A stretch of DNA of 64,000 bases from NCBI GenBank assembly GCA_947624675.1, contig CANQLI010000003.1, positions 62,001 through 126,000 of the forward strand, written 5' to 3'. Source of the stretch: an uncultured Clostridia bacterium. Lineage in GTDB: Bacteria; Bacillota; Clostridia; Oscillospirales; Ruminococcaceae. The notes under the pieces are model-generated. The model was not told where the DNA came from, did not search any database, and saw only the letters and a list, made by a program, of their open reading frames with translations. The number at the start of each line of letters is the position of its first letter. Positions within the stretch are counted from its first letter, which is position 1. Positions 1-64,000 of this stretch are shown piece by piece. The translations under genes were made by a program, and so were the position numbers.

Positions 1-212
1 AAGTCATCGTCCTTAAGATAATTTCTTATAAGCCCCGCATCTCTTATAAGCTCGCTATACTCTGTGTCAAGCAGTTCTATACGCTTGGTTATGCTCTTTA
101 TCTCGTCGACATCCCGCATAAACGATCTTTTTACCTTTAGCTCATCAATATAACTGTGAAGTCTTCTCGCTTCGCTCAGGTATTCTAAATAAAGCTTTTT
201 CAATTTCCTCAT
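1..212 (-). CDS. Hypothetical helical protein, C-terminus cut off by window edge
   Basis: A minus-strand reading frame starts at an ATG with a good GAAAGG ribosome site 1-2 nt upstream of the usual spacing and stays open to the window edge, giving 70 residues. The protein starts MRKLKKLYLEYL and is rich in Lys, Arg, Glu and Leu with no Cys or Trp, as in a short helical or coiled-coil protein. It is divergently transcribed from the DUF896 gene. I do not recognise the family; small phage-type or accessory helical proteins look like this, but nothing specific supports that. Confidence 0.55.
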   Translation of the reverse strand, partial: MRKLKKLYLEYLSEARRLHSYIDELKVKRSFMRDVDEIKSITKRIELLDTEYSELIRDAGLIRNYLKDDD

Positions 213-279
213 TTCCTTTCAGATTTTAGTAACACCGGTGCTAAATAACATTGTGAAACAAATGTTCTTTACAATTACT

Positions 280-307
280 ATGATAATCATTTTTCCGTTT
301 TTGTCAA
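280..307 (-). promoter_or_regulatory. Candidate minus-strand promoter
   Basis: On the minus strand TTGACA (307-302) is followed after 16 nt by TATCAT (285-280). It would drive the truncated minus-strand gene at the window start. Confidence 0.5.
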
Positions 308-358
308 GTGGTTTTTGAAAAAATTTTCTTTTGCGGGAATTTTTTTGTACTAGATGTA

Positions 359-387
359 TTGACAACGGGCTTTTTATCTGTTATAAT
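359..387 (+). promoter_or_regulatory. Strong sigma-A promoter for the DUF896 gene
   Basis: Consensus TTGACA (359-364), a 17-nt spacer and consensus TATAAT (382-387), placed about 60 nt before the start codon. Confidence 0.85.
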
Positions 388-448
388 AAGCTTCAGTGAT
401 CGTTTTTTGTGATCATTTTGATTTTTATGTGACTTTTTAGGGGCGGTT

Positions 449-658
449 ATGGAAAAAAAGAAGCTTGACCGTATTTCAGAGCTTGCGAGAATTAGTAAAG
501 AGAGAGAACTTAGCAAGGCTGAAAAGGAAGAACAAAGGATTTTAAGAGACGAATACAGAAAGGGCTTTGTAAGTTGCCTTACAAGTCAGCTTGACCACAC
601 TAAAATTATAAATCCGGACGGTACCGTTATAAATGTCCGTGATCTTAAAAAGCGCTAG
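449..658 (+). CDS. DUF896 (YnzC/UPF0291) family protein
   Basis: A 69-residue protein that fits the Firmicute DUF896 family in length and pattern: an N-terminal helical hairpin (ISELARISKERELSKAEKEE) followed by LRDEYRKGF, then a short tail with a KIINPDG turn. B. subtilis YnzC is a two-helix bundle linked to the SOS operon; its biochemical role is unknown. It has its own consensus promoter, and a terminator-like hairpin follows. I base the call on pattern recognition over the whole length. Confidence 0.88.
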   Translation: MEKKKLDRISELARISKERELSKAEKEEQRILRDEYRKGFVSCLTSQLDHTKIINPDGTVINVRDLKKR

Positions 659-690
659 GGCTGACCGTTATTTGTCTTTTACTTACATTG

Positions 691-733
691 CCTAATCTTA
701 ACAAAGCGATGCTTTATGAAAGGTTAGGTTTTT
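691..733 (+). promoter_or_regulatory. Terminator-like hairpin that includes the ribosome site of the WYL gene
   Basis: CCTAATCTT (691-699) pairs with AAGGTTAGG (720-728), one G-U pair, around an inner AAAGC/GCTTT hairpin. Five T residues follow and the next ATG is only 8 nt further on. The only purine-rich ribosome site before that ATG lies in the 3' arm. It may terminate the DUF896 transcript, control translation of the WYL gene, or both. Confidence 0.55.
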
Positions 734-736
734 ATT

Positions 737-1732
737 ATGGCAGGAATGTCTAAACAGAAGCAGAAGCTTTTGATACTCAAGGAGCTTCTTGAAAACGAGA
801 CGGACGATAATCATTCACTTACTGTTGCACAGATAATCAGCAGACTTGAAAGTATGGGGCTTAAGGCTGAAAGAAAAACTGTGTATGATGATATTGCTAC
901 ACTTCAGGATTTTGGTGTTGATATATGCTGTCAAAAGGACGGTCATTCCAACGCTTACTCCATAATCTCAAGGGATTTTGAGCTCGAGGAGCTGTGCGTT
1001 TTGGTGGATGCGGTATCGTCTTGTAGATTTCTCACTATAAAGAAGTCAAATGAGCTTATCAACAAGATCAAAAAGCTCACCTCAAAATATCTTTCCGAAG
1101 GGCTTAAGAGAAGTATCTACATAGAAAACAGACCGCGTAGCTCAAACGAAACGGTTTACTATAACATAAATAACATTCACAAGGCGATGAACGAAAAGAA
1201 AAAGATAAGCTTTAAATACTTTACTTACAATGAACGCTGTAAGGAGGTCTTTAAGCGCGGAGCGGGCAACTATATCGTTTCGCCGCTTCATCTCGTTTGG
1301 GAAAATGACAACTACTACTTTATCGCTCACAGCACCGAGGATGATGAGAGCATCATAAAGACATACCGTGTTGACAGAATGAAGGATGTAAGGGTACTGG
1401 ATGATGCGGTCGACAGTCTTTCCGGCGATGAGATACAGTTTGCAAAAAGCCTTAGAGCGACTTTTTCTATGTACGGGGGAATAGAGGAGGAGATAACCCT
1501 CTGTGTAAAGCCGAATGTATTTAACGCTATTATAGATAAATTCGGAAAGGGAGTTCATTTTACCCCGTCAATAAACGGCTGTTATAATGTTAAGCTTACA
1601 GTCAACATAAGTCCTACTTTCTGGGGATGGCTTTTTGGTTTCGGACAGGACGCCAAGGTAATAGCACCTAAATCTGTTGTAAATGAGGCGAAGGCTCAGA
1701 TAATGATGCTGAGCGAGAATTATGATAAATAA
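737..1732 (+). CDS. WYL-domain transcriptional regulator (YafY type)
   Basis: 331 residues. The N-terminal ~65 residues form a DeoR-like winged helix (recognition region around ERKTVYDDIATLQDFG). Residues ~140-235 form the WYL domain, seen as YIVSPLHLVWENDNYYFIAH followed by YRVDRM, and a WCX-like C-terminal domain follows. WYL proteins bind ligands (some bind single-stranded nucleic acid or c-di-GMP) and regulate neighbouring genes. The gene overlaps the ClC transporter gene by 11 nt, so the two are co-transcribed and probably co-regulated. ATG 737 is used; ATG 746 is an alternative. Confidence 0.88.
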   Translation: MAGMSKQKQKLLILKELLENETDDNHSLTVAQIISRLESMGLKAERKTVYDDIATLQDFGVDICCQKDGHSNAYSIISRDFELEELCVLVDAVSSCRFLTIKKSNELINKIKKLTSKYLSEGLKRSIYIENRPRSSNETVYYNINNIHKAMNEKKKISFKYFTYNERCKEVFKRGAGNYIVSPLHLVWENDNYYFIAHSTEDDESIIKTYRVDRMKDVRVLDDAVDSLSGDEIQFAKSLRATFSMYGGIEEEITLCVKPNVFNAIIDKFGKGVHFTPSINGCYNVKLTVNISPTFWGWLFGFGQDAKVIAPKSVVNEAKAQIMMLSENYDK

Positions 1733-2996
1733 GTTTACCATACATCTTAAAAAGACTTTTAACTACCGAAGCATACTCTTGCTTCGGTTTTTAAAATGGA
1801 TAATAATCAGTGTATTTGTCGGCGCCTGTATGAGCGTTATCGGCTTTCTGTTCCATATAATGCTCAGCTCGGTGACAGATTTTCGCTCTAATCACAGTTT
1901 CGTCATTTATTTTCTTCCCGTTGCCGGTCTTTTTATTGTTTTTTGCTACAAGGCTCTCGGATTTTATCACGACAAGGGAACTAATCTTGTTTTGCTTGCT
2001 GTGAGAAACAACGAAAAAATGACGATGAAGACACTTTTACTTATCTTTTCGAGCACTATTCTCACTCATCTTTTCGGCGGTTCTGCCGGAAGGGAGGGAG
2101 CCGCACTTCAGATGGGCGGCGCTTTCGGAGATTCGCTCGGACGGGTATTAAGGCTTGACGAAAAGGATATGAGGATAATCACTATGTGCGGTATGAGCGC
2201 AGGATTCTCCTCAATTTTCGGAACGCCTGTCACAAGCGCAATTTTTTCTATGGAGGTCACAAGCGTCGGTATAATGCACTATTCGGCTCTTGTTCCGAGT
2301 GTCCTTTCCGCTGTGGTCGCAAATAGTCTTACATCGTTTTACGGTGTTGACTCAAAGGGCTTTTCTGTATCAGGTATACCCGACACCGATATTTTTAATA
2401 TACTGAGGGTTGTTTTACTTGCGGCATTGTGCGCTGTTATCGCCGAGGTCTTTGTTATAACCTTAAAGGCGTTTCACCACATTTTTCAGAGAGTAGCTCA
2501 AAATAAGTTTATAAGGATAATTATCGGCTCGGCTGTAATTATCGCACTTACGCTTATTGTGGGCGACCAGACCTATAACGGCGCAGGTATGGAAATCATA
2601 GACCGCACATTTTCTGAACAGGTGGGCTGGCAGGTATTTTTATTGAAGCTGCTGTTTACTGCTATAACTCTCGGCTGCGGCTTTAAGGGCGGAGAGATAG
2701 TTCCGGCTTTTTTCGTCGGGGCGGCTTTCGGAAATATGATCTCTCCCGTGCTGGGGCTTGATTATTCTTTCGGTGCGTCGATTGGTCTTATAGGTGTATT
2801 TTGCGGTGTTACCAACTGTCCGCTCGCATCTTTGTTAATGAGCGTTGAACTGTTCGGTATTGAGGGAATCGTCCTTTACGCTATTGTGTGTGCGGTATCT
2901 TATATGCTTTCGGGGTACAGGGGACTTTACAATTCGCAGAAGATAGTTTATTCAAAGACCAAGACGGAGTTTATAGATAAGAAGATAAACGAATAG
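1722..2996 (+). CDS. ClC-family anion channel/antiporter
   Basis: A 424-residue polytopic membrane protein with about ten hydrophobic segments. The GREGA motif at 123-127 carries the gating glutamate (E125) typical of ClC proton-coupled antiporters. A second ion-pathway motif, GGEIVP, lies near 322-328, and the FGTP stretch in between is also characteristic. ClC proteins move chloride; a bacterial subgroup (CLC-F) exports fluoride. The serine-containing GSGIP loop of chloride types is not evident near the N-terminus, so fluoride is possible, but selectivity cannot be assigned by eye. Translationally coupled to the WYL regulator, and a clear terminator follows. Confidence 0.88.
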   Translation: MINKFTIHLKKTFNYRSILLLRFLKWIIISVFVGACMSVIGFLFHIMLSSVTDFRSNHSFVIYFLPVAGLFIVFCYKALGFYHDKGTNLVLLAVRNNEKMTMKTLLLIFSSTILTHLFGGSAGREGAALQMGGAFGDSLGRVLRLDEKDMRIITMCGMSAGFSSIFGTPVTSAIFSMEVTSVGIMHYSALVPSVLSAVVANSLTSFYGVDSKGFSVSGIPDTDIFNILRVVLLAALCAVIAEVFVITLKAFHHIFQRVAQNKFIRIIIGSAVIIALTLIVGDQTYNGAGMEIIDRTFSEQVGWQVFLLKLLFTAITLGCGFKGGEIVPAFFVGAAFGNMISPVLGLDYSFGASIGLIGVFCGVTNCPLASLLMSVELFGIEGIVLYAIVCAVSYMLSGYRGLYNSQKIVYSKTKTEFIDKKINE

Positions 2997-3004
2997 GATT
3001 TTAG

Positions 3005-3033
3005 GAGGAACCGAAGCTGACGGTTCCTCTTTT
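3005..3033 (+). terminator. Rho-independent terminator after the ClC gene
   Basis: Perfect 9-bp stem GAGGAACCG/CGGTTCCTC with a 7-nt loop, followed by four T residues. Confidence 0.8.
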
Positions 3034-3052
3034 GCATTGTAGGTATTTACTC

Positions 3053-3081
3053 TTGAAAATAATGTTAAAGCGTGGTAAAAT
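3053..3081 (+). promoter_or_regulatory. Promoter of the cobB operon
   Basis: TTGAAA (3053-3058), 17-nt spacer, TAAAAT (3076-3081), directly upstream of the first gene after the ClC terminator. Confidence 0.7.
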
Positions 3082-3099
3082 ATACTATGGGGTGGTTTT

Positions 3100-3825
3100 A
3101 TGACCGATATACAAAGACTTAATGAAATGATAAACGAATCTAAGCGGATAGTTTTTTTCGGTGGCGCAGGCGTATCAACCGAAAGCGGCGTTCCGGACTT
3201 CAGGAGCGCTGACGGACTATATAATCAAAAGTACGACTATCCGCCTGAAACAATGCTCTCACACACTTTTTTTGTAAGACATCCTGAGGAGTTTTTCAGG
3301 TTTTATAAGGATAAGATGCTCATTGACGATGTAAAGCCTAACGCTGCACACTATAAGCTCGCTGAGCTTGAACAGGCGGGCAAGCTGACCGCTGTTATAA
3401 CCCAGAACATAGACGGGCTGCATCAAAAAGCCGGGAGTAAAAATGTTTTTGAGCTTCACGGCTCGGTTTACAGGAATTACTGTGAGGTGTGTAAAGAGCC
3501 GCATACGATGGAGTATGTTAAAAACAGCGCCGGTGTGCCGAAATGTAAAAGATGCGGAGGCGTGGTTAAGCCCGATGTTGTGCTCTATGAAGAGGGTCTT
3601 GACAATAAGACTGTGACGGGTGCGGTAACCGCAATAGCGCAGGCTGATATGCTCATTATAGGCGGAACAAGTCTTGCGGTCTATCCGGCGGCGGGTCTTG
3701 TTACTTATTTTAAGGGAAAGTACCTTGTTCTTATAAACAAAGATCAGACTCAGATGGATCTGAGCTGTGATCTTATCATAAGAGAGAAAATCGGCGAGGT
3801 ATTGTCAAAAATTCATCTTGATTGA
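3100..3825 (+). CDS. cobB: NAD-dependent protein deacylase, sirtuin (CobB)
   Basis: 241 residues, normal for a bacterial sirtuin. It removes acyl groups from lysines using NAD+. Visible signatures: the NAD-binding GAGVSTESG...DFRS at 22-36, TQNIDGLH at 101-107, catalytic His120, four zinc cysteines (C128, C131, C149, C152) and the GGTSLAVYPAAG loop. It leads a tightly packed operon; ruvX starts just after its stop codon. All catalytic residues are present. Confidence 0.95.
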   Translation: MTDIQRLNEMINESKRIVFFGGAGVSTESGVPDFRSADGLYNQKYDYPPETMLSHTFFVRHPEEFFRFYKDKMLIDDVKPNAAHYKLAELEQAGKLTAVITQNIDGLHQKAGSKNVFELHGSVYRNYCEVCKEPHTMEYVKNSAGVPKCKRCGGVVKPDVVLYEEGLDNKTVTGAVTAIAQADMLIIGGTSLAVYPAAGLVTYFKGKYLVLINKDQTQMDLSCDLIIREKIGEVLSKIHLD

Positions 3826-3836
3826 GAGGACGATAT

Positions 3837-4268
3837 ATGAAAATAATGGCTGTGGATTACGGCGACGCGCGAACAGGTATAGCTGTCTGTGACAGGACGG
3901 AGTTTTTAGCCTCGCCTGTCGGGACGATAGAGGAAAGACACTTTGAAACGCTTGTCCTTAAGGTGGCGCATATAGCCGCAGAATATGAGGTCGGTGAGAT
4001 AGTTGTAGGGCTTCCTTTGAATATGAACGGAAGCTTTGGGCCGAGAGCTCAGGTCTGTAAGGATTTTGCCGACGCTCTCAATCAGGCAACGGATATTCCC
4101 GTAAATATGTGGGACGAGCGTTCAACGACAGTTTCGGCTAATGGCATTTTAAATGAGACAAATGTCAGAGGTAAAAAGCGCAAGGAGGTCGTAGATACAG
4201 TTGCGGCAACGATAATCCTTGAAAGCTATCTTGAATTCAGACGCAAGAAAAAGGAAAGGGGAGAGTAA
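3837..4268 (+). CDS. ruvX: Holliday junction resolvase-like RuvX (YqgF)
   Basis: 143 residues with an RNase H-like fold: DYGDARTG (D7), GLPLNMNG, DERSTT (D93, E94) and a late Asp in VVDTVAA (D120), the expected acidic active-site set. YqgF proteins are essential in E. coli and act in 16S rRNA 5' maturation and/or junction resolution. A TTG at 3822 would extend the frame, but the GAGAGGA ribosome site sits 6 nt before ATG 3837 and family members begin at this Met. Lies between cobB and the endonuclease IV-like gene. Confidence 0.93.
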   Translation: MKIMAVDYGDARTGIAVCDRTEFLASPVGTIEERHFETLVLKVAHIAAEYEVGEIVVGLPLNMNGSFGPRAQVCKDFADALNQATDIPVNMWDERSTTVSANGILNETNVRGKKRKEVVDTVAATIILESYLEFRRKKKERGE

Positions 4269-4270
4269 AT

Positions 4271-5128
4271 ATGCCCGCAAAGTTCGGACCAGCCGGTAAC
4301 AGCGAGAGCTTTTTTCAAAAATATAAGTCATCTACCGATGCGCCTATGTATTTAAAGGAAATGGGGCTTGACTCGTATGAATATCAGTGCGGCAGGGGAG
4401 TTAAGGTGACTGATAAAACTGCTCAGACGCTTTTGGAAAACGCCAAAAAATGCGGCATTTCGCTTTCGTTACACGCACCGTATTTTATTTCTCTTTCAAG
4501 TGTTGAGGCTGATAAAAGGGACAACAGCATAAACTATATTCTTCAAAGCTGTGACGCGGCAAAGAGAATCGGCGCTCAGAGGATAGTGATACACTCCGGC
4601 TCGTGCGCAAAAATCTCAAGACAGGAAGCGCTAAAGCTTGCAGAGGACACCATTTTAAGAGCAAGGCAGACGGCGATTGAAAACGGTTTTGAAAATATAG
4701 TGTTTTGCATTGAAACAATGGGAAAGGTAAATCAGCTTGGTACCCTAGACGAGGTACTTAAGCTTTGCAGCCTCGACGATTCGTTTTTGCCGTGTGTTGA
4801 TTTCGGGCATCTTAATGCAAGAGATTTCGGCGCTATAAAAGGTAAGGAAGAGTATGAGGACATTTTAAACAGGATAGAAAATAAGCTCGGAGCAGACCGG
4901 CTTAAAATATTTCACAGTCACTTTTCAAAGATAATGTATACCGTTCCGGGTGGTGAGAAAAAGCATCTTACATTTGATGACGCTCAGGGCTTTGGTCCCG
5001 ACTATGAGCCGCTTATGGAGCTTGTTTATAAAAAGAACCTTTCACCTGTGTTTATATGCGAGAGCGCCGGGACTCAGGCAGAAGACGCACTGAAAATGAA
5101 ACAGTGTTATCTTTCTTACGGAAATTAA
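4271..5128 (+). CDS. nfo: Endonuclease IV-like AP endonuclease (TIM barrel)
   Basis: 285 residues with the metal-ligand set of endonuclease IV: H68 (LHAPYF), H108 (VIHSGS), E148 (CIETMG), D177 and H180 (VDFGHLN), H215/H217 (FHSHF) and E264 (CESAG). Endonuclease IV cuts 5' to abasic sites with a trinuclear zinc centre and repairs oxidised bases. Starts 2 nt after ruvX, so co-translated. Sequence is more divergent than classic Nfo at the N-terminus (FGPAGNS), as in the clostridial TIM-barrel subgroup; the exact substrate is inferred. Confidence 0.85.
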   Translation: MPAKFGPAGNSESFFQKYKSSTDAPMYLKEMGLDSYEYQCGRGVKVTDKTAQTLLENAKKCGISLSLHAPYFISLSSVEADKRDNSINYILQSCDAAKRIGAQRIVIHSGSCAKISRQEALKLAEDTILRARQTAIENGFENIVFCIETMGKVNQLGTLDEVLKLCSLDDSFLPCVDFGHLNARDFGAIKGKEEYEDILNRIENKLGADRLKIFHSHFSKIMYTVPGGEKKHLTFDDAQGFGPDYEPLMELVYKKNLSPVFICESAGTQAEDALKMKQCYLSYGN

Positions 5129-5155
5129 ATTTTTGATTTGAAACAGGAGCTATAT

Positions 5156-5602
5156 ATGAAAAATGTACTTGTTATACACGGTCCGAACTTAAACCTTTTG
5201 GGTGAACGAGAACCGGGAATTTACGGAAATGACGATTTTGATAGTATAAACAAAGAGATCGTCAGCCAAGCTAAACATAAGGGCTTTTTAAAATGCGAGA
5301 TTTTTCAGTCCAACCACGAGGGTGCGATAATCGACAAGCTGCACGAAGCAAGAAAATGCTTTGACGGTATCGTTTTAAATGCCGGAGCATATACTCATTA
5401 CAGCTACGCCATAAGAGACGCCATTGCGGCAATAAAGATTCCCGTTGTGGAGGTCCATCTTAGTGACATTCACGCTCGTGAGGGCTTTCGTGCGGTAAGC
5501 GTAATCAAGGATGTCTGTATTGCTCAGATCTCGGGCTATGGAAAGAACAGCTATTTTATGGGGCTTGACGCACTTATTGAATATGAGGAGAGAAAGAATT
5601 GA
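5156..5602 (+). CDS. aroQ: 3-dehydroquinate dehydratase, type II
   Basis: 148 residues, the usual length. Catalyses dehydration of 3-dehydroquinate to 3-dehydroshikimate in the shikimate pathway. Visible: HGPNLNLLG, the lid tyrosine Y23 (GIYG), N75 in LNAGAYTHYS, H101 in VHLSDIHAREGFR and R108. A TTG at 5138 would add six residues, but AGGAG lies 6 nt before ATG 5156. It ends in a 4-nt overlap with the M24 peptidase gene. Confidence 0.95.
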   Translation: MKNVLVIHGPNLNLLGEREPGIYGNDDFDSINKEIVSQAKHKGFLKCEIFQSNHEGAIIDKLHEARKCFDGIVLNAGAYTHYSYAIRDAIAAIKIPVVEVHLSDIHAREGFRAVSVIKDVCIAQISGYGKNSYFMGLDALIEYEERKN

Positions 5603-6663
5603 ACGGTATAATAAGGCTTCAGGAATCGCTTAAGGATGACGAGTGCGCTCTGTTTACAGATGAGGTAAACAGGCGGTATTTTACAAAGATGAAGTCGTCC
5701 GCAGGAGCAGTTTTGATCTTTAAGCAGGCGGCATTTCTCATAATAGATTTCAGGTATTACGAAAAGGCAAAAAAACAGGTGACCGACTGTGAGGTCATAG
5801 AGCAAAACAGGCTTTATCATCAAGTCAATGAACTCATCAAGAAGCACGGTGCGGGAAGAGTAGTTGTTGACGAGAATTCGGTAACTCTCTCGGAATTTTT
5901 TTCACTTAAGGATAATCTGAAGGCGTCAGTTGTACAAAAAAGCGGTCTTTGCAAGACGGTCTGTGCGCTCCGCGAGGTAAAGCATGAGGACGAAAAAGAA
6001 AAAATCATCAGAGCTCAGAGGATAGCTGAAAGAGCATATAACGAGCTTTTAAATTTCATAAGTATCGGAAAAAGCGAAAGGGAGATCGCCCTTGAGCTTA
6101 ACAGGCTTATGTTTAGTTTCGGTGCGGAGGACATATCGTTTGAGACTATTGCGCTTGGCGGAAAAAACACATCTGTTCCTCACGGAACGCCCAGCGAGTA
6201 TAAGCTTCAGAAGGGCGACCTTTTGCTTCTTGATTTCGGCGCGGTTTATGACGGCTATCACAGCGATATGACGAGAACGCTTGCAGTCGGTGAGATAGAT
6301 GACAAAAAAGCGTTTGCTTACAGCACCGTTTTGTCGGCACAAGAAGCGGCTATCGATAAAATTATGAGCGGAGCTAGGTGCTCAGATATTGACAAGGCTG
6401 CGAGAGATATTATTGATTCCGCAGGCTTTGTAGGGCGCTTCGGTCACTCCTTCGGACACGGAGTAGGGCTTGAAATACACGAGTCTCCAAATGTATCGCC
6501 TAACAACGAAACACGCCTTAAAAGCGGTATGGTAATAACAGCGGAACCGGGAGTTTATTTTGAGGACGAGTTCGGTATCCGTATAGAGGATTTTGGTATT
6601 GTGACAGATAACGGCTTTGAGAATTTTACTAAAGCAGATAAAAATTTGACAATAATCAAATAA
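5599..6663 (+). CDS. M24 metallopeptidase, Xaa-Pro aminopeptidase/dipeptidase
   Basis: 354 residues: an N-terminal creatinase-like domain (~1-125) and a pita-bread catalytic domain. The dinuclear metal ligands are all present: D212, D223, H287, E316 and E330 (in LDFGAVYDGYHSDMTRT, GHSFGHGVG, TAEPGVY and IRIED). Such enzymes release N-terminal residues before proline. The start is a TTG overlapping the aroQ stop codon by 4 nt, with GAGGAG upstream. In many Firmicutes this gene sits between aroQ and efp, as here. Confidence 0.92.
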   Translation: MNGIIRLQESLKDDECALFTDEVNRRYFTKMKSSAGAVLIFKQAAFLIIDFRYYEKAKKQVTDCEVIEQNRLYHQVNELIKKHGAGRVVVDENSVTLSEFFSLKDNLKASVVQKSGLCKTVCALREVKHEDEKEKIIRAQRIAERAYNELLNFISIGKSEREIALELNRLMFSFGAEDISFETIALGGKNTSVPHGTPSEYKLQKGDLLLLDFGAVYDGYHSDMTRTLAVGEIDDKKAFAYSTVLSAQEAAIDKIMSGARCSDIDKAARDIIDSAGFVGRFGHSFGHGVGLEIHESPNVSPNNETRLKSGMVITAEPGVYFEDEFGIRIEDFGIVTDNGFENFTKADKNLTIIK

Positions 6664-6678
6664 TTTTTTGAAAAGCAC

Positions 6679-6707
6679 TTGAAATATTCATTGATTTATA
6701 GTAAAAT
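6679..6707 (+). promoter_or_regulatory. Promoter of efp
   Basis: TTGAAA (6679-6684), 17-nt spacer, TAAAAT (6702-6707), about 55 nt upstream of the efp start. Confidence 0.7.
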
Positions 6708-6761
6708 AGAAAAGGTATGAATTATTACACAGACATTTAAATTTTTTGGAGGTATATACTT

Positions 6762-7319
6762 ATGGTAACTGCCGGAGATTTCAGAAACGGTATGACATTT
6801 GAAGAAGACGGAAATGTAATGCAGATAATTGAGTTTCAGCATGTTAAGCCGGGAAAGGGCGCTGCTTTTGTCAGAGCAAAGGTAAGAAATGTTATTTCAG
6901 GCTCTGTTGTTGAAAAGACATATAACCCGTCCGCTAAGTTCCCGACAGCGTATGTTGAGAGAAAGGATATGGAGTATTCTTATACTGACGGAGATCTTTA
7001 CTACTTTATGGACCCGGAGACATATGAACAGGTCCCGATAAGCCCTTCTGAGCTCGACGACAACTTTAAGTTTGTTAAAGAGCAGATGATATGTAAGGTG
7101 CTTTCGTACAAGGGTAAGGTTTTTGGCGTTGAGCCTCCGAACTTTGTTGAGCTTGAAGTTACTCAGACCGACCCGGGCTTTAAGGGCGATACTGCAACAA
7201 ACGCTACGAAGCCTGCCGTTTTGGAAACAGGCGCTGAGATAAAGGTTCCTCTCTTTATTGAAGAGGGAGATCGCATCAGGATCGACACGAGAACAGGCGA
7301 GTATATGGAAAGAGCGTAA
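6762..7319 (+). CDS. efp: Elongation factor P
   Basis: 185 residues, the standard three-OB-fold length. EF-P enters the ribosomal E site and rescues ribosomes stalled at polyproline. The modification loop reads [10 protein letters not shown] with the lysine at K32; in Firmicutes this residue is often modified. The C-terminal signature [14 protein letters not shown] is intact. GGAGG sits 9 nt upstream of the ATG. A weak GAGCGT/ACGCTC hairpin overlaps the stop codon. Confidence 0.97.
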
Positions 7320-7351
7320 GACGCTCAATTTTACACAGCTTAATATTTGAT

Positions 7352-7468
7352 TGTTTCAGGGGGTGGTGAGATTCCACACCGGTGGTTATAGTCCACGAGC
7401 GGGGTGATAAGCCTTTGCCGATTTGGTGAAATTCCAAGACCGACGGTACAGTCCGGATGGGAGAAACA
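7352..7468 (+). ncRNA. FMN riboswitch (RFN element)
   Basis: Conserved RFN blocks are present in order: GGGGGTGGTGAGATTCCACA, ACCGGTGGTTATAGTCCACG, GATTTGGTGAAATTCCAAGA, CCGACGGTACAGTCC and GGATGGGAGAAAC. P1 is TGTTTC (7352-7357) with GAAACA (7463-7468). It binds flavin mononucleotide and is followed by a strong terminator before ribU, so FMN should switch off riboflavin import by premature termination. Confidence 0.96.
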
Positions 7469-7531
7469 GTTTTTTGTATATCTGCTTAGGTGATTTTATC
7501 CTTTTTAGCAGTTTAAAATATGCGAAATTGA

Positions 7532-7572
7532 CCCCCTGAAAGCTTAGATGCTTTCAGGGGGATTTGTTTTTT
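7532..7572 (+). terminator. Riboswitch-controlled terminator
   Basis: Perfect 11-bp stem CCCCCTGAAAG/CTTTCAGGGGG with an 8-nt loop and a T-rich tail (GATTTGTTTTTT). It is the expression platform of the FMN riboswitch. Confidence 0.92.
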
Positions 7573-7613
7573 CCTTATATTATATATTTATTTTAATTTA
7601 TGGAGGAATTATT

Positions 7614-8288
7614 ATGACAAGTCAAAAAACAAATGTTAAGAAGCTTACTGTGCTTGCGCTGTTTATTGCGCTTGCATACATATGCCTTTTTGTTTTCCGC
7701 ATAAAGGTATCATTTCTCACACTTGATTTCAAGGATGTTTTTATAACTCTTGCAGGCTTTGTTTACGGTCCTATTTCAGCGCTTTGTATTGCTCTTGTCG
7801 AGGCGCTTTTAGAGCTTATCAGTGTATCAGATACGGGCTTCTGGGGAGCTATAATGAATTTTGCGGGAAGCGCCGCTTTTGCTGTTACTGCATCGGTTAT
7901 ATATAAGTACAACAAAACCTTCTTAGGTGCGGTCATAGGACTTATATCGGCAGTATTCTCAATGACAGCGGTTATGATAGTTATGAATCTTATTATTACT
8001 CCGATCTACACAAAAGCGCCGGTAGCTACGATCATAGATATGATACTGCCGCTTCTTTTGCCGTTTAATCTGATAAAGAGCATACTTAACGCATCATTGA
8101 CCTTTGTGTTATACAAGCCCATATCACAGGCGCTTAAGACGATAAATGTACTGCCAAAAAGCGGGAGTGGTTTTACATTTAACAAGCGTACTGCCATAGG
8201 GCTAGTCGCTGCACTTTGTATCGCAGCTGCATCAGTTGCCGTGCTATTAACGCTTCTCGACGGTCAGTTTGAAGTAGTAAAAGGGTAG
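7614..8288 (+). CDS. ribU: Riboflavin ECF transporter substrate-binding subunit RibU
   Basis: 224 residues, six hydrophobic helices, ending in an extra hydrophobic helix. RibU is the S component that binds riboflavin and pairs with a shared ECF energising module (not in this window). The FMN riboswitch directly upstream supports the substrate. The frame is open further upstream to 7548, but that ATG lies inside the terminator; GGAGGA sits 6 nt before ATG 7614, which is the start I use. Confidence 0.92.
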   Translation: MTSQKTNVKKLTVLALFIALAYICLFVFRIKVSFLTLDFKDVFITLAGFVYGPISALCIALVEALLELISVSDTGFWGAIMNFAGSAAFAVTASVIYKYNKTFLGAVIGLISAVFSMTAVMIVMNLIITPIYTKAPVATIIDMILPLLLPFNLIKSILNASLTFVLYKPISQALKTINVLPKSGSGFTFNKRTAIGLVAALCIAAASVAVLLTLLDGQFEVVKG

Positions 8289-8294
8289 ATACAT

Positions 8295-8324
8295 AAAAAA
8301 CCGAAGGTTAAGCTTCGGTTTTTT
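8295..8324. terminator. Bidirectional terminator between ribU and metK
   Basis: AAAAAACCGAAG/CTTCGGTTTTTT, 12-bp stem with a 6-nt loop, A-rich on the left and T-rich on the right, so it works for the two converging genes. Confidence 0.88.
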
Positions 8325-9511
8325 TACATATTCTTTACAGTCTCTATAAGCTCTTCCGCTTTATCTGTCTGTTCCCACTTAACGCCAAGGTCTTCTCTTC
8401 CCATATGTCCGTATGCTGCAAGGGGTCTGTACTGAGGCTTTCTTAAATCAAGCGTTTCTATGATCGCAGATGGACGAAGATCAAAAACCTTCCTTACTGC
8501 AGCCGATAATTTTTGTCTGTCAACCGACGAAGTTCCGAATGTGTTTATGTCTATCATTACAGAAACGGGAGATGCAACACCGATAGCATAAGCAAGCTGT
8601 ACCTCGCATTTTTTTGCAAGAGATGCGGCAACTATATTCTTTGCGACATATCTTGCCATATAAGCTGCTGAGCGGTCAACCTTTGTGGGGTCTTTTCCGG
8701 AGAATGCTCCGCCTCCGTGACGGCCCATTCCTCCGTAGGTGTCAACTATTATCTTTCGTCCCGTAAGACCTGAGTCGCCCATAGGACCGCCGACAACGAA
8801 TCTTCCGGTAGGGTTTACAAAATATTTTGTTTTATCGTCCAATAACTCGGACGGTATTACCTCTTTTATAACAAACTCTATAATGTCCTCTCTGATTTTT
8901 TCAAGTGAAATATCTTCGGAATGCTGTGAGGATATTACGACAGTATCTACACGGATAGGTCTGTCATTTTCATCGTATTCGACACTTACCTGACTTTTTC
9001 CGTCAGGGCGAAGATATGGCAAGACACCCGTCTTTCTGACTTCTGTAAGACGCTTTGCAAGCTTGTGAGCGAGGCTTATCGGAAGCGGCATAAGCTCAGG
9101 AGTTTCATCACAAGCGAAACCGAACATCATACCCTGATCTCCTGCGCCTATATCGTTTAAATTTTCATCTCGTCCCTCGTATGAGTTGTCAACACCCATC
9201 GCTATATCGGGAGATTGTTTATCAATCGTAGCAAAAACCGCACAGGTATTTGCATTAAAGCCGAAGCTGTCATCCGTATATCCTATCTCAGAAACCGTTT
9301 TGCGAATAACAGAGGGAATATCTACCTGTGCTTTTGTTGAAATTTCTCCCATACACATTATCATTCCGGTAGTAGCGACAGTTTCACAGGCAACCCGTGA
9401 ATAGGGGTCCTGCTTTAACAGCTCATCGAGCACCGCATCTGAGACCGCATCACAAATTTTATCCGGGTGTCCCTCTGTTACTGACTCTGATGTGAAAATA
9501 TATTTTGACAT
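8324..9511 (-). CDS. metK: S-adenosylmethionine synthetase
   Basis: 395 residues, the family length. Makes SAM from methionine and ATP. Signatures: [12 protein letters not shown] near the N-terminus, the GAGDQG motif, and [19 protein letters not shown] in the C-terminal half. It is transcribed alone from a TTGACA promoter through a SAM-I riboswitch, so SAM represses its own synthesis. Confidence 0.98.
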
Positions 9512-9540
9512 TTTTACATCCTCCTTTTTACAAAAACAAC

Positions 9541-9574
9541 AAAAATCGGCATATCCCGCAAAGAGAAATGCCGA
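9541..9574 (-). terminator. SAM riboswitch terminator
   Basis: On the minus strand TCGGCAT (9574-9568) pairs with ATGCCGA (9552-9546), followed by a run of T. It lies between the SAM-I aptamer and metK. Confidence 0.75.
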
Positions 9575-9590
9575 AAAGTTTCAGTATACG

Positions 9591-9688
9591 ACCTCATCTT
9601 TCGGAAAATTCCGCAGGATTTAGCACCTTAAAATGAATAGGTTGCCGGGCTTCAAAGGACCTGATTCCTCCACCGCTCGTGATAAGGT
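9591..9688 (-). ncRNA. SAM-I riboswitch (S-box)
   Basis: On the minus strand the S-box blocks appear in order: CTTATCACGAGCGGTGGAGG, CCTTTGAAGCCCGGCAACC, AAGGTGCTAAATCC and GAAAGATGAG. P1 is ACCTTATC (9688-9681) with GATGAGGT (9598-9591), one G-U pair. It binds SAM and controls metK downstream. Confidence 0.96.
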
Positions 9689-9715
9689 TGCCGGTAATTC
9701 CCGGCGACATTTTAT

Positions 9716-9744
9716 ATAATAGCATATAAGCATATGCTTGTCAA
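9716..9744 (-). promoter_or_regulatory. Promoter of metK leader
   Basis: Minus-strand TTGACA (9744-9739), 17-nt spacer, TATTAT (9721-9716). Transcription would start just before the SAM-I aptamer. A GCCGG/CCGGC hairpin lies between the promoter and P1. Confidence 0.8.
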
Positions 9745-9889
9745 TACAAAATATTACAAATAATGGACAGGCTTCCTCGTGAATTTTTAGATCACTTATT
9801 AAAAACCGGAGAAATTATTTTTTCTTAAAAATGTGTAACACATCATTGACAAACCTACAAACACATAAAAAGTATTTTAAAAAAAGTAC

Positions 9890-9917
9890 TTGACAAATTC
9901 TGAAATTGTGCTATAAT
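9890..9917 (+). promoter_or_regulatory. Promoter of tRNA-Leu
   Basis: Consensus TTGACA (9890-9895), 16-nt spacer, consensus TATAAT (9912-9917). A leader of about 95 nt precedes the tRNA and contains GCTTAATT/AATTAAGC (9957-9964 with 10000-10007). The DNA between 9745 and 9889 shows no gene. Confidence 0.85.
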
Positions 9918-10018
9918 AGTAAAGCACTCTGAATTTGAGTGTTGTTTTACGGATAAGCTTAATTAAAAGCCCGTCTCGGTTTTGTGTTTACCGTGTAAAA
10001 ATTAAGCACATTATATTT

Positions 10019-10105
10019 GCAGCTGTGGCGGAATCGGCAGACGCGCTAGCTTGAGGGGCTAGTGGGAGCAATCTCGTGCGGGTTCAAGTCCCGCCAGCTG
10101 CACCA
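10019..10105 (+). tRNA. tRNA-Leu (GAG)
   Basis: 87 nt including an encoded CCA. Acceptor GCAGCTG pairs with CAGCTGC. The anticodon stem CTAGC/GCTAG encloses loop TTGAGGG, giving anticodon GAG. A long class II variable arm (GAG-CAAT-CTC) and the T-loop GGTTCAAGTCC confirm leucine. A terminator follows directly. Confidence 0.97.
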
Positions 10106-10106
10106 T

Positions 10107-10144
10107 ATCGTCGCAGACTTTGTATCGTTTGCGACGATTTTTTT
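10107..10144 (+). terminator. Terminator of tRNA-Leu
   Basis: ATCGTCGCA/TGCGACGAT, 9-bp stem with a 14-nt loop and seven T residues. From here to the splB start (about 255 nt) I see no credible gene. Confidence 0.88.
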
Positions 10145-10372
10145 GTAGTATCATATCTCACTCACGCTTTTGCTTTTCTTTTCAAAACAGGTCACGCTTG
10201 CTCCCTCTACTCACATACAACCTTTTTGAAATTTTGCCATCTAACTTTTTTATCTTTAAAGAGAGTAGGCTCTGCTCAAAAAGCTGAATTTACACTACAT
10301 ATAGCTTCTGTATATCGACATTTATGCTTTGATATACAGTGTGATTATTATCGCCAAATCGGGAAATATAAT

Positions 10373-10391
10373 CCTATTGTATCATAATAGG
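10373..10391 (+). promoter_or_regulatory. Small dyad covering the splB ribosome site
   Basis: CCTATT (10373-10378) and AATAGG (10386-10391) flank a 7-nt loop. The 3' arm contains the AGG of the presumed ribosome site for the GTG start at 10400. Could be an operator or an RNA hairpin limiting translation. Confidence 0.35.
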
Positions 10392-10399
10392 AAAAGAGT

Positions 10400-11410
10400 G
10401 TGTTTCTTATGAAGCCTTCATTTGACTGTGTTTATTTTGAGCCTGCCGCGCTTGAATATCCGCTCGGTCGTTATCTTAAGGAAAAATATGCTTCTCTGCC
10501 GTGGATAGAAATACAGAATCACAACAATATTCCGCAGCTTCGTTCTGCTTCTAACAGGGATTTTGTGCGGCTTAAGCGACACCTTATCATCGGTGTGCGT
10601 AAGACACATAAGTATACGGAAAACCATAAGGTTTCTGATTTTCTGGTGCCATATACTTCATCCGGCTGTTCTGCTATGTGTTTATACTGTTATCTGGTCT
10701 GTAACTACAACAAATGTGCGTATCTTCGGGTCTTTGTAAACCGCGAGGAGATGATGAATAAGCTTGTCAATAAAGCTAATGCGGACCCATGGCGTCATGT
10801 GTTTGAAATTGGCAGCAACAGTGATTTGATTCTTGAAAACACCGTTACTAATAATCTTCCCTGGACTGTTGAGGAATTTGCCCGCCGCGCCGACGGAAAG
10901 CTTACATTTCCAACAAAGTTTGATATGGTAGAACCCTTGTTAGGCTTGGATCACCGTCAAAAGATCATCTTCCGTATGAGCGTCAATCCGCAGGAGCTTA
11001 TCCGTAAAATTGAGATAGGAACCTCACCATTACCGGCTCGTATTCAGGCTGTAAATGCTATGTGTGATGCAGGGTACCCTGTCGGCTTGCTGATAGCTCC
11101 AATTATACTTGTGCCCGGTTGGGAGAACTTGTACGAGGAGCTACTTATAACGCTTTCGGATAAACTAAGCGATGATGTCAAACGCAGCGGATTCTTAGAG
11201 TTGATTTTTATGACTTACAGTTTTGTGCAAAACGCCATTAACAGTGAAGCGTTTCCTTCATTACCTCCTTTATATCAACCAGATCAGATGATCGGACGCG
11301 GAAGGGGAAAGTACCGTTACCGTGAGAACTTACAGAAAGAAGCGGGAAAAATTCTTCTTGATATGATCAAAAAATATCTTCCTAAGATGACAATAAAATA
11401 TATTTCGTAA
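10400..11410 (+). CDS. splB: Spore photoproduct lyase homologue (SplB family radical SAM)
   Basis: 336 residues. SplB repairs the UV lesion 5-thyminyl-5,6-dihydrothymine in germinating spores. The N-terminal YFEPAALEYPLG and IIGVRKT blocks and the radical SAM cluster motif C90-x3-C94-x2-C97 match the family, as do the flanking tyrosines Y96 and Y98. The conserved cysteine that donates hydrogen (C141 in B. subtilis, in FEASCTSD) is Ser139 here (FEIGSNSD). GTG 10400 has AGGA 7 nt upstream; ATG 10409 is the alternative. Single gene next to tRNA-Leu, bounded by terminators; possibly acquired. Confidence 0.85.
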   Translation: MFLMKPSFDCVYFEPAALEYPLGRYLKEKYASLPWIEIQNHNNIPQLRSASNRDFVRLKRHLIIGVRKTHKYTENHKVSDFLVPYTSSGCSAMCLYCYLVCNYNKCAYLRVFVNREEMMNKLVNKANADPWRHVFEIGSNSDLILENTVTNNLPWTVEEFARRADGKLTFPTKFDMVEPLLGLDHRQKIIFRMSVNPQELIRKIEIGTSPLPARIQAVNAMCDAGYPVGLLIAPIILVPGWENLYEELLITLSDKLSDDVKRSGFLELIFMTYSFVQNAINSEAFPSLPPLYQPDQMIGRGRGKYRYRENLQKEAGKILLDMIKKYLPKMTIKYIS

Positions 11411-11456
11411 TAATAAAAAGTAATTTATACTTAATAAATATAACCAAATTTCTAAG

Positions 11457-11492
11457 TACCGATATTAGCAAAAGCTTTAGTCGGTATTTTTT
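11457..11492 (+). terminator. Terminator after splB
   Basis: TACCGA (11457-11462) pairs with TCGGTA (11481-11486) around an AGC-AAAA-GCT inner hairpin, followed by TTTTTTA. Confidence 0.75.
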
Positions 11493-11510
11493 ATAATATA
11501 AATGTGCTGA

Positions 11511-11606
11511 CTTGTTTAATTATGAATAAATAATGAACATTGTAAATATTTTATTACAAAACATAAGTTATTTTATGAAGAATGTACGTTTGCGTACATT
11601 TTTTCC
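11511..11606 (+). repeat. Intergenic repeat element, copy 1, with 20-nt dyad
   Basis: Gapless 96-nt match (77 identical by hand alignment) to the reverse complement of 36973-37068. The last 50 nt are the most conserved (45 identical) and contain AATGTACGTTTGCGTACATT (11581-11600), an 8-bp dyad with a TTTG loop, followed by TTTTCC. A shared ACATTGTAAA and CATAAG/TATAAG spaced like -35/-10 boxes lie upstream. No gene overlaps it. Could be a small transcription unit, a terminator or a protein-binding site. Confidence 0.8.
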
Positions 11607-11732
11607 CTAAAATCGCCTGTAAGTGAAAGAGTTTTTTTCGACTAAAATTTATACAATGACAAGAGATAAACTACAACATATTTGTTTGTGTTTTATTCTT
11701 AGGTATTTTTCGCTTAAACACATTATCTGTTA

Positions 11733-11761
11733 TTGACATATTAACAGTTTTATTTTAAAAT
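11733..11761 (+). promoter_or_regulatory. Promoter of the dockerin carboxypeptidase gene
   Basis: TTGACA (11733-11738), 17-nt spacer, TAAAAT (11756-11761), about 36 nt before the GTG start. Confidence 0.78.
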
Positions 11762-11796
11762 CAAGATGTATCATTTTTATATCGGAGATGATTTTT

Positions 11797-14091
11797 GTGA
11801 AAAGGTTGATGTCTGTGATTACTGCGGTGGCTGTATTTATGTCGCTTACAGTATGTGTTTTTGCAACAGCAGAAAATAAACCTGTGCCGGATTTTAAACT
11901 TAATACAGAATCGATGCTGGTTGCGAATCTTGACACAGATGAAGTGTATTTCTCTCAGAATTCAGATGTCAAGAGGGTGATGGCGTCCACTACTAAGATT
12001 ATGACCTATATCGTTATAGCGGAAACGGTTGATGATCTTGAAAACACTATGATAACAATAGAGCAGAAACCGATAGATGATGTTTCGGGACAAGGCGCTT
12101 CTATGGCGGGATTTCAGAATCATATCGGCGAGAGCTATTCGGTACTTGATGTTCTGTACGGTATGATGCTTCCGTCGGGTTGCGATGCCGCCGAGATACT
12201 TGCGTATTATGCAGGCGGTGGAGATGTTATGAAGTTTGTTGATATGATGAACGCTAAGGCGGATGAGCTTGGCTGTGAGAATACACATTTCAACGACCCC
12301 CACGGATTGTCGGACGAGAATCATTACACCACGGCTGAGGATCTGTATAAAATAACAAAATATGTGCTAAAAATGCCGTATTTTACAGAGATCGTAAATG
12401 AGGAGTTTTATACTTTACCGGGAGATACCTATCCTATCGTAAACACAAACTATCTTATAGATGACATAAGCGGTGGACTTTATTATTACAGATATGCTAC
12501 CGGTATCAAGACAGGCTATACCTCACTTGCGGGAAGGTGTCTTGTGTCAACAGCGAAAAAGGGAGATACTAACCTTTGCTGTATCGCCCTTGGCGGCAAG
12601 TATGACGAAGAGACAAATTATGTTAACTTTGCTATGCTTGATTCGGCAAAAATACTTGACTGGACTTTCGCTAATTTTACCGGCACCATAGAAGTCTCGT
12701 TTGACACGATGTATAAGTCTGTTCAGGTAGGCGATAAAGCTCACCTAACCGCAAATATAGGAAAAAGCAATGTCAATGAAAAGCCTGAGATAAAATGGTC
12801 GTCGTCCGACACAAGTGTCGCTGAGGTCGATCAAAACGGTGTTGTAACGGCGAAATCTTTGGGAAAAACAGTCATAAAGGCTGAGGCACAGACGGGTGAT
12901 TTTGCTGTCTGCAATGTATCCTGCGGCTTTTATAACGGTATTGATGTTTCATCAAGACTGGGTGATTTTGTTGATGGTGTGAAAAATCCAATAGACTGGA
13001 CTAAGGTAAAGCAAAGCGGAATTGATTTTGCGATAATCAGAGCAGGCTGGTTTGACTGGGCGCAAAATTCGTTTCAAAACGACGCTTCATTTGTTGAAAA
13101 TGTCAAGGGTGCTGTTGAAAATGATATAAACATCGGACTTAAATTTGTAGCATACGCTGATAATGCCGATGAAGCAAAACAAGAGGCTCAAAACCTTATA
13201 AAGGCAATAGATGAGTTTATACCTGAGTATAAGGATAAGCTCACATTGTCAATATCCTATGATATGGCTACATATTCTCATTATTCTGAGCTTAATAAAG
13301 ATGAGAACACAGCGATAGCCTTGGCTTTTAATGAGGTTATAAGAGAAAACGGCTATGACTGTTACTGCTTTGCCGGAAAAGCAGTGTATAAAAATATGGA
13401 TATTGAAGCACTTAAAAATGAAAATATGGGAATATGGTACAGTTACCGCCCATATATACCTGATTTTGATGAGAGTATAACGGTAAACGGGGAGTATGTT
13501 CCAGATATATGGCAGTATACCGGAACAGGCGGAATACCCGGCGCTTCTGAAAATATGTTTTCATATCAGGATATAATATATATGGCTAACGCTAATAAGC
13601 TTGACCCGCCGACTGTTGAGGCGAAACAGGTTGATAACGAAAAGGCTGTTGAAGTAAAATGGAATATGCCTGAGTACGCAATATCAGGATATTCTGTTTA
13701 CAGGTCGCAAGGGGATAGCTCTAACATAGAAAAGCTCATAGACCTTGATGTAGATGAATTGTCATACACCGATACTGATGTTGAGTTTAATGTAAGCTAT
13801 ACATACTACATAGGTGCTAAAGCGATAGATCTCCTTGACAGGGAATGCGCTGTTGAGGTAAAGGGAAACAGCGAAACAGTCACCCTTGTTAATGAACAGT
13901 CTGAGCTTATCGGAGATATAAACAAGGACGGAATTCTGACAACTGTTGATGTCGGGATCATAAATTCCTTAGCTAAGGGCGTTGAGGACTATACACAGGA
14001 AGAGCTGCTGATCGCGGATGCAAACAAAGACGGCATAATAACCACCGTTGATGTTGGAATAATAAACAGCATTGTAAAGAGTGCGGCGTAA
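11797..14091 (+). CDS. Secreted S11 D-Ala-D-Ala carboxypeptidase with Big2, GH25-like, FN3 and dockerin modules
   Basis: 764 residues. Order: signal peptide (~1-24); serine carboxypeptidase S11 (~30-295) with SxxK S64-K67 and KTG 238-240, while the SxN motif reads SGC (127-129); Big2 domain (~302-374, WSSSDTSVAEVD); GH25 lysozyme-like domain (~380-595) starting GIDVS (D383), but the DxE acid pair reads YDMA (488-491); FN3 (~603-692); type I dockerin (703-762) with two calcium repeats GDINKDG and ADANKDG each followed by TTVDVGIIN. It should trim peptidoglycan stem peptides and dock to a cohesin scaffold or surface protein. GTG 11797 is preferred to ATG 11788, because GGAG abuts that ATG. Own promoter and terminator; no cohesin in this window. 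Confidence 0.9.
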   Translation: MKRLMSVITAVAVFMSLTVCVFATAENKPVPDFKLNTESMLVANLDTDEVYFSQNSDVKRVMASTTKIMTYIVIAETVDDLENTMITIEQKPIDDVSGQGASMAGFQNHIGESYSVLDVLYGMMLPSGCDAAEILAYYAGGGDVMKFVDMMNAKADELGCENTHFNDPHGLSDENHYTTAEDLYKITKYVLKMPYFTEIVNEEFYTLPGDTYPIVNTNYLIDDISGGLYYYRYATGIKTGYTSLAGRCLVSTAKKGDTNLCCIALGGKYDEETNYVNFAMLDSAKILDWTFANFTGTIEVSFDTMYKSVQVGDKAHLTANIGKSNVNEKPEIKWSSSDTSVAEVDQNGVVTAKSLGKTVIKAEAQTGDFAVCNVSCGFYNGIDVSSRLGDFVDGVKNPIDWTKVKQSGIDFAIIRAGWFDWAQNSFQNDASFVENVKGAVENDINIGLKFVAYADNADEAKQEAQNLIKAIDEFIPEYKDKLTLSISYDMATYSHYSELNKDENTAIALAFNEVIRENGYDCYCFAGKAVYKNMDIEALKNENMGIWYSYRPYIPDFDESITVNGEYVPDIWQYTGTGGIPGASENMFSYQDIIYMANANKLDPPTVEAKQVDNEKAVEVKWNMPEYAISGYSVYRSQGDSSNIEKLIDLDVDELSYTDTDVEFNVSYTYYIGAKAIDLLDRECAVEVKGNSETVTLVNEQSELIGDINKDGILTTVDVGIINSLAKGVEDYTQEELLIADANKDGIITTVDVGIINSIVKSAA

Positions 14092-14106
14092 AGCTTAAAA
14101 AAATAT

Positions 14107-14146
14107 CCCCTATGGTATTTTCTTTATATACCATAGGGGAGTTTTT
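14107..14146 (+). terminator. Terminator after the dockerin gene
   Basis: Perfect 11-bp stem CCCCTATGGTA/TACCATAGGGG, followed by AGTTTTT. Confidence 0.88.
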
Positions 14147-14203
14147 CTAATGCCCGCATAACCGTAATTGTGCTTTAAACTTATGAGGAATGTTTATTCA
14201 GAT

Positions 14204-15337
14204 TTATTTGTATCTGTTAAGAAGCGCGTGTATTTTCTTTGCAGGGTCAATAACTTTTTCAATAGACATATCGTGATTCAGAGCGGCGATGAAGTAAGCT
14301 ATGTATTTTGAAACATCGACCTCGTAAAACCACTCTCTTTCAAGAAGCTGTGGAGTGCGATATGTGAGGTTAGTTCCGAATACACCGTCTAAAATACCTT
14401 CGTTATATGCCTTGTCAAATGTGTCGAGACCGTTTGTGAAAATAGCATAGGTTGCGTATGCGTAGATCTTTCTCGCATTTCTCTTTTTTAGCTCGTGTGC
14501 AATATCAAGAACAGATTCACCCGAGGATATTATATCGTCGGCAATAAAAATATCCTTTCCTGCAACATCGTTACCCATATATTCGTGAGCGACGATCGGA
14601 TTTCGACCGTTTACTATTATAGAATAATCACGCCTTTTGTAGAACATTCCAAGGTTTACCTCAAGAACGGATGCGTAATACATATTTCGGTTTATAGCGC
14701 CTTCATCGGGGGAAACTACCATAAAATGTTCTTTGTCTATATTAAGATCCTTAATGTTTCTGAACATAGACTTTAATACCTGATAGGACGGTATTACATT
14801 GTCAAATCCCATCAGCGGTATGGCGTTCATAACCCTTGGATCGTGAGCGTCGAATGTAAGTATATTTGAAACTCCCATTGCCTCAAGCTCCTGAAGAGCG
14901 ACCGCACAGTCCAGTGATTCCCGATAGCTTCTTTTATGCTGTCTTCCACCATAAAGTATAGGCATTATCACATTTATTCTGTGTGCCTTGCCGCTTGCCG
15001 CCTGAATTATCCTTTTGAGGTCCTCAAAGTGATCGTCCGGCGACATAGAATTTATATTGTCAAAAAGCTTGTACTTACAGCTGTAATTTCCAACATCAAT
15101 GAGTATAAACAGATCCTTTCCTCTCACTGTCTGGCGGATAATTCCCTTACCGTCGCCTGAGGCAAATCTTGGGCACGAAACATCTATCATATAGTCGTTT
15201 TCACCAAGTCCCGATTCTTTTGCCCATTGAGTAAGATATCCGCTTATTTTACCGCCTAACTCTTTTGAAGAGTCCATAGCTATTATCCCCAGAGGTGCAA
15301 CCTGAGTCTGTCTGTCAAACAATGATGTGTTTTCCAT
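14204..15337 (-). CDS. prs: Ribose-phosphate pyrophosphokinase
   Basis: 377 residues, longer than the usual ~315. Makes PRPP from ribose 5-phosphate and ATP for nucleotide, His and Trp synthesis. The PRPP-binding loop is DDIISSGESVLD, preceded by VVSPDEGAINR and NVIMPILYGGRQHKR-type active-site segments. The frame is open upstream to 15553, but GAGGT lies shortly before ATG 15337 and the protein starts there (MENTSLF). This longer variant occurs in clostridia. Divergent from murD. Confidence 0.92.
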   Translation of the reverse strand: MENTSLFDRQTQVAPLGIIAMDSSKELGGKISGYLTQWAKESGLGENDYMIDVSCPRFASGDGKGIIRQTVRGKDLFILIDVGNYSCKYKLFDNINSMSPDDHFEDLKRIIQAASGKAHRINVIMPILYGGRQHKRSYRESLDCAVALQELEAMGVSNILTFDAHDPRVMNAIPLMGFDNVIPSYQVLKSMFRNIKDLNIDKEHFMVVSPDEGAINRNMYYASVLEVNLGMFYKRRDYSIIVNGRNPIVAHEYMGNDVAGKDIFIADDIISSGESVLDIAHELKKRNARKIYAYATYAIFTNGLDTFDKAYNEGILDGVFGTNLTYRTPQLLEREWFYEVDVSKYIAYFIAALNHDMSIEKVIDPAKKIHALLNRYK

Positions 15338-15403
15338 TGTAGTACCTCGCTTCCGATGAATTTGACTGTATTTATTATAACAGTATAGTTGTCCGTCAAT
15401 AAT

Positions 15404-15432
15404 ATCATAATAAATTAAATGAGATTTGTCAA
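15404..15432 (-). promoter_or_regulatory. Promoter of prs
   Basis: Minus-strand TTGACA (15432-15427), 17-nt spacer, TATGAT (15409-15404), about 67 nt before the start codon. Between the two divergent genes (about 325 nt) I see only this and the murD promoter. Confidence 0.7.
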
Positions 15433-15592
15433 GCAATAGCTTAAAGTTTGTTGATCTTTGAATGTAATTGATAATAAGGATACTTCGGCTATTTACTATT
15501 ATTGTTGATAACTTAAATATGCCTGTTATTTTGAATACAAAGTCATAATACACAATTTGGCAAAACGAACTGAAAAAAGCGGTAAAATAATA

Positions 15593-15621
15593 TTGCTATT
15601 TTTGTGAATCTGGTATATAAT
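15593..15621 (+). promoter_or_regulatory. Promoter of murD operon
   Basis: TTGCTA (15593-15598), 17-nt spacer, TATAAT (15616-15621). Confidence 0.7.
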
Positions 15622-15662
15622 AAAATAGGTAAATAATGAATAAATTCACGAGGAGATTTAAA

Positions 15663-17081
15663 ATGAGCAGGATCACTGACTTTTTTAAATGCTTAAAAGA
15701 TAAAAAGATTTCCTTTATAGGCGTAGGAGTTAGTCACAATGACCTTATAAGGCTTTTTCTTGATAAGGGACTTGATGTGTCTGTTTGTGATGCTAAAACT
15801 CTCGGCGACGACACAATGGCTGAAAAGGACAGATTTCCCAAAAAGCTTTATGACGAGTTTTCGGAAAAAGGCGCAAGGTTTTTCCTGGGTGAAAATAAAT
15901 ACATAGACGGTATAATGCAGGCTGATATTGTTTTCCGCACTCCCGGAATGTACTTTAACCACCCGGATATAAAGGCTGCGAGGGACAGTGGAATTATTGT
16001 AACCAGTGAGATGGAGCTTTTCTTTGACCTGTGTCCGTGTAGGATATATGCGATAACCGGAAGCGACGGAAAAAGCACGACCACAACACTTGTAAAGGAA
16101 TTCTTTGAAAGAGACGGAAAAAGGGTGTTTTTCGGCGGTAATATCGGAAAACCGCTTCTTTGCAAGATTGAACAGATAAACGAAGATGATGTTGCGGTAG
16201 TAGAGCTTTCGTCTTTTCAGCTTATTTCTATGAGAGAATCTCCATACGCCGCAGCTATAACGAATATTACACCGAATCATTTGAATGTTCACGGCACTAT
16301 GGAGGAGTATATTGATGCAAAGTGCAATATTTTAAGGCATCAAACTGCTTTTTCAAGAGCCGTGCTTAACCTCGATAATGAAAACACAAGAAATCTTGCA
16401 GATATAGTGAGAGGTCGGCTTAGCTATTTTTCAAGGCGGGTAATTCCCGAATGCGGAAGCTTCCTTGACGAAAACGGCTGGCTTTGTTATAACGACAGAG
16501 GCTGCGTCACAAAGGTCGTTCATAAAAATGACATAAAAATCCCGGGTATACACAATGTCGAAAATTTTCTGACAGCTATTGCGCTTACATGGGGAGATGT
16601 TACTTTAGAAAGTATTGTTGATACCGCTAAGGAGTTCGGAGGCGTTGAGCACAGGATCGAATTTGTAAGAGAGCTTGACGGGGTAAGATATTATAACGAT
16701 TCTATCGCATCAAGCCCCACAAGAGTAATGGCTGGACTTAATTCATTTGACCGTAAAATGATAGTAATTATGGGCGGAAGCGACAAGGGTATTTCCTTTA
16801 AGCCAATGGCGCCGCTCATTTTAGAAAAAGTAAAGCTCTTGATAGTTATGGGAGAAACGGCTGACGCTATCAAAAAATCAGTAATAGAGCAAGATGGCTT
16901 TTCAGAAAGTGAGATAGTTATAAAGAAAGCTTCGGGAATGGAAGAAGCTGTCAGGATAGCTAAGGAAAATGCAAAAAGAGGCGATATTGTTTCTCTTTCT
17001 CCGGCTTGTGCAAGCTTTGATATGTACAGGATGTTTGAGGAAAGAGGAAATCACTTTAAAAAGATAGTAAATGAACTGTAA
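15663..17081 (+). CDS. murD: UDP-N-acetylmuramoyl-L-alanine--D-glutamate ligase
   Basis: 472 residues. Adds D-Glu to UDP-MurNAc-L-Ala in the cytoplasm. The ATP loop is GSDGKST (133-139, Asp in place of the usual Asn), followed by VVELSSFQL, NITPNHLNVHG, GVEHRIEFV and YNDSIASSPT, all Mur-ligase hallmarks. An ATG at 15636 is in frame, but AGGAGA is 6 nt before ATG 15663. It heads a run of + strand genes that continues to folD. Confidence 0.95.
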   Translation: MSRITDFFKCLKDKKISFIGVGVSHNDLIRLFLDKGLDVSVCDAKTLGDDTMAEKDRFPKKLYDEFSEKGARFFLGENKYIDGIMQADIVFRTPGMYFNHPDIKAARDSGIIVTSEMELFFDLCPCRIYAITGSDGKSTTTTLVKEFFERDGKRVFFGGNIGKPLLCKIEQINEDDVAVVELSSFQLISMRESPYAAAITNITPNHLNVHGTMEEYIDAKCNILRHQTAFSRAVLNLDNENTRNLADIVRGRLSYFSRRVIPECGSFLDENGWLCYNDRGCVTKVVHKNDIKIPGIHNVENFLTAIALTWGDVTLESIVDTAKEFGGVEHRIEFVRELDGVRYYNDSIASSPTRVMAGLNSFDRKMIVIMGGSDKGISFKPMAPLILEKVKLLIVMGETADAIKKSVIEQDGFSESEIVIKKASGMEEAVRIAKENAKRGDIVSLSPACASFDMYRMFEERGNHFKKIVNEL

Positions 17082-17095
17082 AGGGTTATTGTAGT

Positions 17096-18109
17096 ATGGA
17101 TATTAAAAAGACGCTTATTGAGCTTTGCAGCGCGTACGGTGTAAGCGGAGATGAGTTTTCAGCAAGTGATGTTGCAAAAAAGTATCTTAGTAAATATATG
17201 ACTAAAGTCACTGTTGACGGATTTGGAAATGTTTACGGAGATATGAATTTTGGGAGAAAAAAGAGAATTCTACTTGATGCGCATATAGATCAGATAGGCT
17301 TTATCATAAATTATGTGACTGAAGACGGGTTCTTGAAATTTTCTCCGGTGGGAGGAGTTGACACAAGACTTCTGCCGGCTCAAAAGGTTTATGTTATTTC
17401 TCCTAACGGTGATATAAGCGGTGTTATAACATCCGTTCCTCCTCATATTTCAAAGGGCGATGAAAAGGCTACAAATATTGATGATCTTTATATAGACACA
17501 GGATTAGACGGTGATACTGCGAAAAGGAATATCCCTCTCGGCACAAGAGCTGTTTTTTGCGCTGAGCCTAAAGAGCTTTTAGGAGATAGAATAACCTCTC
17601 CGGCTATTGATGACAGAGCCGGAGTCGTCACGATCCTGCGTGCGCTCGAGCTGGTCGGAAAGGATAGCGGTTATGACATATCCGTTGCTTTTTCCTGTAT
17701 GGAAGAAACAGGTGAGAGCGGAGCAAAGATGACATCATATAACGCTGAATGTGATCTTGCGATAGCTGTTGATGTTTCCTTTGCAAACGCAAAAGGCGAA
17801 GATAAAAACAAGTGCGGCGAAATGGGAAAAGGCGCTATGATAGGAATTTCTCCGACTTTGTCAAAGGAAATGTCAAAAGCCTTGATAAAATTAGCTGAGA
17901 AAAATAATATTCCTTATCAGACAGAGGTTATGAGCGGTGAGACAGGAACCGATGCGGACGCTATCGGTGTGTCAAGAAGTGGTGTTATGACAGCTACCGT
18001 TTCAGTTCCTATAAAATATATGCACACTCCTGTCGAGGTCGTATCCGTTTCGGATATAGAAAACTCGGCAAGGCTTATTGCCGAATTTTTAAAGGATGGT
18101 ACGATATGA
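17096..18109 (+). CDS. M42 family aminopeptidase (first of two)
   Basis: 337 residues. M42 enzymes are cobalt- or zinc-dependent, tetrahedral self-compartmentalised aminopeptidases (FrvX/glutamyl aminopeptidase group). Visible: DAHIDQIGF, AIDDRAG, the catalytic EETG and the C-terminal MHTP ligand. It starts 14 nt after murD and overlaps the second M42 gene by 4 nt (ATGA). The pair is similar but not identical, so they may form mixed or specialised complexes. Confidence 0.92.
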   Translation: MDIKKTLIELCSAYGVSGDEFSASDVAKKYLSKYMTKVTVDGFGNVYGDMNFGRKKRILLDAHIDQIGFIINYVTEDGFLKFSPVGGVDTRLLPAQKVYVISPNGDISGVITSVPPHISKGDEKATNIDDLYIDTGLDGDTAKRNIPLGTRAVFCAEPKELLGDRITSPAIDDRAGVVTILRALELVGKDSGYDISVAFSCMEETGESGAKMTSYNAECDLAIAVDVSFANAKGEDKNKCGEMGKGAMIGISPTLSKEMSKALIKLAEKNNIPYQTEVMSGETGTDADAIGVSRSGVMTATVSVPIKYMHTPVEVVSVSDIENSARLIAEFLKDGTI

Positions 18110-19116
18110 AGGAGCTATTAAAAGAGCTTTGTCTCTTAGACGGTATATCAGGAGACGAGCAAAGAGTAAGAGAATATATTTTAGATAAAATAAAAGGATT
18201 TTGTGAGTATTCGGTTGACAACCTCGGCAACATCATAGCATTCAAAAAAGGTAAGAATAAAAGGGATAAAAAGCTTATGGTGTCCGCACATATGGACGAG
18301 GTAGGTCTTATCGTCACTAGCGTAAACGATGACGGAAGCTTAAATGTCGATACAGTCGGAGGAATTGAGACTTCGGCTATAATCGGAAAAAGAGTTTTTG
18401 TCGGGGAAAAAAGAATCAGCGGGGTTGTCGGTTCTGCCGCAATCCATAATATATCAAAGGAAGACAGAAAAAAAGCGCCAAAGCTGAGTGACCTGAGTGT
18501 GGATATAGGAGCGCCTGACAAGAATGAGGCGTTAAAATATGTAAGTGTCGGAGAATGTGTGACCTTTGATTCTGACTTTACAGAGCTTGGTGATAACAAA
18601 ATAAAAGCGAAGGCGATTGATGACAGGTTCGGCTGTGCTGTAATGATAAAGCTTATACAGTCTGAGCTTGATTTTGACACTTTCTTTGCTTTTTTGGTAC
18701 AGGAGGAAGTGGGCCTACGAGGAGCAAAGGCGGCGGCTTACAGCATAGCTCCTGACGCAGCACTGGTTATTGAGGCTACAACCGCCTGTGATATTCCCGG
18801 TGCCGAGGAAGAAAAAAGGGTCTGCGTTCAAGGTATGGGACCGGTAGTTTCATTTATGGACAGATCAACGATTTATTCAAAGGAGCTTTACTCGCTCGCC
18901 TTTGAAATAGCAAACGAAAAGGGCATTTTGTGTCAGACAAAGACGATGATCGCAGGCGGAAACGATGCGGGAGCGATCCATACAGCCAGGGGCGGAGTAA
19001 AAACTCTTGCAGTCTCTCTGCCTTGCAGGTATATCCACTCACCGTCATCGGTTGCGGATATGCGAGATTTAGAAAGCTCATATGAGCTTATAAAACAACT
19101 TGTTCAAAGGATATAG
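18106..19116 (+). CDS. M42 family aminopeptidase (second of two)
   Basis: 336 residues with the same ligand set as its upstream neighbour: SAHMDEVGLIV, AIDDRFG, QEEVGLRG and IHSPSSV. It overlaps the first M42 gene by 4 nt and is followed 6 nt later by a GNAT gene. Substrate preference cannot be read from sequence; acidic or neutral N-terminal residues are usual for the group. Confidence 0.92.
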   Translation: MKELLKELCLLDGISGDEQRVREYILDKIKGFCEYSVDNLGNIIAFKKGKNKRDKKLMVSAHMDEVGLIVTSVNDDGSLNVDTVGGIETSAIIGKRVFVGEKRISGVVGSAAIHNISKEDRKKAPKLSDLSVDIGAPDKNEALKYVSVGECVTFDSDFTELGDNKIKAKAIDDRFGCAVMIKLIQSELDFDTFFAFLVQEEVGLRGAKAAAYSIAPDAALVIEATTACDIPGAEEEKRVCVQGMGPVVSFMDRSTIYSKELYSLAFEIANEKGILCQTKTMIAGGNDAGAIHTARGGVKTLAVSLPCRYIHSPSSVADMRDLESSYELIKQLVQRI

Positions 19117-19122
19117 GACTTA

Positions 19123-19908
19123 ATGATAACACAGACAAAGGATATAGATAAAGAGCTTTTAACAGGACTTGAAACTAGCCATTATACCAGAAGAATCCGT
19201 TCACATTACTTAGCTTACGGAACGAAATACGACTTCTGTAAATTTTTTCTGGTAAGGGATAAAGACGGTGACAAAGGGATAATCTCGCTTTTTAATTCGT
19301 CAATGGTAGCGTCAGTATTCAGCGGAAAGTCTTTTAGTAACGAGGATATAACCGAGCTTTCTATTTTTGTGAATATGACAAAACCGTTTACTGTCGAGCT
19401 GGATTTGCGGTACGCCGAAAAGCTTTACGAGCTTTTAAAGGATGATTACAGAAGGTTTTCAAGGATAGAGTTTGAATTCCGGTGCAAATCGGGGCTTCCC
19501 GACATAAATGTCAATGAAACGCCAAGGCTTGATGATGTATTTGATATACTTAAGACAAGCTTTCCGATAATAAGACAGACAAAAGACCTCTGGATAACAG
19601 ATACTTCCCACAGGGTAAGAAGGGGATTGTCACAAAGCTTTACCCTCGGAAACTATACTAGCGCAACTATCCAGTACATTATTGATGATATAGCGTTTGT
19701 CGGTCATGTTGCTACTATTCCCTCCGAGAGAGGTAAGCATCATGCAAGAGAGCTTTTGTATTGGATAGGTGAAAAGCTCAATGCCGACGGCTTTAAGGTA
19801 AGGCTTTATGCGAGGAGCTACAATGTGAGCTACTACACAGAGATCGGCTTTGAGCCTGTAAATAGTGACATTGTGTTGGAAGCTAAAGATGTTGAGGAGA
19901 ATAGTTGA
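19123..19908 (+). CDS. GNAT-family N-acetyltransferase
   Basis: 261 residues. The C-terminal ~110 residues have the GNAT fold, with the acetyl-CoA binding segment VATIPSERGKHHARELL (R-x2-G-x2-A type) and YYTEIGFEPV at the end. The N-terminal half is unassigned. Substrate unknown. The stop codon overlaps the next ATG (TGATG), so it is coupled to the PLP-lyase gene. Confidence 0.82.
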   Translation: MITQTKDIDKELLTGLETSHYTRRIRSHYLAYGTKYDFCKFFLVRDKDGDKGIISLFNSSMVASVFSGKSFSNEDITELSIFVNMTKPFTVELDLRYAEKLYELLKDDYRRFSRIEFEFRCKSGLPDINVNETPRLDDVFDILKTSFPIIRQTKDLWITDTSHRVRRGLSQSFTLGNYTSATIQYIIDDIAFVGHVATIPSERGKHHARELLYWIGEKLNADGFKVRLYARSYNVSYYTEIGFEPVNSDIVLEAKDVEENS

Positions 19909-21179
19909 TGCAAAAAAGTTTTTTTGAAATAGATGAAAAAATACGAAAGCTTGCTGATGAGGCGGAAAGAGATTCAGAGAAGCAGTTTGGCTTAATTGAG
20001 AAAATAGCAAGGTATAACGGAGAAAAGGTCCTCTATTCTTTTATTAAAAACAGGGTTAGCGAAGCTTGCTTAAAGGGAACTGACGGATACGGCTACGGAG
20101 ATATTGGCAGAGATACCGCAGACAGGGTGTTTGCCGATGCGTTTTGTGCTGAGGACGCAATAGTAAGGCATAATTTTGTAAACGGAACCCACGCACTTTC
20201 AACTGCTCTTTTCGGAGTTTTACGACCTGATGACACGCTTCTTTGTGCAACCGGTTCTCCTTATGACACTCTAGAGGGAGTAATAGGAATAGATGGGAAT
20301 AAGGGTAAGGGCTCGCTAATGGATTTCGGCGTGAAATATGCACAAGCGGATCTGCTGCCTGACGGGTCGCCTGATTTAGATAGAATAAAAGAGCTTTCAA
20401 AATCGGCTAGGGTACTCTATATCCAGCGCTCAAGGGGTTATTCTTTAAGACCGTCGTTGAGTATAGATGTAATTGAAAAGATCATAAAAGCCGCAAGAGA
20501 AGTAAATAAAGGTATAATAGCTATGGTGGATAACTGCTATGGAGAATTTGTCGAGGAAAGAGAGCCTACCGATGTCGGAGCTGAAATAATTGTCGGCTCG
20601 CTTATAAAAAATCCCGGAGGCGGTATCGCAAGAACGGGCGGTTATATAGCCGGTCGTGCGGATCTAATCGAAATGTGCGCCGACAGACTGACCTGTGTAG
20701 GAATGGGAAAAGAGGTAGGCTGTTCACTGGATATGACAAGAGAGATTCTGTTAGGATTCTTTCTAGCACCTCAGACTGTTTGTCAGGCAATTAAGACATC
20801 TGTTTTCGCTTGTCGCTTTTTTGAGCTTCTGGGCTTTGAAACCTTCCCCAAAAGAGATGAAAAGAGAACGGACATAATAGCGTCTATTCTTTTAAAAAAC
20901 GAGGAAAATCTGACTGCCTTTTGTCAGGGTATACAAAAGGGTTCTCCTGTTGACAGCTTTGCCGTGCCTGAGGCGTGGGATATGCCGGGCTATGGAAGTA
21001 AAGTGATAATGGCTGCCGGAGCGTTTACTATGGGAGCGTCGATAGAGCTTTCGGCAGATGCGCCTATAAGAGAGCCATATGCCGTTTGGCTTCAGGGAGG
21101 TATTACATATCCGAGCGGAAGACTGGGTGTGATGCTTGCGGCGCAGGAAATGAAAAATAAAGGATATATTTTGATTTAA
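19908..21179 (+). CDS. Methionine gamma-lyase/aluminium resistance family PLP protein
   Basis: 423 residues of the fold-type I PLP family annotated as aluminium resistance protein or Met-gamma-lyase-like. The cofactor region around GSLIKNPGGGIARTGGYIAGR carries the candidate Schiff-base lysine. FVNGTHALSTALFGVLRPDDTLL is the typical N-terminal block. The physiological reaction is not settled for the family. A TTG at 19905 is possible, but ATG 19908 fits GAGGAGA better. Confidence 0.88.
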   Translation: MQKSFFEIDEKIRKLADEAERDSEKQFGLIEKIARYNGEKVLYSFIKNRVSEACLKGTDGYGYGDIGRDTADRVFADAFCAEDAIVRHNFVNGTHALSTALFGVLRPDDTLLCATGSPYDTLEGVIGIDGNKGKGSLMDFGVKYAQADLLPDGSPDLDRIKELSKSARVLYIQRSRGYSLRPSLSIDVIEKIIKAAREVNKGIIAMVDNCYGEFVEEREPTDVGAEIIVGSLIKNPGGGIARTGGYIAGRADLIEMCADRLTCVGMGKEVGCSLDMTREILLGFFLAPQTVCQAIKTSVFACRFFELLGFETFPKRDEKRTDIIASILLKNEENLTAFCQGIQKGSPVDSFAVPEAWDMPGYGSKVIMAAGAFTMGASIELSADAPIREPYAVWLQGGITYPSGRLGVMLAAQEMKNKGYILI

Positions 21180-21203
21180 CACTATTATTCGGAGGATTTA
21201 TAT

Positions 21204-22163
21204 ATGGGAGATGTATTTACTGTTCCGCTTAAAAACATTATCGATGAGCTTGAGCTTGAGGTCATTTATACACCAAAGGACACCTCGGAGATTTTGATCG
21301 ATGATAATGACGCAAACAGACCGGGACTTCAGCTTACCGGGTTTTACGAATATTTTAATTCGGGAAGAATACAGGTTTGCGGAAATATGGAATTTGCTTA
21401 TCTTGATTCATTGGGAAGTGAGCTTCGTTTTGAAAAGCTGTCAAAGCTTTTTATGACAAAGATACCTGCTCTCGTGATTGCAAGAGGACACGATGTCTTT
21501 CCTGAGATGCTTGAGTGTGCAAAAGAGTACGGTGTAGCGCTCTTAAGGACGAATGACAGCACAACGGAGTTTGTTGCGAGCCTGATCGCATATCTCAACC
21601 TGCAGCTGGGACCAAGGATCACAAGACACGGAGTTCTGATTGAGGTTTACGGAGAAGGAATCCTCATTATCGGTGAGTCGGGAGTCGGAAAAAGTGAGAC
21701 TGCGATAGAGCTTGTAAAGAGGGGACACCGTCTTGTCGCGGATGATGCGGTTGAGATACGAAAGGTTTCAAAGAAAAGCCTTGTCGGCTCATCACCCGAT
21801 AATATACGGCATTTTCTTGAGCTGAGAGGAATAGGAATAATCAATGCGAGAAGGCTTTTCGGTATGGGAGCCGTAAAGGTGACCGAAAAGATCGACCTTG
21901 TAATAGAGCTTGAGGTATGGGATCCAACTAAGGTCTATGACAGAATGGGCGTTGACAATGAGTACACAAACATCTTAGGACTTCAGATACCTTCGTTGAC
22001 TATTCCGATAAAGCCAGGTAGAAATCTTGCGATAATTATTGAGGTCGCGGCTATGAACAACCGTCAGAAGAAAATGGGATATAACGCAGCACAGGAACTG
22101 CTTGACAACCTCGGACTTGAAATGGATTCTAAGAATACGGTAAAAAACTGGGATTCGTTTTAA
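21204..22163 (+). CDS. hprK: HPr kinase/phosphorylase
   Basis: 319 residues. Phosphorylates HPr on Ser46 to signal carbon status. Visible: H142 in RHGVLIEVYGEG, Walker A GESGVGKS (157-164), VADDAVEIR and the family signature around ELRGIGIINARRLFG. In clostridia hprK lies just before the PHP, murB, rapZ and whiA genes, as here. No HPr gene occurs in this window. Confidence 0.97.
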   Translation: MGDVFTVPLKNIIDELELEVIYTPKDTSEILIDDNDANRPGLQLTGFYEYFNSGRIQVCGNMEFAYLDSLGSELRFEKLSKLFMTKIPALVIARGHDVFPEMLECAKEYGVALLRTNDSTTEFVASLIAYLNLQLGPRITRHGVLIEVYGEGILIIGESGVGKSETAIELVKRGHRLVADDAVEIRKVSKKSLVGSSPDNIRHFLELRGIGIINARRLFGMGAVKVTEKIDLVIELEVWDPTKVYDRMGVDNEYTNILGLQIPSLTIPIKPGRNLAIIIEVAAMNNRQKKMGYNAAQELLDNLGLEMDSKNTVKNWDSF

Positions 22164-22188
22164 TATCAGTATTTGGAGAAGGATGACA

Positions 22189-22935
22189 ATGAAGATAATT
22201 GCAGATCTGCATACACACACGCTTGCCTCATCGCACGCGTATTCGACAATACGAGAAAACTGCGAAATTGCGAAAGAGAGGGGTATAAAGGTCATAGCTC
22301 TTACCGACCACGCACCGCTTATGTCTGACGCACCGCACGAGTGGCACGCGGCAAATCAGCATATTTTGCCGCAGGTGATAAATGGGGTTTGCGTTTTAAA
22401 AGGAATAGAAGCGGATATAATGAACACAAAAGGAGAACTGGATATTCCGGACTATGTTGTCGGAAAGCTTCAGTGGATAGTTGCATCCTTTCACGGCCCT
22501 GTATTTCCGCCGATGAGTGAAGAGGATCATCTTATGGCGATAGAAAATGTCTGTAAAAATCCTCTGATCGATGTGTTCGCTCATCTTACCACAACAAGCT
22601 ATCCGTTTGACTATAAAGAGGCGGCAAAGCTATTTTCAAAGTATGATAAGATTGTTGAACTGAACGAAGCGTCACTGCGTTCCGGCGCAAGCAAAAGGGA
22701 AAATGCCGTGCGGCTTTTTAATGAGTGTAAAAGTGAAGGAGTTAAAATAGCAATAGACTCAGACGCACATTACTGTGAGCGGATAGGTGATTTCAGCGCT
22801 GTTCTTGATGTATTGAAGGAGGTAAAATACCCTGAGGAGCTTATAATCAGCACCGATCTTGATTATATCATCAACAGAGCTAATAAAAACCATCCGAGCG
22901 CACCGAAAATTGACAATAGTATTATGAGGATTTAG
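22189..22935 (+). CDS. PHP-domain phosphoesterase (YcdX type)
   Basis: About 248 residues starting MKIIADLHTHTLAS, with the metal ligands of the PHP fold: HTH at the N-terminus, TDHAP, HG in ASFHGPV, and AIDSDAHY at the C-terminus. Family members hydrolyse phosphomonoesters; the substrate is unknown. ATG 22183 is also in frame, but spacing from GGAGAAGG favours 22189. Ends 4 nt before murB. Confidence 0.88.
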   Translation: MKIIADLHTHTLASSHAYSTIRENCEIAKERGIKVIALTDHAPLMSDAPHEWHAANQHILPQVINGVCVLKGIEADIMNTKGELDIPDYVVGKLQWIVASFHGPVFPPMSEEDHLMAIENVCKNPLIDVFAHLTTTSYPFDYKEAAKLFSKYDKIVELNEASLRSGASKRENAVRLFNECKSEGVKIAIDSDAHYCERIGDFSAVLDVLKEVKYPEELIISTDLDYIINRANKNHPSAPKIDNSIMRI

Positions 22936-22939
22936 TTAT

Positions 22940-23857
22940 ATGGATAAACTGGAAAATATCGCGTCAATAGCGCTTATTTTAGGTCAGCATATAAAGCTTA
23001 ATGAGCCGCTATGTGAACACACAACATTTAAGATAGGCGGCGAGGCAAAGGTATTTATTGAGATAAGTAACAGCAAGGCTCTTTGTGAGCTTGTAAGACT
23101 TGCGAGAAAAAATGAAATAAAGTATATGATACTTGGAAAAGGTTCAAATCTTCTTTTTGATGACAGAGGATTTAACGGAGTGATTTTTTATCTGGGAAGC
23201 TTGTTTTCAGAAGTCACCGTCTCCGGAAAAACTATAACCGCACAAGCCGGTGCGTCTCTTATGAGCGTTTGTAAGGCAGCACTTGAAAATTCTTTATCAG
23301 GTCTTGAGTTCGCATACGGCATACCTGGAAGCATAGGCGGAGCTGTATATATGAATGCTGGCGCATACGGCGGAGAGATAAAGGATGTTCTGGTTTCCTG
23401 TGAGGTCCTTTCCGAAAGCGGGGAGTTAATCACCGTAAATGATGAAGATATGGAGCTTTCATACAGGCACAGTATATTTCAAAGCGGTAAATATGTGATA
23501 CTTTCGGCGAAGTTTTCGCTAGATGATTCAAGTAAAAAAGATGATATCAGTAAAAAGATGAACGAGTTATTAAAAAGAAGAAAAGATAAACAGCCACTCG
23601 AATATCCTAATGCCGGCTCGACATTTAAAAGACCGGAGGGCTTTTTTGCCGGAAAACTTATTGAACAAAGCGGACTTAGAGGCTATACGGTCGGAAGAGC
23701 GCAGGTGTCCCAAAAGCACTGCGGCTTTGTGATAAATCTTGGGGGAGCTACATTTAAGGATGTGACCGAGCTGATAGCATATGTGCAAAAGAAGGTGCTT
23801 GAGGACAGCGGACAGTTTTTAGAGTGCGAAGTACTTATAAAGAATTATGACGACTAA
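22940..23857 (+). CDS. murB: UDP-N-acetylenolpyruvoylglucosamine reductase
   Basis: 305 residues. FAD- and NADPH-dependent reduction of UDP-GlcNAc-enolpyruvate to UDP-MurNAc. FAD contacts TFKIGG, LGKGSNLL and GIPGSIGGAVYMNAGAYGG are present, as are YRHS and NAGSTFKRP with the proton-donor serine, and AQVSQKHCGF. Length and pattern fit type II MurB. Part of the hprK-whiA operon. Confidence 0.97.
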   Translation: MDKLENIASIALILGQHIKLNEPLCEHTTFKIGGEAKVFIEISNSKALCELVRLARKNEIKYMILGKGSNLLFDDRGFNGVIFYLGSLFSEVTVSGKTITAQAGASLMSVCKAALENSLSGLEFAYGIPGSIGGAVYMNAGAYGGEIKDVLVSCEVLSESGELITVNDEDMELSYRHSIFQSGKYVILSAKFSLDDSSKKDDISKKMNELLKRRKDKQPLEYPNAGSTFKRPEGFFAGKLIEQSGLRGYTVGRAQVSQKHCGFVINLGGATFKDVTELIAYVQKKVLEDSGQFLECEVLIKNYDD

Positions 23858-23877
23858 ATATAATTGAAAGGACTAGT

Positions 23878-24744
23878 ATGGAATTCATTATTTTGACCGG
23901 TGTATCGGGATCGGGAAAATCAACGGCGGTAAACGCGCTTGAAGATGTTGGCTTTTACTGCATTGACAATATGCCGCCGGAGCTTATAACAAAATTTGCA
24001 GCTCTTTGTGCGGCGAGCGACAAGAATTTTGACCGAGTAGCTTTTGTGGCGGATGTTCGCTCGGGAAGCTTTTTTAAAGAGCTTTATGTTACAATAAACG
24101 ACCTTAAAAAGAGCGGAGAAAAGGTAAAGGTTTTGTTTCTTGATGCGGATGATGCGGTAATCGAAGCAAGATATAAGGAGACGAGAAGAAAGCACCCGCT
24201 TTTAAATCTCGCAAAAGGAGATATTTTAAATTCAATATCTCTTGAAAGAGATATGCTTGCAAATGTAAAGGGAATATCGGATTATTTTATTGACTCATCT
24301 TATTTAAGCGCCGCTCAGCTTAAGGAAAAGGTTAAATCACTGTTTTTGGAAAACGAAGATGATTTCATACAGATAGATATTTGCTCGTTCGGATTTAAGT
24401 ACGGTCCTATGCGTGAAGCTGATCTTGTATTTGATGTCAGATGCCTTCCTAATCCTTATTATGTTGATACGCTGAGGAGAAAGACAGGTCTTGCAAAGGA
24501 AGTTTCTGATTATGTGATGCAGTTTGATGAAGCTAAAGAGCTTGAAAAAAAGCTATATGATCTTATAGACTTTCTTTTGCCGCTATATATTAAAGAAGGA
24601 AAGAGCCAGCTTATAATCGCTTTCGGATGTACGGGAGGTAAGCATCGAAGCGTTACATTTGCAGAAAAGCTTGCAAAGCACTTAAGTACCCGTTATTTAA
24701 AGGTAAGGATAAATCACAGGGACATCGACAAATACACAAGATAG
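23878..24744 (+). CDS. rapZ: RapZ/YvcJ nucleotide-binding protein
   Basis: 288 residues with Walker A GVSGSGKST (8-16) at the very N-terminus and the C-terminal GCTGGKHRSVTFAEKLA signature. In enterics RapZ is an RNase E adaptor for GlmZ; in Firmicutes YvcJ binds nucleotides and affects competence. It stands 23 nt before whiA; in most Firmicutes yvcK lies between, but here it is absent. Confidence 0.95.
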   Translation: MEFIILTGVSGSGKSTAVNALEDVGFYCIDNMPPELITKFAALCAASDKNFDRVAFVADVRSGSFFKELYVTINDLKKSGEKVKVLFLDADDAVIEARYKETRRKHPLLNLAKGDILNSISLERDMLANVKGISDYFIDSSYLSAAQLKEKVKSLFLENEDDFIQIDICSFGFKYGPMREADLVFDVRCLPNPYYVDTLRRKTGLAKEVSDYVMQFDEAKELEKKLYDLIDFLLPLYIKEGKSQLIIAFGCTGGKHRSVTFAEKLAKHLSTRYLKVRINHRDIDKYTR

Positions 24745-24767
24745 ATATAATATAAGAAAGGATAGTT

Positions 24768-25679
24768 ATGGCTTCGTTTTCTCAGACGGTAAAATGTCAG
24801 ATAATTGACGGAATTAAATCGAGAGATAAAGAAAAAGCCGTGCTTTACGGAATGCTCTCTTTGTGTAAGGAGCTAAAAAAAGACAAGCTTGTTTTTGTCA
24901 CAGAAAATGAAGAAACATCTATTTTCCTGTACGACAGGCTTAAGACCTGCTGTAAAGTAAAGGATATAAGCCTTATTTCATCTAAAAAGAGAAACCACAG
25001 CACATTTTGCATAACAGTCAGAGGCGAGAGTGAAATAGATAAGATAAAAAGCTTTACCGGAGGTATCGGCACAGACAATCTTAAGGATCTCAAGGGGAAT
25101 GATTGTGCAAGCGTTATTGCGGGTGTATTCTTAGCGGTGGGAAGTGTTACCGATCCTAATAAAGAGTACCATATGGAGTTTGTGTTACCCGGAGTAGAGC
25201 TTTGCAACGCCCTTGGGCTTATGTTTATAGAAAACTTTTCTATCCTTGCAAAGCATGTTACAAGGAAAAGATCAGAGATAGTTTACATTAAAGAGAGCGA
25301 AAATATAGAGGATATGCTGACGCTTATGGGTGCGTCAAAATCCACTCTTGAGATGATGAATGTAAAGATACTCAAAAATGTGAGAAATAAAGTAAACAGA
25401 GTTATGAACTGTGAAAATGCAAATATAGAGCGTACGGTAATGGCGAGTGAAAAGCTGATAGAGGATATTGAGCTTATTGAGAAAACAGTTGGGCTTGATA
25501 CATTGCCTGACGATATAAGTTTAACGGCACGGCTAAGATATGAAAATCCTGAGCTTACGCTTAAGGAGCTCGGAGAGCTTTTTGTGCCGAAAATATCAAA
25601 ATCGGGAGTGAACCACAGGCTTGAAAAAATCAAGTCTGTGGCTGAAAATATAAGAAATAACGGAGGACAGAAAAAATGA
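24768..25679 (+). CDS. whiA: WhiA DNA-binding protein
   Basis: 303 residues. An N-terminal LAGLIDADG-homing-endonuclease-like domain is seen in GVFLAVGSVTDPNKEYHMEF, and a C-terminal helix-turn-helix in LTLKELGELF...SKSGVNHRLEKI. In Streptomyces it controls sporulation septation; in Bacillus it affects division and chromosome segregation. Overlaps the next small membrane protein gene by 4 nt. Confidence 0.95.
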   Translation: MASFSQTVKCQIIDGIKSRDKEKAVLYGMLSLCKELKKDKLVFVTENEETSIFLYDRLKTCCKVKDISLISSKKRNHSTFCITVRGESEIDKIKSFTGGIGTDNLKDLKGNDCASVIAGVFLAVGSVTDPNKEYHMEFVLPGVELCNALGLMFIENFSILAKHVTRKRSEIVYIKESENIEDMLTLMGASKSTLEMMNVKILKNVRNKVNRVMNCENANIERTVMASEKLIEDIELIEKTVGLDTLPDDISLTARLRYENPELTLKELGELFVPKISKSGVNHRLEKIKSVAENIRNNGGQKK

Positions 25680-25966
25680 TCGTTGTTATTATGTTTGTGG
25701 GAATAGCGCTTGCTGCGGCAGGTATCTTACTTATTGTAAAGGTGAAGTCGGACATCACAAATAAAACACGGACAAGGGGAAAAGATATAGAGCAAAGTGA
25801 AGAGATAGGCACAACACTTGCATCAATGGGTTCTATAATCTGCTTGGCGTCTATTGTTAAAATGGCAGGAGCTATTTCTACCTTGCCGTATGTATTTATA
25901 ATGATATTGGATATAGCGTGTCTTGTGGGGCTGTTGTATCTTATAAATAAAAAGCATACGGCTTAA
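25676..25966 (+). CDS. Small membrane protein of unknown function
   Basis: 96 residues: one N-terminal membrane helix (1-22), a polar stretch with KTRTRGKDIEQSEE, then two hydrophobic helices. The start overlaps the whiA stop (ATGA) and GGAGG lies 10 nt upstream, so translation is coupled. I do not recognise the family. Its position between whiA and dnaE does not suggest a role. Confidence 0.75.
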   Translation: MIVVIMFVGIALAAAGILLIVKVKSDITNKTRTRGKDIEQSEEIGTTLASMGSIICLASIVKMAGAISTLPYVFIMILDIACLVGLLYLINKKHTA

Positions 25967-26001
25967 AGGTACATAGATTTTTGTTAAGGCGGTGAGGTAT
26001 C

Positions 26002-29000
26002 GTGGTCGATTTTGTGCATCTTCATGTTCACAGCGAATATTCTTTGTTAGACGGAGCGTGTAGGATTAAAGAACTTGTAAGTCGTGCTAAGGAGCTTGGT
26101 CAGATGGCTATTGCCGTGACCGACCACGGCAATATGTACGCCGCTATTGAGTTTTATAATGAGTGCAAGGCAAACGGTATAAAGCCTATAATCGGCTGCG
26201 AAGTATATGTCGCGAACAGGACGAGATTTGACAAGGTCAACAGGATAGATAAAAACTACCACCTCGTTTTGCTCTGTGAGAATATGACGGGATATAAAAA
26301 TCTGATAAAGCTTGTGTCTATCGGCTATACTGAAGGATTTTATTCAAGACCGAGAGTAGACCTTGATTGCTTGAGAAAATATCACGAAGGGCTTATTTGT
26401 CTATCAGCCTGCCTTGCCGGAGAGGTAAATCAAAAGCTTTTGAACAACGATTTTGAATCTGCTGTCGAAACAGCGCTTTTGTACCGTGATATTTTCGGAA
26501 AAGACAATTACTTTATTGAGGTACAGAATCAGGAGTTTGACACACAGGAACAGATAATCCCGCTTCAGTATTCTCTTTCGGCACGCACCGGAATACCGCT
26601 TGTCGCCACGAACGACGCTCATTATATAAACAAGGAGGATTCAAAGGCACAAAGGATACTTATGTGCATAGCGACAAATACAACTGTAAATGATCCTAAG
26701 TCTTTGGAATTTCCGACAGACGAATTCTATATAAAATCCGGCGATGAAATGTCAAAGCTTTTTCCTGCTCACCCGGAGGCAGTTTCAAATACTGTTAAAA
26801 TAGCTGAGCGCTGCTGTGTTGAATTTGAATTCGGTGTTACAAAGCTTCCGTATGTGAAATTTGACGGGGTAGATGATAACACGGAATTCTTTGTGAATAT
26901 GTGCAGAAAGGGACTTATAGAGAAGTATAAAACGCCGACTGAGGAAGCAAAAAAGCGTCTTGAATATGAAATATCTGTAATCAGGCAGATGGGGTATGTT
27001 GACTATTACCTTATCGTGTGGGATTTTATAAACTACGCAAAGAAAAACGACATACCCGTAGGACCCGGAAGAGGCTCGGGAGCAGGAAGCTTATGTGCAT
27101 ATTGTATAGGTATAACAGCGATTGATCCTCTTAAATATAATTTGTTATTTGAGAGATTTTTAAATCCCGAAAGAGTAAGTATGCCGGATTTTGACATAGA
27201 TTTTTGTATTGAGGGCAGACAGCGGGTGATAGATTATGTCTGCAGCAGATACGGAAACGATCATGTAGCACAGATCATCACCTTCGGAACACTTGCTGCA
27301 AGGGCGGCGATAAGAGATGTAGCAAGGGCAATGGCTCTGCCGTATCAGCTTGCCGACAAGGTAGCAAAGCTAGTTCCGAGAGAAATAAATATAACACTTT
27401 CGGCTGCGCTTAAAAAGTCACCCGATCTAAAGGAGCTTTATAATAGTGACAGCCGGATAAGAGAACTTATTGATACGGCGATGAAGGTAGAGGGTATGCC
27501 AAGAAACTCATCCACTCACGCAGCCGGAGTTGTAATAACAAAAGACCCTGTTGTGAGCTATGTTCCGCTTCAGAGCAGCGACGGACAGATTGTGACTCAG
27601 TATACTATGAGCGTTCTTGAGCGTCTGGGACTGTTAAAAATAGATTTTCTGGGGCTTAGGAACTTAACGGTTATAAAGAATTGTCAGAAGCTTATAAACG
27701 AAACGGACAAAAGCTTTGATATAAAAAACATTCCGTATGATGACAGTAAGGTTTTTGAGATGTTCTGCGAGGGACAGACTCAGGGCGTGTTTCAGTTTGA
27801 AAGCGCCGGTATGACCTCGACGATAGTAAGACTGAGACCGACCTGCCTTGAGGACCTTATAGCGGTAATTTCTCTGTACCGCCCCGGACCTATGGATTCA
27901 ATCCCGACTTATATACACAACCGACATAATCCAAAAGATGTGACCTATAAAACGCCGCTTTTAAAGGATATTTTAGATGTTACCTATGGGTGTATAGTCT
28001 ATCAGGAGCAGGTAATGCAGATATTTAGGGTGCTTGCGGGATATTCTTACGGAAGAGCGGATATAGTAAGACGGGCGATGGCAAAGAAAAAACATGATGT
28101 TCTCGCAGCGGAAAGAAAGGCCTTTGTATACGGAGAAAAAAACCCTGACGGAAGCGTAAACTGTATAGGCTGTGTGAACAACGGGATAGACGAAAAGACG
28201 GCAAATGATATTTTCGATGAGATGAGCTCATTTGCGTCATATGCCTTTAATAAATCTCACGCTGCGGCATATGCAACCGTTGCGTATCAGACGGCGTATC
28301 TTAAATGTCACTACTTTAAGGAATATATGGCTTCACTTATGACAAGTGTTTTAGGCGAGGGCTCTAACAGTAAAATGTTTGAGTATATAAAGACCTGTGA
28401 ACAGCAGGGTGTATCGCTTTTGCCGATAGATATAAATGAGAGCGAAGAGGGCTTTGCTGTTTCTGGAAATTCTATAAGATATGCGTTGCTTGCGATAAAA
28501 AGCTTGGGAAGAGGAGTTATACAAAGCATCGTACAAGACCGTAAGCTAAAGGGAAGGTTTACTTCGCTTCAGGATTTTCTTGAGAGAATGAGCGACAATA
28601 TAAATACGAGAGTGGTAGAAGCTCTTATTAAAAGCGGAGCGTTTGATTCATTTAAAAATAACAGGCGAGAAATGATGAGCGCATTTGAGCCTCTTATGAA
28701 AAGTATCGCAGAGAACAAGCGAAAAAATATTGACGGACAGTTTGACTTTTTTTCCGACCCCGAAAGTGAAAAGCTTGAAATGAAGATCCCGCCGCTTCCC
28801 GAATATCCAAGAGCCGAGCTTTTGGCATTTGAAAAACAGACGGTAGGCTCTTATATTTCGGGTCATCCGATAAAGGAATACGGTTTGGAAAAGGAGCTTT
28901 TCGGCGCTCCTGACATTTCTCAGATACTAAGCTCATTTGATGATTCAAACGGACGCTTTAAAGACGGAGATGTTTTGTGTGTATTAGTAATGATAGAATC

Positions 29001-29463
29001 CTCAAAGCTGTTTTTAACCAAACAGGGGACAAATATGAGCTTTGTTACGGCTTCCGACGCATCGGGTGAGATAGAGATGCTTGTTTTTCCGAATTTGTTT
29101 GCAGAAAAGAAACAGCTTATATATGAAGGCTCTGTTGTGTCTGCAAGATGTAAAATAAGCGTAAAGGACGATGAGGCGCCAAAGCTTATCGTCGAAGCGA
29201 TGAGTGAAGTTTCAGATGCGATAGATAAGTCTACTTTATGGATAAGGCTTGAGAAGTATGATGAGGGCTTGCTCGATCGGTGTGTTGAACTGTTAAAGGG
29301 GTTTAGCGGTAAGACACGAGCTGCGTTTTATCTGTCAGATTCAAAAAGGCGGTTTTTGCCAAAACACATATCGGGAGTCATGATATGTGAAGGGCTAATA
29401 AACAGTCTCAGACAAATTGTAAACAAGGAAAACATAAAGCTTTCTTTACCTTCAATATTATAG
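26002..29463 (+). CDS. dnaE: DNA polymerase III alpha subunit, DnaE type
   Basis: 1153 residues: N-terminal PHP domain (HLHVHSEYSLLDGACRI), polymerase palm with PGRGSGAGSL and the catalytic PDFDIDF, KSHAAAYA motif, and a C-terminal OB-fold (~990-1070). Lacks the exonuclease insertion of PolC, so it is the DnaE class, which in Firmicutes extends primers or does lagging-strand and error-prone synthesis. Starts with GTG after GGTGAGG. Confidence 0.97.
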   Translation: MVDFVHLHVHSEYSLLDGACRIKELVSRAKELGQMAIAVTDHGNMYAAIEFYNECKANGIKPIIGCEVYVANRTRFDKVNRIDKNYHLVLLCENMTGYKNLIKLVSIGYTEGFYSRPRVDLDCLRKYHEGLICLSACLAGEVNQKLLNNDFESAVETALLYRDIFGKDNYFIEVQNQEFDTQEQIIPLQYSLSARTGIPLVATNDAHYINKEDSKAQRILMCIATNTTVNDPKSLEFPTDEFYIKSGDEMSKLFPAHPEAVSNTVKIAERCCVEFEFGVTKLPYVKFDGVDDNTEFFVNMCRKGLIEKYKTPTEEAKKRLEYEISVIRQMGYVDYYLIVWDFINYAKKNDIPVGPGRGSGAGSLCAYCIGITAIDPLKYNLLFERFLNPERVSMPDFDIDFCIEGRQRVIDYVCSRYGNDHVAQIITFGTLAARAAIRDVARAMALPYQLADKVAKLVPREINITLSAALKKSPDLKELYNSDSRIRELIDTAMKVEGMPRNSSTHAAGVVITKDPVVSYVPLQSSDGQIVTQYTMSVLERLGLLKIDFLGLRNLTVIKNCQKLINETDKSFDIKNIPYDDSKVFEMFCEGQTQGVFQFESAGMTSTIVRLRPTCLEDLIAVISLYRPGPMDSIPTYIHNRHNPKDVTYKTPLLKDILDVTYGCIVYQEQVMQIFRVLAGYSYGRADIVRRAMAKKKHDVLAAERKAFVYGEKNPDGSVNCIGCVNNGIDEKTANDIFDEMSSFASYAFNKSHAAAYATVAYQTAYLKCHYFKEYMASLMTSVLGEGSNSKMFEYIKTCEQQGVSLLPIDINESEEGFAVSGNSIRYALLAIKSLGRGVIQSIVQDRKLKGRFTSLQDFLERMSDNINTRVVEALIKSGAFDSFKNNRREMMSAFEPLMKSIAENKRKNIDGQFDFFSDPESEKLEMKIPPLPEYPRAELLAFEKQTVGSYISGHPIKEYGLEKELFGAPDISQILSSFDDSNGRFKDGDVLCVLVMIESSKLFLTKQGTNMSFVTASDASGEIEMLVFPNLFAEKKQLIYEGSVVSARCKISVKDDEAPKLIVEAMSEVSDAIDKSTLWIRLEKYDEGLLDRCVELLKGFSGKTRAAFYLSDSKRRFLPKHISGVMICEGLINSLRQIVNKENIKLSLPSIL

Positions 29464-29489
29464 AGAATAATAAAAAGGAGTTGTTGATA

Positions 29490-30755
29490 TTGTCAATAGA
29501 CACTAAAAGGGAAAAAATAAACGAAGGAGCTATGCTTACCACGATAACCGATAAGAAGTTTAAGACGAACTCGGTCGTAATAAGATTTATAGTGCCTTTG
29601 TCGGAGGAGAGCGCAGCAGCAAATTCGCTTGCGGCACAGCTTCTGATACTGTCACACAAAAAATACGGCGGCTTGACTGCGATAACCGATTTTACAAACA
29701 AGCTTTACGGTGCGTCGATCGGAGCTTCGACCTTTAAGGTGGGCGATAATCAGGTCGTTGCGTTTACGGCATCCTCAATAAGAAATGAGTACGCTCTTGA
29801 GGGTGAACAGCTTTTTGAAAGTGTGATAAAAGTTTTGCTTGAGTGCATATTTGACCCGGACGAGTTCAGCGACAAATATTTTGAGCTTAAAAAAGCGGAG
29901 CTTATAAGCTCGATCGACAGTGAGGTCAATGAAAAAAGAACTTTTGCGATCTTAAATGCGACAAGTGCCGCCTTTGAAAACGAACCTTACGCTTTACCGC
30001 CATACGGAACGAGAGCCTCTGCCGAAGCACTTACAAAGGATAAGGTTTTTTCGGCATATAAAAACCTTTTAAGCACCGCCGGGGTTGAGGTATCACTGGT
30101 CGGAGCGGGAGACTTTGATAAGGCAAAAGAGCTTATAAAACAGCGCTTTGACAAGCCGAATTTAAAGGTAAAGAGTTATCCTTTTATAAATTACAGTGAA
30201 GCTAAGGCGGGAGTAAAATATGCCGAGGACAGCTTTGATATGAATCAGCTTAAGATGGTAATGGTGTTTAAGACCTCATACAGAAATGACGCTGTAAACG
30301 GGCTTTTCTCAGCGCTTTTAGGCGGAACACCTTTTTCAAAGCTTTTTATGAATGTAAGAGAAAAGCTGAGCCTTTGTTATTACTGTGCTTCAAGGGTAAT
30401 ATATGAAAAGGGAGCGATAATGATAGATAGCGGAATCGACCCTAAAAATCTTGAAGAGGCAAAGGCTGAGATATTAAATCAGCTAGATCAGATCAAAAAA
30501 GGCAATTTTACTGACGAGGAGCTTTACAACACAAAGCTTGCGCTTAAAGGAAGCTTTGTTTCTGTCTACGATTCTCCGAGCGAGCTTGCGGCTTGGTACT
30601 TTATACGGACAGCAAGAGGACACGAGGGAGAATCTCCTGATGACGCACAGAAAAAGATGTTTGAGGTTACAAGAGACGAGATAATTGCCGCAGCAAACAG
30701 TCTTACACTCGACACAGTCTATACGCTTAAAAATAACGGAGGTGAAAAGCAGTGA
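29490..30755 (+). CDS. M16-family peptidase-like protein lacking the zinc motif (YfmF type)
   Basis: 421 residues in the M16 fold, but the HxxEH zinc motif expected near the N-terminus is absent (the region reads AAQLLILSHKKYGG). Its partner downstream has the motif. In B. subtilis the equivalent pair is YfmF-YfmH (AlbE-AlbF-like heterodimers). TTG 29490 is chosen, as AAGGAG is 9 nt upstream; TTG codons at 29481 and 29484 are too close. Overlaps the partner gene by 4 nt. Confidence 0.85.
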   Translation: MSIDTKREKINEGAMLTTITDKKFKTNSVVIRFIVPLSEESAAANSLAAQLLILSHKKYGGLTAITDFTNKLYGASIGASTFKVGDNQVVAFTASSIRNEYALEGEQLFESVIKVLLECIFDPDEFSDKYFELKKAELISSIDSEVNEKRTFAILNATSAAFENEPYALPPYGTRASAEALTKDKVFSAYKNLLSTAGVEVSLVGAGDFDKAKELIKQRFDKPNLKVKSYPFINYSEAKAGVKYAEDSFDMNQLKMVMVFKTSYRNDAVNGLFSALLGGTPFSKLFMNVREKLSLCYYCASRVIYEKGAIMIDSGIDPKNLEEAKAEILNQLDQIKKGNFTDEELYNTKLALKGSFVSVYDSPSELAAWYFIRTARGHEGESPDDAQKKMFEVTRDEIIAAANSLTLDTVYTLKNNGGEKQ

Positions 30756-32029
30756 ACGGAGAAGTTATAACAAACAGCATAACCAGCGACAGCTATAAAA
30801 AATTTCATCACCCGTCGGGACTTGAGGTGCTGGTTTGGGAGATGCCGGGATTTTCGTCGACATATGCGCTTTTTGCAACAAAGTACGGTTCTATAAACAC
30901 GCGCTTTAAAACGGTTGCCGACAGCGATTTTGTAGATGTTCCTGATGGTATTGCCCACTTTTTGGAGCACAAGCTGTTTGAAAATGAGGATTGTGACGCC
31001 TTTGAGCTTTATGCAAAAACCGGAGCAAGTGCAAACGCATATACTACATTTGACCACACGGCGTATCTTTTTGAATGCTCGGAAAATTACGGTGAGTCGC
31101 TTAAGATTTTGCTTGATTTTGTTCAAAAGCCATATTTTACACAGGCGACTGTTGATAAGGAGCAGGGCATAATCGGACAGGAGATTAAGATGTGCGAGGA
31201 TTCTCCTCAAAGACAGGTATTGTTTAATCTTTTAAAGTGCCTATATACAAAGCATCCGGTGAGAATAGATATTGCGGGAACTGTTGAGTCGATAGCAAAA
31301 ATAGATGCCGAGCTTTTATACAGATGCTACCGTACATTTTATAATCTTCACAATATGGTTTTGGTAGTAGCGGGAAACTGTAATGCCGACGAGGTTATGA
31401 ATATATGTGATGAAAAGCTTGTTACTTGCGGTGACATAGGACTTGAGACGGCTTTTCCGAAAGAGCCTATGGAGGTAAGTCAAAAGTATATTGAGGAGAT
31501 AATGCCTGTCGGAACCACCCTGTTTAACATCGGTTACAAGGTCCCGGCTAAGGATAAGGAAGAGCTTGTGAAAGCGGAGCTGGAATCCTCTATTTTGCTA
31601 CAGCTTATGCTCGGAAGCGGATCGCCGCTTTATAAGGAGCTTTTTGACGAAGGTCTTATAAATTCACAGTTTACATCAGAGGTGTTTTACGGAAGCGGAT
31701 TTTTTGCAAATCTGGTTGGAGGCGAGTCAAAGGATCCTGAGATGGTATACAATAGGATAAATGAGGAGATAGCGAGGTATAAAAACGAGGGCTTTGATGA
31801 GGAAAAGTTCCGCATTATAAAAAACAGTATGTACGGAACTATGATAAGAAGCTTTGAGAATGTAGAATCCTGCGCTAACGCAATGCTCGGGTCTTATATT
31901 CTTGGAGACCTGTCGGCATACGCTCCGCTTGAAGCGCTTGCTAAGATAACGATAAATGATATTGAAAATGATCTTATAGAGCTGTTTAATACAGATTATT
32001 CCGCATTATCGGTTGTAAAAGCACAGTAG
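30752..32029 (+). CDS. M16-family zinc peptidase (YfmH type)
   Basis: 425 residues with the inverted zinc motif HFLEH in GIAHFLEHKLFE and the downstream ASANAYTTFDHTAY block typical of active M16 proteases. Starts with a GTG overlapping the stop of the upstream inactive homologue, with GGAGGTG before it. The two probably form a clam-shell heterodimer that processes or degrades peptides. Physiological substrate unknown. Confidence 0.9.
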   Translation: MNGEVITNSITSDSYKKFHHPSGLEVLVWEMPGFSSTYALFATKYGSINTRFKTVADSDFVDVPDGIAHFLEHKLFENEDCDAFELYAKTGASANAYTTFDHTAYLFECSENYGESLKILLDFVQKPYFTQATVDKEQGIIGQEIKMCEDSPQRQVLFNLLKCLYTKHPVRIDIAGTVESIAKIDAELLYRCYRTFYNLHNMVLVVAGNCNADEVMNICDEKLVTCGDIGLETAFPKEPMEVSQKYIEEIMPVGTTLFNIGYKVPAKDKEELVKAELESSILLQLMLGSGSPLYKELFDEGLINSQFTSEVFYGSGFFANLVGGESKDPEMVYNRINEEIARYKNEGFDEEKFRIIKNSMYGTMIRSFENVESCANAMLGSYILGDLSAYAPLEALAKITINDIENDLIELFNTDYSALSVVKAQ

Positions 32030-32057
32030 GAATAAACGACAGAAGGGACGGTTTAAA

Positions 32058-33311
32058 ATGACGCAGATTTTAGCGAATATGCATGTTAGCTTTCCGAATC
32101 TCGGAAGCTCAGACAACATCTTTAAAACAGGGTTTGATATAGACAATGTTTTGTTTAAGATACCGGGACTTGATTTTAATATTTACTGGTACGGTTTTTT
32201 GATTGCACTCGGAATTTTAATCGCGATGATATATGGGCTTAGAAAATCTCCTAAGTTCGGACTTAATCCCGACAGAGTCACCGATGCGGTCATCGGAGGC
32301 TTGATAGGCGCTGTGATCGGTGCGAGAGCATATTATGTTGCGTTCAGCTTCAGCAATTATGTTGTTGACGGAAAAATCTCGTGGATGGATATAATAAGCG
32401 TTCGTGACGGAGGTCTCGCAATATACGGCGGAATTATCGGAGCGATCATCGTAGGCGGAATTGTGGCTAAGATAAGAAAGCTTAAAATACCGGCGCTTTT
32501 AGATGTTACCGCACCGTGCTTCCTTATTGGGCAGTGTATAGGAAGATGGGGAAACTTTTTCAATCAGGAGGCTTTCGGAGATAATACGAGCCTGCCTTGG
32601 GGAATGTTTTCAAATCAGACATACTCGTATATTGCCGAGCATTATACCGACGGTTCGGTCGATCCGTCATTACCCGTTCACCCTTGTTTTTTATATGAAT
32701 CTCTGTGGTGTCTGATAGGCTTTATCATTCTGGCTGTTCTTGCAAAGAGAAGAAAGTTTGACGGAGAGCTGTTTTTGATGTATATCGGCTGGTACGGACT
32801 CGGAAGATTCTTTATCGAAGGGTTAAGAACAGACAGCCTTTATCTGTTTAATATAAGAGTTTCACAGCTTGTTGCCGGAACCTGCGTGCTCGTTTCAATA
32901 GTCCTTATAATAATCTTCAGAAGTCTTGCAAAGCGCAACGAGACGGTCCTTTATGTCAATACGAGCGAATCGGTAAGAATGCTCGCAGGATATACCGCGA
33001 AGGTAAAGGCAAAGGCTGAGAAAAAGGAGCTTTCTAAAAAGCTTAAGGCGGCTAAAGAAACAGGAGAGGGAATTACCGATCTGACGAAAGAGTATGAGGA
33101 AAAGTTTGGCGACAGCAAAAAGTTTAACGCATATATTGAGGGAATGGCAAGACTTATCTTGGAAAAAGAAGAAAACGAGTCACTGGATAAACAGAACATC
33201 GAAGATGAAAAGATAAAAGAGGACAGAAGTCTTATTATAGAAGATGATACTGATGAAAGCAATGTAAATGACAATTCAGATGATAACAACACAGAATCGG
33301 AGGACGAATAG
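32058..33311 (+). CDS. lgt: Prolipoprotein diacylglyceryl transferase with long acidic C-terminal tail
   Basis: 417 residues. The first ~300 are Lgt: several membrane helices, the GGLAIYGGIIGA segment, the signature GRWGNFFNQEAFG and HPCFLYESLW. It attaches diacylglycerol to the lipobox cysteine of preprolipoproteins. The last ~115 residues are a hydrophilic extension: lysine-rich helix, then a strongly acidic, Asn/Asp/Glu-rich end, not found in typical ~280-residue Lgt. folD follows without a gap. Confidence 0.93.
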   Translation: MTQILANMHVSFPNLGSSDNIFKTGFDIDNVLFKIPGLDFNIYWYGFLIALGILIAMIYGLRKSPKFGLNPDRVTDAVIGGLIGAVIGARAYYVAFSFSNYVVDGKISWMDIISVRDGGLAIYGGIIGAIIVGGIVAKIRKLKIPALLDVTAPCFLIGQCIGRWGNFFNQEAFGDNTSLPWGMFSNQTYSYIAEHYTDGSVDPSLPVHPCFLYESLWCLIGFIILAVLAKRRKFDGELFLMYIGWYGLGRFFIEGLRTDSLYLFNIRVSQLVAGTCVLVSIVLIIIFRSLAKRNETVLYVNTSESVRMLAGYTAKVKAKAEKKELSKKLKAAKETGEGITDLTKEYEEKFGDSKKFNAYIEGMARLILEKEENESLDKQNIEDEKIKEDRSLIIEDDTDESNVNDNSDDNNTESEDE

Positions 33312-34163
33312 ATGGGACAACTTATTGACGGAAAGCTGATATCAAAGAAGGTTAAAGATGAGGTAAGAGAAAAGACACAGGCGTTAAAGGAGCGGGGTAT
33401 AGTTCCGGGACTTGCGGTAATAATTGTAGGTGAAGACCCGGCGTCACAGATATATGTGAGAAATAAGCAGCGCGCCTGTGAGGAGGTGGGCTTTGAGTCA
33501 TATAAGTATGCCCTTCCCGAAAGCACCACACAGCAGGAGCTTTTAGAGCTTATTAAAAAGCTTAATGACGACAAGAGTGTAAACGGTATTTTGTGTCAGC
33601 TCCCGCTGCCTAAGCATATTGATGAAAGCACAGTCATAAACAACATTTTACCTGAAAAGGATGTCGATGCTTTTCACCCTGTAAATGTCGGAAAGATAAT
33701 GATAGGCGATTACTCGTTTTTACCTTGTACTCCTGCGGGAGTGATGGAGCTTATAGCTTCGACCGGTACTGAAATAACGGGAAAGGAATGTGTCGTTGTC
33801 GGTAGGAGCAATATCGTCGGAAAGCCTATGGCTATGCTGTTGCTTCATAAAAGCGGAACTGTTACGGTCTGTCACTCAAAGACCGTCGATTTAAAGGCGC
33901 AGTGTAAAAGAGCGGATATTCTTGTGGCGGCGGTTGGAGTTCCAAAGCTTATTAAGGGAGATATGGTAAAGGAAGGTGCCGTTTTGATAGATGTCGGTAT
34001 GAACAGGGATGAAAACGGAAAGCTGTGCGGCGACATTGATTTTGAATCCTGTAAGGATAAGGCGTCGTATATAACTCCTGTTCCCGGAGGAGTCGGACCT
34101 ATGACTATCGCTATGCTTATGAAAAATACTCTTACAGCCGCAATCATACAGAACGAAAATTAA
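33312..34163 (+). CDS. folD: Methylenetetrahydrofolate dehydrogenase/cyclohydrolase
   Basis: 283 residues. Interconverts 5,10-methylene- and 10-formyl-THF using NADP. Visible: YVRNKQRACEEVGF with the catalytic lysine, QLPLPKHID, DVDAFHPVNVG, the nucleotide-binding GRSNIVGKPMAMLL and the C-terminal TPVPGGVGPMTIAML signature. The ATG directly follows the lgt stop codon, and its ribosome site is inside lgt. Confidence 0.97.
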   Translation: MGQLIDGKLISKKVKDEVREKTQALKERGIVPGLAVIIVGEDPASQIYVRNKQRACEEVGFESYKYALPESTTQQELLELIKKLNDDKSVNGILCQLPLPKHIDESTVINNILPEKDVDAFHPVNVGKIMIGDYSFLPCTPAGVMELIASTGTEITGKECVVVGRSNIVGKPMAMLLLHKSGTVTVCHSKTVDLKAQCKRADILVAAVGVPKLIKGDMVKEGAVLIDVGMNRDENGKLCGDIDFESCKDKASYITPVPGGVGPMTIAMLMKNTLTAAIIQNEN

Positions 34164-34186
34164 ATGTTAACAATTTGTAAACTCTC

Positions 34187-34215
34187 TTTACAAACAAAAG
34201 GTATTGTGATAAAAT
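34187..34215 (+). promoter_or_regulatory. Promoter of rpsO
   Basis: TTTACA (34187-34192), 17-nt spacer, TAAAAT (34210-34215). Confidence 0.65.
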
Positions 34216-34221
34216 TTATAA

Positions 34222-34299
34222 GGTTGTGATTAACCAGTATATTCCTTGCCACGGTTTCGGGCGGTCGCCTTTTTAGGAAGTATCAAAAGCCCTATACTG
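34222..34299 (+). promoter_or_regulatory. Structured rpsO leader, candidate S15 autoregulatory RNA
   Basis: In the ~115-nt leader, CAGTATA (34235-34241) pairs with TATACTG (34293-34299) and the adjoining TTCC with GGAA (34276-34279), while GGTT/AACC forms a small 5' hairpin. S15 represses its own mRNA through structured leaders in several bacterial lineages. This layout fits such a leader, but the class is not one I can name. Confidence 0.5.
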
Positions 34300-34336
34300 T
34301 GATAACGGAAAATTTTTAGAAAAGAGGTACATTGTA

Positions 34337-34603
34337 ATGCTGAGAAAAGAAGAAAAAACCGCTATTATCGAAGCGAACAGAAAACACGAAACAGATACCG
34401 GTTCGCCGGAGGTCCAGATCGCTATTTTGACAAAGAGGATAAACGATCTCACTGAGCATCTTAAGGTTCATAAGAAGGACCACCATTCGAGAAGAGGACT
34501 TCTTAAAATGGTAGGTAAGAGAAGAAACCTTCTTAACTATCTTATCAAAACGGATATCGAAAGATACAGAGCGGTTATCGAAAAGCTCGGAATCCGTAAG
34601 TAA
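34337..34603 (+). CDS. rpsO: 30S ribosomal protein S15
   Basis: 88 residues, family length. Binds 16S rRNA early in small-subunit assembly. The signatures [35 protein letters not shown] and LLNYL are all intact. The next gene is pnp, the classic rpsO-pnp order. Confidence 0.98.
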
Positions 34604-34618
34604 TTTTGTCATCTTTAA

Positions 34619-34654
34619 GGCAGCAGCAGCGTTTTCGTTTGCTGTCTGCCTTTT
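34619..34654 (+). terminator. Terminator/attenuator between rpsO and pnp
   Basis: GGCAGCAGC pairs with GCTGTCTGCC (one bulge) followed by TTTT. Confidence 0.65.
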
Positions 34655-34676
34655 GGCGTATATTGAGCGGGTGTGA

Positions 34677-34727
34677 TTAGCATTAAACAGAGAGCTTATT
34701 TTAGCTGAGTTCTGTGTTTATTGCTAA
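34677..34727 (+). promoter_or_regulatory. Long hairpin in the pnp leader
   Basis: TTAGCA (34677-34682) pairs with TGCTAA (34722-34727), extended by TAAACAGA with TCTGTGTTTA (bulge) and AGCT with AGCT. In E. coli a pnp leader hairpin is cut by RNase III and PNPase represses its own mRNA; this hairpin is a candidate for the same role. Confidence 0.5.
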
Positions 34728-34764
34728 AGCTCCTGCTTAAAATAAAAGAAAAGGAGTAAAAAGT

Positions 34765-36885
34765 ATGTTTGAAAATTACAAGGTGTTTGAGACTACATAC
34801 GCCGGCAGACCTCTGAAAGTCGAAACAGGTAAGACCTGTGAGCTTTCCAATGGTTCATGTTGGGTCCGTTACGGCGATACTGTGGTTATGGCAAATGTAA
34901 CAGCTTCAGCAAAGCCCAGGGAAGGAGTTGACTTTTTCCCGTTGTCTGTTGACTATGAGGAAAGGCTTTATTCGGTGGGAAAAATCCCGGGCTCGTTTAT
35001 GAAAAGAGAGGGTAAGCCTACCGAGAAGGCAATTCTGACTTCCCGTGTGGTAGACAGACCTATAAGACCGCTTTTCCCGAAGGATATGAGAAATGATGTT
35101 TCAGTCGTTATGACCGTACTTGCGGTCGATCCGGATAATTCTCCTGAAATTGCCGGAATGATTGCAACATCTATCGCTATTTCCATTTCCGACATTCCTT
35201 GGAACGGACCTATCGCAGGCATTTCCGTAGGTCTTGTTGACGGGGAGATCGTGCTTAATCCTACTCTTGAACAGAGAGCAAACAATCATCTTAATCTTAC
35301 CGTTGCCGGAACTGCCGAAAAAATCGTTATGATAGAGGCCGGCGCAGATGAGGTCCCCGATGACCTTATGCTTGAGGCTATTTTAAAGGGTCACGAGGAA
35401 ATCAAGAAGATGGTTTCTTTTATTGAAGATATAAAGGCTCAGATCGGAAAGCCTAAATTTGAGTTTGAGTCACAGGAGGTAGACCACGAGCTGTTTGACG
35501 CTATCGAGGCTTTCTGCGGTGAGGATGTTAAGGCGGCGCTTGACACAAACGATAAGAATATCAGAGAGTCAAGACTTAATCCTATCAAGGATGCTGTTCA
35601 CGAAAAGTTTGACGAAGAAAATGAAGATCGTATCCCGATGATTGACGAGTGCATTTACAAGCTTCAGAAGAAGATAGTAAGAAACTGGCTCTACGAGGGT
35701 AAGCGTGTTGACGGAAGAAAGATCGACGAGATCAGACCGCTTGCGGCTGAGGTCGGTGTTCTTCCAAGAGTTCACGGCTCGGGATTGTTTACAAGAGGTC
35801 AGACTCAGGTCCTTACTGTTTGTACACTCGGTCCTGTCAGTGATGCTCAGCGTCTTGACGGACTCGATGAGGAAGAATCGAAAAGATATATACACCACTA
35901 TAACTTCCCGTCTTACTCGGTTGGTGAAACAAAGCCTTCGAGAGGTCCGGGAAGAAGAGAGATAGGTCACGGCGCACTTGCCGAGAGGGCTTTAGTTCCG
36001 GTAATTCCGAGCGTTGAGGAATTTCCTTACGCTATAAGAATGGTATCAGAGGTACTCTCGTCTAACGGTTCTACATCACAGGGCTCGATATGCGGCTCTA
36101 CCTTAGCACTTATGGATGCCGGAGTTCCGATAAAAGCTCCCGTTGCGGGAATTTCCTGCGGTCTTATCACTAAAGACGACGGCAGCTTTATGACGATGGT
36201 GGATATTCAGGGACTTGAGGACTTCTTCGGAGATATGGACTTTAAGGTCGGCGGAACTAAAAAGGGTATTACCGCTATTCAGGTCGATATAAAGGTCGAT
36301 GGACTTACACCAGAAATCATAAAAGAGGCTTTTGAAAAAACTCATAAGGCGAGAAATTATATTCTTGACGAGATAATGCTCAAGGCGATACCTGAGCCAA
36401 GGCCTACTGTAAATGAGTGGGCGCCTAAGATGCTTTCTACCAAGGTCCCGGTTGACAAGATAAGAGATGTTATCGGTTCGGGCGGTAAGGTTATTCAGAA
36501 GCTTTGCGCTGACTTTGATGTCAAGATCGACATTGAGGAAACCGGAGATGTTTTCATATCAGGACTTGATATTGAAAAAGCGAAAGCTGCACTTAATGTT
36601 GTAAACACTATCGCAAATGACCCGGAGATTGGCTCTGTTTACAAGGGAAAAGTCGTAAGACTTATGAACTTCGGCGCTTTTGTCGAGATAGCTCCCGGTA
36701 AGGACGGACTTGTTCATATTTCAAAGCTCGATAAGCAGAGAGTCGAAAAGGTCGAGGATGTTGTCTCAATAGGCGATGAGATCATTGTAAAGGTTATGGA
36801 GATAGACGATCAGGGCAGAATCAACCTTTCAAGAAAAGATGCCCTTTTAGACCTTGAGGCTAAGAAAAACTCCGGAGAAAAGTAA
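34765..36885 (+). CDS. pnp: Polyribonucleotide nucleotidyltransferase (PNPase)
   Basis: 706 residues: two RNase PH domains, a helical domain between, then KH (VPVDKIRDVIGSGGKVIQKL) and S1 (GSVYKGKVVRLMNFGAFVEI) RNA-binding domains. A phosphorolytic 3'-5' exoribonuclease of mRNA decay. The RNase PH 2 core contains FPSYSVGETKPSRGPGRREIG with phosphate-binding residues. Strong terminator follows. Confidence 0.98.
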   Translation: MFENYKVFETTYAGRPLKVETGKTCELSNGSCWVRYGDTVVMANVTASAKPREGVDFFPLSVDYEERLYSVGKIPGSFMKREGKPTEKAILTSRVVDRPIRPLFPKDMRNDVSVVMTVLAVDPDNSPEIAGMIATSIAISISDIPWNGPIAGISVGLVDGEIVLNPTLEQRANNHLNLTVAGTAEKIVMIEAGADEVPDDLMLEAILKGHEEIKKMVSFIEDIKAQIGKPKFEFESQEVDHELFDAIEAFCGEDVKAALDTNDKNIRESRLNPIKDAVHEKFDEENEDRIPMIDECIYKLQKKIVRNWLYEGKRVDGRKIDEIRPLAAEVGVLPRVHGSGLFTRGQTQVLTVCTLGPVSDAQRLDGLDEEESKRYIHHYNFPSYSVGETKPSRGPGRREIGHGALAERALVPVIPSVEEFPYAIRMVSEVLSSNGSTSQGSICGSTLALMDAGVPIKAPVAGISCGLITKDDGSFMTMVDIQGLEDFFGDMDFKVGGTKKGITAIQVDIKVDGLTPEIIKEAFEKTHKARNYILDEIMLKAIPEPRPTVNEWAPKMLSTKVPVDKIRDVIGSGGKVIQKLCADFDVKIDIEETGDVFISGLDIEKAKAALNVVNTIANDPEIGSVYKGKVVRLMNFGAFVEIAPGKDGLVHISKLDKQRVEKVEDVVSIGDEIIVKVMEIDDQGRINLSRKDALLDLEAKKNSGEK

Positions 36886-36903
36886 ATATCTGTACTCTGT
36901 TTT

Positions 36904-36933
36904 CAGCCGGCATTTTTTGTCGGCTGTTTTTTT
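36904..36933 (+). terminator. Terminator after pnp
   Basis: CAGCCG/CGGCTG with an 11-nt loop and seven T residues. Confidence 0.85.
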
Positions 36934-36972
36934 CTTTGAAAATTTTTATCTCCTACTAATAGCGCAAAATCA

Positions 36973-37068
36973 GGAAAAAATGTACGCAAACGTACATTCT
37001 TTATAAAATATCTTATATTTGTTCACGAAAAGTTTACAATGTTTACAGTCTGTTCATAATTTACAAAG
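36973..37068 (-). repeat. Intergenic repeat element, copy 2, with 20-nt dyad
   Basis: Read on the minus strand it aligns without gaps to 11511-11606 (77 of 96 identical by hand). The dyad is AATGTACGCAAACGTACATT on the + strand (36979-36998), exactly the reverse complement of copy 1. It sits in the ~370-nt gap between pnp and the next gene, on the opposite strand to its neighbours. Apart from the terminator before it and a promoter after it, the gap shows nothing else. Confidence 0.8.
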
Positions 37069-37157
37069 CTCTAACTTTAAGCTTAAATATATTTTATCAC
37101 AAATCAAAATTAAGATTGTGACTTAATTTAATAAGAAAAATTTCTGTATTTAAGCTA

Positions 37158-37186
37158 TTGAAAAACATTCCTTTTTAGTGTAAAAT
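37158..37186 (+). promoter_or_regulatory. Promoter of the small membrane protein-recD2-comF operon
   Basis: TTGAAA (37158-37163), 17-nt spacer, TAAAAT (37181-37186). Confidence 0.7.
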
Positions 37187-37255
37187 GTTCTGTGGAGCTA
37201 AGACTGAGTGACATATTTTTTACCGCCGCATAGAATAAATTACGAGGTGGTAAAT

Positions 37256-37612
37256 ATGAAGGCTTTTTTAATGAGCGCTGTGCTGATACTTTTTGTAATA
37301 ATGCTTATCTATATTGTGAAAAATCTTATACGGAGCGCAAAAAAAGGTGATAAGAGCATAGGGTTTATTGTCATACCGGTACATAATGATATGACAGGAC
37401 TTGCGCATGAGGTGAAAAAAGCGTACTGGGACGAGGCTTTTAAAGAAGAAAGAGCAAAGGAGATACTGATTCTTCCTACTCAGACACTTGATGTACACAC
37501 AAGAAATATCGTTGCTAATCTCGAAAAAAGCTTTAGCTTGGTAAGGCTTGTTTCAATGGACGAATTTATGAATTTAATTCTTTTGGAAAATGGTTTAAAG
37601 GAAAATAAATAA
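37256..37612 (+). CDS. Membrane-anchored protein of unknown function
   Basis: 118 residues: one N-terminal membrane helix (~3-25), then a soluble domain of alternating strands and helices (SIGFIVIPVH, ILILPTQTLD, LVRLVSMDEF), suggesting a small alpha/beta cytoplasmic domain. ATG 37256 has GAGGTGG 5 nt upstream; earlier in-frame codons lack a ribosome site. Overlaps recD2 by 1 nt. Family not recognised. Confidence 0.75.
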   Translation: MKAFLMSAVLILFVIMLIYIVKNLIRSAKKGDKSIGFIVIPVHNDMTGLAHEVKKAYWDEAFKEERAKEILILPTQTLDVHTRNIVANLEKSFSLVRLVSMDEFMNLILLENGLKENK

Positions 37613-39840
37613 TGACAGAAGAACTTTCAGAGCTGTCCGGCGCAGTCGACAGCATAGTTTACAAAAATGAAAATAACGGCTACTGTGTGCTTATACTCGA
37701 CAACGGGTATGAGCCTATAACAGTTGTCGGTGAACTCGGCAATATCGACGAGGGCGAGGAGCTTCGCCTTATGGGCAAGTATATAGATCACCCTAAGTTT
37801 GGTCCGCAGTTTAAAGCCGAGGTATGCGAGAGGAGTATGCCGACAACCTCTGTGGCTATCAAAAAGTATCTGTCGAGCGGGGTAATAAAGGGAATAGGTC
37901 CTGTGCTCGCAAAAAAGATAGTTGACAGATTCGGCGATGAAACACTTTACATAATAGAAAACGAGCCGGAAAAGCTTTGCGAGGTCGATGGGATAACCAA
38001 GAAGAAGTGTTTTAAAATAAATGAGGAATTTCAAAGCATAAACGGTGTAAAATCACTTATGCTTCTTCTTTCTAATTACGGTGTTTCAGCTTCATACGGT
38101 GCGAGGGCATGGCGCAGGTGGGGAGCGGACGCCGAGGAGGTCATAAACAGAAATCCTTATTCGCTTTGTACAGACGGAATCGACCTTCCGTTTTTAAAGG
38201 CCGATTCGATAGCTGCTTCTATCGAGCTCCCTTATGATAATCCCAATAGGATAAAAGCAGGCATCTCAAGTATTCTGCGCGAAAACGCCAACGCCGGACA
38301 CACCTGTCTCCCAAGAGACAAGCTTTGCGGCATTGCTATGGATTTTCTCAGAATAGAACAGGAGCTTTTTGACCAATCGCTTGATGAAGAAATACTTGAT
38401 GAAAATCTTTATTCCTTTATGAAAAAGAAGCGTGAATTTATAGCGCTTAAGGATATGTATGTTGCGGAGGACTATATCTCCAGGCGGCTTTGTCTTATGA
38501 AGGAGGTTTCTTACGACAACAGGATAAACTTTGACGAGGTAATAGACCTTGTTGAAGAAGATGTTGGTATAAAGTATGAGACCTTACAGCGAAAGGCGAT
38601 AAATACTGCGCTTTCGTGCGGTTTTTTAGTGCTTACAGGCGGCCCCGGAACTGGTAAGACCACTACGCTGAACGCTATCATATCACTTTTCTGTCAGCAG
38701 GGACTTAATGTTATGATAACAGCCCCTACGGGAAGAGCCGCTAAGAGGATTTCCGATCTTACAGGATTTGAAGCCAAAACTATCCACCGTTTGCTGGAGG
38801 TAGGCTTTACGGTTGATGACAGACCGAGGTTTAACAGAAATGAGACAAATCCTCTCGACTGTGATGTGCTTGTTATAGATGAGATGTCTATGGTTGACGC
38901 ACAGCTTTTTGAGTCGGTTCTCAGAGCAATTAAAATCAACTGTAAGCTTATTATGGTGGGCGACAGCGATCAGCTTCCTTCAGTAGGCGCGGGTAATGTC
39001 TTAAAGGATATAATTGACAGCCATATTGTCCCGACGATAGAACTAAAAGAGATATTCAGGCAGGCTCAGAAAAGTGCGATAGTAGTAAACGCCCACAAGA
39101 TTGTAAGGGGAGAGGAAATAGACTTAAGACAAAAGGACAACGATATGTTTTTCTTTCAGCGGCTTGAGTTTGACGACCTTCAGCAGCTTATTGTCGATCT
39201 TGTATCGGACAGGCTCCCAAAAGCTTACGGCTATACCGCAAGAGAGAATATTCAGGTACTTTCGCCTACCAGAAAGGGCCCCGCTGGGACTGTCGAGCTT
39301 AATAATCAGCTCCAGCTAAGGCTAAATCCGCCCGGAAAGGACAAGCCCGAGATAAAGACTTTAAATACTGTTTTCAGGCTCGGCGATAAGGTTATGCAGA
39401 TAAAAAACAATTATGACATAACCTGGTCAAAGGACAAGGAGCAGGGCGCAGGTATCTTTAACGGTGACATAGGCGTAATTGTTGATGTAAAGAAAGCAAT
39501 AGGAATGTTACGAATAGATTTTGACGGAAGGATATGTAATTATCCGTCCACAGCCCTCGATCAGCTCGAGCTTGCGTATGCCGCAACAGTACACAAAAGC
39601 CAGGGAAGTGAGTTTGATGTTGTGATACTGGCGGTGCTTGGCGGATATGATAAGCTTTATTACAGAAATCTCTTGTATACTGCGGTGACAAGAGCAAAAA
39701 AAATGCTGATAATTGTCGGTTCGTCTTCAAGGGTGAAGTTTATGATAGACAATGACAGAAGAGCGCTCAGATATACACTTTTAAAGAATATGCTTCTTAT
39801 AGACAGAGCAAAGGAGTTTGATGAAAACATTGAACTTTAA
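37612..39840 (+). CDS. recD2: RecD2-type DNA helicase
   Basis: 742 residues. SF1B 5'-3' helicase of organisms lacking RecBC. N-terminal OB-like and helix-hairpin-helix region (IKGIGPVLAKKIVDRFG), Walker A GGPGTGKTTT (~343-352), Walker B VLVIDEMSMVD, GDSDQLPSVGAG and the late AATVHKSQGSEFDVV motif. Start overlaps the upstream stop codon (TAATG), and its end overlaps comF. Confidence 0.95.
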   Translation: MTEELSELSGAVDSIVYKNENNGYCVLILDNGYEPITVVGELGNIDEGEELRLMGKYIDHPKFGPQFKAEVCERSMPTTSVAIKKYLSSGVIKGIGPVLAKKIVDRFGDETLYIIENEPEKLCEVDGITKKKCFKINEEFQSINGVKSLMLLLSNYGVSASYGARAWRRWGADAEEVINRNPYSLCTDGIDLPFLKADSIAASIELPYDNPNRIKAGISSILRENANAGHTCLPRDKLCGIAMDFLRIEQELFDQSLDEEILDENLYSFMKKKREFIALKDMYVAEDYISRRLCLMKEVSYDNRINFDEVIDLVEEDVGIKYETLQRKAINTALSCGFLVLTGGPGTGKTTTLNAIISLFCQQGLNVMITAPTGRAAKRISDLTGFEAKTIHRLLEVGFTVDDRPRFNRNETNPLDCDVLVIDEMSMVDAQLFESVLRAIKINCKLIMVGDSDQLPSVGAGNVLKDIIDSHIVPTIELKEIFRQAQKSAIVVNAHKIVRGEEIDLRQKDNDMFFFQRLEFDDLQQLIVDLVSDRLPKAYGYTARENIQVLSPTRKGPAGTVELNNQLQLRLNPPGKDKPEIKTLNTVFRLGDKVMQIKNNYDITWSKDKEQGAGIFNGDIGVIVDVKKAIGMLRIDFDGRICNYPSTALDQLELAYAATVHKSQGSEFDVVILAVLGGYDKLYYRNLLYTAVTRAKKMLIIVGSSSRVKFMIDNDRRALRYTLLKNMLLIDRAKEFDENIEL

Positions 39841-40516
39841 AATATACCGCTTCATTTTAGACCTGCTGTTTCCGTCGAGATGTGCGCTGTGCGATACTGT
39901 CATTTCTTACGACGAATGCATCTGTAAGGATTGTATCTCAAAAATAGAGTATCACGAGAATTACTGCAAGCAATGCGGATTTTCTGAATGTGAGTGTGAC
40001 AATAATCCTAATTATGATTTAGCGCTAAGTTTAGGGATCTATGACGGGGTATTAAAGAATGGGATACTCAGACTTAAAACAGAAATGTCAGGTGAAATGT
40101 GCAGATTTTTTGCCGACTGGGTCAAGGCTCAGAAGGAAATAAAAGCAGTTGACGCAGTAACATTTGTTCCTATGACTAGGCAAAGATTAAAAGTATGTGG
40201 ATTTAACCATTCAAAGGCTCTTGCTCAATATGTTTCAAGGGCTATAAAAAAGCCGCTCATAAGCGACATACTTGTTAAGACAAATGATTATACGCATCAC
40301 AAGCTCTCGGAAATTGAGCGCAGAGAACAGGTCAAAAACGCATATGACACAGTAAACGAAAAAGACCTTTTAGGGAAAACGGTTTTGCTTATTGACGACA
40401 TAATGACAACGGGTGCAACTCTTAATAAATGTGCCGAGCTTTTAAAGAAAAGCGGCGCAAAGAGTGTGATTTGTGCCTGTGTAGCCAAGGTGGATAAAAA
40501 AGTTATATTAAGTTAA
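39821..40516 (+). CDS. ComF family phosphoribosyltransferase-like protein
   Basis: 231 residues. N-terminal cysteine-rich zinc region (RCALCD, CICKDC, YCKQCG, CEC) and a PRTase domain with the PRPP loop VLLIDDIMTTGATL. ComF proteins support DNA uptake/competence in naturally transformable bacteria. ATG 39821 follows AAGGAG by 4 nt and lies 20 nt inside recD2, so the two are coupled. Confidence 0.92.
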   Translation: MKTLNFKIYRFILDLLFPSRCALCDTVISYDECICKDCISKIEYHENYCKQCGFSECECDNNPNYDLALSLGIYDGVLKNGILRLKTEMSGEMCRFFADWVKAQKEIKAVDAVTFVPMTRQRLKVCGFNHSKALAQYVSRAIKKPLISDILVKTNDYTHHKLSEIERREQVKNAYDTVNEKDLLGKTVLLIDDIMTTGATLNKCAELLKKSGAKSVICACVAKVDKKVILS

Positions 40517-40578
40517 AAGCCTTTTTAAGCTTATCTGTGCTATATATTTTTGCTCAATAAAAAAACATTTTTAAACAC

Positions 40579-40607
40579 TTGTAAAACTTTGTAATTTATG
40601 GTATAAT
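40579..40607 (+). promoter_or_regulatory. Promoter of oadG-oadB
   Basis: TTGTAA (40579-40584), 17-nt spacer, consensus TATAAT (40602-40607). Confidence 0.65.
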
Positions 40608-40670
40608 AAATTTTGGAATTTGTTTAATTACATAATACTGGGCTTGCCCATCACAATAGGAGAGGATTTA

Positions 40671-41084
40671 ATGTCAGCTTTGCAAACTGTATTAGCTACA
40701 CCTGAAATGACATCAGGCTATGTTTCCGCCGTTGTAATAACCGGACTTGTCGTTGTTTTTGCCTGTCTTGTCATTCTGGTTTTGTTTTTGTATATTATGG
40801 GATTTATTTTTAACAGGGATAAAAGAAGCGGAAAAAAGAATGTCGCGGCTGTTACTGATAAGTCTGTACGTCCTGAAATCAAGCCTGTTAAAGCAAATAG
40901 CAGTACAAAAGCTGTTCAGGGCGGCATAAGTAACGAGATAGTTGCCGCTATATCTGCTGCTATTGCGATGATAGGTGAAAAAACAGGCAAAAAGCTTAAA
41001 ATCAAAGGAATTAAAAGAGCTTCAAGACAAGGCTCAAATTCCTGGGCAAATGCCGGAAAAGTTGATAACACAAGACCGTTTTAG
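40671..41084 (+). CDS. oadG: Sodium-pump decarboxylase gamma subunit (OadG/MmdD-like)
   Basis: 137 residues: a single membrane helix (~18-45, VVITGLVVVFACLVILVLFL) followed by a charged cytoplasmic tail with ISNEIVAAISAAIAMIG and a basic C-terminal end, the standard OadG layout. It anchors the carboxyltransferase and biotin parts to the beta subunit. AGGAGAGG precedes ATG 40671; an upstream ATG-like extension lacks support. oadB follows after 25 nt. Confidence 0.85.
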   Translation: MSALQTVLATPEMTSGYVSAVVITGLVVVFACLVILVLFLYIMGFIFNRDKRSGKKNVAAVTDKSVRPEIKPVKANSSTKAVQGGISNEIVAAISAAIAMIGEKTGKKLKIKGIKRASRQGSNSWANAGKVDNTRPF

Positions 41085-41109
41085 CGATTGAAAGGAATGA
41101 ATCTTACAA

Positions 41110-42324
41110 ATGATAGATAAGTTTTTGGATACAATAGTCGATATCGCTCAGGAGTCGGGAATTGCCGGTTTTCTGGCAGACGGCGGTTGGAAAAATCTTG
41201 TGATGATAGGTATTTCGTTTATATTTATGTACCTTGCTATCGGTAAGGGATTTGAACCGCTTTTGCTCCTTCCGATCTCCTTCGGAATGCTGCTCACAAA
41301 TCTTCCGTTTACTGAGATGTATCATCCCGATCTTTGGAATATTTCAGGCGGAGCTTCAATAGATTTCGGAAAGGTTTTGCATGACGGAGGTCTTTTGGAC
41401 ATTCTTTATATGGGCGTAAAACTCCAGTTATATCCGCCTCTGATATTTTTAGGTATCGGCGCTATGACTGATTTTGCACCGCTTATCGCAAATCCGAAAA
41501 GCTTTCTTTTGGGTGCTGCTGCACAGGGCGGAATCTTCTTTACATTTATTGGCGCGGCACTTTTAGGCTTTACTGCTGCTGAGGCCGGTTCTATTGCCAT
41601 TATCGGAGGAGCTGACGGCCCTACCGCTATCTTCGTCTCTTCAAGGCTGCTTTCGGGAAATGGTGCGACAGGAGCTATCGATACGGGTACTATCGCACTT
41701 GCGGCGTACACATATATGGCGCTTGTACCTATCATACAGCCGCCTATTATGAAGGCTTTGACAACAAAAAAGGAAAGAGCTGTCAAGATGGATCAGCTTC
41801 GTCCGGTTTCAAAAACAGAGCGGGTTATATTCCCGATAGCGGTTACAATAGTTATTGCATTGTTGGTTCCGTCGGCTGCACCTCTTGTGGGAATGCTGAT
41901 GCTCGGAAATCTCTTAAAAGAGAGCGGAGTTTGTGACCGACTTGTAAAGACTGCGCAAAACGAGCTTATGAATATAATCACTATATTCCTTGGTGTTTCT
42001 GTCGGTGCTACTACGACTGCCGATAAGATAATGAACACTAAGTTTCTGGGCGTTATCATTCTCGGTGTCCTGGCTTTCTGTCTTGGAACTGCCTGTGGAG
42101 TATTGTTCGGAAAGTTAATGTATATATTCTCTAAGGGAAAGGTAAATCCGCTTATCGGTTCCGCCGGCGTTTCCGCTGTTCCAATGGCTGCAAGAGTATC
42201 GCAGAAGGTAGGACAGCAGGAAAATCCGACAAACTATCTTCTTATGCACGCTATGGGACCGAATGTCGCAGGAGTTATAGGTTCTGCGGTAGCGGCGGGT
42301 GTGCTCTTGAGTATTTGCGTTTGA
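41110..42324 (+). CDS. oadB: Sodium ion-translocating decarboxylase beta subunit
   Basis: 404 residues, polytopic membrane protein. It decarboxylates carboxybiotin and exports sodium ions, in oxaloacetate, methylmalonyl-CoA or glutaconyl-CoA decarboxylases. Visible: IGGADGPTAIF, the sodium-site aspartate region, VGATTTADKIM and GSAGVSAVPMAARVSQ. Only gamma and beta genes are here; the carboxyltransferase and biotin carrier must be elsewhere, so the substrate is open. Confidence 0.92.
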   Translation: MIDKFLDTIVDIAQESGIAGFLADGGWKNLVMIGISFIFMYLAIGKGFEPLLLLPISFGMLLTNLPFTEMYHPDLWNISGGASIDFGKVLHDGGLLDILYMGVKLQLYPPLIFLGIGAMTDFAPLIANPKSFLLGAAAQGGIFFTFIGAALLGFTAAEAGSIAIIGGADGPTAIFVSSRLLSGNGATGAIDTGTIALAAYTYMALVPIIQPPIMKALTTKKERAVKMDQLRPVSKTERVIFPIAVTIVIALLVPSAAPLVGMLMLGNLLKESGVCDRLVKTAQNELMNIITIFLGVSVGATTTADKIMNTKFLGVIILGVLAFCLGTACGVLFGKLMYIFSKGKVNPLIGSAGVSAVPMAARVSQKVGQQENPTNYLLMHAMGPNVAGVIGSAVAAGVLLSICV

Positions 42325-42353
42325 TTTTATTAGCGGATATATAGCTTATCCTG

Positions 42354-42379
42354 ACACCGGCCGTTTTTTCGACCGGTGT
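42354..42379 (+). terminator. Weak terminator hairpin after oadB
   Basis: ACACCGG/CCGGTGT, extended by an inner CG/CG pair, with a T-rich loop. The tail is TGTTAAATT, poor in T, so termination may be partial. Confidence 0.45.
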
Positions 42380-42415
42380 TGTTAAATTATTATTGTTTAA
42401 TCGGAGGGGATTTAT

Positions 42416-43000
42416 ATGATTAAAAGCGGATTCTTTGCGATGATTTCCCGAATGAAGTATATTAACAGATGGAGTCTTATGAGAAATACCGTTTCAGAGA
42501 ATTTATCCGAACATAGCCTTGAGGTAGCTTTTATTGCTCATTTATTGTGTCTTATCAGGAATAAGCGATTCGGTGGAAATGTAAATGCCGAAAGGGCGGC
42601 ATTGATCGCAATGTATCACGACACCACAGAGATAATAACAGGTGATCTTCCTACTCCTGTTAAATATTACAACGGCAGTATGAGAAGTGCATATTCGGAT
42701 ATTGAAAAAAATGCGGCTGATAAGCTTATCTCGCAGCTTCCTGAGGACCTCAGAGAGGAATATAGCGATATTCTTTCCGGCGGAGATGACGACGAGATCA
42801 AGGAACTTGTAAAGGCTGCCGACAAAATATCGGCGCTTATAAAGTGTGTTGAAGAGAGACAAATGGGAAACAACGATTTTAAGGAAGCAGAAACTGCAAC
42901 ATTAAAAATAATAAAGGATATGCACCTAAAAGAGGCGGATGTATTTTTAGATGAGTTTATGGAGGGCTATGGTCTTACGATCGATCAGCTGACAAAATAA
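42416..43000 (+). CDS. yfbR: 5'-deoxynucleotidase, YfbR-like HD protein
   Basis: 194 residues. Closely follows the pattern of E. coli YfbR: SRMKYINRWSLMRNT, SEHSLEVAFIAH (first His/Asp ligands), FGGNVNAERAALIAMYHD (HD), GDLPTPVKY and LVKAADKISALIKC. Dephosphorylates dNMPs, in the deoxynucleotide salvage/turnover route. Followed by a strong bidirectional terminator shared with rex. Confidence 0.93.
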   Translation: MIKSGFFAMISRMKYINRWSLMRNTVSENLSEHSLEVAFIAHLLCLIRNKRFGGNVNAERAALIAMYHDTTEIITGDLPTPVKYYNGSMRSAYSDIEKNAADKLISQLPEDLREEYSDILSGGDDDEIKELVKAADKISALIKCVEERQMGNNDFKEAETATLKIIKDMHLKEADVFLDEFMEGYGLTIDQLTK

Positions 43001-43009
43001 TAAAAAATA

Positions 43010-43045
43010 AAACGGTCAGGAAATAAAAATCCTGACCGTTTCTTT
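43010..43045. terminator. Bidirectional terminator between yfbR and rex
   Basis: Perfect 12-bp stem AAACGGTCAGGA/TCCTGACCGTTT with an 8-nt loop, A-rich to the left and CTTTT to the right; it serves both converging units. Confidence 0.88.
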
Positions 43046-43052
43046 TCGTCAA

Positions 43053-43688
43053 TTATCCTTTATTATTCGTTCTGTACTTAAGCGTCATAAGACTGTCGCC
43101 GAGATGTACATTCTCAACAATTATATCATCAAAATAAACATTGAGGTCAAAGTGAGAAAAATTCCAAAACGATGTGACACCGGAACTGATTAGCATTTTT
43201 GCAACGCCGTACGCCTGTGATTTTGGAATACACAAAATTGCAATTTCAGGTTCGTTAGTTTTGCAAAAATCCGAAAGCTCAGTCATTTTTCTCACTTTTA
43301 TTCCGGCGACTTCCTGTCCGACAAGCTCGTCAGCAATATCGAAAAGACCGATAAGCTCGCAGCCTCGTTTTGAAAAGTTTACCTGCGTAGCTATAGCTTT
43401 TCCGATATTTCCAACACCTATTAGTATTACCTTAAGCTTACGGTCAACACCAAGAATGTGTCCTATCTCGTTATAGAGATCAGTTACATTGTAACCGTAG
43501 CCCTGCTGACCGAATCCGCCGAAATTGTTTAAGTCCTGTCTTATCTGTGAGGCTGTCAGCTTCATACGCTTTGCGAGTTCGCCTGATGATATTCTTAAAA
43601 TTCCTTCTCTCATCAGCTCCTCAAGATTTGAATAATATCTTGGAAGCCGCCTTACGACAGGAAGTGATATACCGCTGTTCTTAGCCAT
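43053..43688 (-). CDS. rex: Redox-sensing transcriptional repressor Rex
   Basis: 211 residues: N-terminal winged helix (VVRRLPRYYSNLEEL, ISSGELAKRMKLTASQIRQDL, FGGFGQQGYGYNV) and a Rossmann domain (LIGVGNIGKAIA) that senses NADH/NAD+. Rex releases DNA when NADH is high. It is the last gene of acn-icd-rex, starting 1 nt after icd, and a Rex operator overlaps the acn promoter. Confidence 0.97.
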   Translation of the reverse strand: MAKNSGISLPVVRRLPRYYSNLEELMREGILRISSGELAKRMKLTASQIRQDLNNFGGFGQQGYGYNVTDLYNEIGHILGVDRKLKVILIGVGNIGKAIATQVNFSKRGCELIGLFDIADELVGQEVAGIKVRKMTELSDFCKTNEPEIAILCIPKSQAYGVAKMLISSGVTSFWNFSHFDLNVYFDDIIVENVHLGDSLMTLKYRTNNKG

Positions 43689-43689
43689 T

Positions 43690-44910
43690 TTATTTTCCCA
43701 TCAAAGAATCAAGTCTTTCGCCGATCTCCTTGAGGAATGTCTCAGAATCTACCTTTCTCTTGTTCTCAAGGCTTGAAAGAAGATAGAGATCGCCCGTCAT
43801 AACGCCGTCTTCAATGGTCTTAATTGTCGCCTTTTCAAGTTTGTCTGCGAAATCTACAAGGTCACAAAGACCGTCAAGCTCGCCGCGCTTTCTGAGTGCA
43901 CCGCTCCAAGCAAATATTGTAGCGACCGAGTTAGTTGATGTCTCCTCGCCCTTGAGATATTTGTAGTAGTGGCGCTGTACTGTTCCGTGAGCAGCCTCAT
44001 ACTCGTAAATTCCGTCAGGGGAGACAAGCACAGATGTCATCATTGCAAGCGAACCGTATGCGGTCGAAACCATATCGCTCATAACATCTCCGTCATAGTT
44101 CTTACAAGCCCATATATATCCGCCGTTTGAGCGAATTACTCTTGCGACAGCGTCGTCTATAAGCGTGTAGAAGTATTCAATACCGAGCGCCTCGTATCTT
44201 TCCTTGTATTCATTGTCGTAGATCTCCTGAAAAATATCCTTAAATCTGTGATCGTATTTTTTGGATATGGTGTCTTTTGTAGCAAACCAGACATCCTGTT
44301 TTAAGTCTAGTCCGTAATTCAGGCAGGCTCTTGCAAATCCGTCAATACTTTCGTCCTTGTTATGAAGTCCTTGGATTATTCCGTCTGAATCCTTAAAATC
44401 GTAAATTTCCTGTCTTATTTCGTTACCGTTTTTGTCTGTTACTACAAGCTCGGCCTTTGAGCCTTTTTGTACTTTCATTTCTGAATTTTTGTAGACATCT
44501 CCGTAAGCGTGACGGGCAATAGTTATCGGCTTTGTCCATGTCGGAATGTAAGGGGAAATTCCCTTTACGATGATCGGAGTTCTGAAAACAGTTCCGTCAA
44601 GAATAGCACGGATAGTTCCGTTAGGTGATTTCCACATCTCTTTAAGGTTGTATTCCGGCATTCTTGCCGCATTTGGCGTGATTGTTGCACACTTAACTGC
44701 AACCCCGTATTTTTTGGTTGCTTCAGCGGAATCAAATGTTACCTTGTCGTCAGTTTCGTTACGGTTTGGGAGTCCAAGGTCATAGTACTCCGTCTTAAGC
44801 TCAACATACGGAGTGATAAGTATATCCTTTATCCACTTCCAAAGTATTCTCGTCATTTCATCGCCGTCCATTTCAACGAGCGGCGTAGTCATTTTTATTT
44901 TTTCAGCCAT
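43690..44910 (-). CDS. icd: NADP-dependent isocitrate dehydrogenase
   Basis: 406 residues of the eukaryote-like homodimeric subfamily (starting [20 protein letters not shown]). Oxidises isocitrate to 2-oxoglutarate with NADP. Substrate residues in [19 protein letters not shown], metal-binding DDAVARV and NYDGDVMSD, and [15 protein letters not shown] are intact. Directly after acn in the operon, so it supplies 2-oxoglutarate for glutamate synthesis in an anaerobe with an incomplete TCA cycle. Confidence 0.96.
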
Positions 44911-44929
44911 AATTTATCCTCCGATATGT

Positions 44930-46870
44930 TTATTTGTTAAGTGATTCTCTTGTATAGTCAAGAAGTCCGCCGGCAAGTATAATGTCCTTTGTTCTGCCTG
45001 AAAGTTCACACAAAACAGGGATCTCAATTCCCTTTGTCTTGTTTATAAGCGTGAGCTGTTGTTTTCCGTCGGCTATTTCCCGACGAACATTTTCAAGTAA
45101 AAGCGAATCTCCCTGACCGATGTTGTCGTAGTCGTCTTCGTTCACAAATGTAAGCGGCAATATTCCCGCATTTATGAGATTTGCTCTGTGAATTCTTGCA
45201 AAGCTTTTAACAACGACAGCCTTTACTCCGAGGTATAACGGTGCGAGAGCGGCGTGTTCTCTTGATGAACCCTGTCCGTAATTTGCTCCGCCGACAATGA
45301 TGCTCTTTTTAAGCGTCAGCGCCCTTTCCGGGAAATCTTCGTCGCATACTGTAAAGCAGTGCTTTGAAATTGCCGGAATATTGGACCTGAGCGGAAGTAT
45401 CTTTGCACCTGCCGGCATAATGTGGTCGGTTGTGATATTGTCGCCGACCTTAAGCGAGCAGGCTGCGTCTATTGTATCCGCCAAAGGCTCGGTTTTTGGA
45501 AACGGCTTTATATTAGGTCCTCTTAAAATCTCAACCTTGTCCATTTCTTCAACAGGAGCAGGAGGTACTATCATATTGTCATTTATCTCAAATACTTCCG
45601 GAAGCTTGAATTCTGGCATATCTCCGAGAGTTCGGGGGTCTGTAAGATAACCGTTTATTGCTGAAGCGGCAGCGACCTCCGGTGATACAAGATATATCTG
45701 TCCGTCCTTTGTACCGCTTCTTCCCTCGAAGTTTCTGTTAAATGTCCTTAGCGATATACCGCCAGAATTTGGCGACTGTCCCATTCCTATACAGGGACCG
45801 CAGGCTGATTCGAGTATTCTTGCTCCCGCGTCGATCATAACCGACAGCGCTCCGTTTTTCGCAAGCATATTGAGTACCTGCTTAGAGCCCGGCGCGATCG
45901 CTAAAGAAACATCTGGGTGAACAGTCTTACCTTTTAATATATGTGCAACCTTGAGCATATCCATAAGTGAGGAGTTTGTGCAGGAGCCTATACAAACCTG
46001 ATCGATTTTCATAGCTCCAAGCTCATCAATCGTCTTTACATTGTCCGGGGAATGAGGGCAAGCTGCCAAAGGAACAAGTGATGACAGATCAATTTCTATA
46101 ACCTCATCATACTGAGCATCCTCGTCTGCTGAAAGCTCTGTCCAGACTTCTGCTCGGTTCTGTGCTTTTAAAAACTCAAGAGTTATTTCATCGCTCGGGA
46201 AAATCGAAGTAGTAGCTCCAAGCTCGGCACCCATATTGGTAATTGTTGCACGCTCTGGTACAGAAAGTGTTTTAACACCGTCGCCGGTGTATTCAATGAC
46301 TTTACCTACGCCGCCTTTTACGGATATGCGTCTTAATACCTCAAGAATTACATCCTTTGCCGCGACCCAAGGTGAAAGCTTACCTTTAAGATTTACTTTG
46401 ACGATTTTAGGATATGTGATATAATATGCGCCGCCGCCCATAGCAACCGCAACATCAAGTCCTCCCGCTCCTATCGCGATCATTCCGATTCCGCCGCCGG
46501 TCGGTGTGTGGCTGTCCGAGCCTATGAGTGTCTTACCTGGAACACCGAAGCGCTCAAGATGTACCTGATGACAGATACCGTTTCCCGGACGAGAAAAATA
46601 TATTCCGTGCTTTTTTGCGACAGAGCCGATAAAGCGGTGGTCATCTGCATTTTCAAAGCCGGATTGTAGTGTATTGTGGTCGATATAAGCAACGCTTCGC
46701 TCCGTTTTTACACGGGGAACGCCCATTGCTTCGTATTCAAGATATGCCATAGTTCCGGTTGCGTCCTGAGTTAATGTCTGGTCAATCTTGATACCGATCT
46801 CAGAACCCTTTTTAAATTCTCCGTCAACCAAGTGGTTTTTGAGAATTTTTTCAGTCAATGTAAGACCCAT
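44930..46870 (-). CDS. acn: Aconitate hydratase
   Basis: 646 residues, the shorter mitochondrial-like/clostridial aconitase class rather than the ~900-residue AcnA. [4Fe-4S] ligands C297 (IGSCTNSS), C357 and C360 (ACGPCIGMG) are present, as is the swivel-domain GGANYGQGSSREHAALAP. Converts citrate to isocitrate. First gene of acn-icd-rex; starts after GAAAGGA. Confidence 0.95.
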   Translation of the reverse strand: MGLTLTEKILKNHLVDGEFKKGSEIGIKIDQTLTQDATGTMAYLEYEAMGVPRVKTERSVAYIDHNTLQSGFENADDHRFIGSVAKKHGIYFSRPGNGICHQVHLERFGVPGKTLIGSDSHTPTGGGIGMIAIGAGGLDVAVAMGGGAYYITYPKIVKVNLKGKLSPWVAAKDVILEVLRRISVKGGVGKVIEYTGDGVKTLSVPERATITNMGAELGATTSIFPSDEITLEFLKAQNRAEVWTELSADEDAQYDEVIEIDLSSLVPLAACPHSPDNVKTIDELGAMKIDQVCIGSCTNSSLMDMLKVAHILKGKTVHPDVSLAIAPGSKQVLNMLAKNGALSVMIDAGARILESACGPCIGMGQSPNSGGISLRTFNRNFEGRSGTKDGQIYLVSPEVAAASAINGYLTDPRTLGDMPEFKLPEVFEINDNMIVPPAPVEEMDKVEILRGPNIKPFPKTEPLADTIDAACSLKVGDNITTDHIMPAGAKILPLRSNIPAISKHCFTVCDEDFPERALTLKKSIIVGGANYGQGSSREHAALAPLYLGVKAVVVKSFARIHRANLINAGILPLTFVNEDDYDNIGQGDSLLLENVRREIADGKQQLTLINKTKGIEIPVLCELSGRTKDIILAGGLLDYTRESLNK

Positions 46871-46915
46871 AAAATCAATCCTTTCAAAAAATAATTCTGT
46901 GCCTTTAATAATTAC

Positions 46916-46944
46916 ATTTTATATCATAAACGAAAGTTTGTCAA
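46916..46944 (-). promoter_or_regulatory. Promoter of acn-icd-rex
   Basis: Minus-strand TTGACA (46944-46939), 17-nt spacer, TAAAAT (46921-46916), about 45 nt before the acn start. Confidence 0.85.
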
Positions 46945-46955
46945 GAATTTAACAA
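46938..46955. promoter_or_regulatory. Rex operator over the -35 of the acn promoter
   Basis: TTGTCAAGAATTTAACAA on the + strand matches the clostridial Rex consensus TTGTTAA-N4-TTAACAA at 13 of 14 specified positions. It covers the whole -35 box, so bound Rex would block transcription of acn, icd and rex itself. Confidence 0.8.
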
Positions 46956-46976
46956 TGATTTGCAGCTATTGTAATA

Positions 46977-47000
46977 GTTTACGCAATCAAATGCGTAAAC
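46977..47000. promoter_or_regulatory. Inverted repeat upstream of the acn promoter
   Basis: GTTTACGCA and TGCGTAAAC, perfect 9-bp arms with a 6-nt spacer, centred about 80 nt upstream of the likely acn start site. The position suits an activator. It has no T tract, so it is not a terminator. Regulator unknown. Confidence 0.6.
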
Positions 47001-47056
47001 CAAAATAATATAAAAATAATTTTAGTTACAGAAGGGTTGAATTAGGTATATAGTTA

Positions 47057-47084
47057 TTGACTTTGGCAATATATATGGTATAAT
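47057..47084 (+). promoter_or_regulatory. Promoter for the leader/RNA upstream of the ClpP-like gene
   Basis: TTGACT (47057-47062), 16-nt spacer, consensus TATAAT (47079-47084). Predicted start near 47091, about 235 nt before the next ATG. Confidence 0.72.
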
Positions 47085-47104
47085 AAATATGTATGTATTC
47101 TAAA

Positions 47105-47300
47105 TATTGTCTATTTTATAACCAATCGCAGATGTCCCATCCGCCTCTTAGCGGTGGGTTTCATTGAGTTTTTCAGTAGGTGACATAATCCCCCCCTCTG
47201 AAATCCTACGGAGTTAGCTTATCAGAGCTTTGTTCCGGCTTAGCTTAAAAGAAAAATTTATTTTTCAGTGAATTTTTTCTGACTTGTGTCAAATAATATT
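47105..47300 (+). ncRNA. Candidate structured RNA or long leader, class unknown
   Basis: A ~200-nt gene-free stretch behind a good promoter. CCCA-T-CCGC (47136-47144) pairs with GCGGTGGG (47151-47158) around CTCTTA. Downstream, TTTCAG (47171-47176) pairs with CTGAAA (47198-47203) while TAGG (47177-47180) pairs with CCTA (47205-47208), an H-type pseudoknot topology. It could be a 6S-like RNA, a regulatory leader, or a remnant of an IS200/IS605-type right end, whose hairpins look like the first one. I cannot match it to a named family. Confidence 0.4.
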
Positions 47301-47326
47301 TATAAAAAAGACAGGGCGGTAATAAA

Positions 47327-48055
47327 ATGGCTGATGAGAATACAAACCAAGGCTCCGATAAGAGCAATGACGAGCAGAACGAACAGACCGAAAAAATCGA
47401 AAAGCTCGGTCAGGTAGAGCTTAAAGGAGCGAAGCATCTTATACATTGTCTTACTATAATAGGCGAGGTCGAGGGACATTATCTCCTTCCGCCTCAGAAT
47501 AAGACTACTAAATACGAACACATTATTCCTGCGCTTGTCGCTATCGAACAGGACGAAAACATCAAAGGCGTTGTTATTATTTTAAACACCGTCGGCGGTG
47601 ATGTCGAGGCAGGTCTTGCTATAGCAGAGCTTGTTGCCGGAATGAAAACCCCGAGCGTATCCATTGTTGTCGGCGGAGGGCACTCGATAGGTGTGCCTCT
47701 AGCTGTGTGTGCCAAGAGGTCTTTTATCGTACCAAGCGCTACGATGACAATTCACCCTGTGCGAATGAACGGGCTTGTTCTCGGAGTCCCTCAGACGCTT
47801 TCATATTTTGAAAGAATGCAGGAGAGGATCATAAGGTTTGTTTCTGACAACTCTAAGATAACCTCAGAGAGGTTCAGGGAGCTTATGATGAAAACGGGTG
47901 AGCTGGTGATGGATGTCGGTACCTGTCTTGACGGTGAAGATGCTGTCAAGGAGGGTCTTATTGACAATCTCGGCGGGCTTTCGGAGGCTATTGAGTGCTT
48001 GTACAGTCTTATTGAAGAAAAGGAGGACAATAAAGATGTTTCACACGATTCTTAA
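47327..48055 (+). CDS. ClpP-like serine peptidase (TepA/YmfB type)
   Basis: 242 residues: an acidic, Gln/Asn-rich N-terminus (~30 residues), then a ClpP/crotonase-like fold with ILNTVGGDVEAGLA, the nucleophile serine in VGGGHSIGVPLA and His in TIHPVR. B. subtilis TepA is linked to protein export and small acid-soluble protein breakdown. In Firmicutes it sits next to ftsK/spoIIIE, as here. Confidence 0.88.
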   Translation: MADENTNQGSDKSNDEQNEQTEKIEKLGQVELKGAKHLIHCLTIIGEVEGHYLLPPQNKTTKYEHIIPALVAIEQDENIKGVVIILNTVGGDVEAGLAIAELVAGMKTPSVSIVVGGGHSIGVPLAVCAKRSFIVPSATMTIHPVRMNGLVLGVPQTLSYFERMQERIIRFVSDNSKITSERFRELMMKTGELVMDVGTCLDGEDAVKEGLIDNLGGLSEAIECLYSLIEEKEDNKDVSHDS

Positions 48056-48260
48056 CTATTATGATGTGTTTAAAACAAATAATGATACTGCGATAAGAAA
48101 TGCAAGGGCATACAGGGGATTAAATGTCGATACTTACAGAATCGGAGATGAGGAGTATATCGACAGGCTCCATTCCACCGACCCGTATGACTATCTTGAT
48201 CCGCAGGTCTATCCGTTTACTAAAATTGACAAAACTTATGATAGCGGGAGGTTTCAATAA
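48036..48260 (+). CDS. Small conserved-looking protein between the ClpP-like gene and uppP
   Basis: 74 residues starting MFHTILNYYDVF, rich in Tyr and Asp (DPYDYLDPQVYP), no membrane helix. AAGGAGGA lies 8 nt upstream, it overlaps the ClpP-like gene by 20 nt and shares the TAATG junction with uppP, so it is clearly translated as part of the operon. A small YlzJ-type protein occupies the same place in Bacillus, but I see no convincing sequence match. Confidence 0.72.
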   Translation: MFHTILNYYDVFKTNNDTAIRNARAYRGLNVDTYRIGDEEYIDRLHSTDPYDYLDPQVYPFTKIDKTYDSGRFQ

Positions 48261-49114
48261 TGTCTGTTATAAACACGATTTTTCAGGCTATAATACAAGG
48301 ATTGACAGAGTTTTTACCTATCTCAAGCTCGGGGCATCTTTCGCTGTTTCAGCATTTTACCGGAAAAAGCGGCGAAGGAGCTCTGCTTCTTTCGGCAATA
48401 CTTCACCTCGGAACGCTTGTAGCTATTTTCATTGCCTTCAGAACCACTATATGGGAGCTTATAAAAGAATTCGGAACAAGCTGTAAGGATATTGTACATA
48501 AACAGTTTTTTAAAAATATGAACGGTAACAGAAGAGCCATAATTATGCTTATTATCTCAACGCTGGTGCTCGTACCGTTTTATCTTTTCAAGGGCTTCTT
48601 TGAGGGGTTTGCAGAGGATTCTTCCATACTGGCGGAGGGTATATGTTTTCTTTATACTGCAGCAATCCTGTTCCTTTCCGACAGATGTCAAAAGGGCAGC
48701 AAGAACTTAGGACAGATAACAGGTAAGGATGCCGTTACGGTAGGATTTTTCCAGTCAATCGCTCTTCTTCCGGGTGTGTCACGCTCAGGCTCGACAATTT
48801 CTTCGGGTCTGTTCTGCGGTATGGCGAGAGAAACTGCTGTTAAGTATTCATTTATTCTCGGAATACCTGCGGTTCTCGGCGGATGTTTTGTTGAGCTTAA
48901 AGATGCGATAGAGACTGATATGTCGTTTAAAGCCGATTATATAATAGGATTTTTTATTGCCGCGATAGTCGGTGTCGCCGCAATAAAAATGGTAAGCTGG
49001 CTTGTAAAAAGCGATAAGTTTAAGGTGTTTGCTTATTATACGGCAGCACTCGGAGTGATCGTAATTCTAATAGCCATTATCGAGGCAATCATAGGAAAAC
49101 CGTTAAGCTTTTGA
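48260..49114 (+). CDS. uppP: Undecaprenyl-diphosphatase
   Basis: 284 residues, polytopic membrane protein. Recycles the lipid carrier for peptidoglycan and gives bacitracin resistance. The two catalytic motifs are present: GLTEFLPISSSGHL near the N-terminus and PGVSRSGSTI in the middle. Starts on the stop codon of the small upstream gene. Confidence 0.96.
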   Translation: MSVINTIFQAIIQGLTEFLPISSSGHLSLFQHFTGKSGEGALLLSAILHLGTLVAIFIAFRTTIWELIKEFGTSCKDIVHKQFFKNMNGNRRAIIMLIISTLVLVPFYLFKGFFEGFAEDSSILAEGICFLYTAAILFLSDRCQKGSKNLGQITGKDAVTVGFFQSIALLPGVSRSGSTISSGLFCGMARETAVKYSFILGIPAVLGGCFVELKDAIETDMSFKADYIIGFFIAAIVGVAAIKMVSWLVKSDKFKVFAYYTAALGVIVILIAIIEAIIGKPLSF

Positions 49115-49162
49115 TTTATAGATAAAAACTTGTTGTAAAATGTTAGACAAAAGGAGACAAAA

Positions 49163-51649
49163 ATGCCTCAATCAAAAAAGACTGTAAAAAAACAGCCGCA
49201 AAATAACAGAAAAGGCAGTGCGGCTAAAAATAAAAATCAGACAGCAAAAAACACCGTGAGTAAGGAAATACCTGCGGGAGTATTCTTCATACTCGGAGGT
49301 TTGATAATTGCTCTTACATATATAACCGGGGACGCATTCTGGGGAACACTTCATATGGCTGTGAGGGGCGTTTTCGGTATGCCGTTATATTTTATAGGGC
49401 CGCTTCTTGTGGTGCTTTCGATTCAGATAGCATTTTCAAAATCGGGCAACATCGCTGTTGCTAAGATAGTTGAAACGGTCTTTTTTGTGCTGATGCTTTG
49501 TGCAATTTTTCACACAATCATCGTTGGTGTCCCCGTTCCTATTGGCGCAACATTCGGTGAAAAGCTCGGTTACATTTACAACTGTTCGGTAAGGCTTTCG
49601 GGTGGCGGACTTTTTGGAGCGATCATCGGCTGGCCTATATCAGCGGTGTTCGGTAAGGTCGGAGGAAGCATTATTCTTATCCTTGTAATGATTATTTTCC
49701 TTATGATGATCTTTCATATCAGCTTTAAGGATCTACTTACAGGTTTTTCAAAGCCGGTGAAAAAGAGTGTTGTCGCTATTAAGGAGGACAGAGCTGCTAA
49801 TGCTCAGAAGCAGGAGGAGCGAAAGGCTAAAAAGCTTGCAAAGGACAGAGAGATCGATATTGCAAAGTACTATGACGCTGACACATCAAAGCTGTATCCG
49901 GAACATTTGAATAAGACGCTTAAGGACAACAACTTTGATCCGGCTAAGTTTATTTCTGACGACACGCCAAAGACTCACTCGGAGCTTAAGCCTTCCTCTG
50001 ATAGCCCAAAGGCGAAGAAAAGCGATAATAAAACAAATCAGGACGATTATGAAGAGATAATTAGAAACTCCGTTAAGAGGAGAAGCCAGCCAAAGCCGAA
50101 GGAGAAAGTCGTTAAAAACGATATTTATGTTGAAAAGGACGGTCAGACTTCGTTTTTCGGAAAGAATGGAGAAAAGGGGCTATATCAGCCGCCTCCGATT
50201 GAGCTTTTGAAATACACTAATTCAAAGGTGTCGGAAAGCACCTATCAGAATGAGATAAGAGAAAGAGGAAACACTCTTGTTGAGACTCTTAAGAGCTTTG
50301 GTGTACAGACGAGAATCGTCGGTGTTCACAGAGGTCCTTCTGTTACACGGTACGAGCTTCAGCCTGCTGCCGGTGTAAAGGTATCAAGAATAACCGGACT
50401 TGCAGATGATATTGCTCTGAATCTTGCCGCAGAGGGCATAAGAATAGAAGCTCCGATTCCCGGTAAAGCTGCTGTCGGTATAGAGATAGCAAACACTAAC
50501 CGCGACAGTGTTTCAATAAGAGAGCTTATCGACAGCGATGAGTTTAGAAAGAGCAAGGGTAAGCTTGAATTCGCGGTCGGTAAGGATATTGAGGGAAGCA
50601 TAGTGATGGGCGACATTTCAAAGATGCCGCACTTACTTGTAGCAGGAACGACGGGCGCAGGTAAGTCTGTGTTTACAAACTCAATAATAATGAATATACT
50701 CTATAAGGCTTCTCCGGATGATGTAAAGCTCATTCTTATAGACCCTAAGCAGGTCGAGTTTCCTATATATAACGGAATACCTCATCTTCTAATACCTGTT
50801 GTTACCGATGCAAGAAAAGCGGCGGGAGCACTCGGATGGGCTGTTGCCGAGATGATGAGAAGATACAAGACCTTTGCCGATAACGGTGTAAGAGATCTTG
50901 AGGACTATAATGAATTTCAAAAGGACAAGGAGGATCTTGAGCCAATACCTCAGATAGTCATTGTCATCGATGAGCTTGCCGACCTTATGATGGCGGCTCC
51001 TAAAGAGGTCGAGGATTCAATTTGCAGAATCGCACAGCTCGCCCGTGCTGCGGGAATGCATCTCATAATTGCTACACAGTCGCCTAGAGTTGATGTTGTA
51101 ACGGGACTCATTAAGGCGAACATTCCGAGCCGAGTAGCACTAAAGGTTTCAAATAATGTCGATTCGAGAGTAATACTTGATGAGGGTGGCGCTGATAAGC
51201 TTTTAGGACGAGGCGATCTTTTGTACAAGCCTGTTGGAATGGGCAAGCCTATGAGAATACAGGGTAGCTTTATTCCGACGAGCGAGGTGAGGGCAGTTGT
51301 AAATTATTTGAAAAATCTCACTAAAACAGAGTACAGCGATGAGATTATTGAAGATATTGAGCGACATATCCCACAGGTCAAGAACGATAAAAAGCTTCCG
51401 AACGAAGATGAAGAAACGCTTGATACAGATGAAAAGTTTGAGGACGCCGTAAAGATAATTGTTGAGTCGGGACAGGCTTCTACTTCTTTCCTGCAAAGAA
51501 AGTTGAGTCTTGGATATGCAAGGGCTGCAAGGCTTATGGATGACCTTGAAGCAAAGGGCATTATCGGTCCTGCTCAGGGAGCAAAGCCCAGAGAGGTTCT
51601 GATTTCAAAGGAACAGTGGCTTGAAAGAAACGCAATGAGCGACAAATAA
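49163..51649 (+). CDS. ftsK: DNA translocase FtsK/SpoIIIE
   Basis: 828 residues. Lys-rich N-terminus, four membrane helices (~35-190), a charged linker, then the RecA-like motor with Walker A GTTGAGKSV near residue 495, Walker B IVIVIDELADLM, and a C-terminal gamma winged helix (SFLQRKLSLGYARAARLMDDLEAKGIIGP) that reads KOPS/SRS-type sequences. Moves chromosomal DNA through the septum at division or sporulation; one family member cannot be assigned to either role. Confidence 0.96.
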   Translation: MPQSKKTVKKQPQNNRKGSAAKNKNQTAKNTVSKEIPAGVFFILGGLIIALTYITGDAFWGTLHMAVRGVFGMPLYFIGPLLVVLSIQIAFSKSGNIAVAKIVETVFFVLMLCAIFHTIIVGVPVPIGATFGEKLGYIYNCSVRLSGGGLFGAIIGWPISAVFGKVGGSIILILVMIIFLMMIFHISFKDLLTGFSKPVKKSVVAIKEDRAANAQKQEERKAKKLAKDREIDIAKYYDADTSKLYPEHLNKTLKDNNFDPAKFISDDTPKTHSELKPSSDSPKAKKSDNKTNQDDYEEIIRNSVKRRSQPKPKEKVVKNDIYVEKDGQTSFFGKNGEKGLYQPPPIELLKYTNSKVSESTYQNEIRERGNTLVETLKSFGVQTRIVGVHRGPSVTRYELQPAAGVKVSRITGLADDIALNLAAEGIRIEAPIPGKAAVGIEIANTNRDSVSIRELIDSDEFRKSKGKLEFAVGKDIEGSIVMGDISKMPHLLVAGTTGAGKSVFTNSIIMNILYKASPDDVKLILIDPKQVEFPIYNGIPHLLIPVVTDARKAAGALGWAVAEMMRRYKTFADNGVRDLEDYNEFQKDKEDLEPIPQIVIVIDELADLMMAAPKEVEDSICRIAQLARAAGMHLIIATQSPRVDVVTGLIKANIPSRVALKVSNNVDSRVILDEGGADKLLGRGDLLYKPVGMGKPMRIQGSFIPTSEVRAVVNYLKNLTKTEYSDEIIEDIERHIPQVKNDKKLPNEDEETLDTDEKFEDAVKIIVESGQASTSFLQRKLSLGYARAARLMDDLEAKGIIGPAQGAKPREVLISKEQWLERNAMSDK

Positions 51650-51673
51650 ACTTAAGCATTTACGGTAATTCAT

Positions 51674-52600
51674 ATGTCTAATAAAAGAACATCTAAAAAG
51701 AAAATAAGCGTGCTAGGCACATCAGTACTTGGAATTGTTATTCTTGTTCTGGGGTTGCTTGAGTATTTCGGAGTTATATCACTTGGCGGTAAGGCTACTA
51801 TATCGGATAGGACTGAAAGACTACTTAATGCTGATACATATGTAAGCTTTATTGATGTCGGACAGGGCAACAGCATACTCATAAAATCAGGAGAAAGCTC
51901 AATGCTTATTGACGGCGGTGAAGCCGAAATGGGAAGAGATGTTGTAGCGTATCTCAAGGCAAATAACATCAGTAAGCTTGATTACATACTCGCCACTCAT
52001 CAGCATACCGATCACTACGGCGGGCTTATTGATGTCCTAAATAGCGATATTGAGGTCGGTAAAATAATTATGCCGAAGATTCCTAATAAGCTTGTTCCGT
52101 CAAGCTATACATACACAAATTTTTTAAATGCAATAAAGAATAAAGGTCTTAAAATAAGGGCGGCAAAGGATGAGGAGTTTTCTATTGGAAGCGTAACGGT
52201 AAATACATATGCTATGTATGGCGATTACAGTGACCTTAATAACTATTCCGTTGTGACAAAAATAACTACCAAAGCTGGAAAGTTTCTGATTATGGGTGAC
52301 CTTGAAACTACGGCTGAAAAGGAGCTACTGAGTAAAAATTCGGACATTTCAGCTGATGTTTTATGTGTGGGACATCACGGAAGCTCATCATCCACAGGAA
52401 ATAATCTTTTAAAGCGAGTAAATCCGATATGCGCAGTAATATGTGTAGGTGCAGGCAACAGCTATGGACATCCGAATGAAGCTGCTTTGGACAGACTTAA
52501 AAAATACACCGATAAAATTTACAGAACAGATTTAAACGGTACAGTTGTTTTTGGCTGTGACTCAGAAGGTCTTGAGGTATCTTTTGAAAAGGAAGAATAA
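51674..52600 (+). CDS. Membrane-anchored MBL-fold hydrolase (ComEC C-terminal domain-like)
   Basis: 308 residues: one N-terminal membrane helix (~12-35), then a metallo-beta-lactamase fold with FIDVGQGNSILI, the zinc motif ATHQHTDHYGG, and CVGHHGSSSSTG, as in the ComEC/Rec2 C-terminal nuclease-like domain. Likely extracytoplasmic phosphodiesterase/nuclease. Overlaps the DUF3006 gene by 1 nt (TAATG). No competence membrane channel domain is present. Confidence 0.88.
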   Translation: MSNKRTSKKKISVLGTSVLGIVILVLGLLEYFGVISLGGKATISDRTERLLNADTYVSFIDVGQGNSILIKSGESSMLIDGGEAEMGRDVVAYLKANNISKLDYILATHQHTDHYGGLIDVLNSDIEVGKIIMPKIPNKLVPSSYTYTNFLNAIKNKGLKIRAAKDEEFSIGSVTVNTYAMYGDYSDLNNYSVVTKITTKAGKFLIMGDLETTAEKELLSKNSDISADVLCVGHHGSSSSTGNNLLKRVNPICAVICVGAGNSYGHPNEAALDRLKKYTDKIYRTDLNGTVVFGCDSEGLEVSFEKEE

Positions 52601-52824
52601 TGAATAATATGAAATTCTGCGTGTTGAGTATCGAAGATGGCATAGTCAAGCTTGAAAGTGAAACGGGAAAAATTGATTTTATAAAGCTTGATGAGATTAA
52701 AAAAGACATCTTTGTAAACGATATAATTGAAAAAACAGAAAGTGGATTTACAAGACTTACTGAGGAGACTGAGAATAAAAAGTCGGAAAATATAAAGCTT
52801 CAGCAATCGCTTTGGGAGGAATGA
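52600..52824 (+). CDS. DUF3006-like small protein
   Basis: 74 residues with the DUF3006 pattern: short N-terminal beta strands (CVLSIEDGIVKLESE), KLDEI, then FTRLTEETENKKSENIKLQQSLWEE ending in a helix with LW. Such proteins commonly sit beside MBL-fold ComEC-like hydrolases, as here. Function unknown. The start codon overlaps the hydrolase stop; ATG 52609 is an alternative. Confidence 0.75.
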   Translation: MNNMKFCVLSIEDGIVKLESETGKIDFIKLDEIKKDIFVNDIIEKTESGFTRLTEETENKKSENIKLQQSLWEE

Positions 52825-52829
52825 CGGTT

Positions 52830-53693
52830 ATGGAAAGTAATCTTTTGAAGATGCTTGAGGAAAAGATGGGTACATTTTCAAAGGGACACAGGCTTATTGC
52901 TCAGTATGTAATAGAGCATTTTGAAAAGTCTGCGTTTATGACTGCGTCAAAGCTGGGTGAAAATGTTGGCGTATCGGAATCCACAGTCGTAAGGTTTGCA
53001 ACCTTGTTGGGGTTTAAAGGCTATCCAGAGTTTCAGAAGAATCTTCAGGAGCTTATGCGAAACAGGCTTACTGCCGTTCAGAGAATGGAGCTTACAGACA
53101 ACAGGATAGGAGAGGGCGATCTTTTAGAAAGAGTTATGTCGATAGATGTTGACAGGATAAGAGAAACACTAAGCGGTATTTCAAAGTCCGATTTTGACAG
53201 TGCTGTCGAAAGGATCGCAAATGCACATTCTATATATATAATCGGTAACAGAAGCTCATCTGCGCTTGCGTCATTTTGTGAGTATTACTTAAATCTTATG
53301 TTTCCGTATGTTAAAAGAGTAAAGTCCTCGTCAGCGAGTGAATTGCTCGAGCAGATAATGAGAATAGATGAAAACGATGTTATAATAGGCTTTTCTTTTC
53401 CGAGATATTCAACACAGACACTGGCGGGACTTAAATTTGCACAGGACAAGGGTGCGGGAGTTGTATCGTTTACAGATTCGGAAAATTCGCCGATAGCGAA
53501 GTATGCGGACTGTCTGCTTCTTGCCAGAAGCGATATGGCGAGCTTTATCGATTCGCTTGTGGCGCCTTTTTCGCTTTTAAATGCTCTTTTAGTAGCTGTG
53601 TCGATCAGGAAAAAGGATATGATCTCAAATAATCTCAAGCTTTTGGAAAATATCTGGGACAAATACAACGCTTACGATACGAGGGAAGAGTAA
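52830..53693 (+). CDS. MurR/RpiR-family transcriptional regulator
   Basis: 287 residues: N-terminal HTH_6 domain (GENVGVSESTVVRFATLLGFKGYPEFQ) and a C-terminal SIS sugar-phosphate isomerase-like domain (YIIGNRSSSALASF, IGFSFPRYSTQT). These sense amino-sugar or sugar phosphates. No sugar gene adjoins it, so the target is open. ATG 52821 abuts GGAGGA, so ATG 52830 with 9-nt spacing is preferred. Confidence 0.9.
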   Translation: MESNLLKMLEEKMGTFSKGHRLIAQYVIEHFEKSAFMTASKLGENVGVSESTVVRFATLLGFKGYPEFQKNLQELMRNRLTAVQRMELTDNRIGEGDLLERVMSIDVDRIRETLSGISKSDFDSAVERIANAHSIYIIGNRSSSALASFCEYYLNLMFPYVKRVKSSSASELLEQIMRIDENDVIIGFSFPRYSTQTLAGLKFAQDKGAGVVSFTDSENSPIAKYADCLLLARSDMASFIDSLVAPFSLLNALLVAVSIRKKDMISNNLKLLENIWDKYNAYDTREE

Positions 53694-53695
53694 CT

Positions 53696-54913
53696 GTGGC
53701 TAGGATAATAATTGTCGGAGGCGGAGCTTCAGGACTTATGGCTGCTGTAAGATGTGCCGAAAGAGATAATGAGGTCATTGTTTTTGAACGCGAAAAGATT
53801 TTGGGTAAAAAGCTTTTGATAACGGGTAAGGGAAGATGTAATCTTACAAATGTCAGTGATGTCGATGAAATTATGTCAAATATCCCGAGAAACCCGAGAT
53901 TTATGTATTCTTCACTTAATGCATTTAACGCAAAAGATACTATGGATTTTTTTAATGACCTTGGTGTAAGTCTAAAAACGGAAAGGGGAAAACGCGTTTT
54001 CCCAAAAAGCGACAGATCAAGCGATATTGTTGACGCTCTTGTGAACAGGGCTAAGATCCTAGGTGTTAAGTTTATTTTTGAAAGAGTTTCTGAGATAATA
54101 GTTGAGGACCATAAAGCTAAAGGTGTTAAGATCGGGGAAAAGGAGTATTTTTCTGATGCTGTAATTGTTGCAACTGGCGGAAAAAGCTATCCTAAAACAG
54201 GCTCGACAGGAGACGGATACAGATTTGCGGAAATGCTTGGAGTTTCTGTAACGCCGATAACGCCGTCGCTTGTTCCTGTTGAGATAAAAGAGAGCTTTGT
54301 AAAAGAGCTTATGGGGCTTTCGCTTAGAAATGTGACCCTTAAGCTGTTTAAAACCAATAGTATAAAGCCTGTGTTTGAGGAACTTGGTGAAATGCTGTTT
54401 ACGCATTTTGGCGTATCCGGACCGCTTGTGCTTTCATCGTCGGCTCATATGAAGGAGGACACAAGTTACCGTTACGAAATAGACCTTAAGCCCGGGCTTG
54501 ATGAGGATAAGCTTGATAAAAGGATATTGCGTGATTTTTCTATGAATACAAACAGAACTATTGCGAACACTCTTACTAAGCTTTTGCCTTCATCTCTTAT
54601 ACCTCAAGTTTTAAAAATGTGTGGTATCAATAAAGATAAGAAGGTTAATCTTATCACCAGAGAGGATCGTAAGGCACTGATTAAAACGGTTAAGGCTTTT
54701 AAAATGTCGATAATAGGGAAGCGTCCCATTGATGAAGCGATAATAACCAGAGGCGGAATTAATGTAAAGGAAATTGATCCTAAGACTATGGAGTGTAAAA
54801 AAATAAACTCGCTTTATTTTATCGGAGAGGTTTTGGATGTGGATGCCTACACAGGCGGATTTAACCTACAAATAGCTTTTTCGACTGCAAATTCAGTTTC
54901 ACTTAACTTTTGA
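53696..54913 (+). CDS. HI0933-family flavoprotein (NAD(P)/FAD-dependent oxidoreductase)
   Basis: 405 residues. Starts with a dinucleotide-binding GGGASGLMAA, then GKKLLITGKGRCNLTN and, later, ATGGKSYPKTGSTGDGY and GGFNLQIAFSTA at the C-terminus, all typical of the HI0933/YhiN group. The reaction is uncharacterised in most members (one relative, BaiN, acts on bile acids). GTG start after GAGGGAAG, 2 nt after the RpiR gene. Confidence 0.9.
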   Translation: MARIIIVGGGASGLMAAVRCAERDNEVIVFEREKILGKKLLITGKGRCNLTNVSDVDEIMSNIPRNPRFMYSSLNAFNAKDTMDFFNDLGVSLKTERGKRVFPKSDRSSDIVDALVNRAKILGVKFIFERVSEIIVEDHKAKGVKIGEKEYFSDAVIVATGGKSYPKTGSTGDGYRFAEMLGVSVTPITPSLVPVEIKESFVKELMGLSLRNVTLKLFKTNSIKPVFEELGEMLFTHFGVSGPLVLSSSAHMKEDTSYRYEIDLKPGLDEDKLDKRILRDFSMNTNRTIANTLTKLLPSSLIPQVLKMCGINKDKKVNLITREDRKALIKTVKAFKMSIIGKRPIDEAIITRGGINVKEIDPKTMECKKINSLYFIGEVLDVDAYTGGFNLQIAFSTANSVSLNF

Positions 54914-54929
54914 AAGGAAGAAAAAACAT

Positions 54930-56273
54930 ATGAGTATAAATGTTGCGCTTGACGGACCATCCGGCGCAGGTAAATCTACTATTGCAAAGGCGGCTGCTCA
55001 GAAGCTTAAGTATCTTTATGTGGATACCGGCGCTATGTATAGAGCGGTAGCTCTTTATGTTTTGTCAAACGGCAAAAACCCCGATGACGAAAATGAGGTT
55101 GAACTTGCGCTTGACAATATAAATATAAATCTTATCCATACTGATGAGGGACAGAGAATTATACTTAACGGTGAGGATGTAAGTGATAAAATTCGTACGC
55201 CGGAAATATCTATGGCGGCATCAAAGGTTTCTGCTATACCTAAGACAAGGGAGTTTTTGTTGTCGCTGCAAAAAAACATCGCCAAGGAAAACAATGTAAT
55301 AATGGACGGAAGGGATATAGGTACTGTTGTTTTGCCGCAGGCACAGGTCAAAATCTTTCTTACAGCCTCAAGTGAAGAGCGCGCAAGACGCCGCTATGAA
55401 GAGCTTATAGCTAAGGGTGAAAAGGTAGAATATGAGGATATACTCAGAGATATAAACGAGCGTGATTATAATGACACACACAGGGAAATTGCGCCTCTTA
55501 AAAAAGCGGATGATGCGATAGAGATCGATTCTACAAGCATTTCGCTCGAGGCGGCGATAGATAAGATCGTTTGGACAATAAAGAATGTCGTAACAAAGGA
55601 CACAAGGTATGAAACTCCTCAGCTCCGCCCTGTTATAAAAGGAAAAAAGACTCCGCTTTGGAAGAGAATAGCCCACGAGTTTTTGCGGCTTGTTGCGAAG
55701 GCTATTTATTACACATACCTTGACCTTCACTTTGAGGGAGTTGAAAATGTACCAAAGGACGGCTCTAATATTTTTGCCAGCAACCACAGAAGCTATACAG
55801 ACCCTATTCTCATTTCACTTAAGCCGAAGGTAATGTTTTCGTTTATGGCTAAGGAGGAGCTTTTCAAGAAAAATATTTTCTTTACGCTCATTATAAAGAT
55901 GTTCGGTGCTTTTCCCGTTTCAAGAGGAAAGGGCGGAGCCGAAGCGATAGATAAGTCGATCGAGAGGCTTAACAAGGGGTATAACCTTGTTATTTTCCCG
56001 GAGGGTACACGCTCTAAGGACGGTAAAGTCTTAAAGGGAAAGACAGGAGTTGCGCTGGTTGCCGCTATGGCACAGGTACCAGTTATACCGGTCGGTATAG
56101 TATTTGAAGGGAAAATAAAATTCCGAAGAAAGGTTACGGTGAGGTTCGGAGAGCCGATAATCCCTAAAGAGATAGGTGTGGACGATTGCTCATCGAAAAA
56201 ACTCAGGATGCTTAAAAATAAAATTATGGCATCGATCACAGAGTTGGTAGAAGGAAATGTTAACAAATTGTAA
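54930..56273 (+). CDS. cmk: Fusion of cytidylate kinase and 1-acylglycerol-3-phosphate acyltransferase
   Basis: 447 residues. Residues 1-~222 are cytidylate kinase: Walker A GPSGAGKS (9-16), YVDTGAMYRA and MDGRDIGTVV. Residues ~245-447 are PlsC: NHxxxxD motif N285-H286-D291, the FPVSRG block and FPEGTRS (356-362). It joins CMP/dCMP phosphorylation to phosphatidic acid synthesis in one chain; the genes are adjacent but separate in many clostridia. The reading frame is continuous with no internal stop. Overlaps ispH-rpsA by 17 nt. Confidence 0.93.
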   Translation: MSINVALDGPSGAGKSTIAKAAAQKLKYLYVDTGAMYRAVALYVLSNGKNPDDENEVELALDNININLIHTDEGQRIILNGEDVSDKIRTPEISMAASKVSAIPKTREFLLSLQKNIAKENNVIMDGRDIGTVVLPQAQVKIFLTASSEERARRRYEELIAKGEKVEYEDILRDINERDYNDTHREIAPLKKADDAIEIDSTSISLEAAIDKIVWTIKNVVTKDTRYETPQLRPVIKGKKTPLWKRIAHEFLRLVAKAIYYTYLDLHFEGVENVPKDGSNIFASNHRSYTDPILISLKPKVMFSFMAKEELFKKNIFFTLIIKMFGAFPVSRGKGGAEAIDKSIERLNKGYNLVIFPEGTRSKDGKVLKGKTGVALVAAMAQVPVIPVGIVFEGKIKFRRKVTVRFGEPIIPKEIGVDDCSSKKLRMLKNKIMASITELVEGNVNKL

Positions 56274-58362
56274 AATTTTAGTTGCTAAAACCGCCGGATT
56301 TTGTTTTGGTGTAGACAGAGCGATAAAAATGGTGTATAATGAATTAAATAACCGAGAAAAAAAGGTTGTTACATTAGGACCGATAATCCATAATAAAAGT
56401 GTAGTTTCAGACTTGGAAAAGCACGGTGTTTTTGCTGTTGACAGTCCTGAAGATGCTGAGGGTTGCGTTGCGGTCATTCGTTCTCACGGTGTATCAAGAT
56501 CGGCTTATATGCGGCTTTGTGATGTAGGCGCTCAAATAGTTGACGCCACTTGTCCTTTTGTTTCGCGGATACATAATATATGTCTTGAGCGTTCTCAAAT
56601 GGGATATACTATGCTTATCGCAGGAAATAAAGACCATCCGGAGGTTATTGGTATAAAAGGTCACTGTGAAGGTAAATCGTATGTATTTTCTGACGGTAAG
56701 GAGCTTGAAGAAATTTTAAACAGCCTGCCGGGTGATGAAAAAATAGCGGTTGTTTCTCAGACAACTTTCAATAAAGCTCTTTGGGACGAATTAAAGTCAA
56801 GGGTGACCGATAAGTTTTCAGATGCCGTAATATATGACACTATATGCAATGCCACAGCCAAAAGGCAAAATGAAGCAAAAAACTTGGCTAAGACGGTTGA
56901 TATTATGCTTATTGTCGGAGACAGACACAGCTCAAACACACTGAAGCTCAAAGAGGTTTGCAGCCGATACTGTAAAACATATCTGGTGGAGGACAATAAA
57001 GAGCTTTACGATCTGGATCGTCCTGATGCGAAATTTATAGGGATTTCTGCCGGTGCATCGACTCCGGCATATATTATCAAGGAGGTAGAAAGAACCATGA
57101 GTGAGATTCTTAACAATGAGGAGAATTTCAATTTTGAAGAGGCTGTTGAACAGTCCTTCAAAAAAATATATATAGGAGCAAAGCTGACCGGTACGGTAAC
57201 TGCTGTCAACAAAAGCGAAGCGCTTGTTGACATTGGCGTAAAAAGCACAGGTATAATTCCTGCGTCTGAGATCACCGATGATGTAAGTAAAAAGCCGGAA
57301 GATGTCTTATCTGTCGGCGACACTGTTGATGTAATAGTGCTTAAGACAAATGATCAAGACGGTATCATTACTCTTTCCAAGAAAAAGGTAGACGCAATGG
57401 TCGGATTTGAGATCGTTAAGAATGCTGCCGCAGACGGAACAGTTTTGACGGGTACAGTAATCAAAGTTGTAAAGGGCGGAGTTTTAGTATCGACAAACGG
57501 TATAAGCATATTTATTCCGGCAGGACTTACCGGAATTCCTAAGAGCGAGAGCCTTGACAAGCTTTTGAAAACAGAAGTCAACTTTAAGGTAATAGATGTT
57601 GATGAAAGAAGAAACCGTGCGGTGGGTTCTGTCCGCGCAGTAATCAAGGAGAAAATGGAAAAGGCGAGAGCGGCTTTCTTTGAGTCTGCTGAAGCCGGAC
57701 AGGTAAGAAAAGGTATCGTCAAGAGCATTACCGATTACGGAGCTTTCGTAGACCTTGGCGGTGTTGACGGACTTGTTAGAAAACCTGATATTACATGGAA
57801 GAGGATAAAGCATCCGTCAGATGTATTGTCTGTCGGCGATGAGGTTGAGGTAACAATAAAGGATATTGATGCTGATAACGGAAAAATTTCTCTGGTTATG
57901 AAAAAGGACGAGGATAATCCTTGGAATATCTTTAACAGAAACTACGGCGTAGGTCAAGAGGTAAAGGTAACGATAGTATCGATCACATCCTTTGGAGCTT
58001 TTGCGAGAATAATTGAGGGTGTCGACGGACTTATCCATATTTCTCAGATCGCAAACAAGCGAGTTGAAAATGTTGCGGATTACTTTGAGATCGGCGATGA
58101 GGTAAATGTAAAGATTACCGATATTGATACAGAACAGAACAGGGTTAGCCTTTCAGTAAGAGCGCTTTTGCCTGAGGAACCAGCGAAAGAGGAGGAAGAG
58201 CCTGAGCAGGAGAGTGCAGTTGTTTATTCAACAGATGATGAGCATCCTGAGAATGAGGAAGTCGTAGAAGCATCAGAAGAAACTGTTGTAGGTGAGGATG
58301 CTGCGGAAGCTGAGCCTAAGGATGAAGCTCAGGTAACAGAAGAGGCGACTGAAGCTGAGTAA
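56257..58362 (+). CDS. ispH: Fusion of IspH (HMBPP reductase) and ribosomal protein S1
   Basis: 701 residues. Residues 1-~282 are IspH with the three cluster cysteines C16, C99 and C197 and substrate histidines (GPIIHN, RSHGVS); it makes IPP and DMAPP in the last step of the MEP pathway. From ~305 four S1 RNA-binding repeats follow, the third and fourth best conserved (GIVKSITDYGAFVDLGGVDGLV; TIVSITSFGAFARIIEGVDGLI), then an acidic Glu-rich tail. The fusion is a known clostridial arrangement. Starts inside the cmk-plsC end. Confidence 0.96.
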   Translation: MLTNCKILVAKTAGFCFGVDRAIKMVYNELNNREKKVVTLGPIIHNKSVVSDLEKHGVFAVDSPEDAEGCVAVIRSHGVSRSAYMRLCDVGAQIVDATCPFVSRIHNICLERSQMGYTMLIAGNKDHPEVIGIKGHCEGKSYVFSDGKELEEILNSLPGDEKIAVVSQTTFNKALWDELKSRVTDKFSDAVIYDTICNATAKRQNEAKNLAKTVDIMLIVGDRHSSNTLKLKEVCSRYCKTYLVEDNKELYDLDRPDAKFIGISAGASTPAYIIKEVERTMSEILNNEENFNFEEAVEQSFKKIYIGAKLTGTVTAVNKSEALVDIGVKSTGIIPASEITDDVSKKPEDVLSVGDTVDVIVLKTNDQDGIITLSKKKVDAMVGFEIVKNAAADGTVLTGTVIKVVKGGVLVSTNGISIFIPAGLTGIPKSESLDKLLKTEVNFKVIDVDERRNRAVGSVRAVIKEKMEKARAAFFESAEAGQVRKGIVKSITDYGAFVDLGGVDGLVRKPDITWKRIKHPSDVLSVGDEVEVTIKDIDADNGKISLVMKKDEDNPWNIFNRNYGVGQEVKVTIVSITSFGAFARIIEGVDGLIHISQIANKRVENVADYFEIGDEVNVKITDIDTEQNRVSLSVRALLPEEPAKEEEEPEQESAVVYSTDDEHPENEEVVEASEETVVGEDAAEAEPKDEAQVTEEATEAE

Positions 58363-58438
58363 CTGAAAAAAGCGTTAGCTTATAAAGAAAGAGGCAGCGC
58401 TAAAAGAGTCAGAAATTTTTATATTGGTTTATTATGCT

Positions 58439-58476
58439 AAGAGGGGTAAGGTTTTTTATTACTCCTCTTTACTTTT
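58439..58476 (+). terminator. Terminator after ispH-rpsA
   Basis: AAGAGGGGTAA pairs with TTACTCCTCTT (one G-U) around a 9-nt loop, followed by TACTTTTTT. Confidence 0.8.
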
Positions 58477-58496
58477 TTATATAAATGTGATATACT
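58468..58496 (+). promoter_or_regulatory. Promoter of the class A PBP gene
   Basis: TTTACT (58468-58473), 17-nt spacer, TATACT (58491-58496). The -35 box overlaps the 3' arm of the preceding terminator. Confidence 0.55.
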
Positions 58497-58551
58497 ATTA
58501 GTATGTAGAGCTATTTTTAAAAGCATAATTAGTTTTATGAAAGGTATTGCT

Positions 58552-60789
58552 ATGAAAAGAGAGAATAAGTTTTCTACATCGGTAAATACGCCGAGGACAA
58601 CAAAAAGAAAAGTACAAAAACACGGTAAGGCTTATAAAGTTTTGAAAGTACTGCTCACATTATTACTGTCGATTTTTTTGATTATAATTATAAGCAGTTC
58701 TATTCTTGTAACGGCACTTACAATATATATTCTTAACTTTGCTGACACAACTTCTACGATAAGTCTTGAAAATGTTGAGGTGAACTTTACTACGCGCTTT
58801 TTAGCGGACAACCCTGAATATGATAAAGAGGATAAGACCAGTGATAAGTACACTCTTTATTATTCGATGTCCAATAACGGAGAAAAGAGAACATGGGTCG
58901 ATCTAAGTAATATTCCTACCCATGTCCAAGATGCTTTTGTCACTACTGAAGACAGAAATTTTCAGACGCACGACGGAGTTGACTTTAAAAGAACAATGGC
59001 AGCGTTTGTGAATGTGTTTCTTCCGATTTATGACAGCAATCAGGGCGGTTCAACGATAACGCAGCAGGTGATAAAGAATATAACCGGTGATGATGCACAG
59101 GTTGGCGGAGAGGGATATGCAAGAAAGATAAGAGAGATATTCAGAGCTATCAATCTTGAAAAAACCGCTACAAAAAATGATATTCTTGAGGCATATTTGA
59201 ATATAATACCGCTTGGAAACAATGTTTGCGGTGTACAGGCAGCGGCAAATTACTATTTTTCTAAAGATGTTGCCGATCTTTCTGTTAAGGAAGCGGCTTC
59301 GCTTGCGGCAATAACCCGTGCGCCTGATTTATATAATCCGGTAGATGATTATGATATGAATGTAGGTCGTGCGAACGACTTTATCTTGAAGAATATGTTA
59401 GACGCAGGTGCAATAACAGACAACGAGTATAAAGAGGCGTTAGCCGAAGAGCTTCATATAACGGGAGACCCTGATTTTACTACTGCTGTGGAGCATACCG
59501 ACAATAAATACGAATGTGTGGGAGTTTCCTCATACTATATCGACGCTGCTATAAATGATTCTATAAATTTGATAATGGAAGCTGACGGAATAAATTATGA
59601 GGATGCTGAGGATAAGCTTCAGGCAGGAGGTTATACGATATACACTAATGTTGACCTGAATCTTCAGAGCAAGGTGGAAGAGAAATTTAAAGATCCCCTT
59701 AACTTTGCATATTATGTTCCCGATGATGATCCGCTTAAGTCTGCATTTATAGCGATGGATTACAGTGGAAATGTAAAAGCTGTCGTAGGTGACAGAGGTG
59801 AGAAAACGGTTTCGAGGTCTCTTAGCTATGCGACTATGGCAAGGCGCTCGCCCGGTTCTTCAATAAAGCCGATCGCATCATATGCACCGGCGCTTGATAA
59901 GGACCTAATAACATACTCCACACTTTTTAAGGATCAGCCTATTGAGATAATAAATGATGAGGGTAAAAAGGAAAAATGGCCGGTAAACTATTCGGAGGAC
60001 GGTTATTCTTCAAACTGGTCATATAACAATTACTTTACCTATCAGATGATTTATAAGTCGCTTAATACGGCTCCGGCACAGTTGGTTGAAAGACTTACAC
60101 CGACAGAGTGCTTTAACTTCCTTCAAAACACTCTTCATCTTTCATCACTTGTAACTGATGAGGACGGAAAAACCGACGATGCTTATTCGCCGATGACGGT
60201 AGGAGAGTTTACCTACGGAGTTTATCTTGACGAGTTGGTTGCAGCATATCAGATATTCGGAAATCAAGGAAAATGGTACAGACCGGCTTTTGTTTCAAAG
60301 ATCGTGGATAGACTTGGAAATGTGGTTTATGAGAACAAATATGTTCCCGAACAGGCTGTCGACACATCAACAGGATATGTTATGAACAGAATGATGCAGA
60401 CGGTTATAACTAATCCCGAGGGTACAGGTAGATATGCAAAGCTGTCAAATGTCGATCTTATAGGAAAGACCGGAACATCAGATAAATGGCAAAATCTTAC
60501 TTTTGTAGGCTGCACACCTGAATATGTAAGCGGAGTATGGATAGGATATGAAATGCTTGAGGAGATCGACAGAAACATCTACAAGAATATCGGCGAGATA
60601 TGGAAAAATATTTTTGGAGATGTTGCTGATTCGGGAACGGTAAAAGAGTTTTCTATGCCCGATACAGTTAAACCGCTTAAGTACTGTAAATCTACGGGTC
60701 TTATTGCCGGACCAAACTGTTACAATACCGATACGGGATACTATAAAGATTCCAATATACCCGAGTATTGCTCTGGAAATCACTACTAA
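58552..60789 (+). CDS. Class A penicillin-binding protein (transglycosylase/transpeptidase)
   Basis: 745 residues. Basic cytoplasmic N-terminus, one membrane helix (~35-62), GT51 glycosyltransferase with catalytic E133 (TTEDRNFQTHDGVD) and GGSTITQQVIKN, then the transpeptidase with SxxK S436-K439, SxN in KSLNTAP and KTG 639-641. Polymerises and cross-links peptidoglycan. ATG 58537 is in frame, but GAAAGG 7 nt before ATG 58552 favours the latter. Confidence 0.94.
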   Translation: MKRENKFSTSVNTPRTTKRKVQKHGKAYKVLKVLLTLLLSIFLIIIISSSILVTALTIYILNFADTTSTISLENVEVNFTTRFLADNPEYDKEDKTSDKYTLYYSMSNNGEKRTWVDLSNIPTHVQDAFVTTEDRNFQTHDGVDFKRTMAAFVNVFLPIYDSNQGGSTITQQVIKNITGDDAQVGGEGYARKIREIFRAINLEKTATKNDILEAYLNIIPLGNNVCGVQAAANYYFSKDVADLSVKEAASLAAITRAPDLYNPVDDYDMNVGRANDFILKNMLDAGAITDNEYKEALAEELHITGDPDFTTAVEHTDNKYECVGVSSYYIDAAINDSINLIMEADGINYEDAEDKLQAGGYTIYTNVDLNLQSKVEEKFKDPLNFAYYVPDDDPLKSAFIAMDYSGNVKAVVGDRGEKTVSRSLSYATMARRSPGSSIKPIASYAPALDKDLITYSTLFKDQPIEIINDEGKKEKWPVNYSEDGYSSNWSYNNYFTYQMIYKSLNTAPAQLVERLTPTECFNFLQNTLHLSSLVTDEDGKTDDAYSPMTVGEFTYGVYLDELVAAYQIFGNQGKWYRPAFVSKIVDRLGNVVYENKYVPEQAVDTSTGYVMNRMMQTVITNPEGTGRYAKLSNVDLIGKTGTSDKWQNLTFVGCTPEYVSGVWIGYEMLEEIDRNIYKNIGEIWKNIFGDVADSGTVKEFSMPDTVKPLKYCKSTGLIAGPNCYNTDTGYYKDSNIPEYCSGNHY

Positions 60790-60800
60790 TAAATACAAAA

Positions 60801-60827
60801 TGGCTATCTGATTTATTTGGATAGCCA
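60801..60827 (+). terminator. Hairpin after the PBP gene
   Basis: Perfect 8-bp stem TGGCTATC/GATAGCCA with an 11-nt loop. No T run follows, so it may mark an mRNA 3' end or only slow the polymerase. Confidence 0.4.
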
Positions 60828-60853
60828 ATAACTTTAGAAAGGTAATTTTATAT

Positions 60854-61960
60854 ATGAAAATAACCTGTCCATGTTTGTTTGGACTCGAGAGTGTACTTAG
60901 CTATGAGATAAAAAAGATAGGCGGAGAAAACCTGACCGTAAGTGATGGAAGAGTGTCATTTGAGGGCGGATTTGATATTGTCGCTAAGGCAAACCTTTGG
61001 TTGTCAACCGCCGAAAGGGTACTGATTGAGCTTTCTGACTTTAGTGCTACTAGCTTTGAGGAGCTTTTTGTCGGAGTAAAAAACATTCCTTTTGAGGAAT
61101 TTATCGGGGAAAACGACCGATTTCCCGTGAAGGGACATTCGATAAACTCAAAGCTGCACAGTGTTCCGGATTGTCAGAGCATTATTAAAAAGGCGGTCGT
61201 TGACAGGCTTAAATCGGTCTATAAAAAGTCATGGTTTGACGAAAACGGAGACACATATCAGATACAATTCAACATTTTAAAGGATCACGCGTATATTTAT
61301 CTTGACACCACTGGAGTCGCTCTTCATAAAAGAGGTTATAGAAAAACTTCAAACGAAGCGCCTATAAAGGAAACGCTTGCTGCGGGTATAGTTGATCTTG
61401 CTAGAGTGAGAAGCGATAGCGTTGTTGTTGATCCAATGTGCGGTTCAGGCACTTTTTTGATCGAGTCCGCTTATAAGGCTCTTAATGTAGCGCCGGGAAT
61501 AAGAAGGAGCTTTGCGTGTGAGAGTTGGGGCTCAATGGACAGCACAGTTTGGAAAAATGAGCGAAGTATTGCGCTTCAGTCCATAAACAAAAACGGGGAC
61601 TTTAAGGCGCTCGGTTATGATATTGACGATAGTTGCGTTGACCTTTCTCAGTCTAATGCAAAAAAGGCTGGTGTGTTTTCAAAGGTAACTGTAAAACAGC
61701 GTGATATAGGAAAGTTTAAGCCTGTCGAGGGGTCAATAACTATCTGTAATCCACCATATGGCGAAAGACTTTTGGACATCAGATCAGCGGAGAGAATCTA
61801 CAAAACCTTAGGAGAAAGGCTTTCTCCGGGAAAAAATAATCCGTGTTATATAATTTCCCCGCACGAAGAATTTGAAAGTTTTTTTGGTAAAAAGGCTGAT
61901 AAGCGTAGAAAGCTATATAACGGAATGATAAAGTGTCAGTTATATATGTACTTTAAGTAG
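60854..61960 (+). CDS. THUMP-domain 23S rRNA guanine-N2 methyltransferase (RlmL N-terminal/YpsC type)
   Basis: 368 residues: N-terminal ferredoxin-like/THUMP region (~1-155), then a class I SAM methyltransferase with VVDPMCGSGTFLIESA and the catalytic NPPYGERL. Matches the stand-alone Firmicute form of RlmL, which methylates large-subunit rRNA. GAAAGG lies upstream of the ATG. Ends 10 nt before the YitT-like gene. Confidence 0.92.
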   Translation: MKITCPCLFGLESVLSYEIKKIGGENLTVSDGRVSFEGGFDIVAKANLWLSTAERVLIELSDFSATSFEELFVGVKNIPFEEFIGENDRFPVKGHSINSKLHSVPDCQSIIKKAVVDRLKSVYKKSWFDENGDTYQIQFNILKDHAYIYLDTTGVALHKRGYRKTSNEAPIKETLAAGIVDLARVRSDSVVVDPMCGSGTFLIESAYKALNVAPGIRRSFACESWGSMDSTVWKNERSIALQSINKNGDFKALGYDIDDSCVDLSQSNAKKAGVFSKVTVKQRDIGKFKPVEGSITICNPPYGERLLDIRSAERIYKTLGERLSPGKNNPCYIISPHEEFESFFGKKADKRRKLYNGMIKCQLYMYFK

Positions 61961-61970
61961 GAGAGGCTTA

Positions 61971-62855
61971 ATGAACTTTGAATTAGTTAGAAAAAATGAG
62001 ATCGCAAGAGCTGTGATAGCAGTTTTTGGAGGATTTATATATTCAGCCGGGGTAAATCTTTTTATCGTACCGCATTCCTTTTACACTGGCGGGCTTCTTG
62101 GAATATGTCAGCTTATAAGAACATTTTTAGTTGATTTTCTTGGTATACAATTTGGTTCTGTTGATGTTGCAGGTATTTTATATTTTGTTATAAATATCCC
62201 GATTTTTTTGTTTGCATACAAATACATAGGAAAAAGATTTATATTAAAGACTGCACTTACGGTTGTGACGATGACATTGTTTTTGTCGCTAATAGTTGTT
62301 CCGGGAAAGCCGCTTGTAGAAGATGCTCTTACTTCGTGTATTATCGGAGCTATTGTTTCGGGAATAGGAACCGGAATAATATTCACTATGACATCCTCAG
62401 GCGGCGGTATGGATATTATGGCGCTTATGTTTTCAAAAAAATACAAAACCCTTTCTTTCGGAAAGGTCAATATTGCGGTCAATCTGATAGTATATGCAAT
62501 TTGCCTGTTTACATTTAATATATCCGTACTTGTTTATTCGGTTATTTACACTGTTTTTTACTCAATGATAGTTGACAAGATGCACCAGCAGAACATAAGT
62601 GTACAGACACTTATATTCACCAAAAAAGACGCCGAGAAGATAGAAGCAGCCATTATGAAGAACCTCGGGAGAGGAGTTACCTATTGGAACGGTCACGGCG
62701 GTTTTACCGGCGAGGATATGAAGATACTGTGTGTTTGTCTTTCAAAGTATGAAATACATGATCTTAAAAAAATTGTTTACTCAGTAGATAAACAGGCATT
62801 TTTCATTGAACAGGACGGAGTTAAGGTGGACGGAAATTTCCTGAAAAAGCTTTAA
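61971..62855 (+). CDS. YitT/DUF2179 family membrane protein
   Basis: 294 residues: five to six membrane helices (~12-210) with SAGVNLFIVPHSFYTGGLLG and the TSSGGGMDI motif, then a C-terminal soluble DUF2179 domain. Function unknown; the family is common in Firmicutes, often in several copies. Its last 62 codons are repeated about 1.2 kb downstream. Confidence 0.92.
   Translation: MNFELVRKNEIARAVIAVFGGFIYSAGVNLFIVPHSFYTGGLLGICQLIRTFLVDFLGIQFGSVDVAGILYFVINIPIFLFAYKYIGKRFILKTALTVVTMTLFLSLIVVPGKPLVEDALTSCIIGAIVSGIGTGIIFTMTSSGGGMDIMALMFSKKYKTLSFGKVNIAVNLIVYAICLFTFNISVLVYSVIYTVFYSMIVDKMHQQNISVQTLIFTKKDAEKIEAAIMKNLGRGVTYWNGHGGFTGEDMKILCVCLSKYEIHDLKKIVYSVDKQAFFIEQDGVKVDGNFLKKL
62658..62842 (+). repeat. 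Direct repeat copy A (3' end of the yitT-like gene)
   Basis: This 185-nt stretch recurs at an offset of exactly 1157 nt with three differences (62690, 62727, 62759), each synonymous in the yitT frame. Confidence 0.95.
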
Positions 62856-62870
62856 GCTGCAAAACATAGC

Positions 62871-62899
62871 TTGCAAAAAGCTCACAATTATATTATACT
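62871..62899 (+). promoter_or_regulatory. Candidate promoter downstream of the yitT-like gene
   Basis: TTGCAA (62871-62876), 17-nt spacer, TATACT (62894-62899). It precedes the regulator remnant. Confidence 0.5.
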
Positions 62900-62916
62900 A
62901 ATAGAAAACAAAATGA

Positions 62917-63455
62917 AATAACGGGGTTTTTAATAGGAAAGCAGAGCAAAAATTATTTCTTCTAAAGGAACAAGAGAGTAAAGATAAGTGTAACCCCGGG
63001 ACATTTTGTTACAAACTACTCTCAATGAGAGTAGATTATGAAAGACGGATGATTTTAGAAAAAGCCGTATCGCTTTTGTTATGGCTTTACGAGGACGGAG
63101 ACTTTTTGTGCGTGCTCATAAGGATATGTCCGATTTTTACCGCTTTATAGTAGCAATCTATATGCACGAGAATAATCACGACCAAGCACTTAAGGCTCTT
63201 GATAAAGCGGCTGATTACGCCATTGCTTTTGACAACCTTCCGAAAGATAAGCTTTCGCATACATTGATGCTGGTACGGGGAATGGTGGACGACTTATCCG
63301 GATTTATCGACGATTCGTCAAATAATATGAGCTTTCCGCTTTTAAACGGCTATTTGACACAGGAGAGGTATGATCCGATAAGAAGGCGAAAAGAGTTTAA
63401 CGATATAAGGCAAAAGCTGAATGCTCAGGCAGATGGCAAAGAATTTGGAATTTAA
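62917..63455 (+). pseudogene. Frameshifted C-terminal remnant of an XRE-type regulator
   Basis: One frame is open from 62917 and encodes ...LLKEQERVKDKCNPG... and RRMILEKAVSLLLWLYEDGDF, then the sense continues in another frame as HKDMSDFYRFIVAIYMHENN, KAADYAIAFDNLP and a tail ending near 63455. The switch is near 63105-63120. Together these look like the helical, TPR-like C-terminal half found in clostridial XRE-family regulators. The DNA-binding half and a start codon are missing. The ATG at 63081 gives a 124-residue frame, but it is probably not a real start. Confidence 0.6.
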
Positions 63456-63512
63456 CAGTTATTACGGAGCTGGTGACTGGCATTTTAATTTAAATATCAG
63501 GAGGTTTTTAAG

Positions 63513-63773
63513 ATGAAATTATTTGAAAGATGTAGATTGCTTTGTAAAATACTGATTGTTTTGTGTATACTGATTGGAATAGCTCTTGGTGTCAGCCTGT
63601 TTTCCATATTAGGAGACATATCTTTAGTTGATAGCAGTACAAACCGTTCGCTTTTCTTATTTGCGATTGTTGGTTGCTTTTGGTTGCTGCTCATTCTTAT
63701 TGTAATTGCTCTTAATTGTATTATTAGAGATGCAGAAGAAGATTTTAAGACTATAATAGAGATTAAAAAGTAA
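63513..63773 (+). CDS. Small two-helix membrane protein of unknown function
   Basis: 86 residues: membrane helices at ~10-33 and ~46-68, with a short acidic outside loop and a charged C-terminal tail (RDAEEDFKTIIEIKK). AGGAGG lies 9 nt upstream of the ATG, a strong ribosome site, so it is probably translated. It is the only intact gene between the two yitT 3'-end copies. Family not recognised. Confidence 0.62.
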   Translation: MKLFERCRLLCKILIVLCILIGIALGVSLFSILGDISLVDSSTNRSLFLFAIVGCFWLLLILIVIALNCIIRDAEEDFKTIIEIKK

Positions 63774-63814
63774 ATCAAGTGATTTAAGAATATGGGCATT
63801 TATAAACGTATATA

Positions 63815-64000
63815 AAGAACCTCGGGAGAGGAGTTACCTATTGGAATGGTCACGGCGGTTTTACCGGCGAGGATATGAAGATATTGTGTGTTTGTCTTTC
63901 AAAGTATGAAATACACGATCTTAAAAAAATTGTTTACTCAGTAGATAAACAGGCATTTTTCATTGAACAGGACGGAGTTAAGGTGGACGGAAATTTCCTT
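63815..64000 (+). repeat. Direct repeat copy B, headless 3' fragment of a yitT-like gene
   Basis: Matches codons ~230-291 of the yitT-like gene, with four base differences including the last window base, all synonymous. No upstream part of the gene precedes it (the match begins at AAGAACCTC), so it is a fragment. It runs off the window end. Confidence 0.95.

Follow-up and report, generated by a model that had tools for sequence, protein, structure and literature searches.

The 64,000-nucleotide stretch of DNA analysed here (the window), from an uncultured gut bacterium of the Clostridia, encodes a secreted cell-wall peptidase with a docking module at the place that a membrane anchor has in its relatives. 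The best reading of the compared sequences is that a covalent membrane anchor was swapped for a cohesin–dockerin anchor. We hypothesize that the D,D-peptidase acts close to the membrane on the peptidoglycan of its own cell, which it would trim (or re-link); there its dockerin would most likely bind the single cohesin of a membrane-anchored protein, L001, and this pairing would stand in for the C-terminal transmembrane (TM) helix carried by the same enzyme in other lineages. We put the chances of this explanation at about even. What is unexpected here is that the anchor was exchanged and that the genome has a one-cohesin membrane stub to match.

The gene occupies positions 11788–14091 of the forward strand, on which all window features described below also lie, and is a frame open throughout, 767 codons long counted from the ATG at 11788. 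An in-frame GTG at 11797, which would give a protein of 764 amino acids, is the likelier start because a GGAG ending at 11787 is spaced nine bases from it and none from the ATG, and because the orthologue in a related genome, G001, has an ATG at the matching codon. All residue numbers are counted from 11788. A consensus scan placed a promoter-like site (TTGACA-17-TAAAAT, 11 of 12) at 11733–11761, which is weak on its own because the region holds 14 such sites against a mean of 11.2 in shuffles; an identical TTGACA stretch precedes the orthologues at loci L063 and L064. An inverted repeat with a T-run at 14093–14153, found by a repeat search and not included in the list from the consensus scan, is a probable terminator.

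As an earlier sequence-only reading had proposed, one uninterrupted frame encodes a secreted chain of five modules. A signal peptide (approximately residues 1–28, 11788–11871), recognized from a hydrophobic segment at residues 7–25 and an A-x-A site identified by eye, precedes a Peptidase_S11 (penicillin-binding D,D-peptidase) domain (residues 35–270, 11890–12597; 152.9 bits), a Big_2 Ig-like domain (residues 304–373, 12697–12906; 42.5 bits) and a GH25-like domain (residues 382–590, 12931–13557), all three of which score over their Pfam cut-offs. The limits of the GH25-like domain come from the Pfam match at residues 400–585 (42.1 bits, cut-off 27) and an HMM alignment. The FN3 module claimed to follow it (approximately residues 601–700, 13588–13887) holds less firmly: the Pfam scan gave no fn3 match at E ≤ 0.1 in the window protein, and the assignment comes from four orthologues, in which the corresponding stretch matches fn3 at 20.5–23.1 bits, below the cut-off of 25.

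The S11 motifs are intact (STTK at residues 67–70, SGC at 130–132 and KTG at 241–243). S11 matches among solved structures are 3mfd and 1es5, which we take to be DacB of B. subtilis and the D,D-transpeptidase of Streptomyces K15; to our knowledge, neither of these enzymes has Big2, GH25-like, FN3 or dockerin modules. Like the window protein, the K15 enzyme has SGC in place of SxN. Of 20 S11 loci recognized by their pattern (25 fetched), 13 have Cys for Asn at this place; four of the 20 are of the window protein's family, and outside it the count is 9 of 16. Because Cys is this frequent there in the order, SGC was not taken as the mark of a strict transpeptidase. The Pfam scan found no PBP5_C domain in the window protein. 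The search of the genome gave two further S11 proteins, both of which carry this domain and one of which has a TM helix at its end by eye. The missing PBP5_C agrees with the proposal that the usual C-terminal part has been replaced; what the orthologues show in its place, however, is a TM tail and not the amphipathic helix that had been supposed.

The last module is a type I dockerin (residues 708–765, 13909–14082), assigned from Pfam, a genome search and a lineage profile. Both of its 12-residue calcium loops (residues 710–721, 13915–13950, DINKDGILTTVD; residues 744–755, 14017–14052, DANKDGIITTVD) are canonical (D-x-N/D-x-D...D). The outcome with the Pfam Dockerin_1 model (PF00404), suggested earlier as a check, depends on the search used: residues 709–759 score 19.6 bits in hmmscan, under the cut-off of 22.9, and the same dockerin scores 23.9 bits in the genome search, over it. 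Two dockerin-tailed orthologues scored 20.3 (under) and 23.5 (over). The lineage profile, for which 28 further dockerin frames from this genome were aligned, matches the window dockerin with 84.2 bits (E 2.1e-27), and its best stretch in five TM-tailed orthologues reaches at most 3.5 bits. The dockerin region also matches 11 solved sequences (E ≤ 0.1), several of them named as dockerins or cellulosomal enzymes, and has in common with the genome's other dockerins a T-T-x-D-V-G repeat pattern. Judged from its sequence, the dockerin is real, with the two well-formed calcium repeats first described for it.

The GH25-like module is degenerate. In GH25 enzymes the catalytic pair is D-x-E; at this place the window protein has D492-M493-A494 (13261–13269), and in all eight members of the family described below the catalytic Glu is missing, with A, V, S or T in its stead. 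The register was set by an ungapped comparison (TLPVFYDIE / TLSISYDMA) together with the L034 sequence; in the HMM alignment the pair was shifted by two residues (S-Y-D), a position at which it is disrupted as well. Among 29 comparison GH25 domains from the genus and the order, D-x-E is intact in 16 and not in 13. Loss of the Glu in this column rules out an active lysozyme module, so the lysozyme-like domain of the earlier reading stands as a profile match over cut-off and falls as a catalyst. The module is nevertheless under constraint, with a dN/dS of 0.09–0.10 among the three dockerin-tailed species, which fits a binding role, and it is probably a non-catalytic pseudo-lysozyme that would bind the wall or its glycan. 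A phmmer search of this part against solved structures returned nothing usable. A second kind of pseudo-GH25 occurs in small frames of the genus (269–307 amino acids; L075, L083 and L085–L095), where thirteen domains have E-x-T or Q-x-R for D-x-E.

Full-length orthologues, 87% identical, are encoded in two other metagenome-assembled genomes (MAGs) of the genus, G001 and G011, so that the five-module protein is present in 3 of 15 genus genomes; the two orthologue sequences are also found in the public uncultured Clostridia MAGs Lapin-011 bin72 and Lapin-012 bin25, names ('lapin', the French word for rabbit) that suggest a rabbit host. Because the whole protein exists in three separate assemblies, a chimaeric join of separate genes, named at the outset as something that would refute the fusion, is ruled out. 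In total, eight members with an S11-Big2-GH25-like front were found, from a Big2-GH25 search of 394 genomes of the order, a search of 61 relatives and one public scan; 118 of the 394 order genomes matched and 12 of the better-scoring loci were read, and the weaker matches may hold further members.

Three of the eight members (from G001, G011 and the window's own genome, G000) end in a dockerin. The other five, from G425 and from G042, G066, G085 and G129, which are members of one other genus, end in a C-terminal TM helix: a linker leads into the hydrophobic helix, and a short tail of charged residues follows it. The G425 enzyme is 61% identical in its best segment. In a tree of the S11 domain the eight members form one clade (96/95), within which the dockerin forms are a clade (100/100) whose sister is the TM-tailed G425 enzyme (98/96), and the remaining TM forms branch outside this group. 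As the dockerin clade is nested among TM forms, one change from TM helix to dockerin explains the pattern. We regard this direction of change as likely rather than proven, because the paralogues that root the tree are on long branches and because 17 fetched loci, whose active-site pattern was not recognized by the script, were dropped to leave 18 rows.

A check of the genome for cohesins, proposed along with the dockerin, returned one protein over the Pfam cut-off, the membrane-anchored surface protein L001 (267 amino acids), which has a signal peptide, one cohesin, a TM helix at residues 215–233 and a basic tail. Its cohesin scores 28.3 bits in the genome search and 26.2 in the protein scan, just over the cut-off of 24.1, and the best solved structure for the L001 family profile is 4ums, the cohesin chain of scaffoldin B (E 0.0015). 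The second of the two PF00963 matches in the genome is in a wall protein (16.4 bits, below cut-off) whose NPXTG-like tail is itself below its model's cut-off. Cohesin-like domains are found in wall proteins with NTG-type tails in G000 (L030) and in G001 (L059 and L061). No scaffoldin with at least two cohesins was found by Pfam in this draft of 49 contigs, and Pfam can miss the family, as in G011, where the cohesin has no PF00963 match and was assigned by homology. With two cohesin matches, in separate proteins and one of them below cut-off, the cellulosome-like complex that the sequence-only reading had envisaged is not supported.

Strong homologues of the L001 cohesin (E ≤ 6e-133) occur in 5 of the 15 genus genomes (G000, G001, G006, G008 and G011), and these same five are rich in dockerins, with 12–30 matches each at E ≤ 0.01. 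Among the remaining ten, G004 has a single dockerin match at this threshold and the rest have none, and all ten encode only an approximately 20%-identical membrane cohesin-like orthologue (L101–L110); that this protein is kept almost without dockerins suggests that some other role came first. We favour L001 as the putative receptor because its cohesin tracks the dockerin-rich genomes, is absent from the TM-tailed G425, though that genome has 30 dockerin matches (E ≤ 1), and is encoded about 4 kb from the enzyme in G011. Several points weigh against this anchor. The dockerin could prefer the cohesin-like domains of the NTG-tailed wall proteins, and it would have to share the L001 cohesin with approximately 29 competing dockerin proteins. 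Co-occurrence of cohesin and dockerins in five genomes may reflect shared ancestry, the three species with the enzyme forming one clade. G006 and G008 also count against it, as they have the cohesin and dockerins and the window-type enzyme was not found in them.

The dockerin repertoire of G000 is large (31 matches at E ≤ 0.1, 21 of them over cut-off, in 30 frames). Scans covered 25 of the 29 other dockerin proteins, leaving out four contig-end or very short frames, and identified five GH5, one GH30, 10 LRR_5 (adhesin-like), two transglutaminase-like, one CotH and five FIVAR proteins over cut-off. No further S11, GH25 or amidase family match was found among the 25; L016, however, has a match (29.4 bits) to PF06832, a family of penicillin-binding-protein C-termini. 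Two near-identical dockerin proteins, L022 and L023, are on very short contigs (C33 and C34), as is the cohesin-like wall protein L030 (C30), and assembly breaks may therefore hide more cohesin or dockerin genes.

Given this repertoire, the enzyme could instead, much as the sequence-only reading had it, be recruited through the NTG-tailed cohesin-like proteins to a dockerin complex that is anchored in the wall further out and resembles a cellulosome or an adhesin. The GH5, GH30 and LRR_5 proteins in the dockerin set are in line with such a complex, as are the cohesin-like stretches of the anchored proteins; however, these stretches score 16–22 bits, below the cut-off of 24.1, no two-cohesin protein was found in the genome, and D,D-peptidases work on stem peptides, which are produced at the membrane. 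We consider participation in an outer complex unlikely, and so too the coupling of wall trimming to polysaccharide digestion or attachment that it would entail. A DacB/DacF-like enzyme of sporulation, acting on the spore cortex and placed at the forespore membrane by its dockerin, appears decidedly unlikely. The best solved-structure match (3mfd, named dacB, E 6.4e-32) presumably has a spore role, a spore photoproduct lyase gene adjoins the peptidase gene here and in G001 and G011, and SpoIVA was detected in 20 of 21 genomes searched, including this one; beside the G425 gene, however, no such lyase was seen by eye among the listed ORFs or matched by blastn, and a dockerin set that also includes glycosidases and adhesin-like proteins suggests a place on the surface of vegetative cells.

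It is highly improbable that the enzyme attacks the walls of other bacteria within a dockerin-organized lytic complex ('lyticome'), as D,D-carboxypeptidases are non-lytic, the GH25 module is without its catalytic Glu, and the scanned dockerin proteins include no other S11, GH25 or amidase match. Lysozyme activity of a cellulosome and several dockerin-containing wall hydrolases, both described in the portion of a review available here, speak for this possibility (PMC6403190). The dockerin could also be a functionless passenger in this protein, since it and the FN3 module are the least conserved among the dockerin forms (67–73% and 62–68%, against 94–97% for S11) and there are signs of exchange inside the gene. 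Both calcium loops, however, are intact in all three species despite high synonymous divergence, and we think a passenger very unlikely.

The proposed anchoring of the D,D-peptidase on L001 may be one instance of something wider. Cohesin–dockerin pairing could be the general means by which this lineage fastens secreted proteins, among them wall enzymes, to the membrane without a covalent bond, with a one-cohesin membrane stub replacing the TM helix of each client; we entertain this extension but lean against it. The D,D-peptidase is a case showing the same enzyme with a TM helix and with a dockerin. If the general view is true, cohesin–dockerin pairing serves the cell's own envelope and not polysaccharide digestion alone. 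Likewise, if the dockerin binds the membrane cohesin and a TM helix can take its place, the pair would be a device by which the cell anchors its own maintenance enzymes at the surface. As the anchor is what distinguishes dockerin-bearing orthologues from those lacking a dockerin, the role of the dockerin becomes directly testable.

Dockerin-tailed wall enzymes are already known, and the window protein is a new form of them. VanY enzymes are zinc D,D-peptidases and do not belong to S11. Among the dockerin proteins of R. flavefaciens FD-1, Table 2 of PMC2930009 lists a single 'VanY protease' and a single 'Carboxypeptidase', and this bacterium is like ours in having many dockerins and secreted dockerin peptidases, one named for a wall-active class. 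FD-1 is a rumen firmicute with several scaffoldins, in contrast to what Pfam found in G000, and the consulted parts of that paper do not discuss TM-tailed orthologues of its peptidases, unlike those that mark the window family (PMC2930009). R. champanellensis, the source of the cellulosomal lysozyme activity mentioned above, likewise combines a dockerin system with peptidoglycan enzymes, and it is in this context that the consulted part of the review proposes a 'lyticome' (PMC6403190); there the reported activity is lytic, whereas in the window protein GH25 is the degenerate module and the D,D-peptidase the one whose motifs are intact. The earlier reading was right that dockerins are rare on peptidoglycan enzymes, and these two bacteria provide precedent (PMC2930009, PMC6403190).

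The architecture of L001 also has parallels. Proteins that combine one cohesin with a C-terminal TM helix have been described from Lachnoclostridium MSJ-17, H. luporum and C. cibarium, with no wall enzyme named as partner in the sections of that source used here (PMC11557425). L001 has the same architecture and differs from those proteins in matching the Pfam cohesin barely over cut-off. ScaE of R. flavefaciens is, like L001, a single cohesin acting as a surface anchor for a dockerin protein, but it is anchored by sortase (LPXTG) and holds a scaffoldin rather than an enzyme (PMC2930009, in the parts consulted). Neither an S11-dockerin protein nor a TM-to-dockerin exchange was found in the partly accessible literature searched, and the role of the dockerin on known wall enzymes is not settled in it.

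The front and the tail of the gene appear to have different histories. The dN/dS is 0.05–0.07 for S11 and 0.11–0.38 for the dockerin region, the latter being rough because synonymous sites are almost saturated in two of the three pairs compared. Taken in 50-codon windows among G000, G001 and G011, the synonymous difference is 0.07–0.48 over codons 1–600; past codon 600 (FN3 and dockerin) it is 0.58–0.72 against G000 and 0.27–0.66 between G001 and G011. The gene is thus a mosaic, with a step up at about codon 600, the GH25/FN3 boundary (window 11788–14091 against L032 and L033). Background genes give 0.54–0.74 (two S11 paralogues, a GH25-FN3 gene and, beside the 'GH25 pseudo TM' gene, an ORF that we take to be sigma-factor-like), the cohesin gene and its neighbour 0.45–0.74, and the upstream spore photoproduct lyase gene (10403–11410; PF20903, E 1.4e-61) 0.37–0.49. 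The lower synonymous difference suggests that exchange between species involved the lyase and the first three modules more recently than the FN3-dockerin tail, a signal clearest in comparisons with G000; alternatively, synonymous sites in the front part may be under strong selection.

The lyase-peptidase pair is kept at L063 (lyase 4701–5702) and L064 (lyase 4478–5614), although the downstream genes differ among the three species, and homology among the loci ends approximately 12–14 bases past the stop codon. No direct repeat of at least 18 bases was found within 9900–14400 in a search for attachment sites around the pair. A tRNA-Leu(GAG) gene lies just upstream of the pair in G000 and G001, and no tRNA was found in the G011 stretch around it; at L065 another tRNA-Leu (CAG, 9209–9295) lies downstream of a TM-tailed gene. 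A protein of 227–266 amino acids, which belongs to no clear family and in which two hydrophobic segments were recognized by eye, is encoded next to the membrane cohesin or to the distant orthologue of that cohesin (L096 2289–2984, L100 784–1467, L056 641–1357 and L101–L110). In G425, L158 (1213–3165) combines a weak cohesin-like stretch (18 bits) with a C-terminal dockerin of its own, an adaptor-like layout.
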